DNA from: an uncultured Bacteroidales bacterium
Lineage (GTDB): Bacteria; Bacteroidota; Bacteroidia; Bacteroidales; Paludibacteraceae
Direction: 5' to 3'
Length of the DNA stretch: 64,000 nt
Assembly (NCBI GenBank): GCA_902769535.1
Contig: CACXPH010000004.1
Coordinates: forward strand, 61,011-125,010
Below the pieces are notes generated by a model that worked only from the letters and a program-made list of their open reading frames with translations, did no database searches and was not told the origin of the DNA. Positions 1 to 64,000 of the stretch are shown one piece after another (position 1 is the stretch's first letter; the number at the start of each line of letters is the position of its first letter). Position numbers and translations under genes: made by a program.

Positions 1-336
1 GCAGAGTTCGGCGTTTTGCTCTACGTAGTCGGTATGCGTAAATTGCTCGCTCAAGAAGTAGGTATCTACGCCATAACCGGCGGTGAGGTCTAATAAAGTT
101 GAAAGTTGAAAGTTGAAAGTTGAAAGAAGCTGCGCCTTATACCTTGCCGTCAGTTCCGATGAACATTGCTCACAACTGAGACGCACGGGATACCACCAGT
201 CATCGATAGCTGCGAAGGTAGGCAGTTTGTCTGCCGTGCGCTCTCTGCCTTCGACCTGCTGCAAGAACCAACGCCACTCCTCGTCGCTCAGGTGTTTGTA
301 CTTATTTCGCTGCAATGCCAATTCGAGTACCGACAT
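1..336 (-). CDS. Class I SAM-dependent methyltransferase, THUMP-like family (partial)
   Basis: Only the N-terminal 112 codons are present; the gene runs off the left edge. I translated it by hand from the minus strand starting at ATG 336. The product opens MSVLELALQRNKYKHLS. A stretch LSCEQCSSELTARYKAQLL is followed by the SAM-binding motif I, LLDLTAGYGVDTYFL, and then YVEQN. This matches the Bacteroidota methyltransferase family with a C-terminal THUMP-like domain, whose substrate I do not know. The start overlaps the 3' end of the SpoIID gene by 35 bases, so it is probably the last gene of the kinase-glycosyltransferase-SpoIID operon. A heptamer array (95-126) is read in frame as STFNFQLST just before motif I, where relatives have a short loop. 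Confidence 0.8.
   Translation of the reverse strand, partial: MSVLELALQRNKYKHLSDEEWRWFLQQVEGRERTADKLPTFAAIDDWWYPVRLSCEQCSSELTARYKAQLLSTFNFQLSTLLDLTAGYGVDTYFLSEQFTHTDYVEQNAELC
95..126. repeat. Heptamer tandem array (AAAGTTG), about 4.5 copies, inside a CDS
   Basis: Four and a half perfect copies of the 7-mer are translated in frame within the partial methyltransferase. The peptide is FNFQLST-like and precedes SAM motif I. Confidence 0.9.
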
Positions 337-1339
337 AATAATGCGAAAGTATTTGTTCGTAGGAATAACCTTCGGTAGCCATCTGCGCGGCACCTATCTG
401 ACAGAGACCTGCTCCGTGACCCCAGCCGTGACCGGTTAGTGTCCACAGACTGTTTGCATGCGAGACCTCGAACCAGGAGCTATAGAGGCATTTTTTGCTT
501 AAGGCATAACGGATGTTCAGTTCTTTGCCGATGATCTCCGAGCGATTCGTACCGGTTATTCGCAGACTGTCTATGCGCCCGGACGCTCCGCGATGAAGTG
601 GTTCGAGAGCGGTTATATGTCCTATTCCCGGATAACGGGCATTGACGATCCCGTCCAGTTCGTCGTCTGTGTAGGTTACTTTCCAATCATGAAAATCCTT
701 GGTCTCCTGATCGTAGTCGTTGAGCACCAGTCGTAGCGTCTGTGCACTCACGCGTCCGCAGTACGGACATTCGACGGACTGAATATAGGGCACGTCTATA
801 TCTTCCCAACACGTGCGCCAGATCTCTGAACGGCCTCCGCAACACTTATAGTATCGGCAGTCGCAGATTTCCCGCTCACCGCTCACCGCTAACCGCTCAC
901 CGTTAATCAGCACTTGTCCCGCTGTCTCACGGACGGCTTGTACCGCGCGCTCATTCATGCGCAATAGACCTTCATAACGCTGGCAGTGGTCATCTGCACA
1001 TACATGGAAACCCTCATGGTTCGGGTGCTCCATGGCGCGCATAGCCCAGGACCGACTAATGACGGCGTGTGCCTTGAGCAGTTCCATCGGACTGTTCGCA
1101 TTCATCTCAGACGAGATGACGGAGCACAGGTAGTCTTCGAGGTCGAGCGTGTTGATAGCAGTCTGTGTGCCGTCGGGATTGGTGCGGATCTCGAGTTCGC
1201 CTTGAAACTCCTGATCTTCGTGCCGATCCCAATGAAAACCAATACCGATGCGTACGTTCTTTAATAGGAACGTGTGCTCGAGTTGCTCAAACTCAATTTT
1301 TGGCGCCGTTAATATCCCAACCTTGATTGCAATTCCCAT
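302..1339 (-). CDS. SpoIID/LytB domain protein (peptidoglycan-active)
   Basis: The 345-residue product has the SpoIID core. LDLEDYLCSVISSEM (residues 65-79) carries the Glu region typical of SpoIID glycan-strand lytic enzymes, followed by LLKAHAVISRSWA, a CCGG segment (166-169), paired Cys at about 191 and 194, and a C-terminal GHGWGHGAGLCQIGA. Family members cleave or promote cleavage of denuded peptidoglycan glycan. There is no clear signal peptide, so a recycling role in the cytoplasm or periplasm is open. It overlaps the upstream glycosyltransferase by 31 bases and the downstream methyltransferase by 35, so the genes are translationally coupled. A heptamer array is read as NGERLAVSGERE (residues 146-157). 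Confidence 0.85.
   Translation of the reverse strand: MGIAIKVGILTAPKIEFEQLEHTFLLKNVRIGIGFHWDRHEDQEFQGELEIRTNPDGTQTAINTLDLEDYLCSVISSEMNANSPMELLKAHAVISRSWAMRAMEHPNHEGFHVCADDHCQRYEGLLRMNERAVQAVRETAGQVLINGERLAVSGEREICDCRYYKCCGGRSEIWRTCWEDIDVPYIQSVECPYCGRVSAQTLRLVLNDYDQETKDFHDWKVTYTDDELDGIVNARYPGIGHITALEPLHRGASGRIDSLRITGTNRSEIIGKELNIRYALSKKCLYSSWFEVSHANSLWTLTGHGWGHGAGLCQIGAAQMATEGYSYEQILSHYYVGTRIGIAAK
873..907. repeat. Heptamer tandem array (CGCTCAC-like), 5 copies, inside a CDS
   Basis: The units are CGCTCAC, CGCTCAC, CGCTAAC, CGCTCAC and CGTTAAT. They are read in frame in the SpoIID gene. Confidence 0.9.
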
Positions 1340-2637
1340 GTACGCAGGCGATCCTTATACCAGTTATTGCGGTTCATAGCGACGACATCACAGTTCGCAT
1401 CGGAGTTGTCTTCCCACCGGCGGCAGTTATACAGCACGTTGTAGATACGTCCGATAGGCCAGTCGCGCGAGATGCGCAAGCCCACGGCGTAGTCCTCACC
1501 GTACTTGGTAGTTGGATAATTGATCGTGCGTAGTAACGGCACATAGAACCCACGCGGTGCACCGAGTCCGTTGATACGAAGGGCGTTGTTACGACCGTTG
1601 TCATCCGTCCACTCACGGTGGTCAATCACACCCGGAGGAAGAATCTCACCGGCCATATTCGTCAGTTGGTACGTGCCAATCACCATGCCGTATTTGCCAC
1701 TCTCGAAGGCGTCGATGAACTGCTGCACGGTGGTCTCGTCGAAATAGGTGTCATCGGAGTCCAGTTGGATGGCGTACTTACCGCATCGCGGGTCATGGAT
1801 CGCTACGTTCCAGTTTCCGCCTATCGCATGCCAGGTCTTATCCTGGGCAATGTAGATCAAATCTGAATTCTGACGGCTGATTTCTGAAATCTTTTCTGCT
1901 GTGCCATCGGTGGAGTTGTCATCGACGACGATGACGTTGAAGGAGTAGGGTGCACGCACTTTCTGACTCAACGCACTTTGGATGGCATCGCCTATCGTGC
2001 GTGCACGGTTCTTGCAAGGGATGATGACCGAAGCGGTGACAGGGTAAGTGTCGTCGGCTTTAGGAAGGGGCTCGTATTTACCCGGCGCAAGGTATGCACC
2101 GATGCGTTTGAGATGCGCCGTGACGCATTGCTCCATCTCAATCTGCACTTGACGATTGCGCGGATCGACGTAGTCGAAGAGTTTCTCCCCGGACTTACGC
2201 GTATCTTCCTCAATCTCGTAATACAAGAACTCAGGTATATGACTGATAGCTGATGGCTGATCACTGAATACTTGAGATGCTCTCAGGCGCAAGTCATACA
2301 GCCCTGCGAACTCATAGTCTGTGTCCATCTGCGCCACAAGGGCTTGGAGTTTGGCGGTGTCCCAGAGGAGTACCGAGCCAAAATCAAAATCGTCGCGTAG
2401 CGCACCTATCTGATAGTCGATCACAGGCGCTTGCTGACCGTTCGCGAAATGATCGGCATAAACCATCGTGGCACCCGTCATCTCCATCACTTGCACCATG
2501 CGTTCTTGACCAAGATACACCCACTCGATGTGAGGTTTAAGACAAATCATAGTGTACGGCGTTTGTGCCTGTTGTGCAATCTCACGGATGGCTTTCGTCG
2601 AGCAAACTCTGCCTGGCAGATAAAATGTTGTTATCAT
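1309..2637 (-). CDS. Two-domain glycosyltransferase, family 2 in the C-terminal half
   Basis: This 442-residue protein has a GT-A fold from about residue 200: VTASVIIPCKNRARTI, then VIVVDDNSTDGT, and the metal-binding QLDSDD (291-296). The acceptor-side region YGEDYAVGLRISRDW is near the end. The first 190 residues look like a second, degenerate nucleotide-sugar domain (YADHFANG). No membrane segment is evident, so it is probably cytoplasmic and acts on a soluble or membrane-bound glycan that I cannot name. It lies between the BadF-type sugar kinase and the SpoIID gene in one minus-strand operon, which suggests cell-wall sugar metabolism. A heptamer array is translated as FSDQPSAISHI (about 124-134). 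Confidence 0.8.
   Translation of the reverse strand: MITTFYLPGRVCSTKAIREIAQQAQTPYTMICLKPHIEWVYLGQERMVQVMEMTGATMVYADHFANGQQAPVIDYQIGALRDDFDFGSVLLWDTAKLQALVAQMDTDYEFAGLYDLRLRASQVFSDQPSAISHIPEFLYYEIEEDTRKSGEKLFDYVDPRNRQVQIEMEQCVTAHLKRIGAYLAPGKYEPLPKADDTYPVTASVIIPCKNRARTIGDAIQSALSQKVRAPYSFNVIVVDDNSTDGTAEKISEISRQNSDLIYIAQDKTWHAIGGNWNVAIHDPRCGKYAIQLDSDDTYFDETTVQQFIDAFESGKYGMVIGTYQLTNMAGEILPPGVIDHREWTDDNGRNNALRINGLGAPRGFYVPLLRTINYPTTKYGEDYAVGLRISRDWPIGRIYNVLYNCRRWEDNSDANCDVVAMNRNNWYKDRLRTWELQSRLGY
2243..2270. repeat. Heptamer array (CTGATAG-like), 4 copies, inside a CDS
   Basis: The units are CTGATAG, CTGATGG, CTGATCA and CTGAATA, read in frame in the glycosyltransferase gene. Confidence 0.85.
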
Positions 2638-2668
2638 AGTGGTTTTTATTAGAGTCTAATAGCATTTA

Positions 2669-2720
2669 CCTACGATATACCTAGGACATACATAGGATAA
2701 ACATAGCATAAACATAGCAT
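2669..2720. repeat. 11-mer tandem array at a gene junction
   Basis: The units are CCTACGATATA, CCTAGGACATA, CATAGGATAAA and CATAGCATAAA, plus a partial unit. They fill the gap between the kinase stop and the glycosyltransferase start. Confidence 0.85.
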
Positions 2721-3583
2721 CACTCCGTCGTGGGGATGATGGCGTCTTTATGATACTCTTTGAGACCTTCGATGGGGTCTTGGAGGATAAGTCCTACTTC
2801 GAAGCCTTCGGCATGCATCGCTTCTTCGAGGATCGGACGGTAATAGTAAGCGATCGAACCTACAAAACAAACGGGTTTGTCCGTCTTATACTGCACGAGG
2901 TTGCGGCGGATGAACTGAACGAAATGGTCATAGACGAGGGCATGGATGCGGGAATCGTCGATGTGATCGGCGCAGAACTTGGAGAGTTTAGCCAGGAAGC
3001 GGTTAGGGAAGGGTTGCCGGTACACTTTCTCGAAGATATCGGGCATGGAGGTCTCGTACTCCGCGAAGAACGCCTCTTTGAGGTCGTCACCAAGTTGGTT
3101 CTTGAGCAGGTCACCGACGAGTCGTTTGCCGAGAACAGCCGCTGAGCCTTCATCGCCGAGGATATAACCGAGCGAGGGCACGTTCCATTCGATCGTCTGT
3201 CCGTTATAGAAGCACGAACCGCTACCTGTTCCGAGGATACAAGCTACGCCGGGTTCATGACCGAGCAGACCACGTGCCGCACCGAGCATGTCGGACTCGA
3301 CATGTACTTCGGCTTTCTTGAAGACCGCTTCGAGTGCACGTTGAACAAACACTTTCTTCTCGGGCGTACAGCCGGCTCCATAGAAGAAAACATGGGTGAG
3401 TGTACCTGCCCAGAGGAGCGGTGCTATCTTGGGTAAGAGGTTATTGGAGATGCTGTTACGCATCGCATCACAGGTCTGAAACATCGGGTTGATGCCATCG
3501 GTGAATACATCGGAGCATTGTCCGCTCGCCGTGACTAAACACCAGTGCACTTTCGTGCTACCACTATCCGCTAAAAGTATCAT
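2720..3583 (-). CDS. BadF/BadG/BcrA/BcrD-type ATPase, probable N-acetylglucosamine kinase
   Basis: The 287-residue protein has the ASKHA kinase fold. The phosphate-1 loop LADSGSTKVHW is at the N-terminus, ILGTGSGSCFYNG is the phosphate-2/adenosine segment near residue 117, and GYILGDEGSAAVLGKR follows. The last motif is typical of eukaryotic-like GlcNAc kinases, which phosphorylate GlcNAc released by cell-wall turnover. Specificity is inferred from the family and from the SpoIID gene downstream. It is the first gene of its operon, with a good Bacteroidota promoter about 20 bases upstream, divergent from rubrerythrin. Confidence 0.8.
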   Translation of the reverse strand: MILLADSGSTKVHWCLVTASGQCSDVFTDGINPMFQTCDAMRNSISNNLLPKIAPLLWAGTLTHVFFYGAGCTPEKKVFVQRALEAVFKKAEVHVESDMLGAARGLLGHEPGVACILGTGSGSCFYNGQTIEWNVPSLGYILGDEGSAAVLGKRLVGDLLKNQLGDDLKEAFFAEYETSMPDIFEKVYRQPFPNRFLAKLSKFCADHIDDSRIHALVYDHFVQFIRRNLVQYKTDKPVCFVGSIAYYYRPILEEAMHAEGFEVGLILQDPIEGLKEYHKDAIIPTTE

Positions 3584-3600
3584 AATTGCAAAATTTTGTG

Positions 3601-3632
3601 CAAAATTAGTGAAAAATTTCTAATTATTCAAA
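3601..3632 (-). promoter_or_regulatory. Promoter of the kinase-glycosyltransferase-SpoIID operon
   Basis: On the minus strand the -33 TTTG (3629-3632) and -7 TAATTTTG (3601-3608) are 20 bp apart, matching the Bacteroidota primary sigma consensus. Confidence 0.75.
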
Positions 3633-3657
3633 TAATTGCGATTATTTTTCACAAAAT

Positions 3658-3689
3658 TTTGCATATGTGCAAGAAAAATCGTATCTTTG
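3658..3689 (+). promoter_or_regulatory. Rubrerythrin promoter
   Basis: The -33 TTTG (3658-3661) and -7 TATCTTTG (3682-3689) are 20 bp apart. The -33 continues as TTTGCATATG, the extended form seen at many promoters in this window. Confidence 0.8.
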
Positions 3690-3724
3690 CAGCGTTAATT
3701 TTAACCTTTTAATTATTATCACTT

Positions 3725-4270
3725 ATGACAAAGAAATTTATTTGCCCGATCTGTGGTTATGTACACGAGGGCGCAGAGGCTCCTGAGCGTTGTCCGCAAT
3801 GTAAACAAATCGTTGAATGGAAGGTCGCAGAGGAAGGCAAGTTGAACTTCGCATGCGAGCATATCGTAGGTATCGCTAAGGACGAGAAAGATCCGATCAT
3901 TGCAGAGGGTCTTCGCGCACACTTTATGGGTGAGTGCACCGAGGTAGGTCAATACCTGGCTATGGCTCGTCAAGCAGACCGCGAGGGTTATCCGGAGATC
4001 GCTGAGGCATTCCGTAAGTACGCATACGAGGAGGCAGATCATGCATCGCGCTTTGCTGAACTGCTCGGTGAGCTCGTTTGGGATACCAAGACCAACCTTG
4101 AGAAACGCGCGATGGCTGAGTCCGGCGCCTGTGAAGACAAGCTGAAAATCGCTACACGTGCAAAACAACTGAACCTCGATGCAATCCATGACACCGTTCA
4201 TGAGATGGCTAAGGACGAGGCTCGTCACGGTAAAGGTTTCGAAGGCTTGCTCAAGCGTTATTTTAAATAA
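3725..4270 (+). CDS. rbr: Rubrerythrin with N-terminal rubredoxin domain (reverse rubrerythrin)
   Basis: The 181-residue protein starts with a rubredoxin-type Fe(Cys)4 site, C7-x2-C10 and C23-x2-C26. A four-helix ferritin-like domain follows with the di-iron ligand pattern, including EADH and DEARHG. Classical rubrerythrins carry the rubredoxin at the C-terminus, so this is the reversed architecture found in anaerobes. The family reduces hydrogen peroxide, and sometimes oxygen, in the cytoplasm using NAD(P)H-derived electrons. It is monocistronic with its own promoter. Its last 8 bases overlap the 3' end of convergent mnmA, and no separate terminator is visible. It supports an anaerobic or microaerotolerant lifestyle. 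Confidence 0.93.
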
Positions 4271-5366
4271 TTATACCGCCTCCAATCACCAGGTCGTCTT
4301 GGTATAAAACCACGGACTGGCCGGGAGTGATACCCCAAACGGGAGTTGCAAATTCAAGGCAACTCTCGTTTTTTATTGTCGCTTCAACGGCTTGCGAGCG
4401 GTAACGGACCTTGGCTGTTATTGGAGATTCCGTAATCACTTGATCACGTGGTCTCGTGAATGGCTGAAAGTGCAGTTCGGTGGCGTAGAGGTCGTCGTTG
4501 GTGCCGAGCGTCACTTGGTTCTTCTCGGCATCTATATGGGTGACGAAAGCGCGTTGACCGAGGGCAATGCCGAGGCCTTTGCGCTGACCGATGGTGTAGT
4601 TGGCATAGCCTTGGTGGGTGCCGAGCACTTTTCCGTGTGCGTCTATGTACTCGCCCGGGCGCACGCGTTCGTTGTAGTCAGGCACGTTCGCGCGCAGGAA
4701 AGCACGGTAGTCATCGTCGGGAATAAAGCAGATCTCCTGGCTCTCTTTCTTGACCGACAGTTTTTCATAGCCGTGCTGCCAAGCTATCTCGCGCACTTGG
4801 TCCTTGGTGTAATCACCGAGCGGGAAGATGGTTCGGCGTAACTGCTCTTCGGTGAGCATCCATAGGAAATAGGTCTGGTCTTTGCGCGTGTCGGCTGCCG
4901 TACGCAGATAGACGTGTCCGTCGCGTTCGGCAATGCGGGCATAATGACCGGTGGCGATGAAGTCACAACCGTACTCGTCCGCCACGCGCATGAGTTCACC
5001 CCATTTGATGTGACTGTTGCATAAGACGCAAGGGTTCGGTGTGCGACCAGCCATATATTCGTCGATGAAGTTCTGTATGACGCAGCGGCGGAAAGTATCT
5101 CTAAAATCCACAATGTGGTGCTCAAAGCCCATGCGTTCGGCATTGCGCTTGGCTTCCATGATGGAGTCGATGGTGCAGCAGCCTTTCTCCTTGGCGAGGC
5201 ACGACTCTTTCATGCTGTCGAACGTGCGGAAGGTGACGCCGACGACCTCATAGCCCTGCTCGAGAAGGAGCATAGCGCTTACTGTGGAGTCGATACCTCC
5301 GGACATACCGAGCAGCACTTTGTGCTTCGATTTTCGATTTTCGATTTTTGATTTTTGATTTTCCAT
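4263..5366 (-). CDS. mnmA: tRNA-specific 2-thiouridylase MnmA
   Basis: The 367-residue enzyme makes s2U34 in the anticodons of tRNA-Lys, tRNA-Glu and tRNA-Gln. The PP-loop SGGIDS is at residues 22-27. The catalytic Cys is in NPCVLC (C113) and the partner Cys in SQEICFIPD (C213). The N-terminal [16 protein letters not shown] is encoded by a heptamer array and is absent from usual family members, which start near KVLLGMSGG. The ATG overlaps the msbA stop as TGATG. It is the last gene of the tamL-rnhB-sppA-lpxK-msbA-mnmA operon. Confidence 0.95.
5329..5363. repeat. Heptamer array (GATTTTC/T), 5 copies, coding the MnmA N-terminus
   Basis: Five uninterrupted 7-mers begin right after the mnmA start codon and are translated as a [11 protein letters not shown]-type peptide. 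Confidence 0.92.
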
Positions 5367-7234
5367 CAGGCCTGCATCTCTACGAGTTTGGTATAATAGC
5401 CGCCTAAAGCATATAGCTCGTCATGTGTGCCGCGTTCGACGATACGTCCTTCGTGCAGCACGCAGATGAGGTCGGCATGCTTGATGGTCGAGAGGCGGTG
5501 CGCCACGACGAGCGTTGTACGTTCCGCCATGAGGTGCTCAAGTGCTTCCTGAACGAGTTTCTCGGACTCCGAGTCGAGAGCTGAGGTCGCTTCGTCGAGG
5601 ATGAGGATCGGTGGGTTCTTGAGGATAGCCCGTGCGATACTTAATCGCTGGCGTTGACCGCCGGAGAGACGACTGCCGCGGTCACCGATAACGGTCTCGT
5701 AACCTTCCGGCATCTCGGAGATGAACTGATGGGCATTGGCAATGCGGGCCGCTTGTTCGACGGCTTGAGGCCAGGTGAGACCGTTGGGTGCAGCTTGCGT
5801 GGTGTCCACACCGAAAGTGATGTTATTATAGACCGTGTCGTTGAACAGCACAGGTTCCTGGCAGACGATGCCCATGAGTGCACGCAGGTCATGTGTGGCA
5901 AAGCGCCGTATGTCGGTTCCGTCCACGGTGATGGTGCCTGTTGTCGGGTCATAGAACCGCGGCACAAGATCGGTCATGGTGGTCTTGCCGCTACCGGACT
6001 GACCGACGAGTGCGATGGTCTTTCCTTTGGGTACGGTCAGACATATATCCGTCAGCACTTCGCGCTCGGGTTGGTATGCGAAATGCACATGATCGAACGC
6101 GATGGCTTGCTCGAAGAGCACAGGTTGCGGTTGTGTCGGTTCGAGGATATTCGACTGCGTGTTGAGGATGGTGTCGATACGCTCAAGCGATGCCATGCCT
6201 CGACGAATGCCGTAAGCGGCCTTGCTGAGGTCTTTTGACGGGTTGATGATGGAGTAGAAGATGACGAGATAATAGATGAACGTCGAGGCATCGATGGTGG
6301 CATGGTCGGAGAGGATGAGCAGTCCGCCGAACCACAGGATGATGGCGATGAGCGTTGTGCCGAGGAACTCCGAGAGCGGGTGCGCGAGATAATACCGCCG
6401 GTTGATGCGGTTGAAGGTAGCACGGGTGGCGTTGATGAGTTTGTCGAAACGCGTGCGTAACTTATGCTGCGCATTGAAGCCCTTGATGACACGCAAGCCG
6501 AGGAGGGTCTCATCGATGGACGAGAGGATCTCCGCGTTCTGTTCCTGGCCTTTGGTGGACGCGCGTTTGAGACTGCGTCCGATGCGACCGATGAAGAAGA
6601 TAGCGATCGGCATGAGCAGCAACACGAACAGCGTTAGTTGCCACGAGATGACAAAGAGCGTGATGAGGTACACGAGGATCATCACCGGGTCTTTGAAGAG
6701 AATGTCGAGGGCCGACATGATAGAGGCTTCCACCTCGTTCACATCGTTCGTCATGCGGGAGATGACGTCACCGCGTCGGGCCTCCGTGAAATATCCCATC
6801 GGCAGGGAGAGTATCTTATCGTACAGTTGTTGGCGCAGGTCACGCAGCACACCCGTTCGGATAGGTACCATGAAGTAGTTCGCCAGCCACGCCGCTGCAC
6901 ACTTAAGACCGGTCATAACCACGAGGAACAGACCGAGAAGGAGCAGCACGTAACTCGAGCCGTGGAGCGCTATCTGTTCATTGAGGATGCAGTAGAGGTT
7001 CGAGCGCAATGCCGCGATGGTCTCCTGCAGTCCGTTGACGGTGCTGAGGTCTGTCCATTGCACATCGATCTCGGTCAGGCCGAACAGGATGCGCAGCACA
7101 GGAATGATCGCCGCGAAGGAGAAGAGCGACAGGATGGTCGATAGCAGGTTAAACAGGATGTTCAGCGCCATCTGGCCTTTGTACGGCGGCACAAAACGAC
7201 GCAGGATGTTATTTACGTGTATTCTCGCGGACAT
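5366..7234 (-). CDS. msbA: ABC exporter with fused permease and ATPase, MsbA-like lipid flippase
   Basis: This 622-residue half-transporter has a six-helix membrane domain (about residues 20-335) and an ATPase domain. Walker A GQSGSGKTT is at 411-419, the signature LSGGQ at 523-527 and Walker B LILDEA at 544-549. It lies directly downstream of lpxK and overlaps it by 26 bases, which supports a role in moving lipid A-core across the inner membrane. Other multidrug or lipid ABC exporters share this layout, so MsbA is inferred from context. Confidence 0.85.
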   Translation of the reverse strand: MSARIHVNNILRRFVPPYKGQMALNILFNLLSTILSLFSFAAIIPVLRILFGLTEIDVQWTDLSTVNGLQETIAALRSNLYCILNEQIALHGSSYVLLLLGLFLVVMTGLKCAAAWLANYFMVPIRTGVLRDLRQQLYDKILSLPMGYFTEARRGDVISRMTNDVNEVEASIMSALDILFKDPVMILVYLITLFVISWQLTLFVLLLMPIAIFFIGRIGRSLKRASTKGQEQNAEILSSIDETLLGLRVIKGFNAQHKLRTRFDKLINATRATFNRINRRYYLAHPLSEFLGTTLIAIILWFGGLLILSDHATIDASTFIYYLVIFYSIINPSKDLSKAAYGIRRGMASLERIDTILNTQSNILEPTQPQPVLFEQAIAFDHVHFAYQPEREVLTDICLTVPKGKTIALVGQSGSGKTTMTDLVPRFYDPTTGTITVDGTDIRRFATHDLRALMGIVCQEPVLFNDTVYNNITFGVDTTQAAPNGLTWPQAVEQAARIANAHQFISEMPEGYETVIGDRGSRLSGGQRQRLSIARAILKNPPILILDEATSALDSESEKLVQEALEHLMAERTTLVVAHRLSTIKHADLICVLHEGRIVERGTHDELYALGGYYTKLVEMQA

Positions 7235-8225
7235 AAGTCAGTATTTGTTTGTCAAAAGGTGCATTCGGTGTGCAGAACTTCACGCGAATAGGCAAAGCAA
7301 TGAGGCGTTTGTTCTGCGCCCGGAGTCGCTCTACGAGAGCCGTCGTGCGTAGCCGTTGAATATCTTTCTCTGTGGTCAGCACGAAGTCAAAATGCTGGGC
7401 ACGCTCGATGATGGCCTCTATGTCTGCAGGCGAGTAGGGATGATGGTCGGGGTACGCCATCAGTTCGGCCTTGGGGTACTGCTGTTGCACATGCTCGAGC
7501 ATGTATTCCGGGTGTGCAATGCCGGTCAGCACGAGCGGTGTGCCTTCCTGCTCCAGCGGCGCGTACTCAATACCCGTGAAATGCAGTTGCTGATACGTCG
7601 GAAGATGGAGCCGGTTATCCACCACGCGCATGTCGATAGGACGTATGCTGTCCGGGCACTTGGTCACGATGACGGCATCGGCCTTGAGTGCCCGCGAAGG
7701 CAGGTCGCGAAGGGTGCCCAAAGGAAGCATATGATCATCAATATAAAGTTTATCATACGGCGTGAGCAGTACCGTCAGTCCGCATTGGATAGCGCGGTGC
7801 TGCATTGCATCGTCGAGCACGACTACATCGAGTTCATTGAGTTGGCGCTTGAGTTGACGCACACCGCGTACGCGGTTCTCGCAGACGGCTATCGGTACGT
7901 CCGGAAAAGCGCGATGCATCTGCATCGCCTCGTCGCCGATAGTGTCGGTAGTAGACAGCGGGTCGGCCATGAGAAAACCATGCGTCTTACGTTTGTATCC
8001 GCGCGAGAGGATAGCCGGGTGATAGCCGTTGTTCAGGAGCAGTTGTACGATATACGCCACCATCGGAGTCTTGCCCGTACCACCCACGGCGATGTTACCC
8101 ACACAGATGGTAGGTACGTTCGCATCGTGGGTGATGAGCAGGTGCTGATCGTACAGCAGATGCCGAATGGCCACACCTGTGGCGTAGAGCCAACTCAGCG
8201 GTATGTGGACGATGTTTTTTAACAT
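7209..8225 (-). CDS. lpxK: Tetraacyldisaccharide 4'-kinase LpxK
   Basis: The 338-residue inner-membrane-associated kinase phosphorylates the 4' position of the lipid A disaccharide precursor. The N-terminal amphipathic helix MLKNIVHIPLSWLYATG leads into the Walker A region VGNIAVGGTGKTP (about residues 42-54), followed by ILSRGYKRKT and a DDAMQHR motif typical of LpxK. It overlaps msbA by 26 bases. A heptamer array separates it from sppA upstream. Confidence 0.93.
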   Translation of the reverse strand: MLKNIVHIPLSWLYATGVAIRHLLYDQHLLITHDANVPTICVGNIAVGGTGKTPMVAYIVQLLLNNGYHPAILSRGYKRKTHGFLMADPLSTTDTIGDEAMQMHRAFPDVPIAVCENRVRGVRQLKRQLNELDVVVLDDAMQHRAIQCGLTVLLTPYDKLYIDDHMLPLGTLRDLPSRALKADAVIVTKCPDSIRPIDMRVVDNRLHLPTYQQLHFTGIEYAPLEQEGTPLVLTGIAHPEYMLEHVQQQYPKAELMAYPDHHPYSPADIEAIIERAQHFDFVLTTEKDIQRLRTTALVERLRAQNKRLIALPIRVKFCTPNAPFDKQILTYVRENTRK

Positions 8226-8230
8226 CGTAT

Positions 8231-8258
8231 TTGTAATTTGTAATTTGTTATTTGATTT
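8231..8258. repeat. Heptamer array (TTGTAAT) at the lpxK/sppA junction
   Basis: The units TTGTAAT, TTGTAAT, TTGTTAT and TTGATTT span the intergenic gap and run into the 3' end of sppA. Confidence 0.88.
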
Positions 8259-10023
8259 CTACTTCAGGCATGAGGGCCATGATACGCGGTTTGGAGCAGA
8301 ACTCTTTGACCTTGAGCACGAGTTTCTCTTCGTCGGTAGTGTTGTCGAAAGCTTTGAGAATCTCTTCCCACGGATCGACTACGTCCGGGTAGTACGCCAG
8401 GGTGTAGAACTCGAGTCCCGCCATTTCCACGGCCTTGGCTATGGCGTCGTCGATATTACCCATCTCATCTACGATACCGATCTCCTTACCTTTGTTGCCG
8501 AGCCATACACGTCCTTCGCCGATGGACTTGATGTAGTCCTGACTGACGTGACGACCTTCGGCACAACGGCTGGTGAACAGGTCATAACCGCGTTCGATCA
8601 TACTTTGCATGATTTGGCGCTCTTCGGGGTTCATGCCTTTGTAGATCATGTTCCACTCGAGCGTGGAGTGCTTGTTGGTACCGTACTCGTCGATGTCCAG
8701 ACCGATCTTCTCACGCAATTTGGAGACGTTCGGAATAGTACCGAAGATACCGATGGAACCGGTAAGAGTCGTGGGCTCTGCATAGATGTAATCTGCACCG
8801 CAGGAGATGTAATAACCACCCGAAGCGGCGTAGTCACCCATCGATACTACGACCGGAATACTGTCGGCTTTGATATTTTGGATCGCATGCCAGATCTGCT
8901 CAGAGGCATCTGCCGAACCACCCGGACTGTTGACACGCAGCACGATTGCCTTGACGTCGTCGTCCTTACGGATCTTCTTGAGGGTCTTGATGACGTCTTT
9001 GGCCACGATGCCGTCACCATCCTCTTCGGTGATGGCGCCTTCCAGATAAACGACTGCCACCTTGTCTTTTGCCTTGGATTCCGGACGCTTGACTTGCGCC
9101 AGTTTGTTTGTGGTCAAGGTCTTATAGTCTTTCGTGCCGGTATAAACACGCAGCAGGGAGTCTATGTCTTGCTGATAAATGATGGTGTCCACGAGGCCTG
9201 CTTTGACCTGCTCCTGCGCACTCTGCAGTGGCATATAACGGTCAGCGAGTGCATCGAGTTGCGCCTCGGTCAAGTGACGCGAAGCACCTACGGCTGACTT
9301 GTATTCTGCCCATATGCCATCGAGGAACTCTTTGGTCTGCTGACGGTCTGCATCGGACATAGAGGTGCGGAAATACGGCTCGACGGCGGACTTGAACGTA
9401 CCTACCTTGAGGATCTGCATCTCGATGCCGAGTTTCTCCATGACGCGGGTGTAGTACATTTTCTGTGCTACCAGTCCGTACCAACCTACGGCGCCCGTCG
9501 GATCCATACAGATGCGGTCAGCCACCGAGGCTACGTAGTAGTTCGTCTCGCCGTAGTTCTTAGCTGACGCGATGATCCATTTGCCGCTGGTCTTGAAGTC
9601 GAGTAGGGCATCGCGGATGGCTTTGGCACTGGCCGGTGCCATGTTCAACTGACCTCCGTCCAACCAGATACCGAGAATGCGCTCGTCGTTCTTAGCAAGG
9701 CGTATGTTACTGAGTATGTCATCCAGTCCGACAGTCTCGTTCTGGGCATAACTGCTGTACGGCATGGAGCCCATGAGGGATGCGAAGGGGTTGTCCTCCT
9801 GCGCTTGTTCTACCAAGTTACCCTTGAGCTGCAGACGGTACACCGTCTGGTCTTTGAGTTCGACCGTGGAAGAAGAAGAGAACGTGTCTCCTAAGATCCA
9901 GCCAAGAATGGCACTACACAGGAAATACACTGCGAAGAAAATGAGGCAGCCGCCGAGGCAACCTACTTTGCGGCGAGGACGTTGTTGACCGTCTGCCGTG
10001 GTCTGTTTGGAAAAGAAAATCAT
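8248..10023 (-). CDS. sppA: Signal peptide peptidase SppA, 67K type
   Basis: The 591-residue protein has one N-terminal membrane anchor (about residues 22-45, after RRKVGCLGG) and two tandem S49 protease domains, as in E. coli SppA. The first domain contains the GIWLDGG region and the lysine-bearing ISSAKNYGE-like segment (here IIASAKNYGET). The second contains VNSPGGSADAS and SMGDYAASGGYYIS with the nucleophilic Ser. It digests cleaved signal peptides in the membrane. It lies between rnhB and lpxK in the envelope operon. Confidence 0.92.
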   Translation of the reverse strand: MIFFSKQTTADGQQRPRRKVGCLGGCLIFFAVYFLCSAILGWILGDTFSSSSTVELKDQTVYRLQLKGNLVEQAQEDNPFASLMGSMPYSSYAQNETVGLDDILSNIRLAKNDERILGIWLDGGQLNMAPASAKAIRDALLDFKTSGKWIIASAKNYGETNYYVASVADRICMDPTGAVGWYGLVAQKMYYTRVMEKLGIEMQILKVGTFKSAVEPYFRTSMSDADRQQTKEFLDGIWAEYKSAVGASRHLTEAQLDALADRYMPLQSAQEQVKAGLVDTIIYQQDIDSLLRVYTGTKDYKTLTTNKLAQVKRPESKAKDKVAVVYLEGAITEEDGDGIVAKDVIKTLKKIRKDDDVKAIVLRVNSPGGSADASEQIWHAIQNIKADSIPVVVSMGDYAASGGYYISCGADYIYAEPTTLTGSIGIFGTIPNVSKLREKIGLDIDEYGTNKHSTLEWNMIYKGMNPEERQIMQSMIERGYDLFTSRCAEGRHVSQDYIKSIGEGRVWLGNKGKEIGIVDEMGNIDDAIAKAVEMAGLEFYTLAYYPDVVDPWEEILKAFDNTTDEEKLVLKVKEFCSKPRIMALMPEVEIK

Positions 10024-10060
10024 ACTATTAACAATTTAACGTTTTTATTCAATAAAAACC

Positions 10061-10084
10061 ATATTAACTTCTTAACTATTTAAC
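10061..10084. repeat. Octamer array (TATTTAAC-like), 3 copies, sppA/rnhB junction
   Basis: The units ATATTAAC, TTCTTAAC and TATTTAAC overlap the end of rnhB and fill most of the gap. Confidence 0.75.
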
Positions 10085-10699
10085 GTCATTTAATTTCAAG
10101 TTAAATGACAACCGATGATAGGGCGTCGGACCGAATTGCTTGAGCGCCGCATAGTGCTCGGCCGTCGGATAACCTTTGTTGGTGTCCCATCCGTACTGCG
10201 GATACTCGGCGTGCAAACGGAGCATATATTCGTCTCGATAGGTCTTAGCTAGCACGCTAGCCGCCGCTATCGACATGTAGGTGGCATCGCCGTGCACGAC
10301 CGTGTCAGCCGGTATCTCAAGCAGTTCACCTTCCGGCACGTAGGGTTTCCATTTATTGCCATCCACGAGGATGTGCTCCGGTCGGACGGTCAACTTGTCC
10401 AAGGCCCGCTGCATGCCGATGATGGAGCACTGCAGGATGTTCCGCTCGTCTATCTCTTGTGCACTCACTTCGACCACTGCCCAGCTGACTGCCTCGCGTT
10501 CGATGACCGGCCGTAAGGCCTCCCGTTGTTTCTCGGTCAACTGCTTGGAGTCGTTGAGCCATGCGAACTCAGGTACCTCTGCCACTCGTTCGGGGTCTAG
10601 GATCACCGCGGCGCAGAACACACTGCCTGCTAACGGTCCTCGTCCCGCTTCGTCGCACCCGGCTTCGATGAGCCCTTTTATCATCTGCGTCTTTAGCAT
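10076..10699 (-). CDS. rnhB: Ribonuclease HII
   Basis: The 207-residue enzyme cleaves RNA in RNA-DNA hybrids and at misincorporated ribonucleotides. The first acidic pair is in AGCDEAGRGPLAG, followed by LNDSKQLT, VDGNKW and the ASVLAKTYRDEYM motif. All four carboxylates of the RNase HII active site appear present. Its place in an envelope operon carries no obvious functional meaning. Confidence 0.95.
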   Translation of the reverse strand: MLKTQMIKGLIEAGCDEAGRGPLAGSVFCAAVILDPERVAEVPEFAWLNDSKQLTEKQREALRPVIEREAVSWAVVEVSAQEIDERNILQCSIIGMQRALDKLTVRPEHILVDGNKWKPYVPEGELLEIPADTVVHGDATYMSIAAASVLAKTYRDEYMLRLHAEYPQYGWDTNKGYPTAEHYAALKQFGPTPYHRLSFNLKLNDVK

Positions 10700-10724
10700 A
10701 CTAGTTGTCCAGCCGTCTAGTTGA

Positions 10725-12908
10725 CTAGAAGGGATGACCTATCGCAAAATGGAAGGTCATATCATCTTTCCAGCAAAGACCGTTAGGAGCGGTGCGCCAC
10801 TCTTTGCCTTCTGCGATGCGACTCGGGTCATGCAACTTGACACCGAAGTCCACACGGAAAATGAAGATGGACAGGTCAAATCGTATACCCACGCCGTAAC
10901 TCCACGCAATCTGTTTGTAGAACTCGTCCCATTTGAACACACCGCCGGGTTGTTCGTTGTATTGCTTGATCGTCCATATATTCCCCGCGTCAAGGAAGGC
11001 AGCCAGTTCAAGGAACGAGAGCACCTTGAAGCGGTACTCGAGGTTCATGTCGAGCTTGATATCACCCACCTGCAGATCATAGGAATACCCGCCTTTGGTG
11101 TTTCGGAACGCTCCTGGTCCCAGGGTACGCGCCTGCCATCCGCGGATGCCGTTCGCACCGCCGCCGAAATAGCGTTTCTCGAAAGGTAGGATGGTGGCGT
11201 TGAGGTAAGGCATCGCGACACCGAGACCGAAGTGTGTCACTAGATGGTGCTTTGGATTGATGATGCCGTGGTAGGTGAAGTTGAAGTCGCCTTTTGCGTA
11301 CTGCGCAAAAGGAATCTTCCAGAGCATATAACTGCCATTCTCGTCTTGCTTGAATTTAGCCACTTTGCTCAGCGCGTACAGCGCGTTACCGGCAGTCTCT
11401 ACACGCAGTGCCAACTGCAGATAGGAGCGGTTCGGGTTGCGTTGGTCGTACGTCGAATAGGTGCCCAGATAACTCCAGTCGAGGATGAAATGGTCTTCGT
11501 AACTGGCTTTGAGTACCGACGATTTATCAATGAACTGCTTCTTGAAATCCGCGGACATCCACGGCACGTAGATATAATTGATGTCGATGAGGTTGAACTG
11601 GTGCGTCCAGCGACTACGTGGTTTGCGCGGCACGGTATAACTCAGACCGGCATTGGCGATGGTACGGGTGTACTCGTCCGGTCGCTGCTGATAGTTAAAG
11701 GCAAGGTTCAACTTCACGTTCGAAGGGAAGAGCAGCCCTACTTCTCCTTTAGCTTCTATCGCGCGACCACCGTTAGCACGCCACTCATACGAAGCACGTG
11801 CACCTAAAGTCAGCACTTCGGCTCCCTTGAAAATATTCTTGTTGCTGTAATTGATGCCGGCACCCACACCCCAATCTCCGGCGCTGTATGTTCCTTCCAC
11901 TTCGGCGGCAATCGAGTTGAGTCGTCCGCGTGAGAGGGTAATGGTGCAGTCAAGCAGGCTGTCGCCGGCCGGAGTGAAAGCTACGTCCACGTACTTGACC
12001 GGCGCGAGTGCGTTCATCCGCGCGTACGTGCGCTCCACGCGCCACTCCGCATAGCGGTCACCGGTCTTGAGACGACTGGCACGAAGTAAGGTGCTGTTGC
12101 GCAGGAAGGGTTTATCCATCTTAAAGTTCACCTCGTTGATGTAATAGCGGGTGCGCAGACGAGCGAGGGCTGCCGAGTCGAGATGCATCACATAAGGCGC
12201 CGGATGGATACGAAGATCCACCTCATGCGTGAGCAACGAACTGTCGGCCGTGAACTCAAACATGGATTTCTCCACATAGAAATACCCGCGGTTATGCAGT
12301 TCGGTTGTGATGCGCTGCCGCTCTTCGTCCATCGTTTGGGTGGAGAAACGTTCTCCGGGTCTGATCAGGCAGTGCTCGTCCATCGCGATGGCACGAATGG
12401 CATCGTTGGGAATATCCACTTCGTAACTGCGAATCCGATAGGGCTCATGGGCTGTGATGATATACGTCAGATCGACCTTGCGTTTTTTGACGTGCTTGAC
12501 GGTGTCCACCTCGGCATTGAAATAGCCCATATTATTCATTTGCTGGCGTAACTGCTGCATGCTGATAGCGGTCAGTTCCTCATCATAGATAACAGGCGCC
12601 TCTCCCATCTTCTTCGCATTGCGCGCAAGACGGGCTTTCGACTTGGTGGTCGTGTCCGTAGGAGCGGTGTTATAGACATGTAACTGCAGTTTCCAGAAAC
12701 CGAGAATCTCTGTGTTTTGGCGCTGACGGAGGTAGTTGCGCAGGTCACTGGTGGAGACAGTCTTGTCATCTACGCATTTGACATGCGCCTTGTATAGCAG
12801 GCACTCGCCTTGCGGTACGAACTTGGTCGTGTTACAGGACGAGAAGGAGATCAGCAACAAGCCGATCGTCAAAAGTCCAAGTCCATATGTGCGCACTATG
12901 CGTAACAT
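10725..12908 (-). CDS. TamL-type lipoprotein, BamA/TamA (Omp85) family outer-membrane protein
   Basis: The 727-residue protein begins with a lipoprotein signal: the hydrophobic segment LGLLTIGLLLISFSSC has the lipobox Cys near residue 26. POTRA-like repeats follow (about 40-330), then a C-terminal 16-strand barrel with the Omp85 motif GGANGIRGWQARTLGPG near residue 590. Lipid-anchored TamA-like proteins (TamL) are characteristic of Bacteroidota and work with TamB in outer-membrane assembly. It is the first gene of the envelope operon and has a clear promoter. No tamB is in the window. Confidence 0.88.
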   Translation of the reverse strand: MLRIVRTYGLGLLTIGLLLISFSSCNTTKFVPQGECLLYKAHVKCVDDKTVSTSDLRNYLRQRQNTEILGFWKLQLHVYNTAPTDTTTKSKARLARNAKKMGEAPVIYDEELTAISMQQLRQQMNNMGYFNAEVDTVKHVKKRKVDLTYIITAHEPYRIRSYEVDIPNDAIRAIAMDEHCLIRPGERFSTQTMDEERQRITTELHNRGYFYVEKSMFEFTADSSLLTHEVDLRIHPAPYVMHLDSAALARLRTRYYINEVNFKMDKPFLRNSTLLRASRLKTGDRYAEWRVERTYARMNALAPVKYVDVAFTPAGDSLLDCTITLSRGRLNSIAAEVEGTYSAGDWGVGAGINYSNKNIFKGAEVLTLGARASYEWRANGGRAIEAKGEVGLLFPSNVKLNLAFNYQQRPDEYTRTIANAGLSYTVPRKPRSRWTHQFNLIDINYIYVPWMSADFKKQFIDKSSVLKASYEDHFILDWSYLGTYSTYDQRNPNRSYLQLALRVETAGNALYALSKVAKFKQDENGSYMLWKIPFAQYAKGDFNFTYHGIINPKHHLVTHFGLGVAMPYLNATILPFEKRYFGGGANGIRGWQARTLGPGAFRNTKGGYSYDLQVGDIKLDMNLEYRFKVLSFLELAAFLDAGNIWTIKQYNEQPGGVFKWDEFYKQIAWSYGVGIRFDLSIFIFRVDFGVKLHDPSRIAEGKEWRTAPNGLCWKDDMTFHFAIGHPF

Positions 12909-12918
12909 AATCAGCGTG

Positions 12919-12950
12919 CAAAATTACAAAAATATTTGCATATATGCAAA
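12919..12950 (-). promoter_or_regulatory. Promoter of the tamL envelope operon
   Basis: On the minus strand, -33 TTTG (12947-12950) and -7 TAATTTTG (12919-12926) have a 20-bp spacer. The -33 is one arm of an 18-bp palindrome shared with the divergent promoter. Confidence 0.8.
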
Positions 12951-12951
12951 T
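12934..12951. promoter_or_regulatory. 18-bp palindrome containing both divergent -33 elements
   Basis: ATTTGCATATATGCAAAT is a perfect inverted repeat. Each arm supplies the -33 TTTG of one of the two divergent promoters, tamL (minus) and the TrmH gene (plus). Confidence 0.8.
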
Positions 12952-12966
12952 TTTTTACTACTTTTG
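12935..12966 (+). promoter_or_regulatory. Promoter of the TrmH-type methyltransferase
   Basis: -33 TTTG (12935-12938) and -7 TACTTTTG (12959-12966) have a 20-bp spacer. It decides the start: the earlier in-frame ATG at 12936 lies inside this promoter. Confidence 0.8.
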
Positions 12967-12986
12967 TGCCGGAATTCGAAATTATT

Positions 12987-13694
12987 ATGGAAAGAATCAG
13001 TAAAGCGCAGGTTAAACTGGTCAAGAGTTTGCAGATCAAGAAGTTTCGTGACGAGTTAAGTCTGTTCGTCGCCGAAGGCGATAAATGCGTGTCGGAGTTG
13101 GCGAAGGCTTTTGAGTTGGTGCAACTCTACCGCGAAGACGAGAATGCTACACGCACGGAGATCGAACAGATGAGTGGCTTGAGAACCCCGCAAGGTGTCA
13201 TCGGCGTGTTTCGAAAGAAATCGGATACTATCGGATCAAATCAGATTGAATTGGATCTGACGCTTGCGCTGGACGGTATTCAGGATCCAGGTAATTTAGG
13301 CACGATCATTCGTACCTGCGACTGGTTCGGCGTGCATGATATTTACTGTTCGCTGGACACCGCGGACTGCTATAATCCGAAGGTGGTGCAAGCGACGATG
13401 GGTGCCTTGGCCCGCGTACGTATCCACTATGTGGATCTGCCGGCATGGCTCAAAGCGCAGCAAAGTCCGATTATCGGTACATTGCTCGAAGGTCGTGACA
13501 TGTACGACTCCCCGCTTCCTAAGTGTGGAATCATCGTCATGGGCAATGAGGGAAACGGCATCTCGCAAGAAGTACGTTCCCTGATCACGAATCCGATACT
13601 CATTCCTTCGTATCCAAAAAACGTTGAGACTTCGGAAAGCCTCAACGTTTCTATTGCCACCGCGATTGTTCTCGCGGAATTCAGGCGGTCTTAG
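12987..13694 (+). CDS. TrmH/SpoU family RNA 2'-O-methyltransferase
   Basis: The 235-residue protein has an N-terminal substrate-binding segment and a SPOUT knot domain. Motif 1 is [21 protein letters not shown], motif 2 is [12 protein letters not shown] and motif 3 is [15 protein letters not shown]. The family 2'-O-methylates rRNA or tRNA; the target nucleotide is not predictable here. I start at ATG 12987, just downstream of the promoter. The last 4 bases overlap convergent thrS. Within the 3' part, bases 13616-13650 also form the thrS terminator on the opposite strand. Confidence 0.9.
13616..13650 (-). terminator. thrS terminator embedded in the TrmH coding sequence
   Basis: The arms AAACGTTGAG (13619-13628) and CTCAACGTTT (13641-13650) are perfectly complementary with a 12-nt loop. 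On the minus strand the hairpin is followed by six T. It sits 41 bases past the thrS stop. Confidence 0.75.
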
Positions 13695-15520
13695 TACTCA
13701 GCCATCTGCGCCTTCACCGTATTATTGATGAAATCAGCGAACTCCTGAATGGTCATCGAGCCGTCTCCTTCCGGAGCGGGTTGACCGCTGGCTTCGCCTC
13801 CTTGACGACGTACGGATACCTTGCCTTCTTCGGCCTCTTTCTCGCCGACAATCAGCATGTACGGGATACGCTTGAGTTCGTTGTCGCGGATCTTGCGTCC
13901 GAGCTTCTCATTACGGTCATCTACGATCACACGTACGTCTTGCGCTTCGAGCATCTCTTTCACTTTCCATGCATACTCGTTGCTCTTCTCGGAGATCGGC
14001 AGCACAACGGCCTGATCCGGCGTCAGCCAGAGCGGGAACTTACCTGCCGTATGCTCGATCAGCACCGCTACGAAACGCTCCATCGAACCAAACGGCGCAC
14101 GGTGGATCATCACCGGACGGTGTTTCTGGTTGTCCTCACCCGTATATTCGAGTTCGAAACGCTCCGGCAGGTTATAGTCCACCTGAATCGTACCGAGTTG
14201 CCAACGACGTCCGAGTGCGTCCTTGACCATGAAGTCAAGTTTAGGTCCGTAGAATGCGGCCTCACCGGTCTCTTCCCGTGCCGGCAGATTCATCTCCTTA
14301 CATGCCTCGCGGATCGCGTTCTCTGCGTGCTCCCAGATCTCGTCTGAACCTACGTATTTCTCGTGGTTATTCGGGTCGCGCAGCGAGATCTGTGCCTCGT
14401 AGTTCTCGAAATTAAGCGCCTTGAAGATGATGTTGATGATCTCCATCACGCGGATGAACTCTTGCTTGACCTGATCCTGACGGCAGAAGATATGGGCATC
14501 GTCCTGCGTGAACGAACGTACACGCGTCAGACCGTGCAGCTCGCCGCTCTGCTCGTAACGATAGACGGTACCGAACTCCGCGCAGCGGAACGGCAGGTCC
14601 TTGTACGAACGCGGGCTGTTCTTGTAGATCGCGCAGTGGTGCGGGCAGTTCATCGGCTTCAGCAGATAAACCTCACCTTCCTCCGGCGTCGTGATCGGCT
14701 GGAAAGAGTCCTTGCCGTAGTGGTCCCAGTGACCCGAAGTCATATACAGCTGCTTGCTTCCGATATGCGGCGTGATGACCTGCTGGTAACCATAACGCTT
14801 CTGGATCTTCTTCAGGAAATCCTCCAGACGCAGACGCAGTGCCGTACCCTTCGGCAGCCAGATAGGCAGACCCTTGCCCACCATGTCGCTGAACATAAAC
14901 AGTTCGAGGTCCTTACCGATCTTGCGGTGGTCGCGTTTCTTCGCCTCTTCCAGCAGCGCCAGGTACTCATCGAGCATCGAGCGTTTGGGGAACGAGATAC
15001 CGTAGATACGCGTCATCATCGGGCGTTTCTCATCACCGCGCCAGTAAGCCGCCGAGCACGACAGCACTTTGACTGCCTTGATATCGCCCGTACTCAGCAA
15101 GTGCGGACCTTTACAGAGGTCAGTGAAGTTACCTTGGGTGTAGGTCGTAATCGCTCCATCCTTGAGCTCAGAGATGAGTTCGCATTTGAACGTCTGACCT
15201 TTGTCTCCGAAGGCTTTGAGTGCATCCGCTTTGGAGATCTCCGCGCGAACGATGGACTCTTTGCGTTTCTGGATCTCCGCGATCTTCGCCTCGATAACAG
15301 GGAAATCCGCATCTTTAATCACCGTGCCTTCTGCTGGCATCACATCATAATAAAAACCATTCTCGATAGCCGGTCCGATACCGAACTGGATACCCGGATA
15401 GAGCTCCTGTAAGGCCTCGGCCATCAAGTGACTGGAAGAGTGCCAAAAAGCGTGTTTCGCCTCCGCATCTTCCCATTCGAAAGACTGAATAGAACCGTCT
15501 TGATATTGAACTTTTATCAT
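13691..15520 (-). CDS. thrS: Threonyl-tRNA synthetase with a largely deleted TGS domain
   Basis: This 609-residue enzyme charges tRNA-Thr. The editing domain is intact: H27-x3-H31 (HSSSH) and the CxxxH of DLCKGPH. The class II catalytic core has MNCPHHC with the zinc Cys, the motif 2 region [17 protein letters not shown], and motif 3 [14 protein letters not shown]. The C-terminal anticodon-binding domain is complete. The N-terminus is odd: the opening [14 protein letters not shown] runs directly into [11 protein letters not shown]. The usual Bacteroides protein has roughly 45 more residues there that complete the TGS domain. The start codon is well placed behind a promoter, so a mis-set start does not explain it. 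Confidence 0.95.
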
Positions 15521-15550
15521 AAATTATAAGTATTTGCGACAAATCGGCTG

Positions 15551-15582
15551 CAAAATTACAACAAAAAAATGACATATGCAAG
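15551..15582 (-). promoter_or_regulatory. thrS promoter
   Basis: On the minus strand, -33 CTTG (15579-15582) and -7 TAATTTTG (15551-15558) have a 20-bp spacer. From -33 to just past -7 it is base-for-base identical to the GH3 gene promoter at 45706-45737. A CATATGC-AA-GCATATG hairpin overlaps the upstream end. Confidence 0.8.
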
Positions 15583-15600
15583 CATATGCCATCTTTTTTT

Positions 15601-16671
15601 CTATTTCTTCGCGAGTTTGATGACCTCTTCTGCTATACGCCGTGCTGAGTCTTTCTGCGCGAGGGGGAGGATGTTCGTGTGCAGCGTCTTTAGTTTGGCG
15701 TCGTCTTGTATCAGCGTCCGTGCGGTAGGAATAAGTTGTTCTGCCGCGTCTGCATCGCGAACAAGCACAGCGGCGTCCTTATTGACCAGCGCCATCGCGT
15801 TGTGCGTCTGATGATCTTCGGCTACGTTCGGCGAGGGCACGAGGATAGCAGGCTTGCCGAGCAGACATAACTCACTGATAGACGATGCGCCGGCACGGGA
15901 GATGACAAGATCGGCATTGGCGTACTGATCCGGCATGTCGGAGAGAAAATCGTGCACTTCGATATTGGCCGGTTTGCCGGCTGCTTCCCAGGCGGCTTTG
16001 CATTTCTCGTAGTAGATCTTACCGGTCTGCCAAACGACGTGAATAGTGCCTCCCGCCAATTCCGGCAGAGCCGCTTTGATGGCTTCGTTGATTGTGCGGG
16101 CACCGAGGCTACCGCCTATGATAAGAAGACGCTTTTCGCCTTTCACCTTTAACCTTTCACCGTTAAGAAGGTTCTGCCGTACAGGATTACCGGTCAGGAT
16201 AATCTTGTCTGCCGGGAAGAAACGCTCCATGCCTTCGTATGCCACGCAGATCTTAGAGGCTTTGTCTTTGAGGATCTTATTGGTCACTCCGGCAAAACCG
16301 TTCTGCTCCTGAAGCAGGATAGGGATACCCATCTTCGCCGCTGCCCACATGGCTGCACCGGAAGCGTATCCGCCAACACCTACGCCTACGTTCGGCTTAA
16401 AATCGCGAATGATTTTCTTGACCTGTTGGATGGACTTGGCCAGATCAACAAGCACCGATACATTCTTCCATGGTTGAGCACGGTTAAAACCCCTTACGGG
16501 CAAGCCGACAATCTGATAACCCGCTTGCGGTACGCGCTCCATCTCCATGCGACCGAGCGCACCGACAAACAAAATCTCTGCCTCCGGATCGAGTTCCTTC
16601 AAGGCGTTGGCAATGCTTACTGCGGGGAAGATGTGACCACCTGTTCCTCCGCCGGAAATTAAGTATCTCAT
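15601..16671 (-). CDS. murG: UDP-GlcNAc:lipid I GlcNAc transferase MurG
   Basis: The 356-residue GT-B enzyme converts lipid I to lipid II on the inner face of the membrane. ISGGGTGGHIFPAVSIA is the N-terminal glycine-rich loop. GVGGYASGAAMWAA, LLQEQNGFAG and the C-terminal SRAGASSISELCLLGKPAILVPSP bind UDP-GlcNAc. A heptamer array is translated as NGERLKVKGEKR in the linker between the two Rossmann domains (about residues 170-181), where it should be tolerated. It is the last gene of the dcw operon here, starting 2 bases after the ftsW stop. Confidence 0.96.
   Translation of the reverse strand: MRYLISGGGTGGHIFPAVSIANALKELDPEAEILFVGALGRMEMERVPQAGYQIVGLPVRGFNRAQPWKNVSVLVDLAKSIQQVKKIIRDFKPNVGVGVGGYASGAAMWAAAKMGIPILLQEQNGFAGVTNKILKDKASKICVAYEGMERFFPADKIILTGNPVRQNLLNGERLKVKGEKRLLIIGGSLGARTINEAIKAALPELAGGTIHVVWQTGKIYYEKCKAAWEAAGKPANIEVHDFLSDMPDQYANADLVISRAGASSISELCLLGKPAILVPSPNVAEDHQTHNAMALVNKDAAVLVRDADAAEQLIPTARTLIQDDAKLKTLHTNILPLAQKDSARRIAEEVIKLAKK
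16137..16164. repeat. Heptamer array (CACCTTT-like), 4 copies, inside murG
   Basis: The units CGCCTTT, CACCTTT, AACCTTT and CACCGTT are read in frame in the MurG interdomain linker. They are near-identical to the array in ctpA at 54291-54325. Confidence 0.9.
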
Positions 16672-16673
16672 GT

Positions 16674-17906
16674 TTATTCTAATGTGACAATTGGTGCGTC
16701 ATCAAGGGACTCTTCAATGGTCTCGTTGACGCGTTCGCGTAATTCTGTCTGTTCGCGACTGACACCCATCATAATGCCGAAATAGATGGAGGTGATCAGC
16801 ACGGATGTACCGCCTCTACTGATGAGCGGCAAGGGTTGTCCGGTGACCGGCCCGAGACCTACTGCCACGAGCATCGAGATGAGTGCTTGGCAGGTGATCA
16901 TGAGTGCCAGACCCATCGTCATTAGCATGGCCGGCATGTCTGAATATCGGCTGGATATATTGCAGGCTCGGAAGAGGACGGCCAAGTACAGGAAGATGAG
17001 TCCGAAGGCTCCGATAATACCGCTCTCTTCTACGATGATAGCGAAGATATAATCGGCAAAAGCAAGGGGTAGGTAGTCACGCTCTTTGCTGTTACCGGGG
17101 AAAACACCTAAAGGTGTAGTTCCTCCACGGGCAATGGCCACAGACGAATAGACCTCTTGTATATTCTCATCGGTCAGCACATATTTAGACCCATCGTCTT
17201 GTTCAAAATGGCGGTCGATACGACTCACCCAAGTGGTCGCACGTTTGAAGGGACCACTCATCTCGCGATGAGGCCGCACGAACGCGAACTCCACGAGTGC
17301 ATAACCCAGACCTAAGACTACGACAGCGATGCCTACCACGGATAGTGTATATTTCCACGGGATGCGTGCGAGTATCCAAAGGCAGAAAATGATCAGACCG
17401 ATCAGCACGGCCGTGGAGAGGTTGGACGCCATGATAGGTAGCATTACCACGCCGGCAATGATCAGGGTGCGGTAGAAATATTTCCGCTTGTCCGCCTCTG
17501 TTTTGATGCGTGCTAGCTGATCCGCGATGACGATGATAAGACTCAACTTAGCCAACTCAGAGGGTTGGAAAGTGATGCCGGCAATGCGCACCCAACGCGC
17601 AGCACCGTTGATGGTTACCACGAGCGGGTTACCCGGTATAATGGTCGAATAGACGAGCAGCGTACTGATGGCTAACAACCCGTACCCGCCGAACCGTACC
17701 CAGTAGGAAGGGATAAACTGGATGAGGTAAGCCGCGACTAAACCGAGGGCAATAAAGAGCATCTGCGAACCAATCGGACCTAGTACTGACCCACGCTGAT
17801 AGACCAGCGTCGAAGACGCTGAAAACAGCGCGATAATCGCTACAATGATCAGCAGACCGTAGATGATCCAGAAGGTCTTGTCAATATTTTTAATATTGAG
17901 TTTCAA
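16674..17906 (-). CDS. ftsW: FtsW, SEDS-family peptidoglycan glycosyltransferase
   Basis: This 410-residue polytopic membrane protein has about ten helices. It shows the SEDS-family features NGAARWVRIAGITFQPSELAK (periplasmic loop and helix), the long loop before FPGNSKERDYLPLAFADYIFA, and PLISRGGTSVL near the C-terminus. With the class B PBP FtsI it polymerises septal peptidoglycan. Its place between murD and murG in the dcw cluster favours FtsW over RodA. Confidence 0.93.
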   Translation of the reverse strand: MKLNIKNIDKTFWIIYGLLIIVAIIALFSASSTLVYQRGSVLGPIGSQMLFIALGLVAAYLIQFIPSYWVRFGGYGLLAISTLLVYSTIIPGNPLVVTINGAARWVRIAGITFQPSELAKLSLIIVIADQLARIKTEADKRKYFYRTLIIAGVVMLPIMASNLSTAVLIGLIIFCLWILARIPWKYTLSVVGIAVVVLGLGYALVEFAFVRPHREMSGPFKRATTWVSRIDRHFEQDDGSKYVLTDENIQEVYSSVAIARGGTTPLGVFPGNSKERDYLPLAFADYIFAIIVEESGIIGAFGLIFLYLAVLFRACNISSRYSDMPAMLMTMGLALMITCQALISMLVAVGLGPVTGQPLPLISRGGTSVLITSIYFGIMMGVSREQTELRERVNETIEESLDDAPIVTLE

Positions 17907-17928
17907 ATTTCAAATTTTTGATTTATAG
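17901..17928. repeat. Heptamer array (TTTCAAA-like), 4 copies, murD/ftsW junction
   Basis: The units TTTCAAA, TTTCAAA, TTTTTGA and TTTATAG span the ftsW start codon region and the murD stop. Confidence 0.85.
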
Positions 17929-19203
17929 TTTGCGTACTGCTTCCATAAACTGCTCACCGCGGTCTTCGTAACTCTTGAATAGGTCAAACGACGCACAGCA
18001 CGGCGAGAGAAGCACGGTGTCCCCCTCGTGAGCCGCATTATAGGCGCCTTGTATAGCGTCGTGTAAGTTATCGGTGTCGATGATATTGAGCCCGAACCCA
18101 CCGAAGTGATCACGCAGTTTCTCGTTATGGAGTCCCATGAAGATGAGCGTGTGGCATTTCTCGCGCACAAGTTCGTCTATCTCCGAATAGTCGTTTCCTT
18201 TGTCTTTTCCGCCGAGGATGAGCACGGTCGGCGTCGTCATGGACTCCAGCGCATACCAGCAGGAGTTGACGTTCGTCGCCTTGGAGTCATTGATATATCG
18301 TACCCCTTTGACAGTGGCTACATATTGGAGACGGTGCTCCACACCTTGGAAGGTCTTCAGACTCTCGCGAATAACTTCGTTTTTGATATTCAGTACATTC
18401 GCTGCGATGGTGGCCGCCATCGAGTTCAGGACGTTATGACGACCCTTGAGTGCCAGTTCGTCTTCGCCTATAGGCAGCGGGTTAGGTTGTGAGAAACCGT
18501 AAGGATAGAGCGTAGCACCTAACTGCAACTTCTTCATCTCCCGGTCAATGATCGGATCTTCTGCCCAGTAGATGAACGCATCGTCGGCCGTCTGGTTGCG
18601 CGTGATGCGGAACTTGGCATCGATGTAGTTCTGGAACTTGAAATCGTACCGGTCGAGGTGATCTGGTGTGATGTTCAGCAAGATGGCTACATCCGCCTTG
18701 AAATCGTACATGTTATCCAACTGGAAGGAACTCAGTTCAATCACGTAATAGTCGTGTTGCTCATGTGCGACTTGGAGGGCGAGCGAGTTGCCTATGTTTC
18801 CCGCCAGACCGACGTTAAGACCGGCATTGCGCAGGATATAATAGATGAGCGAGGTGGTCGTGGTCTTGCCGTTTGAACCGGTGATGCAGATCATCTTGGC
18901 CTTCGTATAACGCGCTGCGAACTCAATCTCGGAGATGATCGGAGTGCCCTGTGCCTGCAGTTTCTGAATCAGCGGAGCGGTCAATGGAATACCCGGCGAT
19001 TTGATAACCTCGTCGGCGTTGAGAATGAGCTCCTCTGTATGCTTGCCGTCTTCCCATTTGACACCATTTTGGTCCAGCAATGCACGATACGGCTCGGTGA
19101 TCGTACCGCAGTCGGAAACGAACACGTCAAAGCCTTTCTCCTTGGCGAGGATAGCGGCTCCGCTACCTGACTCGCCTGCGCCTAAAACAACGATTCTTTT
19201 CAT
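17923..19203 (-). CDS. murD: UDP-N-acetylmuramoyl-L-alanine:D-glutamate ligase MurD
   Basis: The 426-residue cytoplasmic Mur ligase adds D-Glu to UDP-MurNAc-L-Ala. The N-terminal Rossmann segment is IVVLGAGESGSGAAILA. The ATP loop is ITGSNGKTTTTSL (about residues 110-122), followed by LNITPDHLDRYD and YINDSKATN. The length suits the family. It is in the canonical position between mraY and ftsW. Confidence 0.96.
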   Translation of the reverse strand: MKRIVVLGAGESGSGAAILAKEKGFDVFVSDCGTITEPYRALLDQNGVKWEDGKHTEELILNADEVIKSPGIPLTAPLIQKLQAQGTPIISEIEFAARYTKAKMICITGSNGKTTTTSLIYYILRNAGLNVGLAGNIGNSLALQVAHEQHDYYVIELSSFQLDNMYDFKADVAILLNITPDHLDRYDFKFQNYIDAKFRITRNQTADDAFIYWAEDPIIDREMKKLQLGATLYPYGFSQPNPLPIGEDELALKGRHNVLNSMAATIAANVLNIKNEVIRESLKTFQGVEHRLQYVATVKGVRYINDSKATNVNSCWYALESMTTPTVLILGGKDKGNDYSEIDELVREKCHTLIFMGLHNEKLRDHFGGFGLNIIDTDNLHDAIQGAYNAAHEGDTVLLSPCCASFDLFKSYEDRGEQFMEAVRKL

Positions 19204-19209
19204 AAGTCT

Positions 19210-19241
19210 ATTACGAAATTACGTAATTACGTTATTACGAA
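19210..19241. repeat. Octamer array (ATTACGAA-like), 4 copies, mraY/murD junction
   Basis: The units ATTACGAA, ATTACGTA, ATTACGTT and ATTACGAA occupy the murD-mraY gap. A related array lies at 48161-48188. Confidence 0.9.
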
Positions 19242-20513
19242 TTATCTTATTTTCAATGTTAAAATTGTGATGGCTGCTAAGATCAGCGTCACAATGCAGA
19301 AACGCAGTACGATCTTCGACTCGTGATGCAGATTCTTGCCTCCTTTGAAGAAGATGGAGCAGGTCGGGTCGTTCTTGAGCACCTGATCGACAGATGTGCG
19401 GAAATGGTCGTGCAACGGCGTGCGCTTCCAGATACGTACGTGCAGACCGCGTTTCTTGTAATATTTATAGACCTGCGTCTGCAAGATCACGCTCACGCTC
19501 TCCATGAGGAAGATACCGCAGAGCACAGGCACTAACAACTCCTTATGAATGACCATGGCGCAGACGCCGATGATACCTCCAACAGTCAGGCTCCCCGTGT
19601 CGCCTAAGAAGATCTGTGCGGGGAAACCGTTGAACCATAAATAGCCCACCAACGCACCTACGAAGGACGCGAGGAAGACTACCAACTCTTCCGAGCCGGG
19701 AATGTACATGACGTCGAAATACTCGGCCCATACTACGCTACCGGAGGTATAGGCGAGGATGAGCAAGGCGATGGCAATGATGGCCGAGTTGCCCGCACAC
19801 ATGCCGTCCATGCCGTCATTGAGGTTCGCACCGTTGCTGACTGCTGCAACCACGAAGATGGTCAGCAGTACGAAGAAGATCCATCCGAAGCGGTATTTAT
19901 TGTTATCGCCTGTCCAGCTGAACAGGTCGGCGTAGTTGAAGTTATGATGCTTGACGAACGGAATCGTGGTCTGCGTGGACTTGATCTCCGGCGTCTTCTC
20001 AACAACCACGACGTTGTTCTCGATATGACTGCTGACGGCTTCGTTCATCGTGACGGCCGGGCAGAAACGCAGCGTCAGACCGACAACCAGTCCGAGCGTT
20101 ACTTGCCCTGCAATCTTGATCCATCCGTTGAGACCTTCTTTGTTCTTTTTGAACGTCTTGATATAATCATCCGCGAAGCCCAGCGCCCCCATCAGCAAGG
20201 TGGTGACGAGCATGAGGATCATATAGACGTTCGTCAACTTACCGAGCAGCAGACACGGGATAAGGATGGCTGCAATAACGATCAGACCACCCATCGTCGG
20301 TACGCCTTTCTTGGCTACATTGAACGGGTCAATCTTCTCATCGCGCTGCGTCTCGGAGATGTTATGACGCTTCATGTAATCAATGAACCAGTTACCAAAC
20401 CAAATACTGATCAGCAGACCGATGATGCCGGCAGTGATAGCGCGGAACGAGATATAGGTGAACAGTCGCGCACCTAACACATCGCTGAAATGATTAAAAA
20501 GAGAATAAAACAT
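19242..20513 (-). CDS. mraY: Phospho-MurNAc-pentapeptide transferase MraY
   Basis: This 423-residue polytopic enzyme transfers phospho-MurNAc-pentapeptide to undecaprenyl phosphate to make lipid I. It has GVPTMGG, the acidic FADDYIK, NLNDGMDGM, FLGDTGSLTVGG and the C-terminal HDHFR active-site motif. It carries an extra periplasmic loop (about 145-190) and a C-terminal insertion (FFKGGKNLHHES), both familiar from Bacteroidota MraY proteins. Confidence 0.97.
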   Translation of the reverse strand: MFYSLFNHFSDVLGARLFTYISFRAITAGIIGLLISIWFGNWFIDYMKRHNISETQRDEKIDPFNVAKKGVPTMGGLIVIAAILIPCLLLGKLTNVYMILMLVTTLLMGALGFADDYIKTFKKNKEGLNGWIKIAGQVTLGLVVGLTLRFCPAVTMNEAVSSHIENNVVVVEKTPEIKSTQTTIPFVKHHNFNYADLFSWTGDNNKYRFGWIFFVLLTIFVVAAVSNGANLNDGMDGMCAGNSAIIAIALLILAYTSGSVVWAEYFDVMYIPGSEELVVFLASFVGALVGYLWFNGFPAQIFLGDTGSLTVGGIIGVCAMVIHKELLVPVLCGIFLMESVSVILQTQVYKYYKKRGLHVRIWKRTPLHDHFRTSVDQVLKNDPTCSIFFKGGKNLHHESKIVLRFCIVTLILAAITILTLKIR

Positions 20514-20545
20514 AAATCTTCAATCTAAAATCTTCAATCTTAAAT
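20514..20545. repeat. 14-bp (2x7) array (AATCTTCAATCTAA), 2 copies, murE/mraY junction
   Basis: AATCTTCAATCTAA is followed by AATCTTCAATCTTA across the gap and into the murE 3' end. Confidence 0.8.
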
Positions 20546-21997
20546 GTTCGCAAACTTGCGAACGATCTCATGGTCGTCAAAATGGTGCTTGACGCCTTTG
20601 ATGATCTGGTAGTCTTCATGACCCTTACCTGCCACTAATATCACGTCTCCGCTTTGCGCAAGCGTGCAGGCTGTCTGGATAGCTGCCGCACGGTCTTCGA
20701 TGACGAGCGTCGTCTTCAGTTCGTCTGCGCTGAGGCCATCTGTCATGTCTTTGAGGATGTCGGCAGGTTCTTCATCACGCGGGTTGTCGCTTGTCAGAAT
20801 TAACTGTTCGCTACCTTTCTTCGCGATTTGCGCCATCATAGGGCGTTTGCCTTTGTCACGGTTTCCTCCACAACCGACAACCGTAATCAGTTTGGCGTCT
20901 TCGCACTTGATCTCACGAATAGTCTGAATGACGTTATCCACGGCGTCCGGCGTGTGGGCATAGTCCACGATGGCCGTCCAGCCTTTAGGACTGTGGATCG
21001 TCTCAAAACGACCGTTTACGGGCTTCAATGTGCTGAGCACGCGCAGTACGTCCAACTCGTCAAAACCGAGATTGAGCGCCGCGCCGTAGATACAGAGCAG
21101 GTTGCTCACGTTGAACCGGCCTACAAGAGGCACAAATACCTCCTTGCCGTTGATATTAAGCATCATGCCGTCGAAACCTTCCTCCAATATCTGCGCCTTG
21201 TAATCGGCTAGTGAACGGGTGGAGTAGGTGTGTACCGCCGCCTTGCAGTTCTGCGTCATCACCAGGCCGTTCTTATCGTCTTTGTTCGTCACCGCGAAGG
21301 CGGTTTTCTTAAGCCCGTCAAATAACCGTTTCTTCGTGTCGCGGTAGTTGTCAAACGTCTTATGGTAGTCGATGTGATCGCGGGTGAGGTTGGTGAACAG
21401 TGCACCGTCAAAATCCAGACCAGCGATACGTTCTTGCGCAATGGCATGACTACTTACCTCCATGAAAGCGTACGTACAACCGGCGTCCACCATGCGGCGC
21501 AAGAGTCCGTTCAGTTCGAGTGCGTCCGGCGTGGTGTGCGTCGCTTCCACCGCCTCGTCTTCGATATAATTGACGACAGTCGAGAGTAGTCCTGCCTTGT
21601 GACCTAACGCGCGCACGAGCTTATATAATAAGGTGGCGATGGTCGTCTTGCCGTTCGTGCCGGTGACACCAACCAGCGTCAGTTGTTTACTCGGTTCGCC
21701 GAACCACTTACTCGCCATCAAGCCCAGCGCCTTATCCGTGTTGTCCACCAAAATATAGGTGATCCCGTTGAGAGGATTGGCCATGTAGGACCGATCACTC
21801 AGCACCACCGCTGCAGCACCTTTGGCGACACAACCATCAATGAACGTGTGTCCATCTACTGCTGTGCCTACCTGGGCTACAAACAAATCTCCTGCGCCTA
21901 TCTTGCGGCTGTCAAAATGCAAGCCCTTGATCTCGACGTCCGTCGAACCGATCACCTCAATAGGCTTAATTACCGTCAATAATTCGTTAAGTTTCAT
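20540..21997 (-). CDS. murE: UDP-MurNAc-tripeptide synthetase MurE, meso-diaminopimelate type
   Basis: This 485-residue Mur ligase adds the third stem residue. The ATP loop is VTGTNGKTT (111-119). Substrate specificity can be read from DNPR (404-407), the meso-diaminopimelate signature; lysine enzymes differ there. VDYAHTPDAV and GCGGNRDKGKRP are further family motifs. The cell wall is therefore predicted to be of the mDAP type. Confidence 0.96.
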   Translation of the reverse strand: MKLNELLTVIKPIEVIGSTDVEIKGLHFDSRKIGAGDLFVAQVGTAVDGHTFIDGCVAKGAAAVVLSDRSYMANPLNGITYILVDNTDKALGLMASKWFGEPSKQLTLVGVTGTNGKTTIATLLYKLVRALGHKAGLLSTVVNYIEDEAVEATHTTPDALELNGLLRRMVDAGCTYAFMEVSSHAIAQERIAGLDFDGALFTNLTRDHIDYHKTFDNYRDTKKRLFDGLKKTAFAVTNKDDKNGLVMTQNCKAAVHTYSTRSLADYKAQILEEGFDGMMLNINGKEVFVPLVGRFNVSNLLCIYGAALNLGFDELDVLRVLSTLKPVNGRFETIHSPKGWTAIVDYAHTPDAVDNVIQTIREIKCEDAKLITVVGCGGNRDKGKRPMMAQIAKKGSEQLILTSDNPRDEEPADILKDMTDGLSADELKTTLVIEDRAAAIQTACTLAQSGDVILVAGKGHEDYQIIKGVKHHFDDHEIVRKFANI

Positions 21998-22032
21998 TGA
22001 CTAAAAATGTTTTTTATTGTTTTTGTTCTAAA

Positions 22033-23832
22033 TTATCTTTTATCTAAAACTTTCTGACCGTCTTTATAAACGTAGCATCCCGTGTAAGCCATCGTCTTCT
22101 CGGCAATCACGCGTACGGTCGAACCGCAGTCCATGCCGGCGTCATAGCCGCCTTGCGGATCTTCTATCATGCAGATGCAGGTGTAGCGCGGATTCTCCTC
22201 CGGGAAGTAACCGACGAACGTTATTCTATGGCGTTTGCTCGAATAGCCGTGGCCGGGAACAAAAAGCTGCGCCGTTCCGGTTTTACCTGCTATATGTACC
22301 AAGTCAGACTGCGCTTTGCGACCTCGCCAAGGGTTGACGGAAGCCGTACCTAATTTATTGTCCCATACAACGTCATGCAGTGCGCTCTTAATGTCTTTTA
22401 AAGTACCGTTCGAACAAATCGAACTCTTGACGGTCTCGGTCTTGAAGCGCTTCACGTCCTCGCCGTTCTGCTGGATCGAGGTCACAAGCATCGGCCGAAC
22501 CATGCGTCCGTTATTCGCGATAGCATTATAAAACATCATAATCTGCATCGGACTCAACTCCACTGAATAACCGTAACTCATCTTACTGAGCGTCACGGTG
22601 TCTTTTGGGATGTCGATACGCACTTTGTCCGCACCCGGGATCTCGCAATACACACTGTCCATAAGCCCCATTTTCTCTACGCGCCGAACGAATTTCTTAG
22701 CCGAACCTTCATAACTGCGTGTGATAAGTTTAGCCAGCGCGATATTCGATGAAACGGCAAGCGCCGAACGAACGGTCAGCAAGGTGTCCATCTTATGCGC
22801 GTCCGTGTGTTGGACGGTGAAATACTTCCAGGGTTCCCGGGTGATTGAGACCGTGTCATCGATCTTTATCTTGCCGTCGTCCAGTGCGGCCATCAGGGCG
22901 ATGGTCTTGAAGGTCGAACCGGGTTCTACACGTTGCACGGCGTGGTTCTGCGCTTCGTAGTACTGACCGTCTTCGTTCGAGCGGTCGATATTGGCAATTG
23001 CACGGATATAACCCGTCTGCGTCTCCATGAGCATACAGCAGCCCCATTTGGCATTGCGCTCCATCGTCTTCGCTAACAGTGCGTTCTCAACAATATCCTG
23101 TAGGTTGGCGTCGATAGTCGTTACTACATCCAGACCGTCCTGCGCCTCCTCTTCGGTGACCGACTCATTGCGTCCACCGATGCGTTGGATCGAACTCATG
23201 CCGTCCACGCCGCGCAACTCTTTGTCAAATTGCTTCTCCAAACCTGAGTTACCACTGCCTCCTTCACCGTAAATACCACCAATGGTACGACTCGCTAAAA
23301 TGCCGTAAGGCTTAATACGACGGTGCTGATCCTCGAAGAAGATACCGCTTTTGTACTTGCCTTTTTTGATCAGTTTGTTCTGCTCCAGCGCTTGGCGTTG
23401 CAAGTAGTTGATACGATGGTCACACACCTTGAGTCGCTTCTCACCGCGGCGGTAAGCATTCGTGATACGCGCCTTGTATTCCGCGGCCGAGTGTTCGCCT
23501 ACGATAGTCGCCAGATCGACAGCCAAACTGTCAATGTTGTCCGCGAAGAGCCGGCCTTGCTTCTCGTGTAGCGCGGGTACGCGCGTATCCATATATACAT
23601 AGTACTGTGGCATACTGGATGCCAACAAACGACCGTTGCAGTCGAGGATGTTTCCGCGTGTGGCAGGAATAGGCTTGCGCGTCGGAATTTGGTTTTCTGC
23701 CACTTTGAGCCACTGAGCACGTTCGACCGTCTGGACATAGACGATCTTACCCAAGACCGCCACAAAGCCCAGCGCGATCACCGTAAAAATGATCGCAAAT
23801 CGCCAAACCGTATTTCTCTGCTCGTCAGACAT
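22033..23832 (-). CDS. ftsI: Division-specific transpeptidase FtsI (class B PBP)
   Basis: The 599-residue inner-membrane enzyme has one N-terminal anchor (residues 11-33), a dimerisation region and a transpeptidase domain: S306-x-x-K309 (STFK), SSN at 361-363 and KTGT at 517-520. It cross-links septal peptidoglycan with FtsW. No C-terminal PASTA domain follows; the protein ends soon after the catalytic domain, whereas many Bacteroidota FtsI proteins are about 100 residues longer. It lies between murE and the FtsL-like gene. Confidence 0.95.
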   Translation of the reverse strand: MSDEQRNTVWRFAIIFTVIALGFVAVLGKIVYVQTVERAQWLKVAENQIPTRKPIPATRGNILDCNGRLLASSMPQYYVYMDTRVPALHEKQGRLFADNIDSLAVDLATIVGEHSAAEYKARITNAYRRGEKRLKVCDHRINYLQRQALEQNKLIKKGKYKSGIFFEDQHRRIKPYGILASRTIGGIYGEGGSGNSGLEKQFDKELRGVDGMSSIQRIGGRNESVTEEEAQDGLDVVTTIDANLQDIVENALLAKTMERNAKWGCCMLMETQTGYIRAIANIDRSNEDGQYYEAQNHAVQRVEPGSTFKTIALMAALDDGKIKIDDTVSITREPWKYFTVQHTDAHKMDTLLTVRSALAVSSNIALAKLITRSYEGSAKKFVRRVEKMGLMDSVYCEIPGADKVRIDIPKDTVTLSKMSYGYSVELSPMQIMMFYNAIANNGRMVRPMLVTSIQQNGEDVKRFKTETVKSSICSNGTLKDIKSALHDVVWDNKLGTASVNPWRGRKAQSDLVHIAGKTGTAQLFVPGHGYSSKRHRITFVGYFPEENPRYTCICMIEDPQGGYDAGMDCGSTVRVIAEKTMAYTGCYVYKDGQKVLDKR

Positions 23833-23888
23833 AAAATCTCAAATCATAAATTTGAAATCATAAATTTGAAATCATAAATCATAAATTA
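23833..23888. repeat. 14/7-bp array (ATAAATTTGAAATC) at the ftsL/ftsI junction
   Basis: Two copies of a 14-mer are followed by 7-mers ATAAATC and ATAAATT, filling the ftsI-ftsL gap. Related units occur at 56131-56165. Confidence 0.9.
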
Positions 23889-23892
23889 CCAA

Positions 23893-24210
23893 TTACCGTC
23901 CGACTTTAGTCGGCGGTACGGTATTCTCCTGTAACGCACTGCCTTGCTCTTTTAATGCTTTTACCACTTGGCTCTGCCGCGTGGTGTTGGTCAACTGGGC
24001 GCTGACCGTCATATACCGGAACTTAGCGTCCAGCATTTCTTTCTTCGTGTCCGTCAGCCGGTGTTGCTGTTTGGCGGACTGGTATCCGGTGAGGATATAT
24101 AGGAAAATAAGCGCGGCAATCAGGCCGAGCAAAGGGTACTGCTCTTTGAGGCGGCTGCTGCGAAGCTTGTCGCCGTTCAACCAAGATTGTATGTCGTGCT
24201 TATCTGCCAT
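23893..24210 (-). CDS. ftsL: FtsL-like cell-division protein
   Basis: The 105-residue bitopic protein has a short cytoplasmic N-terminus, one transmembrane helix (about residues 25-45, YPLLGLIAALIFLYILTGY) and a helical periplasmic part likely to form a coiled coil. Sequence similarity to model FtsL is weak. The call rests on topology, size and its place between rsmH and ftsI, where ftsL lies in the dcw cluster. Confidence 0.75.
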   Translation of the reverse strand: MADKHDIQSWLNGDKLRSSRLKEQYPLLGLIAALIFLYILTGYQSAKQQHRLTDTKKEMLDAKFRYMTVSAQLTNTTRQSQVVKALKEQGSALQENTVPPTKVGR

Positions 24211-24242
24211 TCTCTAATTCCCTAACTCACTAATTCTCTAAC
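24211..24242. repeat. Octamer array (TCTCTAAT-like), 4 copies, rsmH/ftsL junction
   Basis: The units TCTCTAAT, TCCCTAAC, TCACTAAT and TCTCTAAC cover the gap and overlap the rsmH stop. Confidence 0.9.
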
Positions 24243-25203
24243 TCTTTTTCTCTGCAACCCGTAGTTTGGCACTTCGGCTACGCGGATTTCGTTCTACTTC
24301 ATCGGATGAGGCCTCACGACCTTTCTCGATAACATCAAACGGTGTCAACGCGTTGCCGTAAAAGTCCTTTTCTATCGTGCCTTCGAGGTTTCCGCTCCTA
24401 AGGAAATTCTTCACCAGTCGGTCTTCCAGCGAATGGTACGTCAGGATTGCGATACGTCCTCCTGGCTTGAGCAAATCCCGTGCCGCCACTAACATCTCTC
24501 GCAAGGCCCCCATCTCATCGTTCACCTCAATCCGCAGCGCCTGAAACATCCTCGCCAAATCCTTCTTGTACTGCGCCGGTACTTCTATCTCAGCTCCCCT
24601 CCTTTTAGGGAGGGGGTGGGGGTAGGCTGCCTCTACGAGCTCTTCCGTTCGCTCTATCGGTTTCTGTGCCCGCGCCCTGCAGATGTTTCTCGCTATCTGC
24701 CGGCCGTTCTTCAGTTCGCCGTACAACCACAACACTTTTGCCAACTCTTCCTCGCTGTACCCGTTCACAATATCGGCCGCCGTGCGCTTGGCCGTCTGGT
24801 TCATGCGCATGTCGAGCGGCGCACTAAACCGAAAACTAAACCCGCGCTCCGGGCAGTCAAAATGGTGAAAACTAACTCCCAAATCTGCCAACAGACCATC
24901 TATTTGTTCCACTCCGTAATAGTCCATCCAGTTGCGCAGATAACGGAAGTTGCTATGCACAAACGTCCAACGCTCATCGTCTATCGCATTGCTCAGCGCA
25001 TCCTTATCCTGATCAAATGAGTATAAATGACCCAAATTTGAAATCTCAAATCTCAAATCTTCAAATTCGTGCAATTTAGCTAAAATTGCACGACTGTGCC
25101 CTCCTCCTCCGAATGTCACATCTACATAAACACCCTCCGGTTTGATGTCCAAACCTTCAATCGTCTCCGTTAGCATTGCCGGTATGTGATAAACGTTAGC
25201 CAT
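24238..25203 (-). CDS. rsmH: 16S rRNA (cytosine-1402-N4)-methyltransferase RsmH
   Basis: The 321-residue enzyme methylates C1402 of 16S rRNA. Its motifs are HIPAMLTETIEGL, VTFGGGGHSRAIL, LADLGVSFHHFD, PERGFSFRF, QALRIEVNDEM, LTYHSLEDRLVK and the C-terminal NPRSRSAKLRVAEK. Two regions are peculiar to this copy. A heptamer array is translated as FEDLRFEISNLG (about residues 46-57). A palindromic C/G-rich element is translated as YPHPLPKRRG (about 195-204). Both fall in non-conserved loops. Confidence 0.96.
   Translation of the reverse strand: MANVYHIPAMLTETIEGLDIKPEGVYVDVTFGGGGHSRAILAKLHEFEDLRFEISNLGHLYSFDQDKDALSNAIDDERWTFVHSNFRYLRNWMDYYGVEQIDGLLADLGVSFHHFDCPERGFSFRFSAPLDMRMNQTAKRTAADIVNGYSEEELAKVLWLYGELKNGRQIARNICRARAQKPIERTEELVEAAYPHPLPKRRGAEIEVPAQYKKDLARMFQALRIEVNDEMGALREMLVAARDLLKPGGRIAILTYHSLEDRLVKNFLRSGNLEGTIEKDFYGNALTPFDVIEKGREASSDEVERNPRSRSAKLRVAEKKS
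24596..24615. repeat. REP-like palindromic element inside rsmH
   Basis: CCCCTCC (24596-24602) pairs with GGAGGGG (24609-24615) around a six-base loop. It is read in frame as part of PHPLPKRRG, a peptide type known from palindromic repeats inserted in coding regions of other bacteria. Confidence 0.65.
25034..25068. repeat. Heptamer array (AAATCTC-like), 5 copies, inside rsmH
   Basis: The units AAATTTG, AAATCTC, AAATCTC, AAATCTT and CAAATTC are read in frame. Confidence 0.9.
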
Positions 25204-25216
25204 AAATCATCATTAT

Positions 25217-25260
25217 AGTAGGTAATTAGTAGGTGATTAGTAGGTGATTAGTAGGTGATT
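25217..25260. repeat. 11-mer array (AGTAGGTGATT), 4 copies, mraZ/rsmH junction
   Basis: One variant unit and three identical 11-mers occupy the gap between mraZ and rsmH. Confidence 0.92.
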
Positions 25261-25294
25261 GACATAATCATTACCCAACCATTTTCTTAGGTCT

Positions 25295-25747
25295 TTATAC
25301 TTTCTTTATCATCTTAGCCCTTAATCTTGCCGCCAATTCACTCTGACTCAGGCGCTTATTTGCGAAGGTCTCCGGTGCCCAGAGTGCAAAACGGTTCAGC
25401 ATGCCGACGAACAACACGTCTTGTTGCGCACCGATAGTCTCTAAATTCTGCTGGCGCAGCAGAATACGTCCTTGCGCGTCAAGTTCCAAGTACTCGGCGT
25501 CTGCCATGAATTGCATGAGAATGAGCTGATCCTCCGGATCCCACTCGTCCAGCGTCTGGCGCATTTGTTCCACCTTCTCATTCCATACTTGCTCCGGATA
25601 AAACATCAGACACTCATTGTCCGTATCGCGGCGCATTACCATGAACTTCGATCCTAACTCTGCCAGGATCTTACGATAAGCCGCCGGTACGAAAATGCGC
25701 CCTTTCTCGTCTAACCGTGCTTCTATATTTCCCACAAACGTACCCAT
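25295..25747 (-). CDS. mraZ: MraZ, transcriptional repressor of the dcw cluster
   Basis: The 150-residue protein has two SpoVT-AbrB-like repeats: N-terminal IEARLDEKGRIFVPAAYRK and C-terminal LELDAQGRILLRQQNLETIG. MraZ proteins bind TGGGN repeats upstream of their own gene and repress the cluster. I set the start at ATG 25747 (MGTFVGNIEARLDEKGR). The upstream ATG at 25831 would place 28 residues over the promoter and MraZ box, and those residues look like a translated heptamer array. It is the first gene of the division operon. Confidence 0.95.
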   Translation of the reverse strand: MGTFVGNIEARLDEKGRIFVPAAYRKILAELGSKFMVMRRDTDNECLMFYPEQVWNEKVEQMRQTLDEWDPEDQLILMQFMADAEYLELDAQGRILLRQQNLETIGAQQDVLFVGMLNRFALWAPETFANKRLSQSELAARLRAKMIKKV

Positions 25748-25752
25748 AATAA

Positions 25753-25787
25753 GTCTGTATTCTGTACTCGGTATTCTGTTTTCTTTG
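25753..25787. repeat. Heptamer array (TTCTGTA-like), 5 copies, mraZ 5' leader
   Basis: The units GTCTGTA, TTCTGTA, CTCGGTA, TTCTGTT and TTCTTTG lie between the -7 element and the mraZ start. Confidence 0.8.
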
Positions 25788-25797
25788 AAATCGGGTG

Positions 25798-25838
25798 CAA
25801 ATATACAAAAAATATTTGAAATAACCCACAATTCCCCA
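25798..25838 (-). promoter_or_regulatory. dcw promoter with MraZ box
   Basis: The -7 TATATTTG is at 25798-25805. Where a -33 would sit there is instead TGGGG-N5-TGGGT (25824-25838, minus strand), the 10-bp-period TGGGN repeat recognised by MraZ. An overlapping operator and weak -33 fit autorepression. Confidence 0.75.
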
Positions 25839-25894
25839 CAAAAAATTTTTTCAATTGTTTTATTTACAGGTTTTCAACAGGTATAAACATAAAG

Positions 25895-25928
25895 AAACCC
25901 GCGTAAAATCAGGTGTTTACGCGGGTTT
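25895..25928 (-). terminator. Terminator between the M6 protease gene and mraZ
   Basis: AAACCCGCGTAAA and TTTACGCGGGTTT form a perfect 13-bp stem with an 8-nt loop. T-rich sequence follows on either strand, so it can end transcription of the protease gene before the dcw promoter. Confidence 0.85.
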
Positions 25929-25974
25929 TTAACAATTTTACGAAAATGTGGGGTAAAATGGGGTAATTGTATTC

Positions 25975-28797
25975 TTATCTGAAAATTACCTTAATCCAAG
26001 GACTCTTTCTTGCCATTTTATCCTCCGGCATATACTTCAGTAAGTACAATGCACCGCGGGCAAATTCTTCCTTGTTGATCGGAATGATATTGTGGTGCAT
26101 ACTTATCGGAATGCTCTTTACCAACTCGCCATTTGTATTATAGATATTCAGACTTCCGTTCGACAATGCCTGCGGCAAATAGATGACATTGGTGGCAGGA
26201 TTATAGTTGATCGAGTCATAGGCAAGGGTCAGATGTTTTGAGTCTGCCGTTTCGCCATTCTGTGTGAATACATAAAAAATCTGGCTTAACTCACTCAAAT
26301 GTTCCTCGCAGCCCTTGTTCTCCGAGCATTGCATGCGTACGTAGTATGTGGTGTTCGGAGTGAGGTCGTACGCATAGAACTGCGTGTAGGGCTCTTGATC
26401 TTCTAAGTCTTGCGGGATGATGGTCTTCTCACGTCCTTTATAGGTGTAGATGGTCTTCTCGTTAAAGGTCGTTGTGAATGCATCGAGACACAAACCGTCT
26501 CCGCCTATGGATGTGTATGTCAGTTCGAACCGACGATATCCTTGCTCTACGGTGAAGGTCTTGGAGTAGGTTTGTTTCTTGGTGTTCTTAGTGATATGAA
26601 TAACATCAAGGGTGTCGATGTCTCCAACCTCGCTGTAGCCGATCAGATAGAGCAGGCCTACTTCGGTTTCTGTCGTAACCGGCGCATTAAGCCACATGCT
26701 CAATTCTACTACCGGCAGCGGATAGATAGGCGAGATTAGCTTCTCGTTGTTCTCTTTAAACCACATAGAAACGGAACCATGCTCTTTGGCCTTGGTGGTC
26801 GTGCGATAGAAACTCGTCCACCAGCCGCTCTCTGCTACGGTCATTTCATCGTCGAATCCTTCGAAACTCTCCATTGTGGATTCGCTTCCCGGCTCCAGGT
26901 GATACAGTGTCACATAATATTCTTCTGCGTCCTGTTGCGGAGTCCATTTCAAAAGGAATGAAGTAGGAGTAACCTCATTGACGGACGAGATTTCCGGTGC
27001 TTCGATAAGTACCGGACGCGGACTGGTACCGCGGACGGTTAACGTGCCGACGGATTTATCTTGACGAACAGTGATGGTACCACGCTGGACATCGCATACT
27101 TGTTTGCCCGGACGATAACGCACATAGATGTCCTTCTCAAGAAGCGAGTCTGCACCAACGGTGGCATTTAGACTGCTGGTCCAGTTGAGGCTGTCATTGG
27201 AGATGGTGAACCCGTTCGTGGATGCCGAGATGGAAACCGTCGCATTCGGAATCAGGCCTTCGCCTACGATGCGCACTTTGCTGCCCGGCGTGTACGCTTG
27301 CTTGGTATCCGGATTATAGGTGCTTTGAATGATCGGTAACTCTGCCGGCAGGAACATAAACCCGTTGGATTTGAACGTGAAGGTGATGTTCTGTCCTGAT
27401 ACAGCGATATCTGTCAACGGCTGCTCCACGATTTCTCCATTGTGTAACATCGGTGTGAACGTTGTCACTTTCTTCGAGCCGGGGAAGGGATCACTATCTG
27501 CGGAATAACCTCTTAGGCCTCCTGCTTCTTCGATATCATAACGCAGCGGAGTGCCGTTATTCGGACCATTGGATCCCCATGCCGAACTGCTGTAGTCGAT
27601 ATGCCAAATCAGCATTCCTGTGCCAGGCAGACTGGTACTGTGTTTGTCCCAGCCCAAGTTCTGACGGTTCTCCAGCAACCAATACTCATTCGGGTTCGGG
27701 TTGTTGAAGCTTAGGTTATGGTCGGTCTTGGCAATCAGGTATGCTGTGTTGGTGGTAACTAACGGCTCAAGCGTATAGAAACCAGCGTCCTTCAGTTGTA
27801 CCGGTTTGAGCCAGCCTAACTGGAAACGCTCACCTGCCGTATAACTCGGAGGGGTCTTGCCGCTACCGTTGTAGCTACCCGAGCACATAATGTCCCACGT
27901 ACCTACGGTGTAGGCATAGGAGTACTCGGTGTTGTAATAGTCCGGCAAACCGAGAACGTGACCGAACTCATGGCAGAAGGTTCCGATACCGCACATCGAC
28001 TTGCCTGATGAACCGCGCAATTCTGAAGTACAAGCGTAGTCGTAGATCAGTTTACCTTGTACGCGGTAGTCACCTAATATTATGCTGCGGTGCGGCCAAA
28101 TCGTGTTGGTCGAAGCGCCTTCTGCCTGGTTGTGTCCTGCATAATATACGAAGACATTGTCCAAACGACCGTCGTTATCGGTATCGTATTGCGTGAGATC
28201 AACACCCATTTGATCTACAAGGTTACATGCCTCGATGATCATCTGACTCGCACGGGGACTGGTATTACTGCCTTGGTCTGCACCATAGTACGCAAGCTCG
28301 TGGCTGAGCGTTACTGGTCCGTAACAGTCAAACTGCGGTGAGAAGACACTATCTGAGCACGCAATGAAATAGTCGCGTGCCGAACCTACACCGCCGTTGG
28401 AACTGTAACCCGATTCCGTCAGCATACGCTGGTAGTCCTCTAATTTATATAGGAACGCCAGGTCCTTGAAGTTCACAAGGATCACCAGACTCTTCGGTGA
28501 ACCGGTCAACGGATACCCACCACTGACGGCTACTTGCTGTGCCGCTTTACGAAGCTGACGAGCCGATTGCGGTATCTCGGCAACAGAGGCGTCGTCAATC
28601 CACATACCTTTGTTACTCAGGCGTACGGGCGTGCCGTCCATGCGCGTGTAATAACTGTGGAACTCGTCACCCACTAACTTCAGCGTGACAGTTGTGCCAT
28701 CCGCTTGTGTCTTTACAATCGGCTCCGGCGTAGCCATCACAGCCCATGCCGATACACTCAGCAAACAAACGCTCAAAAATACAAATATCTTTTTCAT
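25975..28797 (-). CDS. Secreted M6-family metalloprotease with type IX-like C-terminal tail
   Basis: The 940-residue protein begins MKKIFVFLSVCLLSVSAWA, a signal peptide. The M6 (immune inhibitor A-like) catalytic domain has the zinc motif HEFGH (276-280) followed by GLPDYY. Ig/fibronectin-like and jelly-roll regions follow. The last 70 residues (SLNIYNTNGELVKSIPI ... GALYLLKYM) resemble a type IX secretion sorting domain. A surface or extracellular protease is predicted. I start at ATG 28797; the in-frame ATG at 28857 precedes the -7 element. It lies downstream of the susC-susD operon, with its own promoter and terminator. Confidence 0.88.
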   Translation of the reverse strand: MKKIFVFLSVCLLSVSAWAVMATPEPIVKTQADGTTVTLKLVGDEFHSYYTRMDGTPVRLSNKGMWIDDASVAEIPQSARQLRKAAQQVAVSGGYPLTGSPKSLVILVNFKDLAFLYKLEDYQRMLTESGYSSNGGVGSARDYFIACSDSVFSPQFDCYGPVTLSHELAYYGADQGSNTSPRASQMIIEACNLVDQMGVDLTQYDTDNDGRLDNVFVYYAGHNQAEGASTNTIWPHRSIILGDYRVQGKLIYDYACTSELRGSSGKSMCGIGTFCHEFGHVLGLPDYYNTEYSYAYTVGTWDIMCSGSYNGSGKTPPSYTAGERFQLGWLKPVQLKDAGFYTLEPLVTTNTAYLIAKTDHNLSFNNPNPNEYWLLENRQNLGWDKHSTSLPGTGMLIWHIDYSSSAWGSNGPNNGTPLRYDIEEAGGLRGYSADSDPFPGSKKVTTFTPMLHNGEIVEQPLTDIAVSGQNITFTFKSNGFMFLPAELPIIQSTYNPDTKQAYTPGSKVRIVGEGLIPNATVSISASTNGFTISNDSLNWTSSLNATVGADSLLEKDIYVRYRPGKQVCDVQRGTITVRQDKSVGTLTVRGTSPRPVLIEAPEISSVNEVTPTSFLLKWTPQQDAEEYYVTLYHLEPGSESTMESFEGFDDEMTVAESGWWTSFYRTTTKAKEHGSVSMWFKENNEKLISPIYPLPVVELSMWLNAPVTTETEVGLLYLIGYSEVGDIDTLDVIHITKNTKKQTYSKTFTVEQGYRRFELTYTSIGGDGLCLDAFTTTFNEKTIYTYKGREKTIIPQDLEDQEPYTQFYAYDLTPNTTYYVRMQCSENKGCEEHLSELSQIFYVFTQNGETADSKHLTLAYDSINYNPATNVIYLPQALSNGSLNIYNTNGELVKSIPISMHHNIIPINKEEFARGALYLLKYMPEDKMARKSPWIKVIFR

Positions 28798-28826
28798 ATG
28801 CGTAGAATTTTCACAATTTTGCGCCG

Positions 28827-28858
28827 CAAAATTACAATAAAAATTCCACATATGCAAG
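28827..28858 (-). promoter_or_regulatory. Promoter of the M6 protease gene
   Basis: On the minus strand, -33 CTTG (28855-28858) and -7 TAATTTTG (28827-28834) have a 20-bp spacer. The -33 extends as CTTGCATATG. Confidence 0.72.
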
Positions 28859-28865
28859 TATTTGC

Positions 28866-28907
28866 AAAAAAAAATCCCACATACGCAAGAGTATGCAGGA
28901 TTTTTTT
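28866..28907 (-). terminator. Terminator of the susC-susD-lipoprotein operon
   Basis: The hairpin 28872-28903 pairs AAATCC with GGATTT and CATAC with GTATG across an internal CA/CA loop. A run of T follows on both strands. It lies 26 bases past the lipoprotein stop. Confidence 0.8.
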
Positions 28908-28932
28908 GTAATTTTAAGAAGTACTTCTTAAA

Positions 28933-30036
28933 TTATTTGCGCGTCAGAACGTCCTTGCGAGCGATCTTTTGCTCTTTCTTCTCAACGAACTTTTGAGCAG
29001 TGTAGGTCTTCGGAGCAACTTCCTCTTCGCCTAAGTACTCATAGTACTTTTGTGCGCCGAGCGGAGCCCAAGTGTACGGTTGTACGAAGTCATAATCCTC
29101 TTCGCCGGTCTCCGGGTCAGTAACCAACTCAACTTTGAAGCCCCAATACTGCGGATCCTCGAACCAAGCAACATAGTTTTTGTAGAGAGCGGTGGTCTCG
29201 TCGCCTACGAAAATACTCTTTCCAATCAGACCTGCGAACGGATCGAGGTATTTCTCGTTGTTGTAGTCAATAGCCTGAATGGCACCGGTGAATACTTGCG
29301 GAAGCAAGTCGGTGGTATCGGTCAACCATGCATAGTGCTCTGCAGCCGTACCAAGGAGTTCGCCTGCGATAGCGCAGCTAGCAAATGCGGTGTCGTTCCA
29401 GTTGAATTTTTCTCTCGGGATGATGTCCAGACGGCTAACACCCAGATAGTGGTAGTTCGGGCCTTTGCCGAGATCATCGGTGATCAACAGTGCAGTACCT
29501 TCTACGTTAGCTACATAGCCGGCACCTGCCAGGTGGTCTACATCCAGATAAACACCGGTGCCCCAGATCTTATAAGTAGCCGGAATCATCAAGCAGCTAA
29601 CTACTTGACCGGAACGCAAGGTTCTCTTGACGGTGTCCGGGCTCAAGATTGTCGATTTGTCAAGATTCCAAAGGCTCCAACCTGCCCATGCGAGCAAGTC
29701 GCGAGAATCCTGAACGGTGATTTTACATACAGCTTCCAGTTTGCTTTCGCCTTCGCCATAGGTAGCGGTTACGTTAGCCTCACCGGATGCTACTGCGGTT
29801 ACGGTACCTTTCTGGTCAACAGTCACTGCCTCTTCGTTGCTCGATGCCCATACAACTGCCGGAGCATCCAGAGTCGTCGGCTCATAGAGAACCTGCAACT
29901 TAGTAGTTTCGCCAACTGCCAGTGTCAGCTCAGCGTTTTTGAACTTCAGGCTGGTGTACTTGTTGGTCTCTTCTGTCGGTTTACAGCCTGCCAATGCTAC
30001 AAGGGCAGCTGCTAATACAACTAAATACTTTTTCAT
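28933..30036 (-). CDS. Surface lipoprotein with a BIG2-type Ig domain, in SusE/F position
   Basis: The 367-residue lipoprotein opens MKKYLVVLAAALVALAGC, with the acylated Cys at 18. A bacterial Ig-like group 2 domain follows (about residues 28-113: LTLAVGETTKLQV, VVWASSNEEAVTVDQKGTVTAVASG). The remaining 250 residues are not recognised. As the third gene after susC and susD it takes the place of the ligand-binding SusE/F proteins, so it probably binds the same unknown ligand at the cell surface. Confidence 0.75.
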   Translation of the reverse strand: MKKYLVVLAAALVALAGCKPTEETNKYTSLKFKNAELTLAVGETTKLQVLYEPTTLDAPAVVWASSNEEAVTVDQKGTVTAVASGEANVTATYGEGESKLEAVCKITVQDSRDLLAWAGWSLWNLDKSTILSPDTVKRTLRSGQVVSCLMIPATYKIWGTGVYLDVDHLAGAGYVANVEGTALLITDDLGKGPNYHYLGVSRLDIIPREKFNWNDTAFASCAIAGELLGTAAEHYAWLTDTTDLLPQVFTGAIQAIDYNNEKYLDPFAGLIGKSIFVGDETTALYKNYVAWFEDPQYWGFKVELVTDPETGEEDYDFVQPYTWAPLGAQKYYEYLGEEEVAPKTYTAQKFVEKKEQKIARKDVLTRK

Positions 30037-30084
30037 AATAATGGTTGTTTAGTAAATAAATTTGTTTATAACAGACTATTGTCT

Positions 30085-31698
30085 TTAATCTTCGTTTTGA
30101 AGTGTCGTCTTGTCTCCGATGAACGGATTGTAACGTGTTTCCGATGTCGGAATCTGGCACTGGAATTGCTCCTTCTCTTTGGTGATATCAATTTTCTTGT
30201 TTTTGCGAGTAAGGTGGTTCGTGCCTAAATCACGTTGTTTCTGAATTCGACGCAATACCTGCAGCGAGTAACCTTCACCCCACATCTCTACACGCCAGTT
30301 GTAAATGATAGCCTCTTTAACGGCATCTTCCGAGGTTAGACTTGCCAACCAAGTACTGTACTCGGTGTCCATGCCGTCCGCTACGCGCTCATCGCACAGT
30401 GCTTTGAGATAGTCAACCGCCGTTGTGTTGTCTCCTTTGCTCCACGCTGCCTCGGCTGCAATCAGATAGGCAGCCTCCACACGCATGAACACATTGTCAC
30501 AAAGCCAGTTACGATCGACCTGATCCAAAGCCGTGATGTTCTTGTATTTCGGGCTGTAGAACTTGCCGTCCGGGCAGTACGGGAATTTCTGCGTACCGGT
30601 ACGGAACCATTTAATACGCGCATCCCATTTGTTCTTGTCAATCTCGTCATACAGCTTGCTGTCGATACCTTTGGTATCGCCGGCAGCGGCATAACTGTAC
30701 GAGTGAATATCTACTTGACCGAAGAACGAACCCAAGGCCGTCGTGGTCTCAACGGTTACGTCCTGACCCCACATCCAGTTGGCTGCATTGACATCAGCAA
30801 AACCGGTGGTTGTCAACTCGGCTTTCTTCATCAACGGATATTTACCTCCGTCGATAACTGCCTTTGCATTCTCCAGCGCGATCTCATAGCAGTTCTTTCC
30901 GTCTGCCACAATCGTATTCTTGTCACCATGGTTCAGCATGGCATATGCCAACATGATACGAGCTACGTTAGCATCTACCTCGAGTTTCGAACCACGATCA
31001 TTGTACTTGCTGTAGAAGTCCAAGAGTTGAATAGCCTCGGACAGATCCTGGTATAAACGGTCATATACCTCTGCTACCGTCGAGAGTGGAGCTCCTAACG
31101 TGCCGGCTTTGACATCCGTACCTACATATACCGGAATAGCGTCTGCATCCAAATCCGCTGCATCTTTATCACGCGGATCTGTGAAGACATCCAGCAGGTA
31201 AGCATACGACCATCCGCGCATCGCTAAGATCTGACCGTAGTAATAACCGCTAAGCGCAATTTCCTCTGAAGGATCTTCTGTGCTGGTAGTAGCGTTCCAG
31301 ATTGCTTGGACGCTGTCTGCAATCGCTACATCGCATATGTTCGCCAAGTTAATAATCTCGTAGAAATACGACCAAGTGTAGCTGCGAGTTGCAGAATAGT
31401 AATAGCCGCGCTCATAGCTGTCGAACCAACCGTAGCTGTTTCGTTTCATCGCCATATCACCCGACTGAATATCGCCGTACATATCCAGCGAACGTTTACC
31501 GAACGTGCTGTGTCCGCCGTACTCGTAAAGCTTCGTGTAGATACCTAACACGGCGCCTTGTAACTTATCCGGCAGTTTCTGATATTGGTCTTCCAACAGC
31601 ACTGCACCTTCCGGATATTGGGTTAAGAAACTGTCACCACAAGAGGTGAGTCCAAGACCCAGTATGATTGTTGCAAATAAATATTTTACATTTTTCAT
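30085..31698 (-). CDS. SusD/RagB-family outer-membrane lipoprotein
   Basis: The 537-residue protein has a lipoprotein signal (FATIILGLGLTSC, Cys 20) and the SusD helical fold: QLPDKLQG-like N-terminal segment, WSYAYLLDVF, Tyr/Trp-rich stretches, AAEAAW, and a C-terminal RRIQKQRDLGTNH followed by the usual short tail. SusD proteins cap the SusC channel and hand over ligand. No glycoside hydrolase is linked, so the substrate cannot be named; peptides or glycoproteins are possible given the M6 protease next door. Confidence 0.92.
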   Translation of the reverse strand: MKNVKYLFATIILGLGLTSCGDSFLTQYPEGAVLLEDQYQKLPDKLQGAVLGIYTKLYEYGGHSTFGKRSLDMYGDIQSGDMAMKRNSYGWFDSYERGYYYSATRSYTWSYFYEIINLANICDVAIADSVQAIWNATTSTEDPSEEIALSGYYYGQILAMRGWSYAYLLDVFTDPRDKDAADLDADAIPVYVGTDVKAGTLGAPLSTVAEVYDRLYQDLSEAIQLLDFYSKYNDRGSKLEVDANVARIMLAYAMLNHGDKNTIVADGKNCYEIALENAKAVIDGGKYPLMKKAELTTTGFADVNAANWMWGQDVTVETTTALGSFFGQVDIHSYSYAAAGDTKGIDSKLYDEIDKNKWDARIKWFRTGTQKFPYCPDGKFYSPKYKNITALDQVDRNWLCDNVFMRVEAAYLIAAEAAWSKGDNTTAVDYLKALCDERVADGMDTEYSTWLASLTSEDAVKEAIIYNWRVEMWGEGYSLQVLRRIQKQRDLGTNHLTRKNKKIDITKEKEQFQCQIPTSETRYNPFIGDKTTLQNED

Positions 31699-31716
31699 AA
31701 TTGTAACCTCCTATGT

Positions 31717-34700
31717 TTAGAATTGAACCTTAATACCACCCATTACGGTCGATAGCGGGCTATAATCATCGTAACCGTTGGTACCACTATAGGACATCAT
31801 CGGGTTGTAACCCTTACGTGCCGAAGCGATAGCCAGGTTGTCAGCTGCTACGAATACCTGCAGGTTGGTCAGTTTGATCTTCTCGATCAGTTTCTTCGGG
31901 AACTTATAACCGAGGTTGATGTTATTCAAGCTCAGGTAACTGTTGCTGGTCAAGAAACGATCCGAACCAATCACGGCATTTTCGTCAGCACCGTTGCTCA
32001 GACGCGGAATATTGGTGTTCGTGTTATTCTCTGTCCAAGCATTCATGATGTCTTTGTGCCAGTTCATACTACCGATTTTGTCGCTGTGCATCAACAGCGC
32101 GTACATGTTGTCATATCCGTAACCACCGATACGGTAGCTGCAGCTGACGCTCAGCGTTACACCGTACGCCTCGAGGTCGATACCGAAACCACCGTCGAGA
32201 TCCGGCATGGCCGTCTTACCAATATAGTTGCTACCTGCATACGAAGCATACGTGCCGCTTACAGAGTGTTCGCGGATGTCTGCATTCGGGTGTTGGAGTT
32301 TGTACTCATATACCGAAGCGATGTAGTTGTCGGCTTTTTCTCCTTCTTTAATCAAGTCTGCAGACTTCGTGCCGAACTCACCCTTGTTGGCGTCGTAGTA
32401 TGCGGTATAATGAGCCACACCTTCGTCGTCAATACCCTCGTAGTGAGTTATATACCAGTCGTAGGTCGAGTGGCCGACAGACATACCGCCGGACATAACC
32501 ATACGGTGCTCAACGCCACTGGCGTCTGTGTAGTCAACCGGCATCTTAAGCATCTTGTTACGATAGTAACCGCCGTTCAAACGGAAGTCTAACTTCACGT
32601 TACGCAGGTCAACCAAGTGTGCCTTGAGGTCGAACTCAATACCCTGGTTCTCCATGGCTGCATCGTTCACATAATAACCGCCGTAACCGATCGAAGGAGC
32701 TACATAGCGCGGGAATAACATGTTATCCGTCTTCTTGTAGAAGTAGTCAAACGTGAAGTCCAAATACTTGCTGATCGATAACTCAAGACCGAGGTCGATA
32801 GTCGAAGTGCGCTCCCAAGTCAGGTCCGGATTGCCTTTGTAAGACCATACATAACCCTTCTGCTCGTTTACGTTCTCCACGTTATATTGGTCAGAGAACA
32901 TCATGTCACCGATGTCCTGGTTACCCAGTACACCCCAACTCAGACGCAGCTTACCGTTCTTCAACCAGTCTGCCGCCTCCGTACCTTCCATGAAGTGCTC
33001 GTTGGTGAAGCTCCATGCACCACCGACAGAACCGAAGTGACCCCAGCGGTGACCCTTCGCGAACTTAGACGAACCGTCGGCACGGTAGTTGGCCGTGATA
33101 TGATAACGGTTGTCGTACTCGTAAGTTGCAGTAGCAAGAGCGGACTCCAGAGTGCTCGTACGAGCGTAACCCTCTACACCGTCCATCGATACACCGTTGC
33201 TCAACTGGTTCACGTTATCTTCAGCGATATTCTTCTTGTATCCGTATTGCAGGTTGTACGTGTAATAGGTGGTCTCGTGACCGGCCATTACACGGATCGT
33301 ATGCTCGTTGAAGCCTTTGTTGTACTCCAACAACTGGTTGCTGGTGACAGCCAGGTAGTTGGTTTGCGTCTGGCTTACACGACCCAGACCGGCTGCGTTA
33401 CCGTAGTACTTGTTGGTCAACGCATTCGTGTTGTTGTTCAAGTACTGCGCACCGATATTCACCGTGAATTTCAGACCCTCATAGAGTTTGAACTCCAAGA
33501 AAGCGTTAGCCACAGTTTGGTGACGAACCGTCTTCTGCTTGTCCCACTCCAGCGCACCGGCCGGGTTGATACCGAACGAATACGGACGACCACCATCTTC
33601 ACCGATGTTGTCATTTCCGTTATCTCCGTAGTCATACATCTTACCGCCGGTCTTCGGATCAACTTTCGGTTGACCCGTTGCCGGATCATAAACGTATACC
33701 GGATAAATCGGCGGGATTTGGTTAACGAACGCAAAACCGTTGTTCGCGTCGCTACCTTGACCCGGGTTGCTGATAGCCGAATACGAGTATTGGATATTCA
33801 AACCACCCTTCAACCATTTCTTAGCCTGATATTGGATGTTCGCACGGGTATTGAAACGCTGGAAGTCCGAAGCGGTATAATAACCCTCGTCCTTCAGGTA
33901 ACCGAAACTCGTGTAGTAGTTCAGTTTCTCGTTACCACCGCTGATCTTCGCCGTTGCCTCCAGCTTCAAACCGTTGTGGAACAGGGTGTTGTACCAACTG
34001 TCCATGTTCTGGAATTGCGCCAGACGGCTTATGTTCTTGTCGAAGCTCGGGTTAATCTTACCGGATGCATCGGATGCATTGATCAACAGGTTACCCGGAG
34101 AATCCCAGATGTTGTAAATCACCGGAATACCGTTAGCGCCGAAGAGCGCATTGTTGGCATTGGTGATAGACTGGTTCTCGCTCTGTTTGAGGATCCAACG
34201 CTGTTGGTTGTACAAACTCTGCCAAGCCATTACGATGTAATCCTCCGGATTGTCGATCACGTCGTACATCGGCAACAAGTGCATGTTCGCACCGGCCTTC
34301 ACGTCGATCTCAATCTTACCTTCGTCACCGTTCGAACTACCTTTCTTGGTCGTAATCACGATCACACCGTTCGCACCACGGCTACCGTACAACGAAGTTG
34401 CTGTTGCGTCCTTCAGAATAGTGGTCGATGCGATATCGCCCGGGTCAATCGAGCTAATCGAACCTGCATCCAAAGGAATACCATCTACTACGTACAACGG
34501 AGTGCTGCTTGCCGAGATAGAACCGATACCACGAATACGGATCGATGCTACCGAACCCGGCTGACCGGTCGAAGTAACGACCTGAACGCCGGCAACCTCA
34601 CCGGCCAGAGCCTTCGTGATGTCCGACGGGTTCTTCTTCTCGATGTCCTCAGCTTTGACAGCTTCTACCGAACCGGTAAAACCACCCTTGCTGACGTCAC

Positions 34701-35016
34701 CGTAACCGGTAACAACGACTTCTTGAATCACCTCGGTGTTCTCCTTCATCGTGATTCGCATGTTCTTGCCGGCCGGCACTTCCTGTGTCGCCATGCCGAC
34801 ATAACTGACGACCAAAGTCTTCACAGTCTCTGGTACCTCCATCTCGAACTTGCCGTCGTAATCCGAGATCGTACCAAGTGTGGTGCCCTTTGCCTGAACG
34901 CTCGCACCGATCACCGGCTCGCCGTTCTCATAGACTACCACACCGCTTACTTGTTTCTGCGCATACAAGCCTAGGCTCAATGCGGCCAAAAACAAAAGTG
35001 TAAAAATCTTCTTCAT
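31717..35016 (-). CDS. SusC/RagA-family TonB-dependent outer-membrane transporter
   Basis: The 1099-residue protein starts with a signal peptide (MKKIFTLLFLAALSLGLYA), then a carboxypeptidase-regulatory-like domain (about 23-100: SGVVVYENGEPVIGASVQAKG), a TonB-box/plug region (EVVVTGYGDVSK, then GSISASSTPLYVVDGIPLD and ATSLYGSRGANGVIVITTKKG) and a 22-strand barrel. It imports large ligands using TonB energy in complex with SusD. It is first in the operon, behind a strong promoter and an 85-base leader. Confidence 0.95.
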   Translation of the reverse strand: MKKIFTLLFLAALSLGLYAQKQVSGVVVYENGEPVIGASVQAKGTTLGTISDYDGKFEMEVPETVKTLVVSYVGMATQEVPAGKNMRITMKENTEVIQEVVVTGYGDVSKGGFTGSVEAVKAEDIEKKNPSDITKALAGEVAGVQVVTSTGQPGSVASIRIRGIGSISASSTPLYVVDGIPLDAGSISSIDPGDIASTTILKDATATSLYGSRGANGVIVITTKKGSSNGDEGKIEIDVKAGANMHLLPMYDVIDNPEDYIVMAWQSLYNQQRWILKQSENQSITNANNALFGANGIPVIYNIWDSPGNLLINASDASGKINPSFDKNISRLAQFQNMDSWYNTLFHNGLKLEATAKISGGNEKLNYYTSFGYLKDEGYYTASDFQRFNTRANIQYQAKKWLKGGLNIQYSYSAISNPGQGSDANNGFAFVNQIPPIYPVYVYDPATGQPKVDPKTGGKMYDYGDNGNDNIGEDGGRPYSFGINPAGALEWDKQKTVRHQTVANAFLEFKLYEGLKFTVNIGAQYLNNNTNALTNKYYGNAAGLGRVSQTQTNYLAVTSNQLLEYNKGFNEHTIRVMAGHETTYYTYNLQYGYKKNIAEDNVNQLSNGVSMDGVEGYARTSTLESALATATYEYDNRYHITANYRADGSSKFAKGHRWGHFGSVGGAWSFTNEHFMEGTEAADWLKNGKLRLSWGVLGNQDIGDMMFSDQYNVENVNEQKGYVWSYKGNPDLTWERTSTIDLGLELSISKYLDFTFDYFYKKTDNMLFPRYVAPSIGYGGYYVNDAAMENQGIEFDLKAHLVDLRNVKLDFRLNGGYYRNKMLKMPVDYTDASGVEHRMVMSGGMSVGHSTYDWYITHYEGIDDEGVAHYTAYYDANKGEFGTKSADLIKEGEKADNYIASVYEYKLQHPNADIREHSVSGTYASYAGSNYIGKTAMPDLDGGFGIDLEAYGVTLSVSCSYRIGGYGYDNMYALLMHSDKIGSMNWHKDIMNAWTENNTNTNIPRLSNGADENAVIGSDRFLTSNSYLSLNNINLGYKFPKKLIEKIKLTNLQVFVAADNLAIASARKGYNPMMSYSGTNGYDDYSPLSTVMGGIKVQF

Positions 35017-35109
35017 TGTTTGTTATTTTTTGTTAAACTGTTGATTTCTTCCTATAACGCGCGTATATAGTATATAGGATACGCACACGCGCACAAACGA
35101 AAAAGTGCG

Positions 35110-35141
35110 CAAAGGTACGACTTTTTTTTGGAATACGCAAA
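35110..35141 (-). promoter_or_regulatory. susC promoter
   Basis: On the minus strand, -33 TTTG (35138-35141) and -7 TACCTTTG (35110-35117) have a 20-bp spacer. The leader between about 35050 and 35090 contains an imperfect GTGCGTAT/ATACGCGC hairpin. Confidence 0.8.
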
Positions 35142-35179
35142 TTTTTTAAGGAAAAAGTGTAAAAAATCTACATTTTGTG

Positions 35180-36439
35180 TCATTCGTATGTCAAAATGTA
35201 ACGATTTTCTTCACAAAACAAATCATTTGCTACTTCAGAAAGTTCTTTTGAAGACGTTTTTGCTATTTTCGCGAAAATTTCCTGCCATTCTGGTGCGTTG
35301 CCTCTATATAACATCGACTTCGCCATCGCTAACGCACTGTTCTCTTGATTCTGTGCGCTAATAGCCAATTGACCACGTAACTGTTCGATCGATTTTCGCA
35401 AAGCAGCCGGTGATAACGGTACTTCACGTAACTTGTTTAACTCGCGTTCTACTAGTTCTATACTCAGCGGATAGTCCTCCGGATCGCATGCCCAATAGAC
35501 GCACCAATAACCTGTGTCGCTTAGCGGCGTATAGGTCGATTCTACCGTGTATACCAAACCCTTCGACTCGCGCAGACTCAGGTTCAAACGACTGTTCAAA
35601 CTGCCTCCGCCTAAAATATTATTGAGCAGAAACATCGCTAATTGCCGCTCGTGCCCCAATTCATATGCCCTTCCGCCTAACATGGCGTGCACTTGATGCG
35701 TGTGTTTTTTGTAACTCGCGCACCGTGGGGTAATCGTATGTATATCGTATGTATGTCCTATGTTTGTCCTATGTATATCGTTATATAGTCTAAAAAATGT
35801 TCCACAGAACTCCTTCTCCGCAATTCGGAAAATCTTCTCCGGTTTTACATTCCCCTGACAGAAAACAACCATCCGCTCCGGATCGTAATGTTCCTTCATC
35901 CAGTTTTTCGCATATTCCGGTTTGGACGAGATGTGCCGAAGGGTCTTCTTCGTGCCTAAAATCGGCTGTGCCAGACTGCTTCCGGCAAAAACCAATTGTT
36001 CAAAATCGTCGTAAATAAGCTCACTCGGACTGTCGTTATAACTCTCGATCTCGTCTAGGATCACCATTCGCTCTTTGTCTGTCTCTTCTTTCTTGAACGT
36101 CGGCTCTAAGATCATCTCGGCAATCAAATGGAGCGCCACTTGTACATGCTCCGCCATGATTGCGGCATAAAACGTGGTCTCTTCTTTCGTCGTGTACGCA
36201 TTGATCTCCCCTCCGATGCCTTCTATCGACGAGATGATCTGCCGCGCCGAATGGTGTGCGGTCCCCTTGAAAACACAATGCTCTATGTAGTGCGCCATGC
36301 CGTTCTCTTCGGGTTTCTCGTCCCGTGTGCCGGCTCCCACCATCACACCCACATATGCCACAGGACTCGGCGTCTGACGATGCACAATTTTAACGCCGTT
36401 AGGCAAAATATGATAAAAAGTTTGCGTATTTTCTTGCAT
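35180..36439 (-). CDS. M16-family (insulinase-type) zinc peptidase
   Basis: The 419-residue protein has the inverted zinc motif HYIEH (residues 50-54, HxxEH) and downstream Glu in LDEIESYND. The C-terminal half is the inactive partner-like domain (GGGSLNSRLN). Such processing-peptidase-like enzymes degrade peptides. No signal peptide is seen. An 11-mer array (35734-35788) is translated in frame as a His/Tyr-rich stretch (DIHRTNIGHTYDIHT) around residue 225, in a region without conserved motifs. No standard promoter is obvious; its ATG lies inside the divergent tRNA promoter. Confidence 0.9.
   Translation of the reverse strand: MQENTQTFYHILPNGVKIVHRQTPSPVAYVGVMVGAGTRDEKPEENGMAHYIEHCVFKGTAHHSARQIISSIEGIGGEINAYTTKEETTFYAAIMAEHVQVALHLIAEMILEPTFKKEETDKERMVILDEIESYNDSPSELIYDDFEQLVFAGSSLAQPILGTKKTLRHISSKPEYAKNWMKEHYDPERMVVFCQGNVKPEKIFRIAEKEFCGTFFRLYNDIHRTNIGHTYDIHTITPRCASYKKHTHQVHAMLGGRAYELGHERQLAMFLLNNILGGGSLNSRLNLSLRESKGLVYTVESTYTPLSDTGYWCVYWACDPEDYPLSIELVERELNKLREVPLSPAALRKSIEQLRGQLAISAQNQENSALAMAKSMLYRGNAPEWQEIFAKIAKTSSKELSEVANDLFCEENRYILTYE
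35734..35788. repeat. 11-mer array (TCGTATGTATA-like), 5 copies, inside the M16 peptidase gene
   Basis: The units TCGTATGTATA, TCGTATGTATG, TCCTATGTTTG, TCCTATGTATA and TCGTTATATAG are read in frame. The motif resembles the 2669-2720 junction array. Confidence 0.92.
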
Positions 36440-36464
36440 ATTTCAAAAAAAAGCAGTACTTTTG
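36433..36464 (+). promoter_or_regulatory. Promoter of tRNA-Leu and the following lipoprotein gene
   Basis: -33 CTTG (36433-36436) and -7 TACTTTTG (36457-36464) have a 20-bp spacer. A GC-rich palindromic stretch (about 36490-36510) separates it from the tRNA. Confidence 0.75.
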
Positions 36465-36510
36465 CAGCCGCTTTTGTTAAAAAGTCATGGGCGCTCGCTG
36501 CGCTCGCGCC

Positions 36511-36591
36511 GCGGCATTGGCGGAATTGGTAGACGCGCCAGACTTAGGATCTGGTTCCTTCGGAGTGAAAGTTCGAGTCTTTTATGCCGCA
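36511..36591 (+). tRNA. tRNA-Leu (anticodon UAG)
   Basis: The acceptor stem GCGGCAT (36511-36517) pairs with ATGCCGC (36584-36590), followed by discriminator A. The anticodon stem CCAGA/TCTGG encloses CTTAGGA, with anticodon TAG at 36545-36547, reading CUN leucine codons. A long variable arm marks a class II tRNA. The D-loop has GGTAGAC and the T-loop TTCGAGT. CCA is not encoded. Confidence 0.95.
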
Positions 36592-36595
36592 CACT

Positions 36596-37078
36596 ATGAA
36601 ACGTATTTTCTTTTTTATCGCTTTAGCGATTATATCTATTTCCTTCACCTCGTGTCTTACGGGTGAGGCGCAGTCAACGCCATTAATTCAAGTTTCCAAG
36701 ACTGTTTATCGCGCTACACTGGCTGGTGTGCATGATACCATTTCCTTGACGGACACGATACATGTAGGTGATACGCTCCGCGTGCCTCTTATGCTTTACG
36801 GCAACTACAACAACCTTACTGAGTTTACAGTAACGGTCGATGCCGCCGAGTTGGACATGCGTCTGTTGGTAGATTCCGCTTGTTTGGCACTCTTGGATAC
36901 TACTTCCGCTCTGGACAAGGCGTATCTTTGCTTTGCAAAAGACGTCTATATCTTCCCTACGGAAATGCTGTATGTGCCCAAGAAAACCGGTGACTTGAAA
37001 ATCTCTATGAAGCTGGCATCGACAGCCGAAGCAAAATACTCTCCGCTGAACGCCTGGTATATCAGCACTGTTCGCTGA
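36596..37078 (+). CDS. Small lipoprotein of unknown function
   Basis: The 160-residue product begins MKRIFFFIALAIISISFTSC, a lipoprotein signal with Cys at 20. The mature part is beta-rich and lacks recognised motifs. The ATG lies only 4 bases after the tRNA-Leu discriminator base and no other promoter is visible, so it is probably made from the tRNA precursor transcript. An in-frame ATG at 36584 lies inside the tRNA acceptor arm and is rejected. Confidence 0.7.
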   Translation: MKRIFFFIALAIISISFTSCLTGEAQSTPLIQVSKTVYRATLAGVHDTISLTDTIHVGDTLRVPLMLYGNYNNLTEFTVTVDAAELDMRLLVDSACLALLDTTSALDKAYLCFAKDVYIFPTEMLYVPKKTGDLKISMKLASTAEAKYSPLNAWYISTVR

Positions 37079-37104
37079 CCCCCGCATGGCTATCCTGCCC
37101 AAGT

Positions 37105-37863
37105 CTAAACTTGCTTGGCTTCCTGCCAAAGCTCCTCCATCTCCTCCAAGCTCATGTCTTGGAGGTTTTTATTTTGCTCTTTAGCCTTCGCCTCTACGTA
37201 GTTGAAGCGCTTGATGAACTTCAGGTTCGTTTGCTCTAACGCATTGTCCGGCTTGAGTTTGTAGAGTCGTGCGACGTTGATGAGCGAGAACAAGATATCG
37301 CCTAATTCTTCCTCGGAAGGATTTTCCTCGAACTCCCCGATTTCTTCCTTTACCTTATCCCACACATCCTCTTTCTGCTTCCAGTCGAACCCCACATTTG
37401 CTACTTTGTCTTGTATCCGATAGGCCTTCACCAGACTTGGCAGGCTGTCCGGAATACCACCCAACACGGTCTTGTTACCGCCTTTCTCTTTCAACTTTAC
37501 CTGTTCCCAAAGATGACTCACATCTTCGGCATTCTGTGCCGCTGCTTCACCGTATACGTGCGGGTGACGGAAGATCAACTTGTCGCTTATCTTATTGCAT
37601 ACATCGGCGATGTCAAAGTCTCCGGTCTCACTTCCCATCTTGGCGTAGAACACGACGTGCAGCAGTACATCACCGAGTTCCTTGCTGATCTCGTTCATGT
37701 CGTGACGACTGATAGCCGTCGCCAACTCGTACGTCTCTTCAATCGTGTTTTGGCGTAAACTGTCGAAAGTCTGTTTCTTATCCCACGGACATTTCTCGCG
37801 AAGCGTGTCCATGATATCTAACAGCCGCCCGAACGCCGCCAATTGTTCCTCTCTACTGCTCAT
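37105..37863 (-). CDS. mazG: Nucleoside triphosphate pyrophosphohydrolase MazG
   Basis: The 252-residue enzyme hydrolyses NTPs to NMP and pyrophosphate, clearing aberrant nucleotides. Two MazG repeats are visible. The first has CPWDKKQTFDSLRQNTIEETYEL and ELGDVLLHVVF, with the EExxE/ExxD metal ligands. The second has KVKEEIGEFEE and EELGDILFSLINVARL. It overlaps lpxH by 11 bases and belongs to the MIP18-lpxH-mazG operon. Confidence 0.95.
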   Translation of the reverse strand: MSSREEQLAAFGRLLDIMDTLREKCPWDKKQTFDSLRQNTIEETYELATAISRHDMNEISKELGDVLLHVVFYAKMGSETGDFDIADVCNKISDKLIFRHPHVYGEAAAQNAEDVSHLWEQVKLKEKGGNKTVLGGIPDSLPSLVKAYRIQDKVANVGFDWKQKEDVWDKVKEEIGEFEENPSEEELGDILFSLINVARLYKLKPDNALEQTNLKFIKRFNYVEAKAKEQNKNLQDMSLEEMEELWQEAKQV

Positions 37864-38641
37864 AATTATGCATCGTTATATTACCGTGATGATCAAGCTT
37901 GGCGTAAGTCCATTGTCTGAAGCAATCACCCAAAATAATCACGCGGCTACCTGTATCTAATTTCAGATCCAACTCAATATGCCGATGGCCGAAGATATAA
38001 TAATCGCGGTGGTTTTGCTGTTTCTCCTGATCCTTGGCGAACAGCACCAATTCCTCCTTGTGCTCGCCTTTGTACGGACACGGATTTGCCAACTCTTTCA
38101 ACCGACTGCGTTTAGCCCATCCGTAACCGATCTTATTGCCCCATGCCGGTGGTAAGCAGCGGAACAGGAATTGCAGCACCGGATCATTAAAGATCTTGCG
38201 CAACGCTATGAAATGTCGTATTTTCTTGCGAATACGGCTCGGATAATAGGTCTCCCAGTCTCTTGGCAACAGACCGTCTCCATGCGCCAGAAACAACGTC
38301 TTGCCGTACCGGTTGATTGTGCATGATTCATAGTGGACCTCCGCGCCGGTCAGTTGTTGTAAACCACCGAACGTCCACAGGTCGTGATTGCCCGTGAAGA
38401 TGTGAACATGTATGCCTTTCTTGGCTAACTTACGCAACTCCTTACAGAACGGATGATACTCTCTCTTGCTCTTGTCGTGCACAAAATACTCCATCCAGAA
38501 ATCGAACATGTCACCGAGCATGTAGATAGAGACGGCATCCTTGCTCATCATCTCTAACATCTCGATTAATTTCTTCTGCTGCGCGTACCCGCGATCATTC
38601 GCCCAACTTCCTAAATGGGCGTCACTTATAAAATATATCAT
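37853..38641 (-). CDS. lpxH: UDP-2,3-diacylglucosamine diphosphatase (LpxH-type)
   Basis: The 262-residue metallophosphoesterase makes lipid X in lipid A synthesis. It has the calcineurin-like motifs FISDAHLGS (D7, H9), GDMFDFW, FTGNHDLW, LFLAHGDGL and FGHRHIE. I start at ATG 38641 (MIYFISDAHLGS), overlapping the upstream stop as ATGA. A longer in-frame start at 38692 would only add 17 residues read through the upstream gene. A second lipid A gene, lpxK, lies at 7209. Confidence 0.9.
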   Translation of the reverse strand: MIYFISDAHLGSWANDRGYAQQKKLIEMLEMMSKDAVSIYMLGDMFDFWMEYFVHDKSKREYHPFCKELRKLAKKGIHVHIFTGNHDLWTFGGLQQLTGAEVHYESCTINRYGKTLFLAHGDGLLPRDWETYYPSRIRKKIRHFIALRKIFNDPVLQFLFRCLPPAWGNKIGYGWAKRSRLKELANPCPYKGEHKEELVLFAKDQEKQQNHRDYYIFGHRHIELDLKLDTGSRVIILGDCFRQWTYAKLDHHGNITMHNYEQ

Positions 38642-38952
38642 AAAAACCCTAATTCCAATTTTGCTTCTTCGCTCATCATTTCTTTGGACCACTCCGGCTC
38701 AAAAACGATGGTCACGTTTACATCTTTGATGCCGTCAACACTTCCTACTTTCTGCCGAATGTCCTCTACGATAAAGTCTCCGGCGGGACACGAAGGTGCG
38801 GTGAGTGTCATCGTAATATCGCACACACCGTCATCCTTTATGTCGATGCCGTAGATCAAGCCCAAGTCATAGACATTGACCGGAATCTCCGGGTCAAAAA
38901 CCGTCTTGAGCATCTTCAATATCTCTTCTTCTTTCTCTAAAAACTCGTTCAT
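38638..38952 (-). CDS. MIP18/DUF59 family metal-sulfur cluster assembly factor
   Basis: The 104-residue protein has the DUF59 core: LKTVFDPEIPVNVYDLGLIYGI and the conserved Cys region TLTAPSCPAGD (Cys 55). Relatives (SufT, PaaD, eukaryotic MIP18) help mature iron-sulfur proteins. I chose ATG 38952. A far upstream ATG at 39642 gives an open frame that runs antisense through htpG and across the promoter. Confidence 0.9.
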   Translation of the reverse strand: MNEFLEKEEEILKMLKTVFDPEIPVNVYDLGLIYGIDIKDDGVCDITMTLTAPSCPAGDFIVEDIRQKVGSVDGIKDVNVTIVFEPEWSKEMMSEEAKLELGFL

Positions 38953-38992
38953 CTGTCTCTGTTCAGCAGCCCTTTCAGCCGCAAAACGGCTG

Positions 38993-39024
38993 CAAAGGTA
39001 CTGCTTTTTTTTTATATATGCAAA
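38993..39024 (-). promoter_or_regulatory. Promoter of the MIP18-lpxH-mazG operon
   Basis: On the minus strand, -33 TTTG (39021-39024) and -7 TACCTTTG (38993-39000) have a 20-bp spacer. Confidence 0.8.
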
Positions 39025-39029
39025 TATAA

Positions 39030-39070
39030 CTGCCAAAATGGCAGAAAAAAGTGAATTGGCATGCCTTTTG
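39030..39070 (+). promoter_or_regulatory. htpG: htpG control region: inverted repeat and sigma-54-like -24/-12 element
   Basis: CTGCCA-AAA-TGGCAG (39030-39044) is a perfect 6+6 inverted repeat. Eleven bases later comes TTGGCATGCCTTTTG (39056-39070), close to the sigma-54 consensus TGGCAC-N5-TTGC with GT for the -12 GC. No TAnnTTTG element lies upstream of htpG. Confidence 0.5.
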
Positions 39071-39108
39071 TCTATCAAAAAGTGGAAAATTATTAAAACA
39101 CATATATT

Positions 39109-41043
39109 ATGAGTAAAGGAAATATTGGGGTAACGAGTGATAACATCTTCCCCGTCATTAAGAAATTTTTGTATTCCGACCATGAGATCTTCCTGCGTGA
39201 GTTGATATCCAATGCGGTTGATGCGACGCAGAAACTCAAGACTTTGTCTTCCGTGGGTGAAGCCAAGGGTGACCTCGGCGACCTGCGCGTACGCGTGTCT
39301 ATAGATAAGGATAAGAAAACCCTCACCGTCTCCGATCATGGTATTGGAATGACCGCTGAAGAGGTCGATAAATACATCAACCAGATCGCTTTCTCCGGCG
39401 CGGAGGAGTTCCTTAACCAATACAAAGACAAGGCGGAAGCTATCATCGGCCATTTCGGTCTGGGTTTCTACTCGGCTTTCATGGTCAGCAAAAAGGTTGA
39501 GATCTTCAGCCAGAGTTACAAAGAGGACGCGAAAGCCGTTCACTGGTCTTGCGAGGGAACACCGGAATATACGATGGAAGATACTATCAAGGCCGAGCGC
39601 GGTACAGACATCGTGCTGCATATCGACGACGAGTTCCCGCAATATCTGGAGAACGCTACGATAGAAGGGCTGCTTCGCAAATACTGCAAGTTCCTGCCCG
39701 TGGAGATTGCTTTCGGCAAGAAGAAAGAGTGGAAAGACGGCAAAGAAGTGGAATTAGACGAAGAGAATATCATAAATGATATTAATCCCGCCTGGACTCG
39801 CAAGCCGAGTGAGTTGAAAGATGAGGATTATGACAAGTTCTATCACGAGTTATACCCGATGCAGATGGATGAACCGCTATTCCATATTCACCTGAATGTG
39901 GACTATCCGTTCCACCTGACCGGAATCCTCTATTTCCCGAAGATCAAGAGCAACCTCGACGTTCACCGCAACAAGATCCAGCTCTATTGCAATCAGGTCT
40001 ATGTGACGGACGAAGTGGAGAATATCGTGCCGGAATATCTGACTTTGCTGCACGGCGTCATCGACTCTCCGGATATCCCGCTCAACGTCAGCCGTTCATA
40101 TCTCCAGTCGGATAACAACGTCAAGAAAATCAGCGGATACATTACCAAGAAAGTAGCTGACAAACTTGCAGAGCTGTACAAGGCCGACAAGGACGAGTTC
40201 GCGAAGAAATGGGACGACAACAAGATGTTCATTCAGTTCGGTATGCTGACCGACGAGAAGTTCTACGAGAAAGCCACCGGCTTTGCGCTCTATAAGAACC
40301 TCGACGGCCAGTACGCTACGCTCGACGAGTACATGGACAAAGTGCGTGAGAATCAAGTGGACAAGGACGGTAACATGATCATCCTCTACACCAACGACCC
40401 GGACGCACACTATACCTTTATCGAGCGTGCGAAAGCAAAGGGCTACGACGTACTGCTACAAGATGGCGAACTCGATGTACACTGTATGAGCCAGGCCGAG
40501 CAGAAGCACGAGAAACTGCGTTTCGTTCGCGTGGACAGCGATACCATCGAGAACCTGATCAAGAAGGAAGACGCGGCGAAGGACGAATATACGGACGAGC
40601 AGAAAGAAGGGCTGCGCAAGGCCTTTGAGGCTTTGCTGCCGACCGATGCCGACAAGCTCAAATACAACGTCACCTGCGAAGCGGCTGCGGCCGATGCCCT
40701 GCCGGTCTTCCTGACGCAGAATGAGTTCATGCGCCGAATGAAAGAGATGGCAGCTCATCAGCAAGGTATGTCGTTCTACGGCCAGATGCCGGACAGCTAT
40801 AACCTCGTGCTTAACACTTCGCATCCGCTCATCCAGGAGTTGGTAGGCAAAGAGACCGCCGAGGAAGTACAGGAAGAAGTGGAGAAGGACGGCAAGAAAG
40901 AGACCGTTGTCAAAACAGCCTATAAGCTCGAGGGCGAAGACGAGCGAATGAAACAACTGATAGACATCGCTTTGCTCGCAAGCGGCCAACTGAAAGGCGA
41001 AGCCTTAGCGAAGTTCGTCAACCGATCGGTTGAAATGCTATAA
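39109..41043 (+). CDS. htpG: Molecular chaperone HtpG (Hsp90)
   Basis: The 644-residue cytoplasmic ATP-dependent chaperone has the GHKL ATPase motifs: RELISNAVDATQKL, DHGIGMTAEEV, HFGLGFYSAFMVS and GTDIVLHI. The middle-domain catalytic Arg is in DSPDIPLNVSRSYLQ. The C-terminal dimerisation domain is slightly short for the family. It is monocistronic, with an unusual control region upstream and a strong hairpin terminator downstream. Confidence 0.97.
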   Translation: MSKGNIGVTSDNIFPVIKKFLYSDHEIFLRELISNAVDATQKLKTLSSVGEAKGDLGDLRVRVSIDKDKKTLTVSDHGIGMTAEEVDKYINQIAFSGAEEFLNQYKDKAEAIIGHFGLGFYSAFMVSKKVEIFSQSYKEDAKAVHWSCEGTPEYTMEDTIKAERGTDIVLHIDDEFPQYLENATIEGLLRKYCKFLPVEIAFGKKKEWKDGKEVELDEENIINDINPAWTRKPSELKDEDYDKFYHELYPMQMDEPLFHIHLNVDYPFHLTGILYFPKIKSNLDVHRNKIQLYCNQVYVTDEVENIVPEYLTLLHGVIDSPDIPLNVSRSYLQSDNNVKKISGYITKKVADKLAELYKADKDEFAKKWDDNKMFIQFGMLTDEKFYEKATGFALYKNLDGQYATLDEYMDKVRENQVDKDGNMIILYTNDPDAHYTFIERAKAKGYDVLLQDGELDVHCMSQAEQKHEKLRFVRVDSDTIENLIKKEDAAKDEYTDEQKEGLRKAFEALLPTDADKLKYNVTCEAAAADALPVFLTQNEFMRRMKEMAAHQQGMSFYGQMPDSYNLVLNTSHPLIQELVGKETAEEVQEEVEKDGKKETVVKTAYKLEGEDERMKQLIDIALLASGQLKGEALAKFVNRSVEML

Positions 41044-41049
41044 ATGAAA

Positions 41050-41082
41050 AATGGCTGCTTAACGGCAGCCATTCTTTTTTTT
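41050..41082. terminator. Bidirectional terminator between htpG and clpP
   Basis: AATGGCTGC (41050-41058) pairs with GCAGCCATT (41065-41073), followed by CT8 on plus and preceded by A5 that gives a T-run on minus. It serves convergent htpG and clpP. Confidence 0.9.
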
Positions 41083-41092
41083 GTTTATCTTG

Positions 41093-41692
41093 TTATTGGA
41101 TGACTGAGTCGAGGAAACCGAGTTTGATGGCTTCGTCGGCTTTCATCCAGTTGTCGCGGTCACACAGTGCTTCGATCTGCTCGAGCGTCTGACCGCTGTT
41201 CTCTGCCAGCACCTTATAGAGGTCTAACTTAAGGTTCTCCATCTCTTTGAGATGGATAGCTTGGTCCTTGAAGGTCGAGTAACCGATGCCGGAACTCGGT
41301 TGATGGATCATGAAACGCGAGTAGGGCAGGGCTGTTCGGTGACCTTTCTCTCCGCTCGAAGCGATGACGGCACCCATCGAAGCGGCCAGACCTAAGACGG
41401 TCGTGTATACCGGCGACTTGATGAACTTCATTACGGAGATCAACTCCAGACCGGAGTAGCACTCACCGCCTGCCGAGTTGATGTAGAGGTTAATCGGATC
41501 GTGGTTGAGCGAGTCAAGGAACAGCAACTGCGCTACCAGCGTGTCCATCGTGTCGCCTACTACCTCTCCGCTTAGGAAGAGGATACGGTCCATCATCAAG
41601 CGGCTGAATACATCTAATTGCGTGATGTTCAGTTGGCGCTCTTCAATAATATACGGATTAAAAATCCGACTGTCAATCTTGTTTTCTTTCAT
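41093..41692 (-). CDS. clpP: ATP-dependent Clp protease proteolytic subunit
   Basis: The 199-residue serine protease has Ser 105 in GLAASMGAV, His 130 in RFMIHQPSSG and the catalytic Asp in the CDRDNW segment. It forms the barrel degraded-substrate chamber with a Clp ATPase. No clpX or clpA follows here, unlike many genomes where clpX is adjacent. It is separated from pepP by an octamer array and probably shares the pepP promoter. Confidence 0.93.
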   Translation of the reverse strand: MKENKIDSRIFNPYIIEERQLNITQLDVFSRLMMDRILFLSGEVVGDTMDTLVAQLLFLDSLNHDPINLYINSAGGECYSGLELISVMKFIKSPVYTTVLGLAASMGAVIASSGEKGHRTALPYSRFMIHQPSSGIGYSTFKDQAIHLKEMENLKLDLYKVLAENSGQTLEQIEALCDRDNWMKADEAIKLGFLDSVIQ

Positions 41693-41727
41693 ATTCGTTA
41701 ATTCGTTAATCTCTAATTCGTTAATCG
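41693..41727. repeat. Octamer array (ATTCGTTA), 3 full copies, pepP/clpP junction
   Basis: ATTCGTTA, ATTCGTTA, ATCTCTA and ATTCGTTA fill the clpP-pepP gap up to the pepP stop. Confidence 0.9.
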
Positions 41728-43499
41728 CCGAGTGCCGCGCACTTGTATGCCAAGTATTTCTTCTCCTCGTCGTTGAGCAGCGGGCTGACCTCTTTATATA
41801 CGCGCACGTGGTAAGCGTTGATCCAGTCGATCTCGTCTTCCGTCATAAGGCTCATCTCGATCAGACTTGTGTCATAGAAGCAGAGCGTGAGGGTCTCGAA
41901 TGCGAGCCATTCATCCTCGGTTGTGGTCGCCTTGGTTTGTTTGGCAGGAATGACGGTGATCAGGTTCTCCGTGCGGATGCCCCACATATCGGTGCGGTAG
42001 ATACCCGGTTCATCGGAGATGATGTGTCCTACCTCGAGGGCTGTCGGGTTATTGTCCGTGCGGACGTTCTGCGGACCTTCGTGACAACCCAAGAAATGGC
42101 CTACACCGTGACCTGTACCATGACCGAAAGTAATGCCTGCTTCCCACATATACTGCTTGGCAAGGGCATCGAGTTGGTTGCCTCTCGTGCCACGCGGAAA
42201 ACGGGCACGGGCAAGAGCGATGTGACCTTTGAGCACATAGGTGTAGTCCAGTTTGGCCTGCTGCGGAATACGTCCGCCGAGCCAAACGGTGCGGGTGATG
42301 TCCGTCGTGCCATCGAGGTACTGACCGCCGCTGTCGAGCAGCAGCATGCCTTGCGGCTTGACTTCAGCGCAGTTATCTTTGGTGGCGGCATAGTGCACGA
42401 TGGCTCCGTTGCCAAGGTAGCCTGCGATGGTGCCGAAGGACTCCTCCACGAAGTTCTCGCCTTTCAGGCGGAACTCATGCAGTTTCTCCATAAGCGACCA
42501 TTCGGTTTGCGTCTGGCCGTTGGCAAAGGCCTCTTCCTCGAGCCACATAAAGAAACGCGTAAGAGCAACGGCATCTTGGCGCATGGCGATGCGCTCGCCT
42601 TCCAGTTCGACAGCGTTCTTCTTGGCCTTGTCGATGAGTATAGGAGATTTGGCGTTGATCTTCTTGCAGCCTTCCGGAATCGCCTCATAGAGCGCCTCGT
42701 TGACCCGTGCACCGTCGTATAGAATAGTTCCGCTGAGGCTGGAGATGTACGAGAAAACGGCCTCGTACGGCTTGACATCAATGTTGTTGAAGTCCAGGTA
42801 GTTCTGCGCCGGAGAATCAATCTTATTCGCATCTACGAACAGCGTGCATTTATCGGCCTCGAGTACCACATACGAGATCACTACAGGGTTGTACTCAACA
42901 TCGTTTCCGCGGATATTGAGCAACCACGCGATCTCGTCCAGTGCGCTCACGATAAGCGCGTCTGCTTTCTTTTTAGCCAACTGTTCACGCATGCGTGACA
43001 ACTTACTTTCTACGGTCTCGCCTGCAAAATCTGCAGAGTAGGGGTAGAGTTTATCTTGCGGAATAGCGGGACGATCTTCCGTCCAGATGGGCTTGATCAG
43101 GTCGATAGAGCGTAGTTCTGCTTTCTCTTTCCAGTCCGCGAAGTCATTGACACTGAACATCTCGGGGTTGACACCTATGGTGCCGTGGATGTTTTCTGCC
43201 AGCCAGTCGATGACACTTGGGCAGTCGATATCACTCTCGCGCATCAATTCGATGGTCGAGTCCTTGAGTTCGATGCCTGCCTGCAGGTAATACCGGCTGT
43301 CTGTCCAAAGCAGAGCTTTGTCGAGCGTCACTACCATCGTGCCGCTCTCACCGTTAAAACCGGAGATCCACTGCATCTCGCACCAATGACTGGCCATGTA
43401 TTCACTCGCGTGCGGGTCATTTCCCGGCACTACATACGCTACCAAATTATTCTCGCGCATCAAATTGCGCAAAGCATTCAATCTGTCTAATACTGTCAT
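41721..43499 (-). CDS. pepP: Xaa-Pro aminopeptidase (M24B)
   Basis: The 592-residue enzyme removes N-terminal residues before proline. It has two creatinase-like N-terminal domains and a C-terminal pita-bread metallopeptidase domain. Metal ligands are in LLLDSGGQYLDGTTDITRTVW (Asp pair), FGHGTGHGVGHFLGCHEGP (His), SDEPGIY (Glu) and GIRTENL (Glu). The three-domain length resembles the cytosolic APP1-type enzymes. It has its own promoter and is followed by clpP. Confidence 0.94.
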   Translation of the reverse strand: MTVLDRLNALRNLMRENNLVAYVVPGNDPHASEYMASHWCEMQWISGFNGESGTMVVTLDKALLWTDSRYYLQAGIELKDSTIELMRESDIDCPSVIDWLAENIHGTIGVNPEMFSVNDFADWKEKAELRSIDLIKPIWTEDRPAIPQDKLYPYSADFAGETVESKLSRMREQLAKKKADALIVSALDEIAWLLNIRGNDVEYNPVVISYVVLEADKCTLFVDANKIDSPAQNYLDFNNIDVKPYEAVFSYISSLSGTILYDGARVNEALYEAIPEGCKKINAKSPILIDKAKKNAVELEGERIAMRQDAVALTRFFMWLEEEAFANGQTQTEWSLMEKLHEFRLKGENFVEESFGTIAGYLGNGAIVHYAATKDNCAEVKPQGMLLLDSGGQYLDGTTDITRTVWLGGRIPQQAKLDYTYVLKGHIALARARFPRGTRGNQLDALAKQYMWEAGITFGHGTGHGVGHFLGCHEGPQNVRTDNNPTALEVGHIISDEPGIYRTDMWGIRTENLITVIPAKQTKATTTEDEWLAFETLTLCFYDTSLIEMSLMTEDEIDWINAYHVRVYKEVSPLLNDEEKKYLAYKCAALGD

Positions 43500-43521
43500 A
43501 AGTCAAAAACCTTTGCGGCTG

Positions 43522-43553
43522 CAAAGGTACGAAAAAAAAATGACATGTGCAAG
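43522..43553 (-). promoter_or_regulatory. pepP-clpP promoter
   Basis: On the minus strand, -33 CTTG (43550-43553) and -7 TACCTTTG (43522-43529) have a 20-bp spacer. It lies immediately after the end of the next upstream gene. Confidence 0.77.
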
Positions 43554-43558
43554 AAAAT

Positions 43559-44233
43559 TCAAAGAATTTTTACACGCGGAGGGTGTAACTGACGATATTT
43601 GTAGTAGCCAATAGGAATGGAAACGGGCGAAGTCGGGGTCGAAATAGACACATGGATAGGGAGGTCCGCTAAGTAACGGGCCGGCTCGGACGGTTGGTTT
43701 TGGGCTGTTTCGACGGGTTCTACGGGTTGATTTTTGGCTGTTGCGACGGAGTTTATGGGTTGATTTTGCAATGCAGCACGGAGGTCGCGTTGCAGCACAA
43801 AATAGACGTAATGAAAGAGACGGGCGTAAGGCTTGATGCCGTCTTTCGGGTTGTAGTAATTAGCCAAGTGCTGTACGCGCCATTCGAGGGCTGCGAGAGA
43901 GTGGTCACGTTCGATGGCATGGGCCCGGAGACGGGCTTCATGCATGAGTGCACGGTTATCTTTGCAGGCCTGCGACCATGCTTTCGGAATATGGTAGGTA
44001 TAGAGTTCGTGATAGCCGGGACGGTGGCGTGACGGGCGTACGACGATGCGCTTATGGTACTTGCGGCCCTCGCTGATGAGATCCATGGCACCACGAAGGG
44101 TTTTGATGCCGTCTACGGTCGTAAAATAGCGCACGCCCTTGGAAGAGGGAGTGGCGTCCGGCATCAGCGAGACAAAAGTCGCACAGGTGGCAGACAAATG
44201 CTCCATAACACGTGTTCTCAAGTATTTTCCCAT
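43559..44233 (-). CDS. Unrecognised basic protein with three 11-residue repeats
   Basis: This 224-residue soluble protein is rich in Arg, His and Tyr. I do not recognise the family. The N-terminal 155 residues look like a globular or helical domain (TVDGIKTLRGAMDLISEGRK, HSLAALEWRVQHLANYY). Residues 156-188 are three 11-residue repeats (LQNQPINSVAT, AKNQPVEPVET, AQNQPSEPARY) from a 33-bp DNA repeat. A Pro/Ser-rich tail follows. A good promoter lies upstream with a leader of about 115 bases. No neighbour hints at the function. Confidence 0.6.
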   Translation of the reverse strand: MGKYLRTRVMEHLSATCATFVSLMPDATPSSKGVRYFTTVDGIKTLRGAMDLISEGRKYHKRIVVRPSRHRPGYHELYTYHIPKAWSQACKDNRALMHEARLRAHAIERDHSLAALEWRVQHLANYYNPKDGIKPYARLFHYVYFVLQRDLRAALQNQPINSVATAKNQPVEPVETAQNQPSEPARYLADLPIHVSISTPTSPVSIPIGYYKYRQLHPPRVKIL

Positions 44234-44354
44234 AGTCGTTTTGTGCGTCGTAAGTTGCTTATTTACAATGATTTACAAGTTTTAAATTTTTATGAAGTCT
44301 AGAAATGGCTAAACAAACATCAATGATTGCTGCCTTTCTGGTCTAATTTTGCTG

Positions 44355-44386
44355 CAAAGATACAAAAAAATTTTGAGATTTGCAAA
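44355..44386 (-). promoter_or_regulatory. Promoter of the 43559-44233 gene
   Basis: On the minus strand, -33 TTTG (44383-44386) and -7 TATCTTTG (44355-44362) have a 20-bp spacer. The stretch 44234-44544 otherwise holds only the leader and a terminator. Confidence 0.8.
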
Positions 44387-44423
44387 TTTTGTAATGGAAA
44401 ATATCAAGTTTTTTGAGAAAAAT

Positions 44424-44456
44424 GAAAAGAAAACCGCCACGCGATGCGCAGCGGTT
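44424..44456 (-). terminator. Terminator after the 44545-45306 lipoprotein gene
   Basis: AACCGC (44432-44437) and GCGGTT (44451-44456) form the base of a hairpin with a GC-rich inner part. On the minus strand it is followed by TTCTTTTC. Confidence 0.6.
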
Positions 44457-44544
44457 AATTATGAGCGGGCAATCAAATTACCCAGATAATGGATGGAGAA
44501 AGCGGCACATGGATTTGCCGCGCACAAACGCTATTTAAACATGA

Positions 44545-45306
44545 TTAATAATATTCAACCATAAAGCCACTACAAGGAAAATTATACATTACCATAGTAT
44601 CTGATAGTGCGAAGTTTATAGAAAATTTGTATTGCTGAATGGCAGGAGTATTACATATTACGTGCTGTTCAAATGAGCGAAAATGTGCTTCATTGGTAAT
44701 TCTATCTATGAAAGCCGGTCGCTGGTGTTGTTCGTCGTCATTATCCGCAAAATATATCTCATAATCTTCAGGAACGGTTTTGGGGAGTGTATAGCGTATA
44801 CCTGCCTCCCAACCGCGAGAGTCGTCTTGAGGAACAAGCGTTTTTACTTTTTGATAAAGACTATCACTGAACATTAACAATATGGGACGCACATCTGTTA
44901 TAGAATCCGAATAACCGACTCGCAACAAAAAATGACTGACCTGTTTCTTGTTATTATACATAAAAGAAGCATGCATGATTGCATTCCCTTTGCTAAGATG
45001 CTCTACAAATTGCTGCTGTTTTATCGGTAAATCCATTCCTTTTTGGACATAAATATCGAAATCCTCCGAAGGTAAGTTATATGTATATTCATCACCTTCA
45101 TGTGTAAATCCATATGACAATAACATGGAATCCATCGTTTCGGATGGTATACCAATCTTCAGTTTTGTAATAACATCATGGCTCAGTTGTTCTAAAAGTT
45201 GTCGGTCAGAACTATTCAACTGCAATGGTTTCGTCGGTTCGTCAGACCCACACGAGCAGAACATTGTTATCAACACAATGAAAAAGATCGGAAAAACTTT
45301 TTTCAT
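44545..45306 (-). CDS. Lipoprotein of unknown function
   Basis: The 253-residue product begins MKKVFPIFFIVLITMFCSC with the acylated Cys at 19. The mature protein has no motif I recognise. Base composition is visibly more AT-rich than in the neighbouring housekeeping genes, which may mark a lineage-specific gene. It is a single-gene unit with its own promoter, a 128-base leader and a terminator. Confidence 0.65.
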   Translation of the reverse strand: MKKVFPIFFIVLITMFCSCGSDEPTKPLQLNSSDRQLLEQLSHDVITKLKIGIPSETMDSMLLSYGFTHEGDEYTYNLPSEDFDIYVQKGMDLPIKQQQFVEHLSKGNAIMHASFMYNNKKQVSHFLLRVGYSDSITDVRPILLMFSDSLYQKVKTLVPQDDSRGWEAGIRYTLPKTVPEDYEIYFADNDDEQHQRPAFIDRITNEAHFRSFEQHVICNTPAIQQYKFSINFALSDTMVMYNFPCSGFMVEYY

Positions 45307-45440
45307 AACGATTGTAGTTTTCTATTATAAATAATTTTAGTTTATCTATGTAGCGCACACTTGCGCCTGTCCTTACTATTTAACGTCACAAAGAGGGACG
45401 GTCGCGAAAACCTCGCGCGGGGTTAATTGATTTTGCGCTG

Positions 45441-45472
45441 CAAAATTACAGAAAATTTTTGATATATGCAAA
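45441..45472 (-). promoter_or_regulatory. Promoter of the 44545-45306 lipoprotein gene
   Basis: On the minus strand, -33 TTTG (45469-45472) and -7 TAATTTTG (45441-45448) have a 20-bp spacer. The leader contains a GCGCA-AGTG-TGCGC hairpin (about 45350-45365). Confidence 0.77.
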
Positions 45473-45705
45473 TTTATTTGCAAAAAAATGCCACACGCCG
45501 CATGGGCTACACTCGCATTGAACACCTCGCGGGCGGGGCGGCATCTTTCGCGGCCTTATGCAATATGACGCCAATATGCCGGACGCGAGGGGGCGAACAA
45601 ACGGCGCGGGGAAAGATAATTGCGGAGGTAGGCGCCAGCGAAGACCTAAACCGCCTATGGTCGAGCCAACAAGAAGTAAAGGAAAATAACAAAAATGCAA
45701 ATATT
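45473..45705. other. GC-rich non-coding stretch between two divergent promoters
   Basis: It is flanked by AT-rich promoters but is markedly GC-rich. Several frames are open on both strands, yet the frames run into the promoters and give no recognisable product. I see no gene here. A structured RNA or a remnant is possible. Confidence 0.5.
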
Positions 45706-45737
45706 CTTGCATATGTCATTTTTTTGTTGTAATTTTG
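45706..45737 (+). promoter_or_regulatory. Promoter of the GH3-HAD-PlsC-EamA operon
   Basis: -33 CTTG (45706-45709) and -7 TAATTTTG (45730-45737) have a 20-bp spacer. The element is identical over its whole length to the thrS promoter. Confidence 0.8.
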
Positions 45738-45760
45738 CACGCAAAATTGTGGTCTTAAGT

Positions 45761-47626
45761 ATGGCAAAAAAGATAAAACCCTATTTGGATCAGGAAGGAC
45801 GAGCATTGCCGTATCCGTGGTTGATCAATCTTATGTTGATGTTGGTGGGAGGGTCTCAGACGTTACGTCTTCGATTCTGGAGTCGCAAACCGCGGCACAT
45901 CGCAGAGAAGACGCTGCGTGATATACTGACTATTTCGCGGGATACAGTTTATGGTAAGGAACATCATTTCGACCGAATACTGTCTGCTACGACGGCGGAG
46001 GACTTGTTTCGTTTGTATCGCCTCTATGTGCCGGTGAACAACTCGTTTGAGACGCTGCGTCCGTACGTAGAGCGGCATAAGAACGGCGAGGAAGACGTGC
46101 TGTTTCCGGGCAAACCGGATATGTACGCGACGACTTCGGGTACGACGAGCGAACCGAAATGGATTCCGATGACACATAAGTACCTGAAGGACGTCTACGG
46201 CAAGATGAGTCATATATGGACCTGGAACTTCGTCAAGCACCGTAGTCGTATTTTCGGCGGACATATTTTTACAACCGTCGGCAAGGAATGCGAAGGCTAT
46301 GCGCCGGACGGTACACTGTTCGGAGCGGTGAGCGGTGTGTTGGTGCGTGACATCCCGCAGATCATCAAGAAGCACTACACGGGACCTGCAGCTGTGATGT
46401 CTATTCCTGAATATGGCACGCGTAACTATGTGCTGATGCGTCTGGCGCTGCAGCACCGCGACGTAACTTTATGGGCGACAGCGAACCCTTCGACGATATT
46501 GGAGTTGATGCGTGCGCTCAATGAGAATACGGAGGAGATGATTAACGATATTGAGAAGGGTACTATCTGCGAAGATTTCGAGATTCCGTACGAGATCCGT
46601 TCGGAACTGGACGCGTATATATCACCTAAGCCTGAACGTGCCGCAGAGCTGCGTAAGATTCTTGCGGAGAAGGGACATCTGTACCCGAAAGATTTCTGGC
46701 CGTGGTTGCAATATCTGAGCACGTGGAAATGCGGTAACACGAAGATCTACATGGACAAGTATATGGATCAGTTCGACTGGAACAAGACCTATTACCAGGA
46801 GTTAGGTTATATCGCGACGGAGTGCCGTTTCGGATTCTCGCTGGACGAGACAAACGAGAGTGTGCTGTTCCCGCAGTTCCACTATTACGAGTTTGTGGAA
46901 GAGAGCGAGTTGGACAGTCCGCACAAGCACTTCAAGCAGATCGACGAGTTGGAACTCGGCAAGCGTTACTGCGCGTACGTGACGACCTATTCGGGCTTGT
47001 TCAGATATAACATGAATGACCTCGTGGAGGTGGGTGGCAAGTACAAAGAGACGCCGACCGTGCATATGGTGAGCAAGGTCAACGGTATTGTATCCATGAC
47101 CGGTGAGAAGTTGTACGAACCGCAGTTCATGGACGCAGTCCATCAAGCGGAGGACGCGACGGGCATCAAGACTAAGTTCTTCGTGGGCTTTGCGGATGTC
47201 GAGGAGAGTAAGTACCATTTCTACTACGAGTTTGCGGACGAGAAGATCAAGCAGGAGCAGGCGGAGGCGTTCACGAAAGTGGTGGACGAGAAACTGCAGC
47301 ATATTAACCTCGAGTACGAGAGCAAACGGCAGTCCTTCCGTCTGCATGAACCGGAGACGCATATACTCCTTTCTAATGCGTACGCGCGTTTCAAGGCCGC
47401 GTGTCTGAAGGATGGATTTAGAGACGGACAGTTTAAGTTCAATCTGCTCATGCAGGATGAGAAACGCCGCACGAAATTCAACATGCTGCAACGCTGGGAA
47501 AGCCGCTTCGACCAGTTGAGCGAGAATATTATCAACAGAGCCAATAAGATAGATGAGCGACAAAAAGAACGTGCTAAACGGCGTACAGACCGTCGTGCTC
47601 GATCTGGACGGAACACTGTACGATAA
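45761..47626 (+). CDS. GH3-superfamily acyl-adenylating protein
   Basis: This 621-residue protein belongs to the GH3 family (auxin-responsive promoter family), ATP-dependent enzymes that in plants couple carboxylic acids such as indole-acetate or jasmonate to amino acids. The adenylation P-loop TSGTTSEPKWIP (125-136) is clear, then YTGPAAVMSIPEYGTRNY, and FRYNMNDLVEVGG as the second AMP-binding segment. The bacterial substrate is unknown. I start at ATG 45761; the in-frame ATG at 45695 lies upstream of the promoter. Downstream HAD, acyltransferase and exporter genes suggest it activates a lipid or another hydrophobic acid. Confidence 0.88.
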   Translation: MAKKIKPYLDQEGRALPYPWLINLMLMLVGGSQTLRLRFWSRKPRHIAEKTLRDILTISRDTVYGKEHHFDRILSATTAEDLFRLYRLYVPVNNSFETLRPYVERHKNGEEDVLFPGKPDMYATTSGTTSEPKWIPMTHKYLKDVYGKMSHIWTWNFVKHRSRIFGGHIFTTVGKECEGYAPDGTLFGAVSGVLVRDIPQIIKKHYTGPAAVMSIPEYGTRNYVLMRLALQHRDVTLWATANPSTILELMRALNENTEEMINDIEKGTICEDFEIPYEIRSELDAYISPKPERAAELRKILAEKGHLYPKDFWPWLQYLSTWKCGNTKIYMDKYMDQFDWNKTYYQELGYIATECRFGFSLDETNESVLFPQFHYYEFVEESELDSPHKHFKQIDELELGKRYCAYVTTYSGLFRYNMNDLVEVGGKYKETPTVHMVSKVNGIVSMTGEKLYEPQFMDAVHQAEDATGIKTKFFVGFADVEESKYHFYYEFADEKIKQEQAEAFTKVVDEKLQHINLEYESKRQSFRLHEPETHILLSNAYARFKAACLKDGFRDGQFKFNLLMQDEKRRTKFNMLQRWESRFDQLSENIINRANKIDERQKERAKRRTDRRARSGRNTVR

Positions 47627-48167
47627 GACCGGTCTGGCAGTGAGGATGGTGCGCCGCCTGTGGTGGTGTCTGCCTATGCTGGCTGCTGAGCGACTGGCGC
47701 GGCGCAACATGCACTACGTGCAGTATGCCTCCGAAGAGGAGTTCTTCGAGGCGTTCTTCGCCTATATGTCGCGTGGTCATTGGTGGGGTGTGAACACCGC
47801 TGCCGCCTGGTATCACACGGTGTATATGCCGGCCATGATCCGACTGATACACAAGTACCATAAACCGCGTCCGGAGACGATGGCGCTGATAGAAGAGGCG
47901 AAGGCGAAAGGTCTGCAATTGGCGATCTACTCGGACTATGGATGTGTGGTCGAGAAATTAGAAGCATTAGGCATTGATCCGAAGCCGTTTGACTTGCTGA
48001 TAGCTGCGCCGCAGTTAGGTGCGTTGAAACCGTCGGAACCCTGCGCCAGAAGAGTGCTTGAACTGTTAGACGCTAAACCCAAGACGACCCTTTTCGTGGG
48101 TGATCGCGACGAGAAAGACGGCGAGAGTGCAAGGGCTGTTGGCGCGAAGTTTTATTTAATTTCGTAA
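47553..48167 (+). CDS. HAD-superfamily hydrolase
   Basis: The 204-residue phosphatase-like protein has motif I VVLDLDGTLYD (D17, D19), motif II IYSDYG, the lysine of LGALKPSEP and motif III FVGDRDEKDGESA. An alpha-helical cap lies between. The substrate is not predictable. The ATG start gives a 74-base overlap with the GH3 gene; a GTG at 47571 would shorten this and place motif I nearer the N-terminus as usual. Tight coupling to GH3 suggests a shared pathway. Confidence 0.85.
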   Translation: MSDKKNVLNGVQTVVLDLDGTLYDKTGLAVRMVRRLWWCLPMLAAERLARRNMHYVQYASEEEFFEAFFAYMSRGHWWGVNTAAAWYHTVYMPAMIRLIHKYHKPRPETMALIEEAKAKGLQLAIYSDYGCVVEKLEALGIDPKPFDLLIAAPQLGALKPSEPCARRVLELLDAKPKTTLFVGDRDEKDGESARAVGAKFYLIS

Positions 48168-48188
48168 TAACGTAATTACGTAATGACG
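48161..48188. repeat. Octamer array (TACGTAAT-like), 3.5 copies, HAD/acyltransferase junction
   Basis: The units TTCGTAAT, AACGTAAT, TACGTAAT and GACG span the HAD stop and the next start. They are close to the 19210-19241 array. Confidence 0.85.
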
Positions 48189-49067
48189 AACAAGAGATAT
48201 ATTGATTTGAAAGTGACGCCCGGTACATATGTACCGCCGGTAGTGATGGACTATCCGGAAGATGATCCGTATGTGGGGTTGTACAAACCGATCTATGACC
48301 GGCCTTATCCGGAGGTCGATGCGAACTATCCGTACGTGGATGATAGTTTCAAGAACCGTTTGCGTATATGGTTCGGCTATAACGTCGTGCTGCGCATTTT
48401 AGGTGCGATACTACGTATTAAATATGGTTTGCGCTGGAAGATGGAAGGTGATAAGCGCTGGTCGCGTTGCTCGTGGACGCTGCGTAAACGCCTGCGTCAG
48501 TATGACTTGAGTAACGGTGCTATTACTGTTGCTAACCACTGTTACCGGCACGACTGCGCATCGGTGTTGACGTCTATCCACGGTTCGCATCGGATGCGTA
48601 TTCCGATGTTCGCGCCGAACTTCCGAACGAAGGATCAGTTCTATCTCTGCGTGATCGGCGGTATTCCTATTCCGGCGCCGGAAGCAGGTATGAGTGCGAT
48701 GAAGGCGTTCAACGCGGCTTTCGATGAGTTCAACCGTCGGAAATATTGGTTTCACATCTTCCCGGAGGCTAAACGCTGGGACTGGTACAAGCCGCTGAGA
48801 CCTTTTCAGAAGGGCGCTTTCACGATGGCGTATAAGTACAACAAACCGATTATTCCGTTTGCAGTCAGTTACCGTGAACGAACGGGTATCTGGCGACTCT
48901 TCGGACCGAAAGACGAACCTTGTACGCAAGTCATCATGGGTGCACCGATCTTCCCGGATACCACGAAACCTCGTGCGGTGGAGACCGAACGATTGTTAAA
49001 CGAAACACATCAAGCCATATGTCGCTTAGCGGGAATAGAACACAATACGTGGCCGTCGCAGCTCTGA
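48183..49067 (+). CDS. PlsC-type acyltransferase
   Basis: The 294-residue protein has the lysophospholipid acyltransferase motifs: NHCYRHD (H119-x4-D124) and FPEAKRW (a variant of FPEG). A hydrophobic segment precedes the catalytic motif. The N-terminal 60 residues are Pro/Tyr-rich and not part of the common fold. It transfers an acyl chain to a hydroxyl acceptor, classically lysophosphatidate. Another acyltransferase lies at 55119, so this one may serve a special acceptor linked to GH3. Confidence 0.82.
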   Translation: MTNKRYIDLKVTPGTYVPPVVMDYPEDDPYVGLYKPIYDRPYPEVDANYPYVDDSFKNRLRIWFGYNVVLRILGAILRIKYGLRWKMEGDKRWSRCSWTLRKRLRQYDLSNGAITVANHCYRHDCASVLTSIHGSHRMRIPMFAPNFRTKDQFYLCVIGGIPIPAPEAGMSAMKAFNAAFDEFNRRKYWFHIFPEAKRWDWYKPLRPFQKGAFTMAYKYNKPIIPFAVSYRERTGIWRLFGPKDEPCTQVIMGAPIFPDTTKPRAVETERLLNETHQAICRLAGIEHNTWPSQL

Positions 49068-49960
49068 TCGTTTCAATGATCATCTGGTCTGTCAGCGGCA
49101 TCGCTATCAAGCACGCCTTGGCCGTTCTACCGCCATTCACGATGATTGTTTTGCGATTTGTACCTTCGGTATTGATCATGCTGGCCATCGGTCTTATCTG
49201 GCGAAAGAGTCCGCTTTTCGGTTTGCAACGCCTGGAACTCAAAGACCTGCCGCTTTTCCTAATTGCGGGTTTCTGCCAGCCCTTCCTATATTACCTGCTC
49301 GAGACCTACGCCTACGATGCCCTCAATAGTCCGACTATCGCAGAGACTTTGCTCTCCACCTCGCCGCTCCTCAGTCCGATCTTTGCCGCCGTGCTCCTTC
49401 GTGAGCGGGTGACGAAATACAATATTATCGGAATTATCGTCTCGACCTTAGGCGTTTTTGCACTAACCTTGGTGGGTAGTACCGATTATTCGATTGGTAA
49501 TTACTGGGGTATACTCTTGGCTTTTGCTGCGGTGTCTGCCGCTGTAGTGGATAGCATCATGATGCGCAAAGTGCCGGCTAAGTACAGTTCGCTCAGTTTT
49601 ATTTTCTATGCCCAACTGATCAGTCTGCTTTTCTTCCTGCCTATCTGGGCATGGCGCGAAGGTTTCGGTGCGTTGACGTCCATCGACTGGTCGGCCACGG
49701 ATGCGCAGGTAGCACTTGGTTGCGTAGCGTATCTAACGGTCTTCGCCAGTGTGATAGCGTTTATCCTGTTCTGTTTTGCGCTGCGCAAAGTGGGAGTGAC
49801 GCAAGCGAATGCGTTTAATAACATCCGTCCTGCATTTACGGCTTTGTGGATGTTTCTGTTCTTCGGTGAGCATCTACCGCTCGCTAAATGGGTTGGTATA
49901 CTTTTAATCATTTTCGGATTATTTGTATGCCAAAAACAAGAAAAAGTTTCCGATTGTTAA
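49019..49960 (+). CDS. EamA/DMT-family transporter
   Basis: The 313-residue membrane protein has ten predicted helices in two EamA repeats (WSVSGIAIKHALAVLPPFTMIVLRF in the first, VTQANAFNNIRPAFTALWMFLFFGE in the second). Family members export small metabolites. I start at ATG 49019, which overlaps the acyltransferase by 49 bases; the earlier ATG at 48920 would add 33 residues lacking transporter character. It ends the GH3 operon and may export its product. Confidence 0.87.
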   Translation: MSLSGNRTQYVAVAALIVSMIIWSVSGIAIKHALAVLPPFTMIVLRFVPSVLIMLAIGLIWRKSPLFGLQRLELKDLPLFLIAGFCQPFLYYLLETYAYDALNSPTIAETLLSTSPLLSPIFAAVLLRERVTKYNIIGIIVSTLGVFALTLVGSTDYSIGNYWGILLAFAAVSAAVVDSIMMRKVPAKYSSLSFIFYAQLISLLFFLPIWAWREGFGALTSIDWSATDAQVALGCVAYLTVFASVIAFILFCFALRKVGVTQANAFNNIRPAFTALWMFLFFGEHLPLAKWVGILLIIFGLFVCQKQEKVSDC

Positions 49961-49966
49961 GATTTA

Positions 49967-49998
49967 TTTGCCTATACGAAATATATTTCGTAAATTTG
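49967..49998 (+). promoter_or_regulatory. Promoter of the steroid-reductase-like operon, with palindromic operator in the spacer
   Basis: -33 TTTG (49967-49970) and -7 TAAATTTG (49991-49998) have a 20-bp spacer. TACGAAATATATTTCGTA (49975-49992) is a perfect 18-bp palindrome that fills the spacer, a classic place for a repressor site. No regulator gene is adjacent. Confidence 0.75.
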
Positions 49999-50031
49999 CA
50001 AACTTTTTTGCGAAATTAATAACAAACAAAT

Positions 50032-50841
50032 ATGCCGATAGAAAACATTTACTCTATTGATTTCTTTTACGATCTGCTCTACATCATGTTTTTGGTGGGC
50101 TTAGTCGTATTCGTATCTTTGTATTTTGTGGACGCAGGTTACGGAAAAATGCGTTCGGAAAAATGGGGACCGGCCATTAATAACAAAGTAGGCTGGCTGC
50201 TGATGGAGTGCCCGGTGTTCTTCGTAATGCTGTACCTCTATTTCAAGTCCTTCCCGCTGTATGGCGGAGTGACGATGAAGGCGCCGTACTGGTTGTTCTT
50301 CCTCATTTTTGAGTTCCATTATTTCCAGCGCTCGTTCGTTTTCCCGTTCTTGCTGAAGGGAAAGAGCAAGATGCCGGTGGTGATCATGATGCTCTCTGTC
50401 ATCTGGAACCTTATCAACGGTTATATCCAGGGTTACTGGCTCTTCCATTTGGCTCCGCAGTACTATCCGGAACTCTACACCTCGGCTTGGGTGACAAGTC
50501 CGCAATTCATCATCGGTACGATTATTTTCTTCACCGGATGGATCATCAACATGCATTCTGATCATGTGATCCGCCATTTGCGTCAACCGGGTGACACGAA
50601 TCACTACTTGCCGAAGAAAGGAATGTACAAGTACGTGACGAGTGCCAATTACTTGGGTGAGATCACTGAGTGGCTCGGCTTTGCTATCCTCACGTGGTCG
50701 CTTGCAGGCTTGCTGTTCTTCTGGTTCAGTTGCTGCAACCTCGTGCCGCGCAGCAACGCGATCTACAAGAAGTACGAAGAGGAGTTCCCCGATGAGTTCG
50801 ATCGTAAGAAACTGAAACGTATTATTCCCTTTATTTACTAA
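50032..50841 (+). CDS. 3-oxo-5-alpha-steroid 4-dehydrogenase family (steroid 5-alpha-reductase)
   Basis: This 269-residue membrane enzyme has seven predicted helices and resembles vertebrate SRD5A1/2 along its whole length. Residues known to matter in human SRD5A2 have counterparts: E59 in LLMECP (human E57), Y97 in FHYFQR (Y91), N173 and D177 in NMHSD, N206 and E210 in ANYLGEITEW (E197). The C-terminus ends KRIIPFIY as in the family. The known reaction is NADPH-dependent saturation of the delta-4 bond of 3-ketosteroids to the 5-alpha form. It is first in an operon, 3 bases before the ene-reductase. Other acceptors, such as 2-enoyl lipids, cannot be excluded. Confidence 0.88.
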   Translation: MPIENIYSIDFFYDLLYIMFLVGLVVFVSLYFVDAGYGKMRSEKWGPAINNKVGWLLMECPVFFVMLYLYFKSFPLYGGVTMKAPYWLFFLIFEFHYFQRSFVFPFLLKGKSKMPVVIMMLSVIWNLINGYIQGYWLFHLAPQYYPELYTSAWVTSPQFIIGTIIFFTGWIINMHSDHVIRHLRQPGDTNHYLPKKGMYKYVTSANYLGEITEWLGFAILTWSLAGLLFFWFSCCNLVPRSNAIYKKYEEEFPDEFDRKKLKRIIPFIY

Positions 50842-50844
50842 ATA

Positions 50845-52158
50845 ATGGCAACAAAAAAGAAGCAAGAGCAGGCTGCAGAGTCGAAGCTCTTTACTCCCTA
50901 TCAATTGGGACCTATCACGCTGCGTAACCGCATTATCCGTAGTGCAGCGTTTGAGAATATGGCGCGTGCGAATGCACCGACGCAGGAATTGCAGGACTAC
51001 CACGTGTCTGTGGCACGCGGTGGAGTAGGTATGACGACCGTCGCTTACTGCGCGGTAGATCTGAGTGGCGTCTCTTTTGACGGTCAACTCTACGTGCGTC
51101 CGGAGATCATCCCGGATATGAAGAAGATGACGGATGCTATTCATGCCGAAGGAGCGAAAGCCTCCATCCAGTTAGGTCACTGCGGAAACATGACGCATTT
51201 CTACACCTGTCATTGTATGCCGGTCAGTGCCGACACATGGTTCAACCTCTATAGCCCGACGATCCACCGTCGCCTCAAGGTGGCGGAGATCAAGAATCTC
51301 GTTAAGAAATTCGGTGAGGCGGTGGACTGGGCACGTGAGTGCGGTTTTGACTGCGTGGAGATCCATGCCGGTCACGCGTACCTCATCTCGCAGTTTATCA
51401 GTCCGCGTACCAACCACCGTCATGATGAGTACGGCGGCAGTTTTGAGAACCGCGTTCGCTTCATGAACGAGATCCTCGACGAGGTGATGGCGCATGCAGG
51501 CAACGACATGGCAGTAGTCGTTAAGACCAATATGTGGGATGACTGCTGGCACGGTGTGACCATCGAAGAGGGTATTAAGGTCGCTAAAGAGATCGAGAAG
51601 CATAAGGTGCACGGCATCATCCTCTCCGGAGGAACCGTAAGCCGTTCGCCGATGACCATCCTTAGCGGTGCGATGCCGTATAAGACGCTCGCGCACTACA
51701 TGCCGATGAAGTCCTTCTGGTGGCTCAAAGCGGCGTTAAATATACCGGGCGTACATCAGATCATGCTGCCTACTTCGCCGTTCAAGGAACTCTATTTCAT
51801 GGACAAGGCGAAGATCTTCCAGAAAGAGATCACAAATACACCGCTGATCTATGTAGGCGGTGTGCAGAGCGGTGATAACTGCCAGCAGATCATGGACGAA
51901 GGCTTTGAGCTCTTCCAAATAGCGCACGTGCTCATCAAGGATCCGGAGTTCGTACACCATGTTCAGGAGAACCCGCATTACCATGCAGGCTGTGGTCGTT
52001 CGAACTACTGCGTAGGCCGTATGTACACGCTCAACATGAAGTGCCACGAGTGCGTAGAACGCGACGGAGAGGTCATCGCACCGCGTATTAAGAAAGAGAT
52101 TGCACAACTCGAGGCGAACGCCAAAGAGTCTGTTAAACAGCAAAAAGCCGGTAAATAA
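50845..52158 (+). CDS. NADH:flavin oxidoreductase, old yellow enzyme family (possible 5-beta-reductase type)
   Basis: The 437-residue FMN TIM-barrel protein has TPYQLGPITLRNRIIRSA, IQLGHCGN, EIHAGHAYLISQFISP with the substrate-binding His pair, and DEYGGSFENRVRF. It stops after the barrel plus a cysteine-rich tail (C-x5-C-x10-C-x2-C, about residues 386-406) and lacks the FAD/NAD domain of BaiCD and 2,4-dienoyl-CoA reductase. Family members reduce activated C=C bonds, including delta-4-3-keto bile acids. Gene neighbours on both sides, 3 and 0 bases away, suggest the 5-beta counterpart of the 5-alpha-reductase. Substrate is inferred. Confidence 0.85.
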   Translation: MATKKKQEQAAESKLFTPYQLGPITLRNRIIRSAAFENMARANAPTQELQDYHVSVARGGVGMTTVAYCAVDLSGVSFDGQLYVRPEIIPDMKKMTDAIHAEGAKASIQLGHCGNMTHFYTCHCMPVSADTWFNLYSPTIHRRLKVAEIKNLVKKFGEAVDWARECGFDCVEIHAGHAYLISQFISPRTNHRHDEYGGSFENRVRFMNEILDEVMAHAGNDMAVVVKTNMWDDCWHGVTIEEGIKVAKEIEKHKVHGIILSGGTVSRSPMTILSGAMPYKTLAHYMPMKSFWWLKAALNIPGVHQIMLPTSPFKELYFMDKAKIFQKEITNTPLIYVGGVQSGDNCQQIMDEGFELFQIAHVLIKDPEFVHHVQENPHYHAGCGRSNYCVGRMYTLNMKCHECVERDGEVIAPRIKKEIAQLEANAKESVKQQKAGK

Positions 52159-52986
52159 ATGTTAGCTCTTGTAACAGGCGCTTCGTCAGGTATCGGCTTG
52201 CAGTACGCCACGGCTCTTGCGCGTGATTATCATTGTGATCTGCTGCTCGTCAGCAATCAGGAGAAAGAACTCGACGAGGTAGCCAAAGACCTCGCTCAGA
52301 AATACAACGTCAAGACCGTGGCGCATTATGCGGACCTCAGTCTAAGTGACGCGGCGGAGAACCTACACGACTGGTGTGTCAAAGAAGGGTTTGTCATCGA
52401 CATACTCATCAATAACGCCGGTGTATTCTTTTTCAATCCTTACTGCGAGACCTCGATGAAGCGTATCGAGTTGATGCTACAATTGCATGTGATGACGGTG
52501 GCTAAGCTCACGCGGCTCTTTGCGGCCGACATGTGCCAACGTCAACTGACGGAAGAGGAGGCTCGTTCACGCATCTGCGGGCATAAGCGTATGCGCGGGT
52601 ATATATTAAATATGAGTAGTATGTCGGCTTGGATGGCGATGCCGGGTATTCAGACCTACAATGCCACGAAATCCTTCATCTATAATTTCTCGAAGTCTAT
52701 CTGGTACGAACTCAAGCCGCAGAACGTCGGAATTACGGTCATGGCACCAGGTGCAGTGGACACAGGTCTGTTCGGTCTGGCGCCGAACCTCCGTAAACTG
52801 GCAGTGGCGCTGACGGTTTCCATTCCGCCGGAGAAACTGGTTAAACGTGCGCTCAAGAAAATGTTCCGCAATAAGAAAGCGGACACGCCGGGATTCATCA
52901 ACTGGTTGAGCACACCGCTGCTCAAGCACACACCGGACTGGATGTTGTTTCTTGCGCAGAAAAAACTGAAGCAGTTCATGCATTAA
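52159..52986 (+). CDS. Short-chain dehydrogenase/reductase, possible hydroxysteroid dehydrogenase
   Basis: The 275-residue classical SDR has the cofactor loop TGASSGIG (6-13), NNAG (85-88), catalytic Ser in NMSSMS (about 153-154) and Y167-x3-K171 (YNATK). Its ATG follows the ene-reductase stop directly. SDRs interconvert hydroxyl and keto groups with NAD(P). In context it would oxidise or reduce the 3-position of a steroid. A C-terminal extension of about 40 residues carries basic and hydrophobic segments and may touch the membrane. The substrate is not shown by sequence. Confidence 0.87.
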   Translation: MLALVTGASSGIGLQYATALARDYHCDLLLVSNQEKELDEVAKDLAQKYNVKTVAHYADLSLSDAAENLHDWCVKEGFVIDILINNAGVFFFNPYCETSMKRIELMLQLHVMTVAKLTRLFAADMCQRQLTEEEARSRICGHKRMRGYILNMSSMSAWMAMPGIQTYNATKSFIYNFSKSIWYELKPQNVGITVMAPGAVDTGLFGLAPNLRKLAVALTVSIPPEKLVKRALKKMFRNKKADTPGFINWLSTPLLKHTPDWMLFLAQKKLKQFMH

Positions 52987-52989
52987 ATA

Positions 52990-53023
52990 AAAAAAATAGA
53001 GCCTTGCGGGGCTCTATTTTTTT
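52990..53023. terminator. Bidirectional terminator between the SDR gene and ctpA
   Basis: AAATAGAGCC (52994-53003) pairs with GGCTCTATTT (53010-53019), with A-rich and T-rich flanks on both sides. It ends both convergent transcripts and includes the ctpA stop codon. Confidence 0.9.
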
Positions 53024-54639
53024 ATCTCTTGTAGTGCGCGTTTCAGTTCGTCATCGTAGCGCAGGTTGTATGCTGCCTGGCCTTTCTGGTAGTAGTACCT
53101 AAGCACTATCTCTGCGCCGAGGAACTGCTTCACTTCCTCTTTGTTACGCTCGATGGCTGCGCGGAAATCAGGCGTCAGGATGGGTTTTAATGCCTCTAAC
53201 TGAGCCAAAGTCGTGGAATCAATATCCTCGTGCTTGGCCATCTTGATCATGTCGGCGAAGAACTTACTGGTCTCTGTCTCGTATTCAAACTTACGCTCAT
53301 CCAGGTACGCACAGAACGCCTCGATATCCGCGTCGCTCACTTCGTATTCCTTCGGTGCGGCTATACTGTCGTGCGTGCGGTGGTAGCGCGTCGCGAAATC
53401 AAAGAAATAATGATTCATATACAGCGTGTAGCAGATATCCACCTTGGCGCTGTCGTCCATCACGATATCCGGCAGGATACCACCGGCTGTATCGCGTTTG
53501 AGTTCGCGTCCTTTCTGCCGCTCGCTGTAATCGATCGCTTGGATACAACGGCCGGAAGGCAGGTAGTACTTACTCGTTGTAACCTTTATATGTCCGCCGT
53601 GTGTGATACTTCGTACGTTCTGCACGAGGCCTTTACCGAACGTCCGCTGACCGATCAGTTGGGCGCGTCCGAGGTCTTGCAGCGAACCTGCTACGATCTC
53701 ACTGGCCGAAGCGGAGTTCTTATCCACCAGCACGATGAGCGGCAGCTCTTTGTAACGCGGGTTGTTACGGGTCTTATAGACGTTGTTACTGCGTTCGGTC
53801 TTACCTTTCGTCTCCACGATCATCTGATCGCGATCCACGAACAGGTTCACTAACTGCAGCGCCTCTTCCACGATGCCGCCTCCGTTGCCGCGCAGATCCA
53901 TGATAAGCGCACGTGCACCTTGGTTGTAATAGAGTTCGTCCAAGGCGTTCGCGAACGCCTGCGCCGAACCTTCCGTGAACTCGCTGAAGGCGATATAGGC
54001 GATTGGATAGGGCAGGGTGTCTGCCGTCAGCACCGTGGCGTAACTCACAGGCTCCAAATGGATGTCCTCGCGTACGATAGACACCTTAAACGGCTTGTCC
54101 ACGCCTTCGCGTTCCAACTCCAGCACAACGGTCGTACCCGGTTCGCCACGCAGGTTATTGCTCACCTCACTCACCGTCTGCCCCTTCGTGCTTTTACCGT
54201 CCACCGACAGAATACGGTCGCCTGCTAACACACCTGCCAGTTGTGCAGGCTTGCCTTCGTACGGGTTGACGATATAGGTCGCTAGTGAGTCTCCTTTCAC
54301 CTTTAACCTTTCGCCTTTCGCCTTTTTCAACGGCCGTTGTTGGATGATACTACCGATGCCGCCGTACTTACCGGTGGTCAGCATGCGCAGATCCTGGTTC
54401 TTCTCCTTCGGATAATAGACCGTGTACGGGTCGATCTTACGGAGCATCGCATTGATGGCCGTTTCCGTCAAGTCCTCGTAGTTAAGCGTGTCCACATAGT
54501 TGACATCCACCTGACGCAATACATCGTTGAAAATATCGATGCATTCACTGGCACGCGTCGTCGCCTCCCGCTCTTGCGCCCATACTACTGTGGGTAGTAT
54601 CGCAAGAATCAAAAATAACGTTTTACGAAGTAAAACCAT
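53014..54639 (-). CDS. ctpA: C-terminal processing peptidase (S41 family)
   Basis: The 541-residue periplasmic protease has a signal peptide (LRKTLFLILAILPTVVWA), a PDZ domain (about 90-190, GGIGSII ... GDRILSVDG) and a catalytic domain with Ser 311 (NSASASE) and Lys 336 (RTFGKG). A heptamer array is translated as KKAKGERLKVKGDSL within the PDZ domain (about 105-119), between GGIGSIIQQ and the ligand groove. It is the last gene of a long minus-strand operon beginning at prfB. Confidence 0.93.
   Translation of the reverse strand: MVLLRKTLFLILAILPTVVWAQEREATTRASECIDIFNDVLRQVDVNYVDTLNYEDLTETAINAMLRKIDPYTVYYPKEKNQDLRMLTTGKYGGIGSIIQQRPLKKAKGERLKVKGDSLATYIVNPYEGKPAQLAGVLAGDRILSVDGKSTKGQTVSEVSNNLRGEPGTTVVLELEREGVDKPFKVSIVREDIHLEPVSYATVLTADTLPYPIAYIAFSEFTEGSAQAFANALDELYYNQGARALIMDLRGNGGGIVEEALQLVNLFVDRDQMIVETKGKTERSNNVYKTRNNPRYKELPLIVLVDKNSASASEIVAGSLQDLGRAQLIGQRTFGKGLVQNVRSITHGGHIKVTTSKYYLPSGRCIQAIDYSERQKGRELKRDTAGGILPDIVMDDSAKVDICYTLYMNHYFFDFATRYHRTHDSIAAPKEYEVSDADIEAFCAYLDERKFEYETETSKFFADMIKMAKHEDIDSTTLAQLEALKPILTPDFRAAIERNKEEVKQFLGAEIVLRYYYQKGQAAYNLRYDDELKRALQEIKK
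54291..54325. repeat. Heptamer array (CACCTTT-like), 5 copies, inside ctpA
   Basis: The units CTCCTTT, CACCTTT, AACCTTT, CGCCTTT and CGCCTTT are read in frame and encode a GERLKVKG-type peptide also found in MurG. Confidence 0.9.
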
Positions 54640-54670
54640 TTTAACTATTTAACGTTTTAACGATTTAACG
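54639..54670. repeat. 16-mer (2x8) array, 2 copies, coaD/ctpA junction
   Basis: TTTTAACTATTTAACG is followed by TTTTAACGATTTAACG, from the ctpA start codon into the coaD stop. Confidence 0.85.
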
Positions 54671-55114
54671 TAAGCGATTGGGTACATAATCGCTTACATC
54701 CTTGCCATATGCATACAAATCGCGTACTAAGGTCGAAGAGATATGTGCGTATTCGGGACGAGTATAGAGGATGATTGTCTCTACGCCACCGAGTTGTTTA
54801 TTGGCCTCGGCCATGTTACGCTCGTACTCGAAGTCGCCGATACAACGCATGCCGCGCAGGATAAACTGTGCCTCTTGCTCCTTGGCGAAATCCACCGTCA
54901 GACAATCGTAGATAGCTACCTTCACACGCGGTTCTTCCGCGAAGATCTTCTTAATCGCCTCTTCACGCTCGCGGATAGGGAAGGTCTCGCGCTTCGTGCT
55001 GTTTCGACCGATGCCGATGATGATCTCATCGAATAACTCCAGGCCACGCTTCACAATGTCGTAGTGGCCTACGGTAAAGGGATCAAACGATCCCGGAAAT
55101 ATTGCTCTTTTCAT
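54665..55114 (-). CDS. coaD: Phosphopantetheine adenylyltransferase
   Basis: The 149-residue enzyme makes dephospho-CoA from phosphopantetheine and ATP. It has FPGSFDPFTVGHYDI with the nucleotidyl-transferase HxGH-like motif (here TVGH), RGMRCIGDFEYE and the C-terminal ISSTLVRDL. The length is slightly under the usual 155-160. It lies 4 bases after the acyltransferase gene. Confidence 0.96.
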   Translation of the reverse strand: MKRAIFPGSFDPFTVGHYDIVKRGLELFDEIIIGIGRNSTKRETFPIREREEAIKKIFAEEPRVKVAIYDCLTVDFAKEQEAQFILRGMRCIGDFEYERNMAEANKQLGGVETIILYTRPEYAHISSTLVRDLYAYGKDVSDYVPNRLR

Positions 55115-55116
55115 TT

Positions 55117-55144
55117 CTCTAAACTTTTAACTTTAAACTTTCAA
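55117..55144. repeat. Heptamer array (CTTTAAA-like), 4 copies, end of the acyltransferase gene
   Basis: The units CTCTAAA, CTTTTAA, CTTTAAA and CTTTCAA include the stop codon and encode the C-terminal ESLKLKV peptide. Confidence 0.85.
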
Positions 55145-56132
55145 CCGCAATCCGGTAATTCTTTTCCGGATTGCTATACATTTCGTATAGTTTCTCTCTT
55201 AAGAATTTCTCGTCCTTGTTCGGCAACTCAATCTTAGCCAAACGACTCTCAATATACGCATCAAATTCTGTGCCACGCTCGAAGATCTCGTATCCTAAAT
55301 GAATATGACGGTCGATGATGTCACAGACGTGTTGTAACTGGTCATGGATCGGTTCTTCGCGGTACTCCGGGTGAGCTGCGAGCATGGCGTCAATCTCAGG
55401 GTTGATACTCGGTGTGAGGCGGTACACCACGCGTCCTTTCTCGCCGCGGATACCCGTCTTCATAGACTCAACGTCATCTTTCGCACGCTTGCGCCATTTG
55501 GGATCGTCGCGTTTGAGTTGCATCTCTTTGGCCTTCAGGTAGTCGCACGGATCGAACTCATACGTGATACTTACGGGACAGATATTGAGCGCCTTTACGT
55601 TCTCAAAGAAGTCCTTCTCGCCGAGCGTCAGCATATGCAGCACACTCGGTTGTGTCAGGTCGTTACTGTCTTTCGCACGGCCTTCGCGTTGTGCCAGCCA
55701 GATGGACTTGCCTTGTTCGCGCAAATGACGGATATACGCGCTCAACTGCTTGGCGTTCGCTAACTGTGCATGCGCACCTGCACCGCGTTTGACTACGAAG
55801 CAACGGTTGAAACGAACCAGCACCTCGATCCATTTGTAGGCGAAGAGGTTGTTACCGATGCCGATGAACGGACGGATGAAATAACGGCAGCGCAGCAACT
55901 GCGATAACCATGCCGAGTCCAACACGATATCGCGGTGGTTGGTCATGAAGAACGCACCGTGTTGGATGTCCTGCTCGATCTGTTTGCGGTCGCCAAGATA
56001 GTCCAACTTGATGCCCTTCGTCGTCCGCTTCCTCCAGATCCACAACACAGGAAAAGCAAACAGGAAATCGCAGATGGTCAACAACCATCCTACGCGATAC
56101 GCCCGAATGTCCTTAAATGATTTCTCGTCCAT
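55119..56132 (-). CDS. Glycerolipid acyltransferase family protein
   Basis: The 337-residue protein has the acyltransferase motif TNHRDIVLDSAW (about residues 63-74) and the later region IWLAQREGRAKD. No long hydrophobic stretch other than the N-terminal LLTICDFLFAFPVLWIW is seen. Such proteins are annotated in Bacteroidota as 1-acylglycerol-3-phosphate or glycerol-3-phosphate acyltransferases. The spacing H-x5-D rather than H-x4-D to the second Asp means the exact class is open. It overlaps nothing and precedes coaD by 4 bases. Confidence 0.8.
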   Translation of the reverse strand: MDEKSFKDIRAYRVGWLLTICDFLFAFPVLWIWRKRTTKGIKLDYLGDRKQIEQDIQHGAFFMTNHRDIVLDSAWLSQLLRCRYFIRPFIGIGNNLFAYKWIEVLVRFNRCFVVKRGAGAHAQLANAKQLSAYIRHLREQGKSIWLAQREGRAKDSNDLTQPSVLHMLTLGEKDFFENVKALNICPVSITYEFDPCDYLKAKEMQLKRDDPKWRKRAKDDVESMKTGIRGEKGRVVYRLTPSINPEIDAMLAAHPEYREEPIHDQLQHVCDIIDRHIHLGYEIFERGTEFDAYIESRLAKIELPNKDEKFLREKLYEMYSNPEKNYRIAVESLKLKV

Positions 56133-56165
56133 AAATCATAAATTTGAAATTTGAAATCACAAATT
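56131..56165. repeat. Heptamer array (ATAAATT/TGAAATT), 5 copies, junction
   Basis: The units ATAAATC, ATAAATT, TGAAATT, TGAAATC and ACAAATT lie between the acyltransferase start and the YigZ stop, overlapping both. Confidence 0.88.
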
Positions 56166-56507
56166 ATCCAATGCCGCTTTTGACGCCTCTCGATAGGCCA
56201 CCATCAGTCCGCCTGTACCCAGTAACGTGCCACCGAAATAGCGCACAACGACCACCAATATATTATCCAGTCCTCGTGCATCAATCGATCGTAAAATAGG
56301 TGCGCCTGCTGTGCCGTGCGGTTCACCGTCATCCTTGGTGCGCCAGAGGTTGGGTCCTAGACGGTATGCGTAGCATACATGCCGTGCGTCGTGGTATTTC
56401 TTCTTGTACCACGCCACCCGTGCCTTGGCCTCGTCCTCATCTTTGATGGGTTCGGCGAACCCCAAGAACTTAGACCCGCGATCCTTATATATGCCTTCTG
56501 CTGCCAC
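56157..56507 (-). CDS. YigZ/IMPACT-family protein, single-domain form
   Basis: The 116-residue product has the IMPACT domain core: GSKFLGFAEPI, YHDARHVCYAYRLG, DDGEPHGTAGAPIL and VVVRYFGGTLLGTGGLMVAY. Typical bacterial YigZ is about 200 residues; here the C-terminal DUF1949 half is absent and about ten N-terminal residues are missing. The start must be GTG 56507, because the stop of the upstream gene lies directly before it in the same frame (TAAGTG). A heptamer array sits exactly at its 3' end. Function is unknown; it may be a decayed or minimal version. Confidence 0.82.
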   Translation of the reverse strand: MAAEGIYKDRGSKFLGFAEPIKDEDEAKARVAWYKKKYHDARHVCYAYRLGPNLWRTKDDGEPHGTAGAPILRSIDARGLDNILVVVVRYFGGTLLGTGGLMVAYREASKAALDNL

Positions 56508-58046
56508 TTACTGTATATGTTTCTGTCCGTTTTGAATGACGATGCCGTGATAGTTGCTGTCCACCGGACGACCGAGTACATCGTATGCCTGCCCTTGGAA
56601 CGGATCCGCCTCTACGTCCTCCATGCCCAATGCGTCCGGCGTGATGGTGACGGTCGCGTTCAACTTGTTCATGCCCGTTGCAGCCTCCCATACATCGGTG
56701 TTGGCAAAACGTACTGCATAGGCCGGATTAGAGGCTATCGATTCGTACTTGTCCGGTAGGTAGAGGTACAACTCATACGTGCCGTTCTCTACATTGTCCG
56801 GAATAGCCAGTCGCTCGCTGATGGTTGTCACCACGCCGTTCGGTAACCAGGTACGCGGGTCAGATTTCAACTGAATTCTGAAATAATCGTGCCCTTCATT
56901 GGCTAAGAATACTGATTGCTGATTACTCGTGCTCTTGAGCACGATATACGCCGGTCGCTCGTTGTACAGCGGTGCGTAACCGACGTTCTTAATCTGCATC
57001 TCGAGCCATAGATAACCGCCTGCTGCAGCTTTGTCGTTGAACGAGGCGGTCACTAACTGATAGCGGTAACCCATCTTGCGGTTCAGTTCAGCGAACGTAC
57101 CGTTGCCGCGCCAGTAGTTGGTGGTCTGTGTCGCGTAGCCGCTCTGGATGAACGTCCAGTGCAGGCGACTCATCTCAGCGGTCGTCTTATCGTAGGTGGC
57201 CCACTGCTGCGCAAGACTGACGTCGGTGATATCCGTCTCTCCGCCGAGCGGTACATAGAGCGTCTCTTGTGCCAGCCACGGTTTCTCGGTGGCCGTGTCC
57301 TGGTACGTACCCATGTTATCGTAGTCGTACAAGAACGCATCGTTATGTTGCGCCAGACGGGCCTTGGGTGTGTTCTGCCATGCTTCGGCTGCGGTTAGCG
57401 GTGCTTCGCTGTGCAGATACGTCGTCTTGAACTTAGGCGTACGTAGCTGGATACAGCGGTCAGCCGGCACAGCGTCCAACATCGCATCAATCACCTGACG
57501 GCGCGCGTCGTTCATCGTGTCCACTTTATTGCCGTAGTTCTTCGTGAAGTACCATTCACCCCACGCACCGACGATACCTGCCTGGAAGCAGAAGATCACG
57601 TCCGCGTTGGCTTGCCAGTGACTCTTGTATTGCTGTATGTGCCCTTGGACTATGTTCCAGGGTGCGTCGTTCGCTGTCCCGTTCGAGTCGTGATCTACGT
57701 ACGAGAAGCGGATGATGGCTTTCATGCCTTTCTCGCGCAGCACCTGCATGTCCGCGTCAAAAGCGTTGATGATCTTATCGGGCAGGGTAGCGGTGCTCCT
57801 GTAGTTGTCCAGGTAATAGTGCGCCAAGATGATCGTGCCCTGGTCGTTGTTGGCGTGCTTGTTGAGCGAACTCTCTTTGCCCTTGATACAGTACGGATTG
57901 CTGTTCGACAAGTGACCCTCTAACATGGTGATAAATCCGCGTTCAGGGTTCTTGAAGATCGTTTCATCGTCTGCCGTGTACGTAACGGTTTTCGCGTGGG
58001 TAGCCAGAGCGATGAACAAGCCGATGACAAATAAGATCCTTCTCAT
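56508..58046 (-). CDS. Secreted DUF4874/DUF4832 protein, paralogue B
   Basis: The 512-residue protein starts with a signal peptide (MRRILFVIGLFIALATHA). A DUF4874 TIM-barrel-like domain follows (DETIFKNPERGF, CFQAGIVGAWGEWY), then DUF4832, a beta-rich C-terminal part (MQIKNVGYAPLYNERPAYIVL). The tail (GQAYDVLGRPVD) resembles a reduced type IX sorting motif. The domain pair is common in glycan-degrading organisms and looks glycosidase-like, but no activity is established to my knowledge. It is closely related to the paralogue at 59255. Its ATG overlaps the C1B peptidase stop as TAATG. Confidence 0.83.
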   Translation of the reverse strand: MRRILFVIGLFIALATHAKTVTYTADDETIFKNPERGFITMLEGHLSNSNPYCIKGKESSLNKHANNDQGTIILAHYYLDNYRSTATLPDKIINAFDADMQVLREKGMKAIIRFSYVDHDSNGTANDAPWNIVQGHIQQYKSHWQANADVIFCFQAGIVGAWGEWYFTKNYGNKVDTMNDARRQVIDAMLDAVPADRCIQLRTPKFKTTYLHSEAPLTAAEAWQNTPKARLAQHNDAFLYDYDNMGTYQDTATEKPWLAQETLYVPLGGETDITDVSLAQQWATYDKTTAEMSRLHWTFIQSGYATQTTNYWRGNGTFAELNRKMGYRYQLVTASFNDKAAAGGYLWLEMQIKNVGYAPLYNERPAYIVLKSTSNQQSVFLANEGHDYFRIQLKSDPRTWLPNGVVTTISERLAIPDNVENGTYELYLYLPDKYESIASNPAYAVRFANTDVWEAATGMNKLNATVTITPDALGMEDVEADPFQGQAYDVLGRPVDSNYHGIVIQNGQKHIQ

Positions 58047-59230
58047 TAGATGCCGAGTTTTTTGCGAATATCTTTTGGAATAGCGTTCTTATGAACTAAA
58101 ATATCGTTCGTCTTGTACTGCATGAACGCCTCGCTGATGTACCAGATACCCTTGTAGTCCGACTTGACGGTTCCCCAACTGTTCTTGACCATGTAGTATT
58201 TCTTGCCGTTCTGGTCTTTGGCGGTACCGAAAATCTGCATGCCGTGGTCATCGGTTGTCTCCCAGTTATCGTAGGCGCGTTGACGCATCTCTTGCGTGAT
58301 GGTTTTCTCCGGCAGCGGTTTCTTGGTCAACTCCTCTTTCTTCTTGTCTGCCGCCATGCCGACCCATTTGGCCATGTCGCTACCTGTGATATCAGCGCCG
58401 TGGTCCTCGTCCGGTACGACACCGATACCCTTACGCGTGAAACCGATCTCACTCACGTCAGCTGCCCATGCAAGCGTGTAACCGTTCGATATCGCATTGT
58501 CGATGATACGCATCATCTCGTCCATCGGCACGTTGTACATCTGATCCATGCGCCAGTTGTCCGGCACCTCGAGTGCGAACTTCTCATAGAACGGATGGTG
58601 GGTGTAACTCGTGATCGAGACGTAGTCGTCTGCGTTCAGACCCAGACTCTTGACCCAACTCTGCGGCGTGTATTTCTTCCCTTCGTACTCAAACTCCGTC
58701 GGACAAACACCCAGATACGTGTCGTAGATCGCCTGCAGACCTTCGCGCCAAACCGGACTGAGTTTCTTGATGCCTTTGAGTCCGCCTAAGTACCCTTTGG
58801 CTACCTTGCTCAACTCTGTGAAGACGGGCAGGGTGTCAGCCTCTGTCCAACCGTAACGGATACCCGGCATCGCGCTCTTCGGCACCAGTCCGTAGTGGTC
58901 CATGCAGTAGATCACGTCGTACGCACTACCGCCTTCCGCGAAGTTCGGTTCCAAGTACTGACGTACGCAGTACGTCGCGCGGTCCATGAGCGTCTTGCTC
59001 ACTACGTACATCGGTGCGAATTCTATCTCTTTGCCTTTGATGCGGATCACCTCGCTCTCCAGAAATCCCAGCGTCGAGAACGCCCAACAAGTACCACTCC
59101 GATTCTGGTCTTTCACACGCGTGATACCTACGCTGTCTACTGTCGTGAAGCGAAAACCTTCCTCCACTTTGGCCGTATCCACGGCAGCACTGTCTAATAC
59201 AAGTGCGGTTAATAACGTTAAAAATAACAT
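58046..59230 (-). CDS. C1B-family cysteine peptidase (PepC/bleomycin hydrolase type)
   Basis: The 394-residue protein has the papain-like triad: Cys 48 in DQNRSGTCWAFS, His in TDDHGMQI and Asn in VKNSWG. Spacing and the helical insertion match aminopeptidase C. The N-terminus is short and hydrophobic (MLFLTLLTALVLDSAA) and could be a signal peptide, which would put this normally cytosolic type in the periplasm or outside. It is sandwiched between two DUF4832 paralogues in one operon. Confidence 0.9.
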   Translation of the reverse strand: MLFLTLLTALVLDSAAVDTAKVEEGFRFTTVDSVGITRVKDQNRSGTCWAFSTLGFLESEVIRIKGKEIEFAPMYVVSKTLMDRATYCVRQYLEPNFAEGGSAYDVIYCMDHYGLVPKSAMPGIRYGWTEADTLPVFTELSKVAKGYLGGLKGIKKLSPVWREGLQAIYDTYLGVCPTEFEYEGKKYTPQSWVKSLGLNADDYVSITSYTHHPFYEKFALEVPDNWRMDQMYNVPMDEMMRIIDNAISNGYTLAWAADVSEIGFTRKGIGVVPDEDHGADITGSDMAKWVGMAADKKKEELTKKPLPEKTITQEMRQRAYDNWETTDDHGMQIFGTAKDQNGKKYYMVKNSWGTVKSDYKGIWYISEAFMQYKTNDILVHKNAIPKDIRKKLGI

Positions 59231-59254
59231 ACTTTATGTTGTTTTACAATCGAC

Positions 59255-60781
59255 TTATTTGATGTGTTTCTCTCCGTTTTGGATCACGAAACCGTGGTAG
59301 GTATCGTCTACCGGACGACCCAAAATGTCATAGGCTTGTCCGTGGAACGGATCCGCCTCCACCTCCTCTACGCCTAACACGTCCGGCGTGATGGTGAGGG
59401 TCGCGTTCAGCTTGTTCATACCCGTCGAGGCGTCCCATACATCGGTGTTGGCGAAACGAATGGCGTATTTCGGATTTGTCGCCAGCGTAGCGGAAGCGTC
59501 CGGCAGATGCAGGTACAACTCATACGTGCCGTTGGGTACATCCTCGGGAATAACCAGCCGCTCGCTGATGGTTGTCACCACGCCGTTCGGCAACCACCGC
59601 CGTGGGTCGGATGCCAACTGAATTCTGTATACTGATTGCTGATTACTCGTGCTCTTGAGCACGATATACGCCGGTCGCTCGTTGTACAGCGGTGCGTAGC
59701 CGACGTTCTTGATCTGCATCTCGAGCCATAGATAACCGCCTGCCGCACCTTTGTCGCTGAACGAACCGCTGACTAACTGATAGCGGTAACCCATCTTGCG
59801 GTTCAACTCATTGAAGATACCGCTGCTACGCCATTTGTTCGTCACTTTTTCTGAGTAGGACTCGCCGCAGAACGACCAGTGGTACTTGCTCATCTCCGCT
59901 TCCGCCTGGTTATACACCTGGCTGGCCAGATCCGATCCCTCCACGTTCGTCTCTCCGCCGTTGGGCACAAACAGCGTCTCGTCTGCTATGTACTGACGTA
60001 CACTCGGGTCGTCTGCTAACTCTTCGTCCCAGCTTACGTACGTTCCATCATTACCCCATTCATTGAGAAAAGCGTCGTTATGGTGACCGATGCGAGCGCG
60101 TGCCGAACCGCTGAACGCTTCGTCGGACGTTAACGGGTTCGTGTCAGGTTGGTTCATCTTGCCTAAGTACTCACCCTTGATCATAGGGTAACGCACCAGC
60201 AGGAAACGGTTCGCCGGACAGGCATCTATCATCGCCTCTAACACCGCACGACGGTTGGTATTCAGGTGCTGGCTCTCGTTGCCGAAATGGCTGCTGTAGT
60301 ACCATTCGCCCCACTGACCGACAAAACCGGCTTCTAACACGTAGATCACATCGGCGTTCTTGCTCAGGTACGGCTTCAACTGGGCTATATGCGCCAGCAC
60401 TTGATCTTTGCTCGCGTCCGTCTTGGTTTTCCAACTGTAGGCAAAACGCAGCACGCACTTGAAACCCTTGTCGCGCAATATCTGCATGTCTTCATCAAAA
60501 CCCTGCAGGATCTTGTCGGACAAGGCCTGCTCTTTGTAATTGCCCAGATAGTACATCAGCACCACCAGACTGCGGTAGTTCTTCTCGGAAAAATACCACT
60601 CTTGACCTTTGACCACATGGTTCTTGCTGTCCGACAGCATGGTCTCACCGCCTAACTCGTCCGTATAACCGCGTTCGGGGTTCGGAAAAATAGTCTCGTC
60701 ATCTGCCGTGTAATGCACCACAACCGCCTGAGCGCTCCAGCTCAGCAAAAGACTCGCCAATATAAGAAAGAATTTACGCAT
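59255..60781 (-). CDS. Secreted DUF4874/DUF4832 protein, paralogue A
   Basis: The 508-residue protein has a signal peptide (MRKFFLILASLLLSWSAQA), DUF4874 (DETIFPNPERGY, VLEAGFVGQWGEWY) and DUF4832 with a GQAYDILGRPVD tail. It is homologous to the 56508 protein over the full length. The C-terminal third is almost identical at DNA level, whereas the N-terminal halves differ much more. It lacks about ten residues (FLANEGHDYF in the paralogue). I start at ATG 60781; the in-frame ATG at 60847 would lie inside prfB. Confidence 0.83.
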   Translation of the reverse strand: MRKFFLILASLLLSWSAQAVVVHYTADDETIFPNPERGYTDELGGETMLSDSKNHVVKGQEWYFSEKNYRSLVVLMYYLGNYKEQALSDKILQGFDEDMQILRDKGFKCVLRFAYSWKTKTDASKDQVLAHIAQLKPYLSKNADVIYVLEAGFVGQWGEWYYSSHFGNESQHLNTNRRAVLEAMIDACPANRFLLVRYPMIKGEYLGKMNQPDTNPLTSDEAFSGSARARIGHHNDAFLNEWGNDGTYVSWDEELADDPSVRQYIADETLFVPNGGETNVEGSDLASQVYNQAEAEMSKYHWSFCGESYSEKVTNKWRSSGIFNELNRKMGYRYQLVSGSFSDKGAAGGYLWLEMQIKNVGYAPLYNERPAYIVLKSTSNQQSVYRIQLASDPRRWLPNGVVTTISERLVIPEDVPNGTYELYLHLPDASATLATNPKYAIRFANTDVWDASTGMNKLNATLTITPDVLGVEEVEADPFHGQAYDILGRPVDDTYHGFVIQNGEKHIK

Positions 60782-60782
60782 A

Positions 60783-61889
60783 TTAATCAGGGAATTCCAT
60801 GAGGTATGCTTTGATAAATGCGTCAATATCGCCATCCATGACGGCATTGACGTTACTCGTCTGGTAGTTCGTGCGGTGATCTTTCACGCGACGGTCGTCG
60901 AACACGTAGGACCGTATCTGCGAACCCCATTCGATCTTCTTCTTGCCGGCCTCCACCTGAGCCTGCGCCTGACGGCGTTTCTCCATCTCCAATTCATAGA
61001 GTTGGCTTCTCAAATGCCGCAAGGCATTCTCGCGGTTCTTGGGCTGGTCACGCGTCTCGGTGTTCTCTATCACGATCTCGTCCGGCTGGTTCGTGAGCGG
61101 GTTGATGAACTTATAATGCAGACGCACACCGGACTCCACTTTGTTCACGTTCTGTCCTCCGGCGCCGGACGAACGGAAGGTGTCCCAACTGATATTGGCG
61201 GGGTTAACCTCCACCTCAATCGTGTCGTCAATCAGCGGCACTACGAACACCGATGCGAAACTCGTCATGCGCTTGCCTTGCGCGTTGTACGGACTGACGC
61301 GCACCAAACGATGCACACCGTTCTCGCTCTTCAGATAACCGTACGCCATGTCGCCTTCGATATTGAACGTCACGGTCTTGATACCCGCCTCGTCGCCTTC
61401 CTGCAGGTTCTCGATGGTCACCGTATAACCGTGCTTCTCGCAGTAACGCTGGTACATACGCATCAGCTGTTCCGCCCAGTCCTGCGCCTCCGTACCACCG
61501 GCACCACTCACGATCTTCAGCACCGCCGGCATCTGGTCTTCCTCGTGACTCAGCATGTTCTTCATCTCCAGGTCTTCCACCTCCTGCATCGCCTTCTCGT
61601 ACGCTGCATCGACCTCTTCCTCGGTCACCAGTTCCTCTTTGTAATAGTCGAACGCCAGCGTCAACTCCTCCACGGCCGCACGCACGCCTTCGTAGCCTTC
61701 TATCCAGCGCTTGATGTTCTTCACCTTACGCATCTGCGCCTCGGCGGCTTTCGCATCGTCCCAGAATCCCGGCGCTTGCGTGTGCAGCTCTTCCTCCTCG
61801 AGCTGAATACGCTTCTCGTCGATCTGCAAGTACGCTTTCAACTTGTCCGCACGTTGCTGTACGTCTTTTAATTGTTCTATCGTTATCAT
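60783..61889 (-). CDS. prfB: Peptide chain release factor 2
   Basis: The 368-residue factor ends translation at UGA and UAA. The hydrolysis motif GGQ is at 244-246. The codon-reading tripeptide is SPY (199-201), which Bacteroidota RF2 proteins have in place of SPF. The gene is a single open frame: there is no programmed +1 frameshift near codon 25. I start at ATG 61889 (MITIEQLKDV); the earlier in-frame ATG at 61964 lies upstream of the promoter. It opens the long operon running to ctpA. Confidence 0.96.
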   Translation of the reverse strand: MITIEQLKDVQQRADKLKAYLQIDEKRIQLEEEELHTQAPGFWDDAKAAEAQMRKVKNIKRWIEGYEGVRAAVEELTLAFDYYKEELVTEEEVDAAYEKAMQEVEDLEMKNMLSHEEDQMPAVLKIVSGAGGTEAQDWAEQLMRMYQRYCEKHGYTVTIENLQEGDEAGIKTVTFNIEGDMAYGYLKSENGVHRLVRVSPYNAQGKRMTSFASVFVVPLIDDTIEVEVNPANISWDTFRSSGAGGQNVNKVESGVRLHYKFINPLTNQPDEIVIENTETRDQPKNRENALRHLRSQLYELEMEKRRQAQAQVEAGKKKIEWGSQIRSYVFDDRRVKDHRTNYQTSNVNAVMDGDIDAFIKAYLMEFPD

Positions 61890-61921
61890 AAGCCTATATT
61901 TTGCCAAATTAAAATCGCCTG

Positions 61922-61953
61922 CAAAGGTACTATAAAAAAATGACATATGCAAA
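61922..61953 (-). promoter_or_regulatory. prfB operon promoter
   Basis: On the minus strand, -33 TTTG (61950-61953) and -7 TACCTTTG (61922-61929) have a 20-bp spacer. GCAAATATATTTGC (61949-61962) is a palindrome joining it to the divergent -33. Confidence 0.8.
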
Positions 61954-61957
61954 TATA

Positions 61958-61989
61958 TTTGCAATTTTTGTTCCGTGCTCGTAACTTTA
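61958..61989 (+). promoter_or_regulatory. Possible divergent promoter of a small RNA
   Basis: -33 TTTG (61958-61961) and TAACTTTA (61982-61989) have a 20-bp spacer. The -7 differs from consensus at the last base. Confidence 0.45.
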
Positions 61990-61994
61990 GTTGC

Positions 61995-62178
61995 GAGTTT
62001 TGGAGTGTTTTCTATGTCAATTACGCCGGATGTTATCCGGCATGCTGTTTCTTATTTTGTTGTTTAGGTGTTTTCCCTCGCTATTCCCTCTCTTTGGCGA
62101 GTACCTCCGGTGGTGTTTCTTGATTTGTTGTTTAGGGGGGGTGTGCCCCCTGCCGCGCGCCGCGGTCGATTTTTTTTG
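61995..62178 (+). ncRNA. Candidate small non-coding RNA with intrinsic terminator
   Basis: No gene fits 61954-62281. The stretch begins just after a possible promoter and contains the perfect hairpin GCCGGAT-GTT-ATCCGGC (62025-62041). A 23-bp sequence is directly repeated at 62046-62068 and 62114-62136 with two mismatches. It ends in GC-rich stems followed by eight T. Frames on both strands give only low-complexity peptides. I do not recognise a known RNA family. Confidence 0.4.
62135..62178 (+). terminator. GC-rich terminator of the candidate RNA
   Basis: GGGGG-GTGTG-CCCCC (62136-62150) and CCGCG-CGC-CGCGG (62153-62165) are followed by TCGA and T8. Confidence 0.65.
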
Positions 62179-62186
62179 CCCTTTCT

Positions 62187-62218
62187 CTTGCGTATCTCGC
62201 AAAAATGTTGTACCTTTG
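62187..62218 (+). promoter_or_regulatory. Promoter of the 62282-63091 gene
   Basis: -33 CTTG (62187-62190) and -7 TACCTTTG (62211-62218) have a 20-bp spacer. Confidence 0.7.
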
Positions 62219-62281
62219 CACTCGCAAAGGTTTTGAGTCCCTTTGTAAAAAATATAGTATCTTTACAAAAAAATCACTATT

Positions 62282-63091
62282 ATGGTAAGAAAAACAACTT
62301 TAGGATTGGTTCTAATGGTATTACAATCCCTATTCTCAGTAAGTTATTCTATCGAGCCTTCACAAGCCACCACGTGGCATTGCGTAAGTGTATATCGAAT
62401 GGCGTTTGATTATGACAATGTATATTTTTCTCCTGCTACCTATCAATTGCAAGGAGACACATTATTCGGTGACACACGCTATAAAACTTTGCGTAGTGAA
62501 AACGGTACGTATTGTGGAGCGGTACGCAAGACAGATGACGGGCAACAGGTATATTACCACCCGAGGGGAGCGGAGAGGTATCCGGCAACTATCGGAAAAG
62601 AATATCTACTATATGATTTTAGTGTAAAAGCGGGTGACACGACGGTTGTGTATAACGGTTTTATGGATATCTACTATGAAGAGGGCAACCCCTACGTACA
62701 TTTCACTGATTCGATGGTAGTTGTTTCTGTGCAGGTGATTGACGGAAGAAAACATGTGCTTGTACAACGACTGCATGAAACAGGACAAGTAGAATGGATA
62801 GAAGGTATCGGAACCCGTAGTATTTTATTTAGTTGTGACCGCAATATCATTCCCGGTAATTATTATGGTTTATACACTTTGTGTGCCGCTGATAGCGAAG
62901 GCAATATACTCTATTCGTTTGATACGGACAATATAGGCATTCGCAACAACTGTCCGGACTGGGAAATAATCGAGGCGATCGGCCATGTACCGTCCGATAT
63001 GCCTTCCGCCACTAAACTTCTCCGTGACGGGCAAATCCTTATTCTCCGCAGGGATAAAACCTACACCCTCACTGGACAAAAAGTAGAATAA
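62282..63091 (+). CDS. Secreted protein of unknown function with type IX-like C-terminus
   Basis: The 269-residue product has a signal peptide (MVRKTTLGLVLMVLQSLFSVSYS). A beta-rich middle part has no motif I recognise. The C-terminus TKLLRDGQILILRRDKTYTL resembles the short sorting-domain tails (NGQLxILRxGKxY type) found on many Bacteroidales secreted proteins. It is monocistronic with its own promoter and terminator. Codon use looks more AT-rich than in the housekeeping genes. Confidence 0.7.
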   Translation: MVRKTTLGLVLMVLQSLFSVSYSIEPSQATTWHCVSVYRMAFDYDNVYFSPATYQLQGDTLFGDTRYKTLRSENGTYCGAVRKTDDGQQVYYHPRGAERYPATIGKEYLLYDFSVKAGDTTVVYNGFMDIYYEEGNPYVHFTDSMVVVSVQVIDGRKHVLVQRLHETGQVEWIEGIGTRSILFSCDRNIIPGNYYGLYTLCAADSEGNILYSFDTDNIGIRNNCPDWEIIEAIGHVPSDMPSATKLLRDGQILILRRDKTYTLTGQKVE

Positions 63092-63131
63092 CGATTCGGA
63101 TATTTTACACCAAATATTTGCACAACGGCTA

Positions 63132-63169
63132 AAAGCACTAATTAGCATCGCTTCGGCGGTGCTTTTTTT
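63132..63169 (+). terminator. Terminator of the 62282-63091 gene
   Basis: AAAGCAC (63132-63138) pairs with GTGCTTT, an inner CGC-TTCG-GCG stem-loop is present, and a run of seven T follows. Confidence 0.85.
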
Positions 63170-63175
63170 ATGTCT

Positions 63176-63206
63176 TTTGCCATCTGACCGGTTTTGTGTA
63201 CTTTTG
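63176..63206 (+). promoter_or_regulatory. Promoter of the 63247-63513 gene
   Basis: -33 TTTG (63176-63179) and -7 TACTTTTG (63199-63206) have a 19-bp spacer. It decides the start, since the in-frame ATG at 63196 lies within it. Confidence 0.7.
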
Positions 63207-63246
63207 TACTTGCTTTGGATTAATTTTCCCCAAAGTCAGTACAAAC

Positions 63247-63513
63247 ATGAAAAATAATTTCGAGCGCATCGCGCATCTAAAAGCCTTAGGCGTGTGGGAA
63301 GAAGATGTATTACCACTCGCAACTAGACTTTCCACCCTCGAGAGGTATTACAACATCTATTCCTTCATCGTTGAACATGAGCCGGGACGACCGTATGGAG
63401 CTATCCCGAAAATCCTGAACAATTCTATGTTTAAGGAACAATTCGGATCCCAATACGATGAAAAACATCTACACAAAATCGTTGAAGAGATGACCAAAAA
63501 TCACCTAAAATAG
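63247..63513 (+). CDS. Small protein of unknown function
   Basis: The 88-residue, soluble, probably helical product (FERIAHLKALGVWEEDVLP, KHLHKIVEEMTKN) has no motif I recognise. It is preceded by a promoter and followed by two more small genes in the same direction. Confidence 0.55.
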   Translation: MKNNFERIAHLKALGVWEEDVLPLATRLSTLERYYNIYSFIVEHEPGRPYGAIPKILNNSMFKEQFGSQYDEKHLHKIVEEMTKNHLK

Positions 63514-63609
63514 TAGATATTCGTTACTTCATTCAGCAGTACCTTTGCACCGCCTTTCGGGACAAGAACCTCACGTCGAGGCTTCTAATTTCCCCCGTCT
63601 GGCGGTTTT

Positions 63610-63822
63610 ATGATTTATACTTTTTTATCTTCAGTGTTTATTACACTCTTCCTGCTAACCGCTGCGCTTGCGATGATGGGTTTCCTTGAAATGATGCGGA
63701 AAAACATGCCGCTCACGTGGGTTTGCTATCAGCATGTAATTGTCTTGGCGATTATCGCCGTAGTATGTCTAATCGCTGCCATATTCTTTGGCTACCAAAT
63801 CCCCGCCTGCTATGTCTTCTGA
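63610..63822 (+). CDS. Small membrane protein of unknown function
   Basis: The 70-residue product has two predicted membrane helices (about residues 3-25 and 43-64) with a short basic loop between them. A TACCTTTG -7-like element lies at 63540-63547 without a clear -33. Its last 11 bases overlap the next gene. Confidence 0.5.
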   Translation: MIYTFLSSVFITLFLLTAALAMMGFLEMMRKNMPLTWVCYQHVIVLAIIAVVCLIAAIFFGYQIPACYVF

Positions 63823-64000
63823 ACTCCAAAAGTACCCGCATTTTGAACCCGAACCCGGTTGTACTGGCGTATTCCGCTTATTCCCCGAAGACGGCGACCC
63901 GTTCTTGGTCTATCAAGGCCGACGAAAAGACGGTTCTATCACGCCGGATTGGTATGCCTCGAGGGATGGCAAAGCCTACCATCGTACACGCACAGGCTTT
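63812..64000 (+). CDS. Unrecognised gene, cut by the window edge
   Basis: An open frame starts at ATG 63812 and runs off the right end with 63 codons (MSSELQKYPHFEPEPG ... DGSITPDWYASRDGKAY). It is rich in aromatic and charged residues. The 11-base overlap with the small membrane protein suggests the two are coupled. Family unknown. Confidence 0.5.
   Translation, partial: MSSELQKYPHFEPEPGCTGVFRLFPEDGDPFLVYQGRRKDGSITPDWYASRDGKAYHRTRTGF

Follow-up and report, generated by a model that had tools for sequence, protein, structure and literature searches.

What does a bacterium do with a steroid 5-alpha-reductase homologue that is packed together with an ene-reductase and a short-chain dehydrogenase/reductase (SDR)? 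The window, a stretch of 64,000 nucleotides from an uncultured Bacteroidales probably of the ruminant gut, carries these three genes, and a sequence-only reading had proposed them as an enzyme set for steroid or bile-acid A-ring reduction. As judged from homology and layout, the operon is probably one transcription unit for A-ring redox of a Δ4-3-ketosteroid-type substrate, in which an SDR of the window type (SDRw) marks a variant of the Bacteroidales cluster of 5-alpha-reductase (5AR), 5-beta-reductase (5BR) and hydroxysteroid dehydrogenase (HSDH).

Operon structure and control elements

The three open reading frames are all on the plus strand with intergenic gaps of 3 and 0 bases, so that the three-gene, one-direction operon proposed earlier is borne out by the ORF calls. 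The features are as follows.

49968..49998, plus strand: promoter-like element (TTG, 20-base spacer, TAAATTTG), ending 33 bases 5' of the 5AR start codon
49975..49992, no strand: perfect 18-bp palindrome TACGAAATATATTTCGTA, operator-like, within the promoter-like element, 9/9 pairs
50032..50841, plus strand: 5AR, SRD5A-type steroid 5-alpha-reductase homologue, 269 aa (Pfam, alignments, conserved residues)
50845..52158, plus strand: OYE, FMN ene-reductase of 437 aa, candidate 5-beta-reductase/dehydrogenase partner
51991..52053, plus strand: conserved OYE cysteine tail, C383-x5-C389-x10-C400-x2-C/H403, metal or Fe-S ligand candidate
52159..52986, plus strand: SDRw, classical SDR of 275 aa, candidate hydroxysteroid dehydrogenase (Pfam, tree)
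52990..53023, plus strand: terminator-like hairpin with T run (consensus match), closing the transcription unit

All three products exceed the curated Pfam cut-offs, with E-values of 2e-40 for 5AR (Steroid_dh), 2.4e-58 for OYE (Oxidored_FMN) and 6.4e-32 for SDRw (adh_short). The pattern of TTG, 20-base spacer and TAAATTTG, which we take to be the Bacteroidetes-type promoter consensus, precedes 5AR in 18 of the 21 nearest loci; the sigma-70 scan run on the region does not cover promoters of this type. Seven terminator-like sites were found in the region where 5.6 were expected, and the hairpin behind SDRw has the most pairs (15).

The palindrome pairs at 7 or more of its 9 positions in 14 of the 21 loci (window included) with a 5AR at least 78% identical, compensatory changes being present, and none of 5000 column shuffles matched the observed pairing, the compared sequences being related. 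A protein that binds it would probably control transcription of the operon. In the window's own genome, a metagenome-assembled genome (MAG) that is 85% complete and has Paludibacteraceae/Bacteroidales bins as its closest named relatives, the exact site TACGAAWWWWWWTTCGTA occurs once, at the palindrome in the promoter. An operator common to a regulator gene was sought and rejected: the best second site (G000:C12:35484-35501) has 2 mismatches and a promoter-like position ahead of a small ORF without evident relation, and of the other five near-palindrome sites the one inspected lies inside an ORF. At up to 3 mismatches the genome has 7 sites per strand against 2 for a reversed-pattern control, which makes this shared-operator search weak.

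The reductase pair

The 5AR protein scores 138.7 bits against PF02544 (cut-off 22.6), as a member of that superfamily should, and aligns with 7c83 over residues 10-268, nearly its full length. Among solved structures it is closest to PbSRD5A (2.9e-55) and human SRD5A2 (5.5e-39), with the enoyl-CoA reductase art-1 far behind at 4.5e-9, a ranking that counts for the preferred reading. The proposed equivalence of E59, Y97, N206 and E210 with SRD5A2 E57, Y91, N193 and E197 agrees with the alignments to both 7c83 and 7bw1; the catalytic Glu and Tyr are thus present as E59 and Y97, and among 140 relatives E59, Y97 and E210 are conserved in all 140 and N206 in 136. Also in favour, seven of the eight NADPH residues named in the available part of PMC7815742 are kept.

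Two further positions, absent from the earlier reading, depart from SRD5A2. The Gln of the 'QEY' motif (Q56) is Met in 5AR, giving M58-E59-Y97, and the NADPH-binding H231 is Ile (I244). Both count against the preferred reading, the more so as human SRD5A2 activity is abolished by Q56A/L (PMC7815742, same portion). All 140 Bacteroidales relatives, those from Parabacteroides among them, have Met at the Q56 position, and 5AR is therefore filed in a Bacteroidales branch and not as an SRD5A1/2 orthologue. Met-for-Gln as a gut-specific trait is ruled out by its presence in 20 of 20 more distant Bacteroidales 5ARs; the H231 position is I, L or V in all 120 gut-clade rows and His in 16 of the 20 more distant ones.

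OYE had been described as lacking the FAD/NAD domain of BaiCD, and indeed none of its main NCBIfam matches extends past residue 277 of 437. The His pair H174/H177 and Y179 are conserved. Against the BaiCD model NF041087 it reaches 182.7 bits (cut-off 825) in a match that ends at residue 266, and so falls outside that family. The earlier suggestion of a distinct subtype accordingly holds relative to BaiCD (183 vs 825 bits) but not within the cluster family, of which OYE is a normal subtype. The "unusual" four-cysteine tail is likewise real but family-wide: in 106 rows C383 and C389 are invariant, C400 is present in 105, and the fourth position (403) is Cys in 72 and His in 23. FadH/BaiCD-type enzymes carry a C-x2-C-x3-C-x11-C pattern, a spacing from which that of OYE differs. 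An Fe-S motif by homology was rejected: a profile of the OYE tail gave nothing convincing among solved proteins across the Cys region (HisF came first at 0.00076, with histamine dehydrogenase at 0.32). The OYE profile search had no match at 1e-50 and found known OYE-family enzymes at 1e-25; in the fold search the best 50 rows hold generic OYE neighbours.

Might the enzymes instead act as reductases of a non-steroid lipid, such as an acyl-CoA or a polyprenal? Enoyl-CoA and polyprenal reductases also belong to the SRD5A superfamily, OYE resembles 2,4-dienoyl-CoA reductase, with 1ps9 and 2-naphthoyl-CoA reductase among its best fold matches, and the SDR fold is without specificity. Upstream of the operon lies an acyltransferase gene, and the GH3-, HAD- and PlsC-like genes on that side (Pfam) are retained in the nearest relatives. 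However, the HAD and PlsC-like neighbours are seen in the nearest loci only (GH3 also in L055, L058, L060 and L075), the promoter-like element separates the operon from them, 5AR has much nearer relatives in SRD5A1/2-type enzymes than in art-1, and the P. merdae homologue has reportedly been tied to bile acids by knockout (PMC10382948, in the portion available). We consider a lipid substrate of this kind very unlikely. The preferred reading, of 5AR and OYE as steroid-type A-ring enzymes, is consistent with their kinship to Parabacteroides and Bacteroides loci of the same layout, to which 5AR is 51-59% and OYE 51-53% identical.

Distribution of the module

Of the 393 Bacteroidales genomes surveyed, the window's own among them, 47 have gut-type 5AR, 55 have cluster-type OYE and 46 have both, a co-occurrence (Fisher 1e-49, kinship not corrected for) that counts for the preferred reading; the two are at most 1.5 kb apart in 39 of the 47 5AR genomes. 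The cut-offs were chosen by eye: E<=1e-74 for 5AR, E<=1e-105 plus one split match for OYE, <=1e-80 for SDRp (the SDR behind OYE in Parabacteroides and Bacteroides), and <=1e-82 for SDRw, or <=1e-100 in Parabacteroides; the SDRw genome set therefore includes copies away from any OYE. Chance adjacency is ruled out by the 30 best loci, the window's own included, all of which have an OYE homologue less than 600 bases from 5AR. A wider count found OYE within 1.6 kb of 5AR in 106 of 137 loci; of the full 140, three distant ones (L145, L149 and L150) fell under its score filter. It holds duplicates (L104 = L155; species sampled in two collections), and at L061 it missed an OYE that is present. Median gaps are 19.5 nt for 5AR–OYE (n=106) and -4 nt for OYE–SDR (n=85). 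5AR plus OYE is a widespread Bacteroidales module, here extended to ruminant foregut MAGs. Hindgut MAGs and cultured Parabacteroides and Bacteroides carry the cluster too.

Two lineages of the third gene

The sequence-only reading had held the operon to be of the same composition as the published cluster, which is true of 5AR and OYE and fails for the third gene. SDRw is 22% identical to the SDRp of the P. massiliensis cluster, and in the SDR tree (rows pre-labelled by BLAST, outside SDRs and part of the SDRw set left out) the two form separate clades with 100/100 support, which rules out SDRw as an orthologue of the Parabacteroides cluster SDR. The phylogeny proposed earlier as a check on the three products was run with kin only; it sets SDRw apart from SDRp, and 5AR and OYE are akin to their counterparts by identity. 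The 85%-complete own genome holds no close SDRp match (best 27%, 2.8e-11). It follows that a 3β-HSDH/isoallo role for SDRw is unproven and an iso/allo output not established, and that the end product may differ from that of the Parabacteroides version. No literature title on the SDRw/SDRp split was found in the searches made.

Among the 137 loci, exceptions to a 5AR–SDRp pairing are the window's own, 53 further 5AR-OYE-SDRw loci and 3 with tandem SDRw, and these count against the preferred reading. Both SDR types stand in tandem at 12 loci, which argues for different jobs. Across the 393 genomes SDRp adjoins OYE in 22 of the 39 where 5AR also adjoins and in 0 of the 16 where it does not, against 26 of 39 and 8 of 16 for SDRw; by position, SDRw lies less than 2 kb from OYE in 34 of 43 genomes and SDRp in 22 of 30. 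The HSDH place would be held in the window by an enzyme that elsewhere is also a partner of OYE without 5AR, SDRp mostly going with 5AR. On the other side of the ledger, SDRw scores well short of the cut-off in each of the best 25 of its 203 matching NCBIfam models, with no HSDH among the names of those 25, and in the fold search the first solved HSDH ranks 20th; both count against the preferred reading. The best 50 fold rows are generic SDR neighbours, and the fold gives no specificity.

Parabacteroides has both locus types. SDRp is present in 19 of the 20 genomes with 5AR, and 14 genomes without 5AR carry OYE–SDRw, SDRw adjoining OYE in all 14 with a strong SDRw match (one OYE is truncated); several of the genus's genomes are 75-90% complete, and the flank comparison took in 10 of the 20 5AR loci. 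Two genomes (G412, G399) have OYE-SDRp without 5AR beside it, which counts against the preferred reading. Weaker SDRw-like matches (1e-92 to 1e-68) occur in six 5AR-bearing genomes, four of them coming roughly up to the order-wide cut-off (<=1e-82); no OYE is near them at the five loci L228-L231 and L234.

These facts bear on whether the window holds the known isoallo-bile-acid operon, its SDR a 3-beta-HSDH and its product an iso/allo bile acid. The gene order 5AR-OYE-SDR is as in Parabacteroides, and reviews, including PMC10382948 in the portion available, tie 5BR, 5AR and 3β-HSDH of Bacteroidota to isoalloLCA. Moreover, both 3α- and 3β-HSDH are listed for P. distasonis (PMC12692668; PMC13008668; both in part). 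Since its presumed type-strain genome has SDRw but lacks 5AR and SDRp, SDRw might be a 3β-HSDH after all. The lack of orthology, the 12 tandem loci and the want of a bile salt hydrolase family (PF02275) match in the 85%-complete genome weigh against this identification, which we regard as unlikely.

Proposed chemistry and substrate

Under the preferred reading, 5AR, as a membrane enzyme using NADPH, would saturate the 4,5 double bond and so yield the 5-alpha form. OYE would reduce or form the same bond in the 5-beta series and, run 'backwards', could bring 5-beta steroids to the Δ4 intermediate, and SDRw would interconvert hydroxyl and keto groups, most likely at C3. Acting in concert, the three enzymes could convert steroids between the 5-beta (A/B cis) and 5-alpha (A/B trans) series.

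The substrates might instead be gut steroids other than bile acids, plant-derived or not (products of phytosterol breakdown, or hormones of plant or host), a variant that leaves the chemistry of the preferred reading unchanged. The ruminant foregut lies upstream of bile entry, and of 80 named relatives 27 have titles giving a ruminant gut compartment (counted by eye), 14 foregut and 13 hindgut; the foregut share, like the missing bile salt hydrolase match, is counted against the preferred reading and speaks for non-bile steroids, as does the preference of PbSRD5A for progesterone (PMC7815742, in part). On the other hand, measurements in yak found bile acids in each of the four stomach chambers (PMC11509861, in part), and the hindgut and cultured occurrences noted above also stand against the variant, which we think possible but less likely than not.

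A modular view can be offered tentatively, with slightly more confidence than the non-bile variant: an OYE core would combine either with 5AR and SDRp or with SDRw, the two being swapped at one Parabacteroides locus, and SDRw would be an uncharacterised HSDH lineage on the OYE (5-beta) side. In the window's operon, 5AR would then be combined with SDRw and controlled through a dedicated palindromic operator, with product and inducer unlike those of the centenarian-type isoallo cluster, the product being, for example, an allo rather than an isoallo steroid. The gene that sets the 3-alpha or 3-beta outcome decides between allo- and isoallo-bile acids from a gut bacterium, and isoalloLCA has been tied to regulatory T cells and inhibition of Gram-positive pathogens (reviews, including PMC10382948, in part). 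Not every SDR next to a 5AR should be annotated as a 3β-HSDH, and the natural swap in Parabacteroides (5AR+OYE+SDRp vs OYE+SDRw) makes the SDR roles directly testable in a cultured genus.

Comparison with known systems

A 5AR–5BR–3β-HSDH cluster was reportedly described by Sato and by Li in 2021 in P. merdae, Odoribacter and Bacteroides dorei. According to a review (PMC10382948, in the portion available), the P. merdae 5AR gene has two clustered neighbours, one a predicted 3β-HSDH and the other an NADH:flavin oxidoreductase proposed as the 5β-reductase. The same review has disruption of 5AR abolishing allo-LCA derivatives/allo-bile acids and links 5AR to 3-oxo-Δ4-LCA reduction, which counts for the preferred reading. 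Our comparison uses the fetched Parabacteroides and Bacteroides kin, the proteins of P. merdae, Odoribacter and B. dorei being known from parts of reviews. The window shares with these kin the placing of 5AR next to a cluster-type OYE in the same order, and differs in having SDRw where they have SDRp. It also has its own promoter-like element with a palindrome, where L102 and L104 have a regulator-like gene overlapping 5AR instead.

The window 5AR shares with human SRD5A2 and PbSRD5A the Pfam Steroid_dh family, an alignment over almost the whole length, the catalytic Glu and Tyr, and seven of the eight NADPH residues; it differs in having Met for the QEY Gln and Ile for His231. With BaiCD and the Clostridium innocuum ci2350 type, a steroid 5β-reductase likened here by its description in part of PMC12238238 and not by sequence, OYE has in common the barrel with its His pair and presumably the bond acted upon; unlike BaiCD it has no C-terminal FAD/NAD domain, and its Cys spacing is different. 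Finally, the Parabacteroides OYE–SDRw locus has an SDRw homologue (37-44% identity) directly 3' of OYE as in the window, but without 5AR, and is followed by rplY/pth in 13 of 14 cases and preceded by an RND pump gene in 9 of 14.

Operon organization and source genome

The window carries a real, conserved operon of predicted steroid A-ring type, a variant that differs in its third gene. ORFs and Pfam matches bear out the compact three-gene, same-strand arrangement described in the sequence-only reading, with gaps of 3 bases (5AR/OYE) and 0 bases (OYE/SDRw).

Features of the operon
49968-49998, 5' of 5AR: promoter-like element, TTG + 20 bases + TAAATTTG
50032-50841, + strand: 5AR, SRD5A-type steroid 5α-reductase homologue (Pfam Steroid_dh, 2e-40)
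50845-52158, + strand: OYE, old-yellow-enzyme FMN ene-reductase (Oxidored_FMN, 2.4e-58)
52159-52986, + strand: SDRw, the window's SDR (adh_short, 6.4e-32)
52990-53023, 3' of SDRw: terminator-like hairpin

The promoter-like element follows what we take to be the Bacteroidetes consensus, and an EamA gene ends ahead of it at 49960. That gene closes an upstream block (45695-49960) of GH3-like, HAD, PlsC-like acyltransferase and EamA transporter genes, found in the same order at relatives' loci L031-L043, L045, L046 and L074; further Paludibacteraceae/Bacteroidales loci have EamA upstream of 5AR without the rest.

The source genome comprises 1.89 Mb in 39 contigs and is 85% complete. The 5ARs of the closest named relatives (L031-L036, titled Paludibacteraceae or Bacteroidales bacterium) are 92-95% identical to the window's; one comes from water-buffalo omasum, one from sheep and the rest from RUG, RUI or UBA bins, RUG presumably meaning 'rumen uncultured genome'. 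From this provenance we infer a ruminant-gut origin. The titles of 27 relatives specify a part of the ruminant gut, the foregut in 14 and the hindgut in 13 (tally by eye). Measurements of bile acids in yak forestomach are reported in an excerpt of PMC11509861, and a passage of PMC11193847 describes other genes annotated for bile-acid metabolism in rumen MAGs. PF02275 had no match in the 85% complete source genome. Bile acids, phytosterol products and hormones are all candidate substrates.

A perfect 18-bp palindrome lies within the promoter-like element. Twenty-one loci, the window's own among them, have a 5AR of 78% identity or more. In 14 of these, 7 or more of the 9 pairs form at the window's register; four show the promoter pattern without the palindrome (2-4 pairs), and three lack the pattern. 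Compensatory changes affect pair 4 (G-C to T-A and A-T) and pair 7 (A-T to T-A); none of 5000 shuffles, which ignore kinship, matched the observed pairing. More distant loci, beyond the 21, gave none above 6/9 pairs, and the exact site occurs once in the source genome.

The two reductases

Among solved structures PbSRD5A and human SRD5A2 match 5AR best, with enoyl-CoA reductase far behind. Alignment upholds the proposed counterparts of the catalytic Glu and Tyr, and 7 of the 8 NADPH residues listed in the part of PMC7815742 used here are kept. Two deviations (human numbering) add to the earlier residue list: Gln56 of the Gln-Glu-Tyr triad is replaced by Met in all 140 aligned Bacteroidales relatives, and the His231 position is Ile, Leu or Val in 120/120 gut-clade rows and His in 16/20 more distant ones. 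The same excerpt reports that changing Gln56 to Ala or Leu inactivates the human enzyme (PMC7815742). Enzymes of the Bacteroidales branch can probably be active with Met at this position, since a review, in the section consulted, reports that P. merdae requires its 5AR (so described there) for allo-LCA derivatives (PMC10382948), and the aligned Parabacteroides rows have Met.

The window's OYE belongs to a family of proteins 400-440 aa long, and this length and the profile matches confirm that the FAD/NAD domain of BaiCD is missing. H174, H177 and Y179 are retained. The four-cysteine tail noted earlier is present, though not peculiar to this protein: the whole family shares it as C-x5-C-x10-C-x2-[C/H], the first three Cys being invariant or nearly so, and it may be a metal or Fe-S ligand. 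An AlphaFold2 model averages a pLDDT of 81.1, with values under 50 at residues 1-14 and 265-275; the fold matches listed for it include thermophilic-like OYEs, 2,4-dienoyl-CoA reductase and 2-naphthoyl-CoA reductase.

Two types of SDR

A different SDR, SDRp, stands behind OYE in P. massiliensis (283 aa), Parabacteroides sp. PH5-46 and Bacteroides bouchesdurhonensis. The sequence-only reading equated the window's third component with that of the Parabacteroides cluster, a misidentification: SDRw is 22% identical to P. massiliensis SDRp over 210 aligned columns, and a 100/100 branch parts the two sets in a tree of 71 rows, BLAST-labelled by type before tree building.

Layouts at 137 5AR loci (window not among them; some species in twice)
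5AR-OYE-SDRw: 53
5AR-OYE-SDRp: 17
5AR-OYE-SDRw-SDRp: 12
5AR-OYE-SDRw-SDRw: 3
5AR-OYE only: 15
stretch ends within 1.8 kb of OYE: 6
5AR without OYE within 1.6 kb: 29 (16 distant 5ARs; L061 a known miss)
stretch ends after 5AR: 2

The tandem second SDRw (L063, L074, L095) is about 51-52% identical to the window's. An ORF of 331 aa on the opposite strand (L101:6992-7987) separates 5AR and OYE in Bacteroides bouchesdurhonensis.

Among 393 Bacteroidales genomes, the source included, 47 have gut-type 5AR, 55 cluster-type OYE, 30 SDRp and 43 SDRw. OYE is present in 46/47 5AR genomes, and in 39/47 the two genes are no more than 1.5 kb apart. SDRp is found no farther than 2 kb from OYE in 22/39 genomes with OYE beside 5AR vs 0/16 otherwise (p = 4.5e-5, kinship ignored), SDRw in 26/39 vs 8/16 (p = 0.36, kinship ignored), and both in 14/39. 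By mere presence in OYE genomes with vs without 5AR, the counts are 27/46 vs 0/9 for SDRp (p = 0.0018) and 35/46 vs 5/9 for SDRw (p = 0.24), kinship again ignored. Family f2 shows no OYE beside 5AR at five fetched loci (L181-L184, L187); two of its genomes have two gut-type 5AR genes each, one (G120) with OYE elsewhere, the other (G001) with none found at E <= 1e-60.

The Parabacteroides locus

Among 38 Parabacteroides species genomes 5AR occurs in 20, SDRp in 20 and both in 19; a strong SDRw is found in 14, none of which has 5AR or SDRp, and adjoins OYE in all 14 (L201, L215-L227). Within the fetched stretches rplY/pth follow 13 of these loci and an RND pump gene precedes nine. Ten 5AR genomes were fetched with flanks. 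In four (G404, identical at this locus to P. massiliensis L104, and G105, G405, G402) 5AR-OYE-SDRp is flanked by this RND gene on one side and rplY/pth on the other; in G422 the RND gene precedes the cluster, then the contig ends; in the large genome G399 RND-regulator-5AR and OYE-SDRp-rplY-pth are on separate contigs (L173, L233); and in the more divergent G417, G398, G406 and G427 the 5AR-OYE-SDRp cluster is present but its surroundings differ. G412 has OYE-SDRp-rplY-pth and no match to 5AR. Because the flanks are shared, this is one locus holding 5AR-OYE-SDRp in some species and OYE-SDRw in others.

At L215 (G394:C1:376593-387354) OYE is truncated, aligning from residue 188 on only, beside an intact-looking SDRw, and the RND gene aligns over residues 1-609 of 1035 only; at the other thirteen loci OYE is nearly full length. 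We take G394, which has SDRw and no 5AR, to be the type strain P. distasonis ATCC 8503. A response-regulator-like gene (by eye) overlaps the 5AR start in L104 (5190-6008) and L102 (5324-6016), which suggests that these loci are controlled differently from the palindrome-bearing ones in the window's lineage.

Role of SDRw and comparison with known clusters

The simplest model would have an OYE core with interchangeable partners, 5AR and SDRp on the 5-alpha side and SDRw for the OYE side. The 5AR/SDRp pairing is a tendency and not a rule, since the window's own lineage joins 5AR with SDRw. The earlier assignment of SDRw as a 3β-HSDH is a less likely alternative. Excerpted lists give 3β-HSDH for P. 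merdae (PMC12692668) and both 3α- and 3β-HSDH activity for P. distasonis (PMC12692668; also PMC13008668), by species and not by gene. The P. distasonis list fits SDRw as a candidate 3-HSDH of unfixed stereochemistry. Under the model of an OYE core, the window operon would convert 5-beta, Δ4-3-oxo and 5-alpha steroids into one another, and its terminal dehydrogenase would be a different one from SDRp; where the Parabacteroides/Bacteroides clusters read 5AR-OYE-SDRp, the window's third gene is SDRw.
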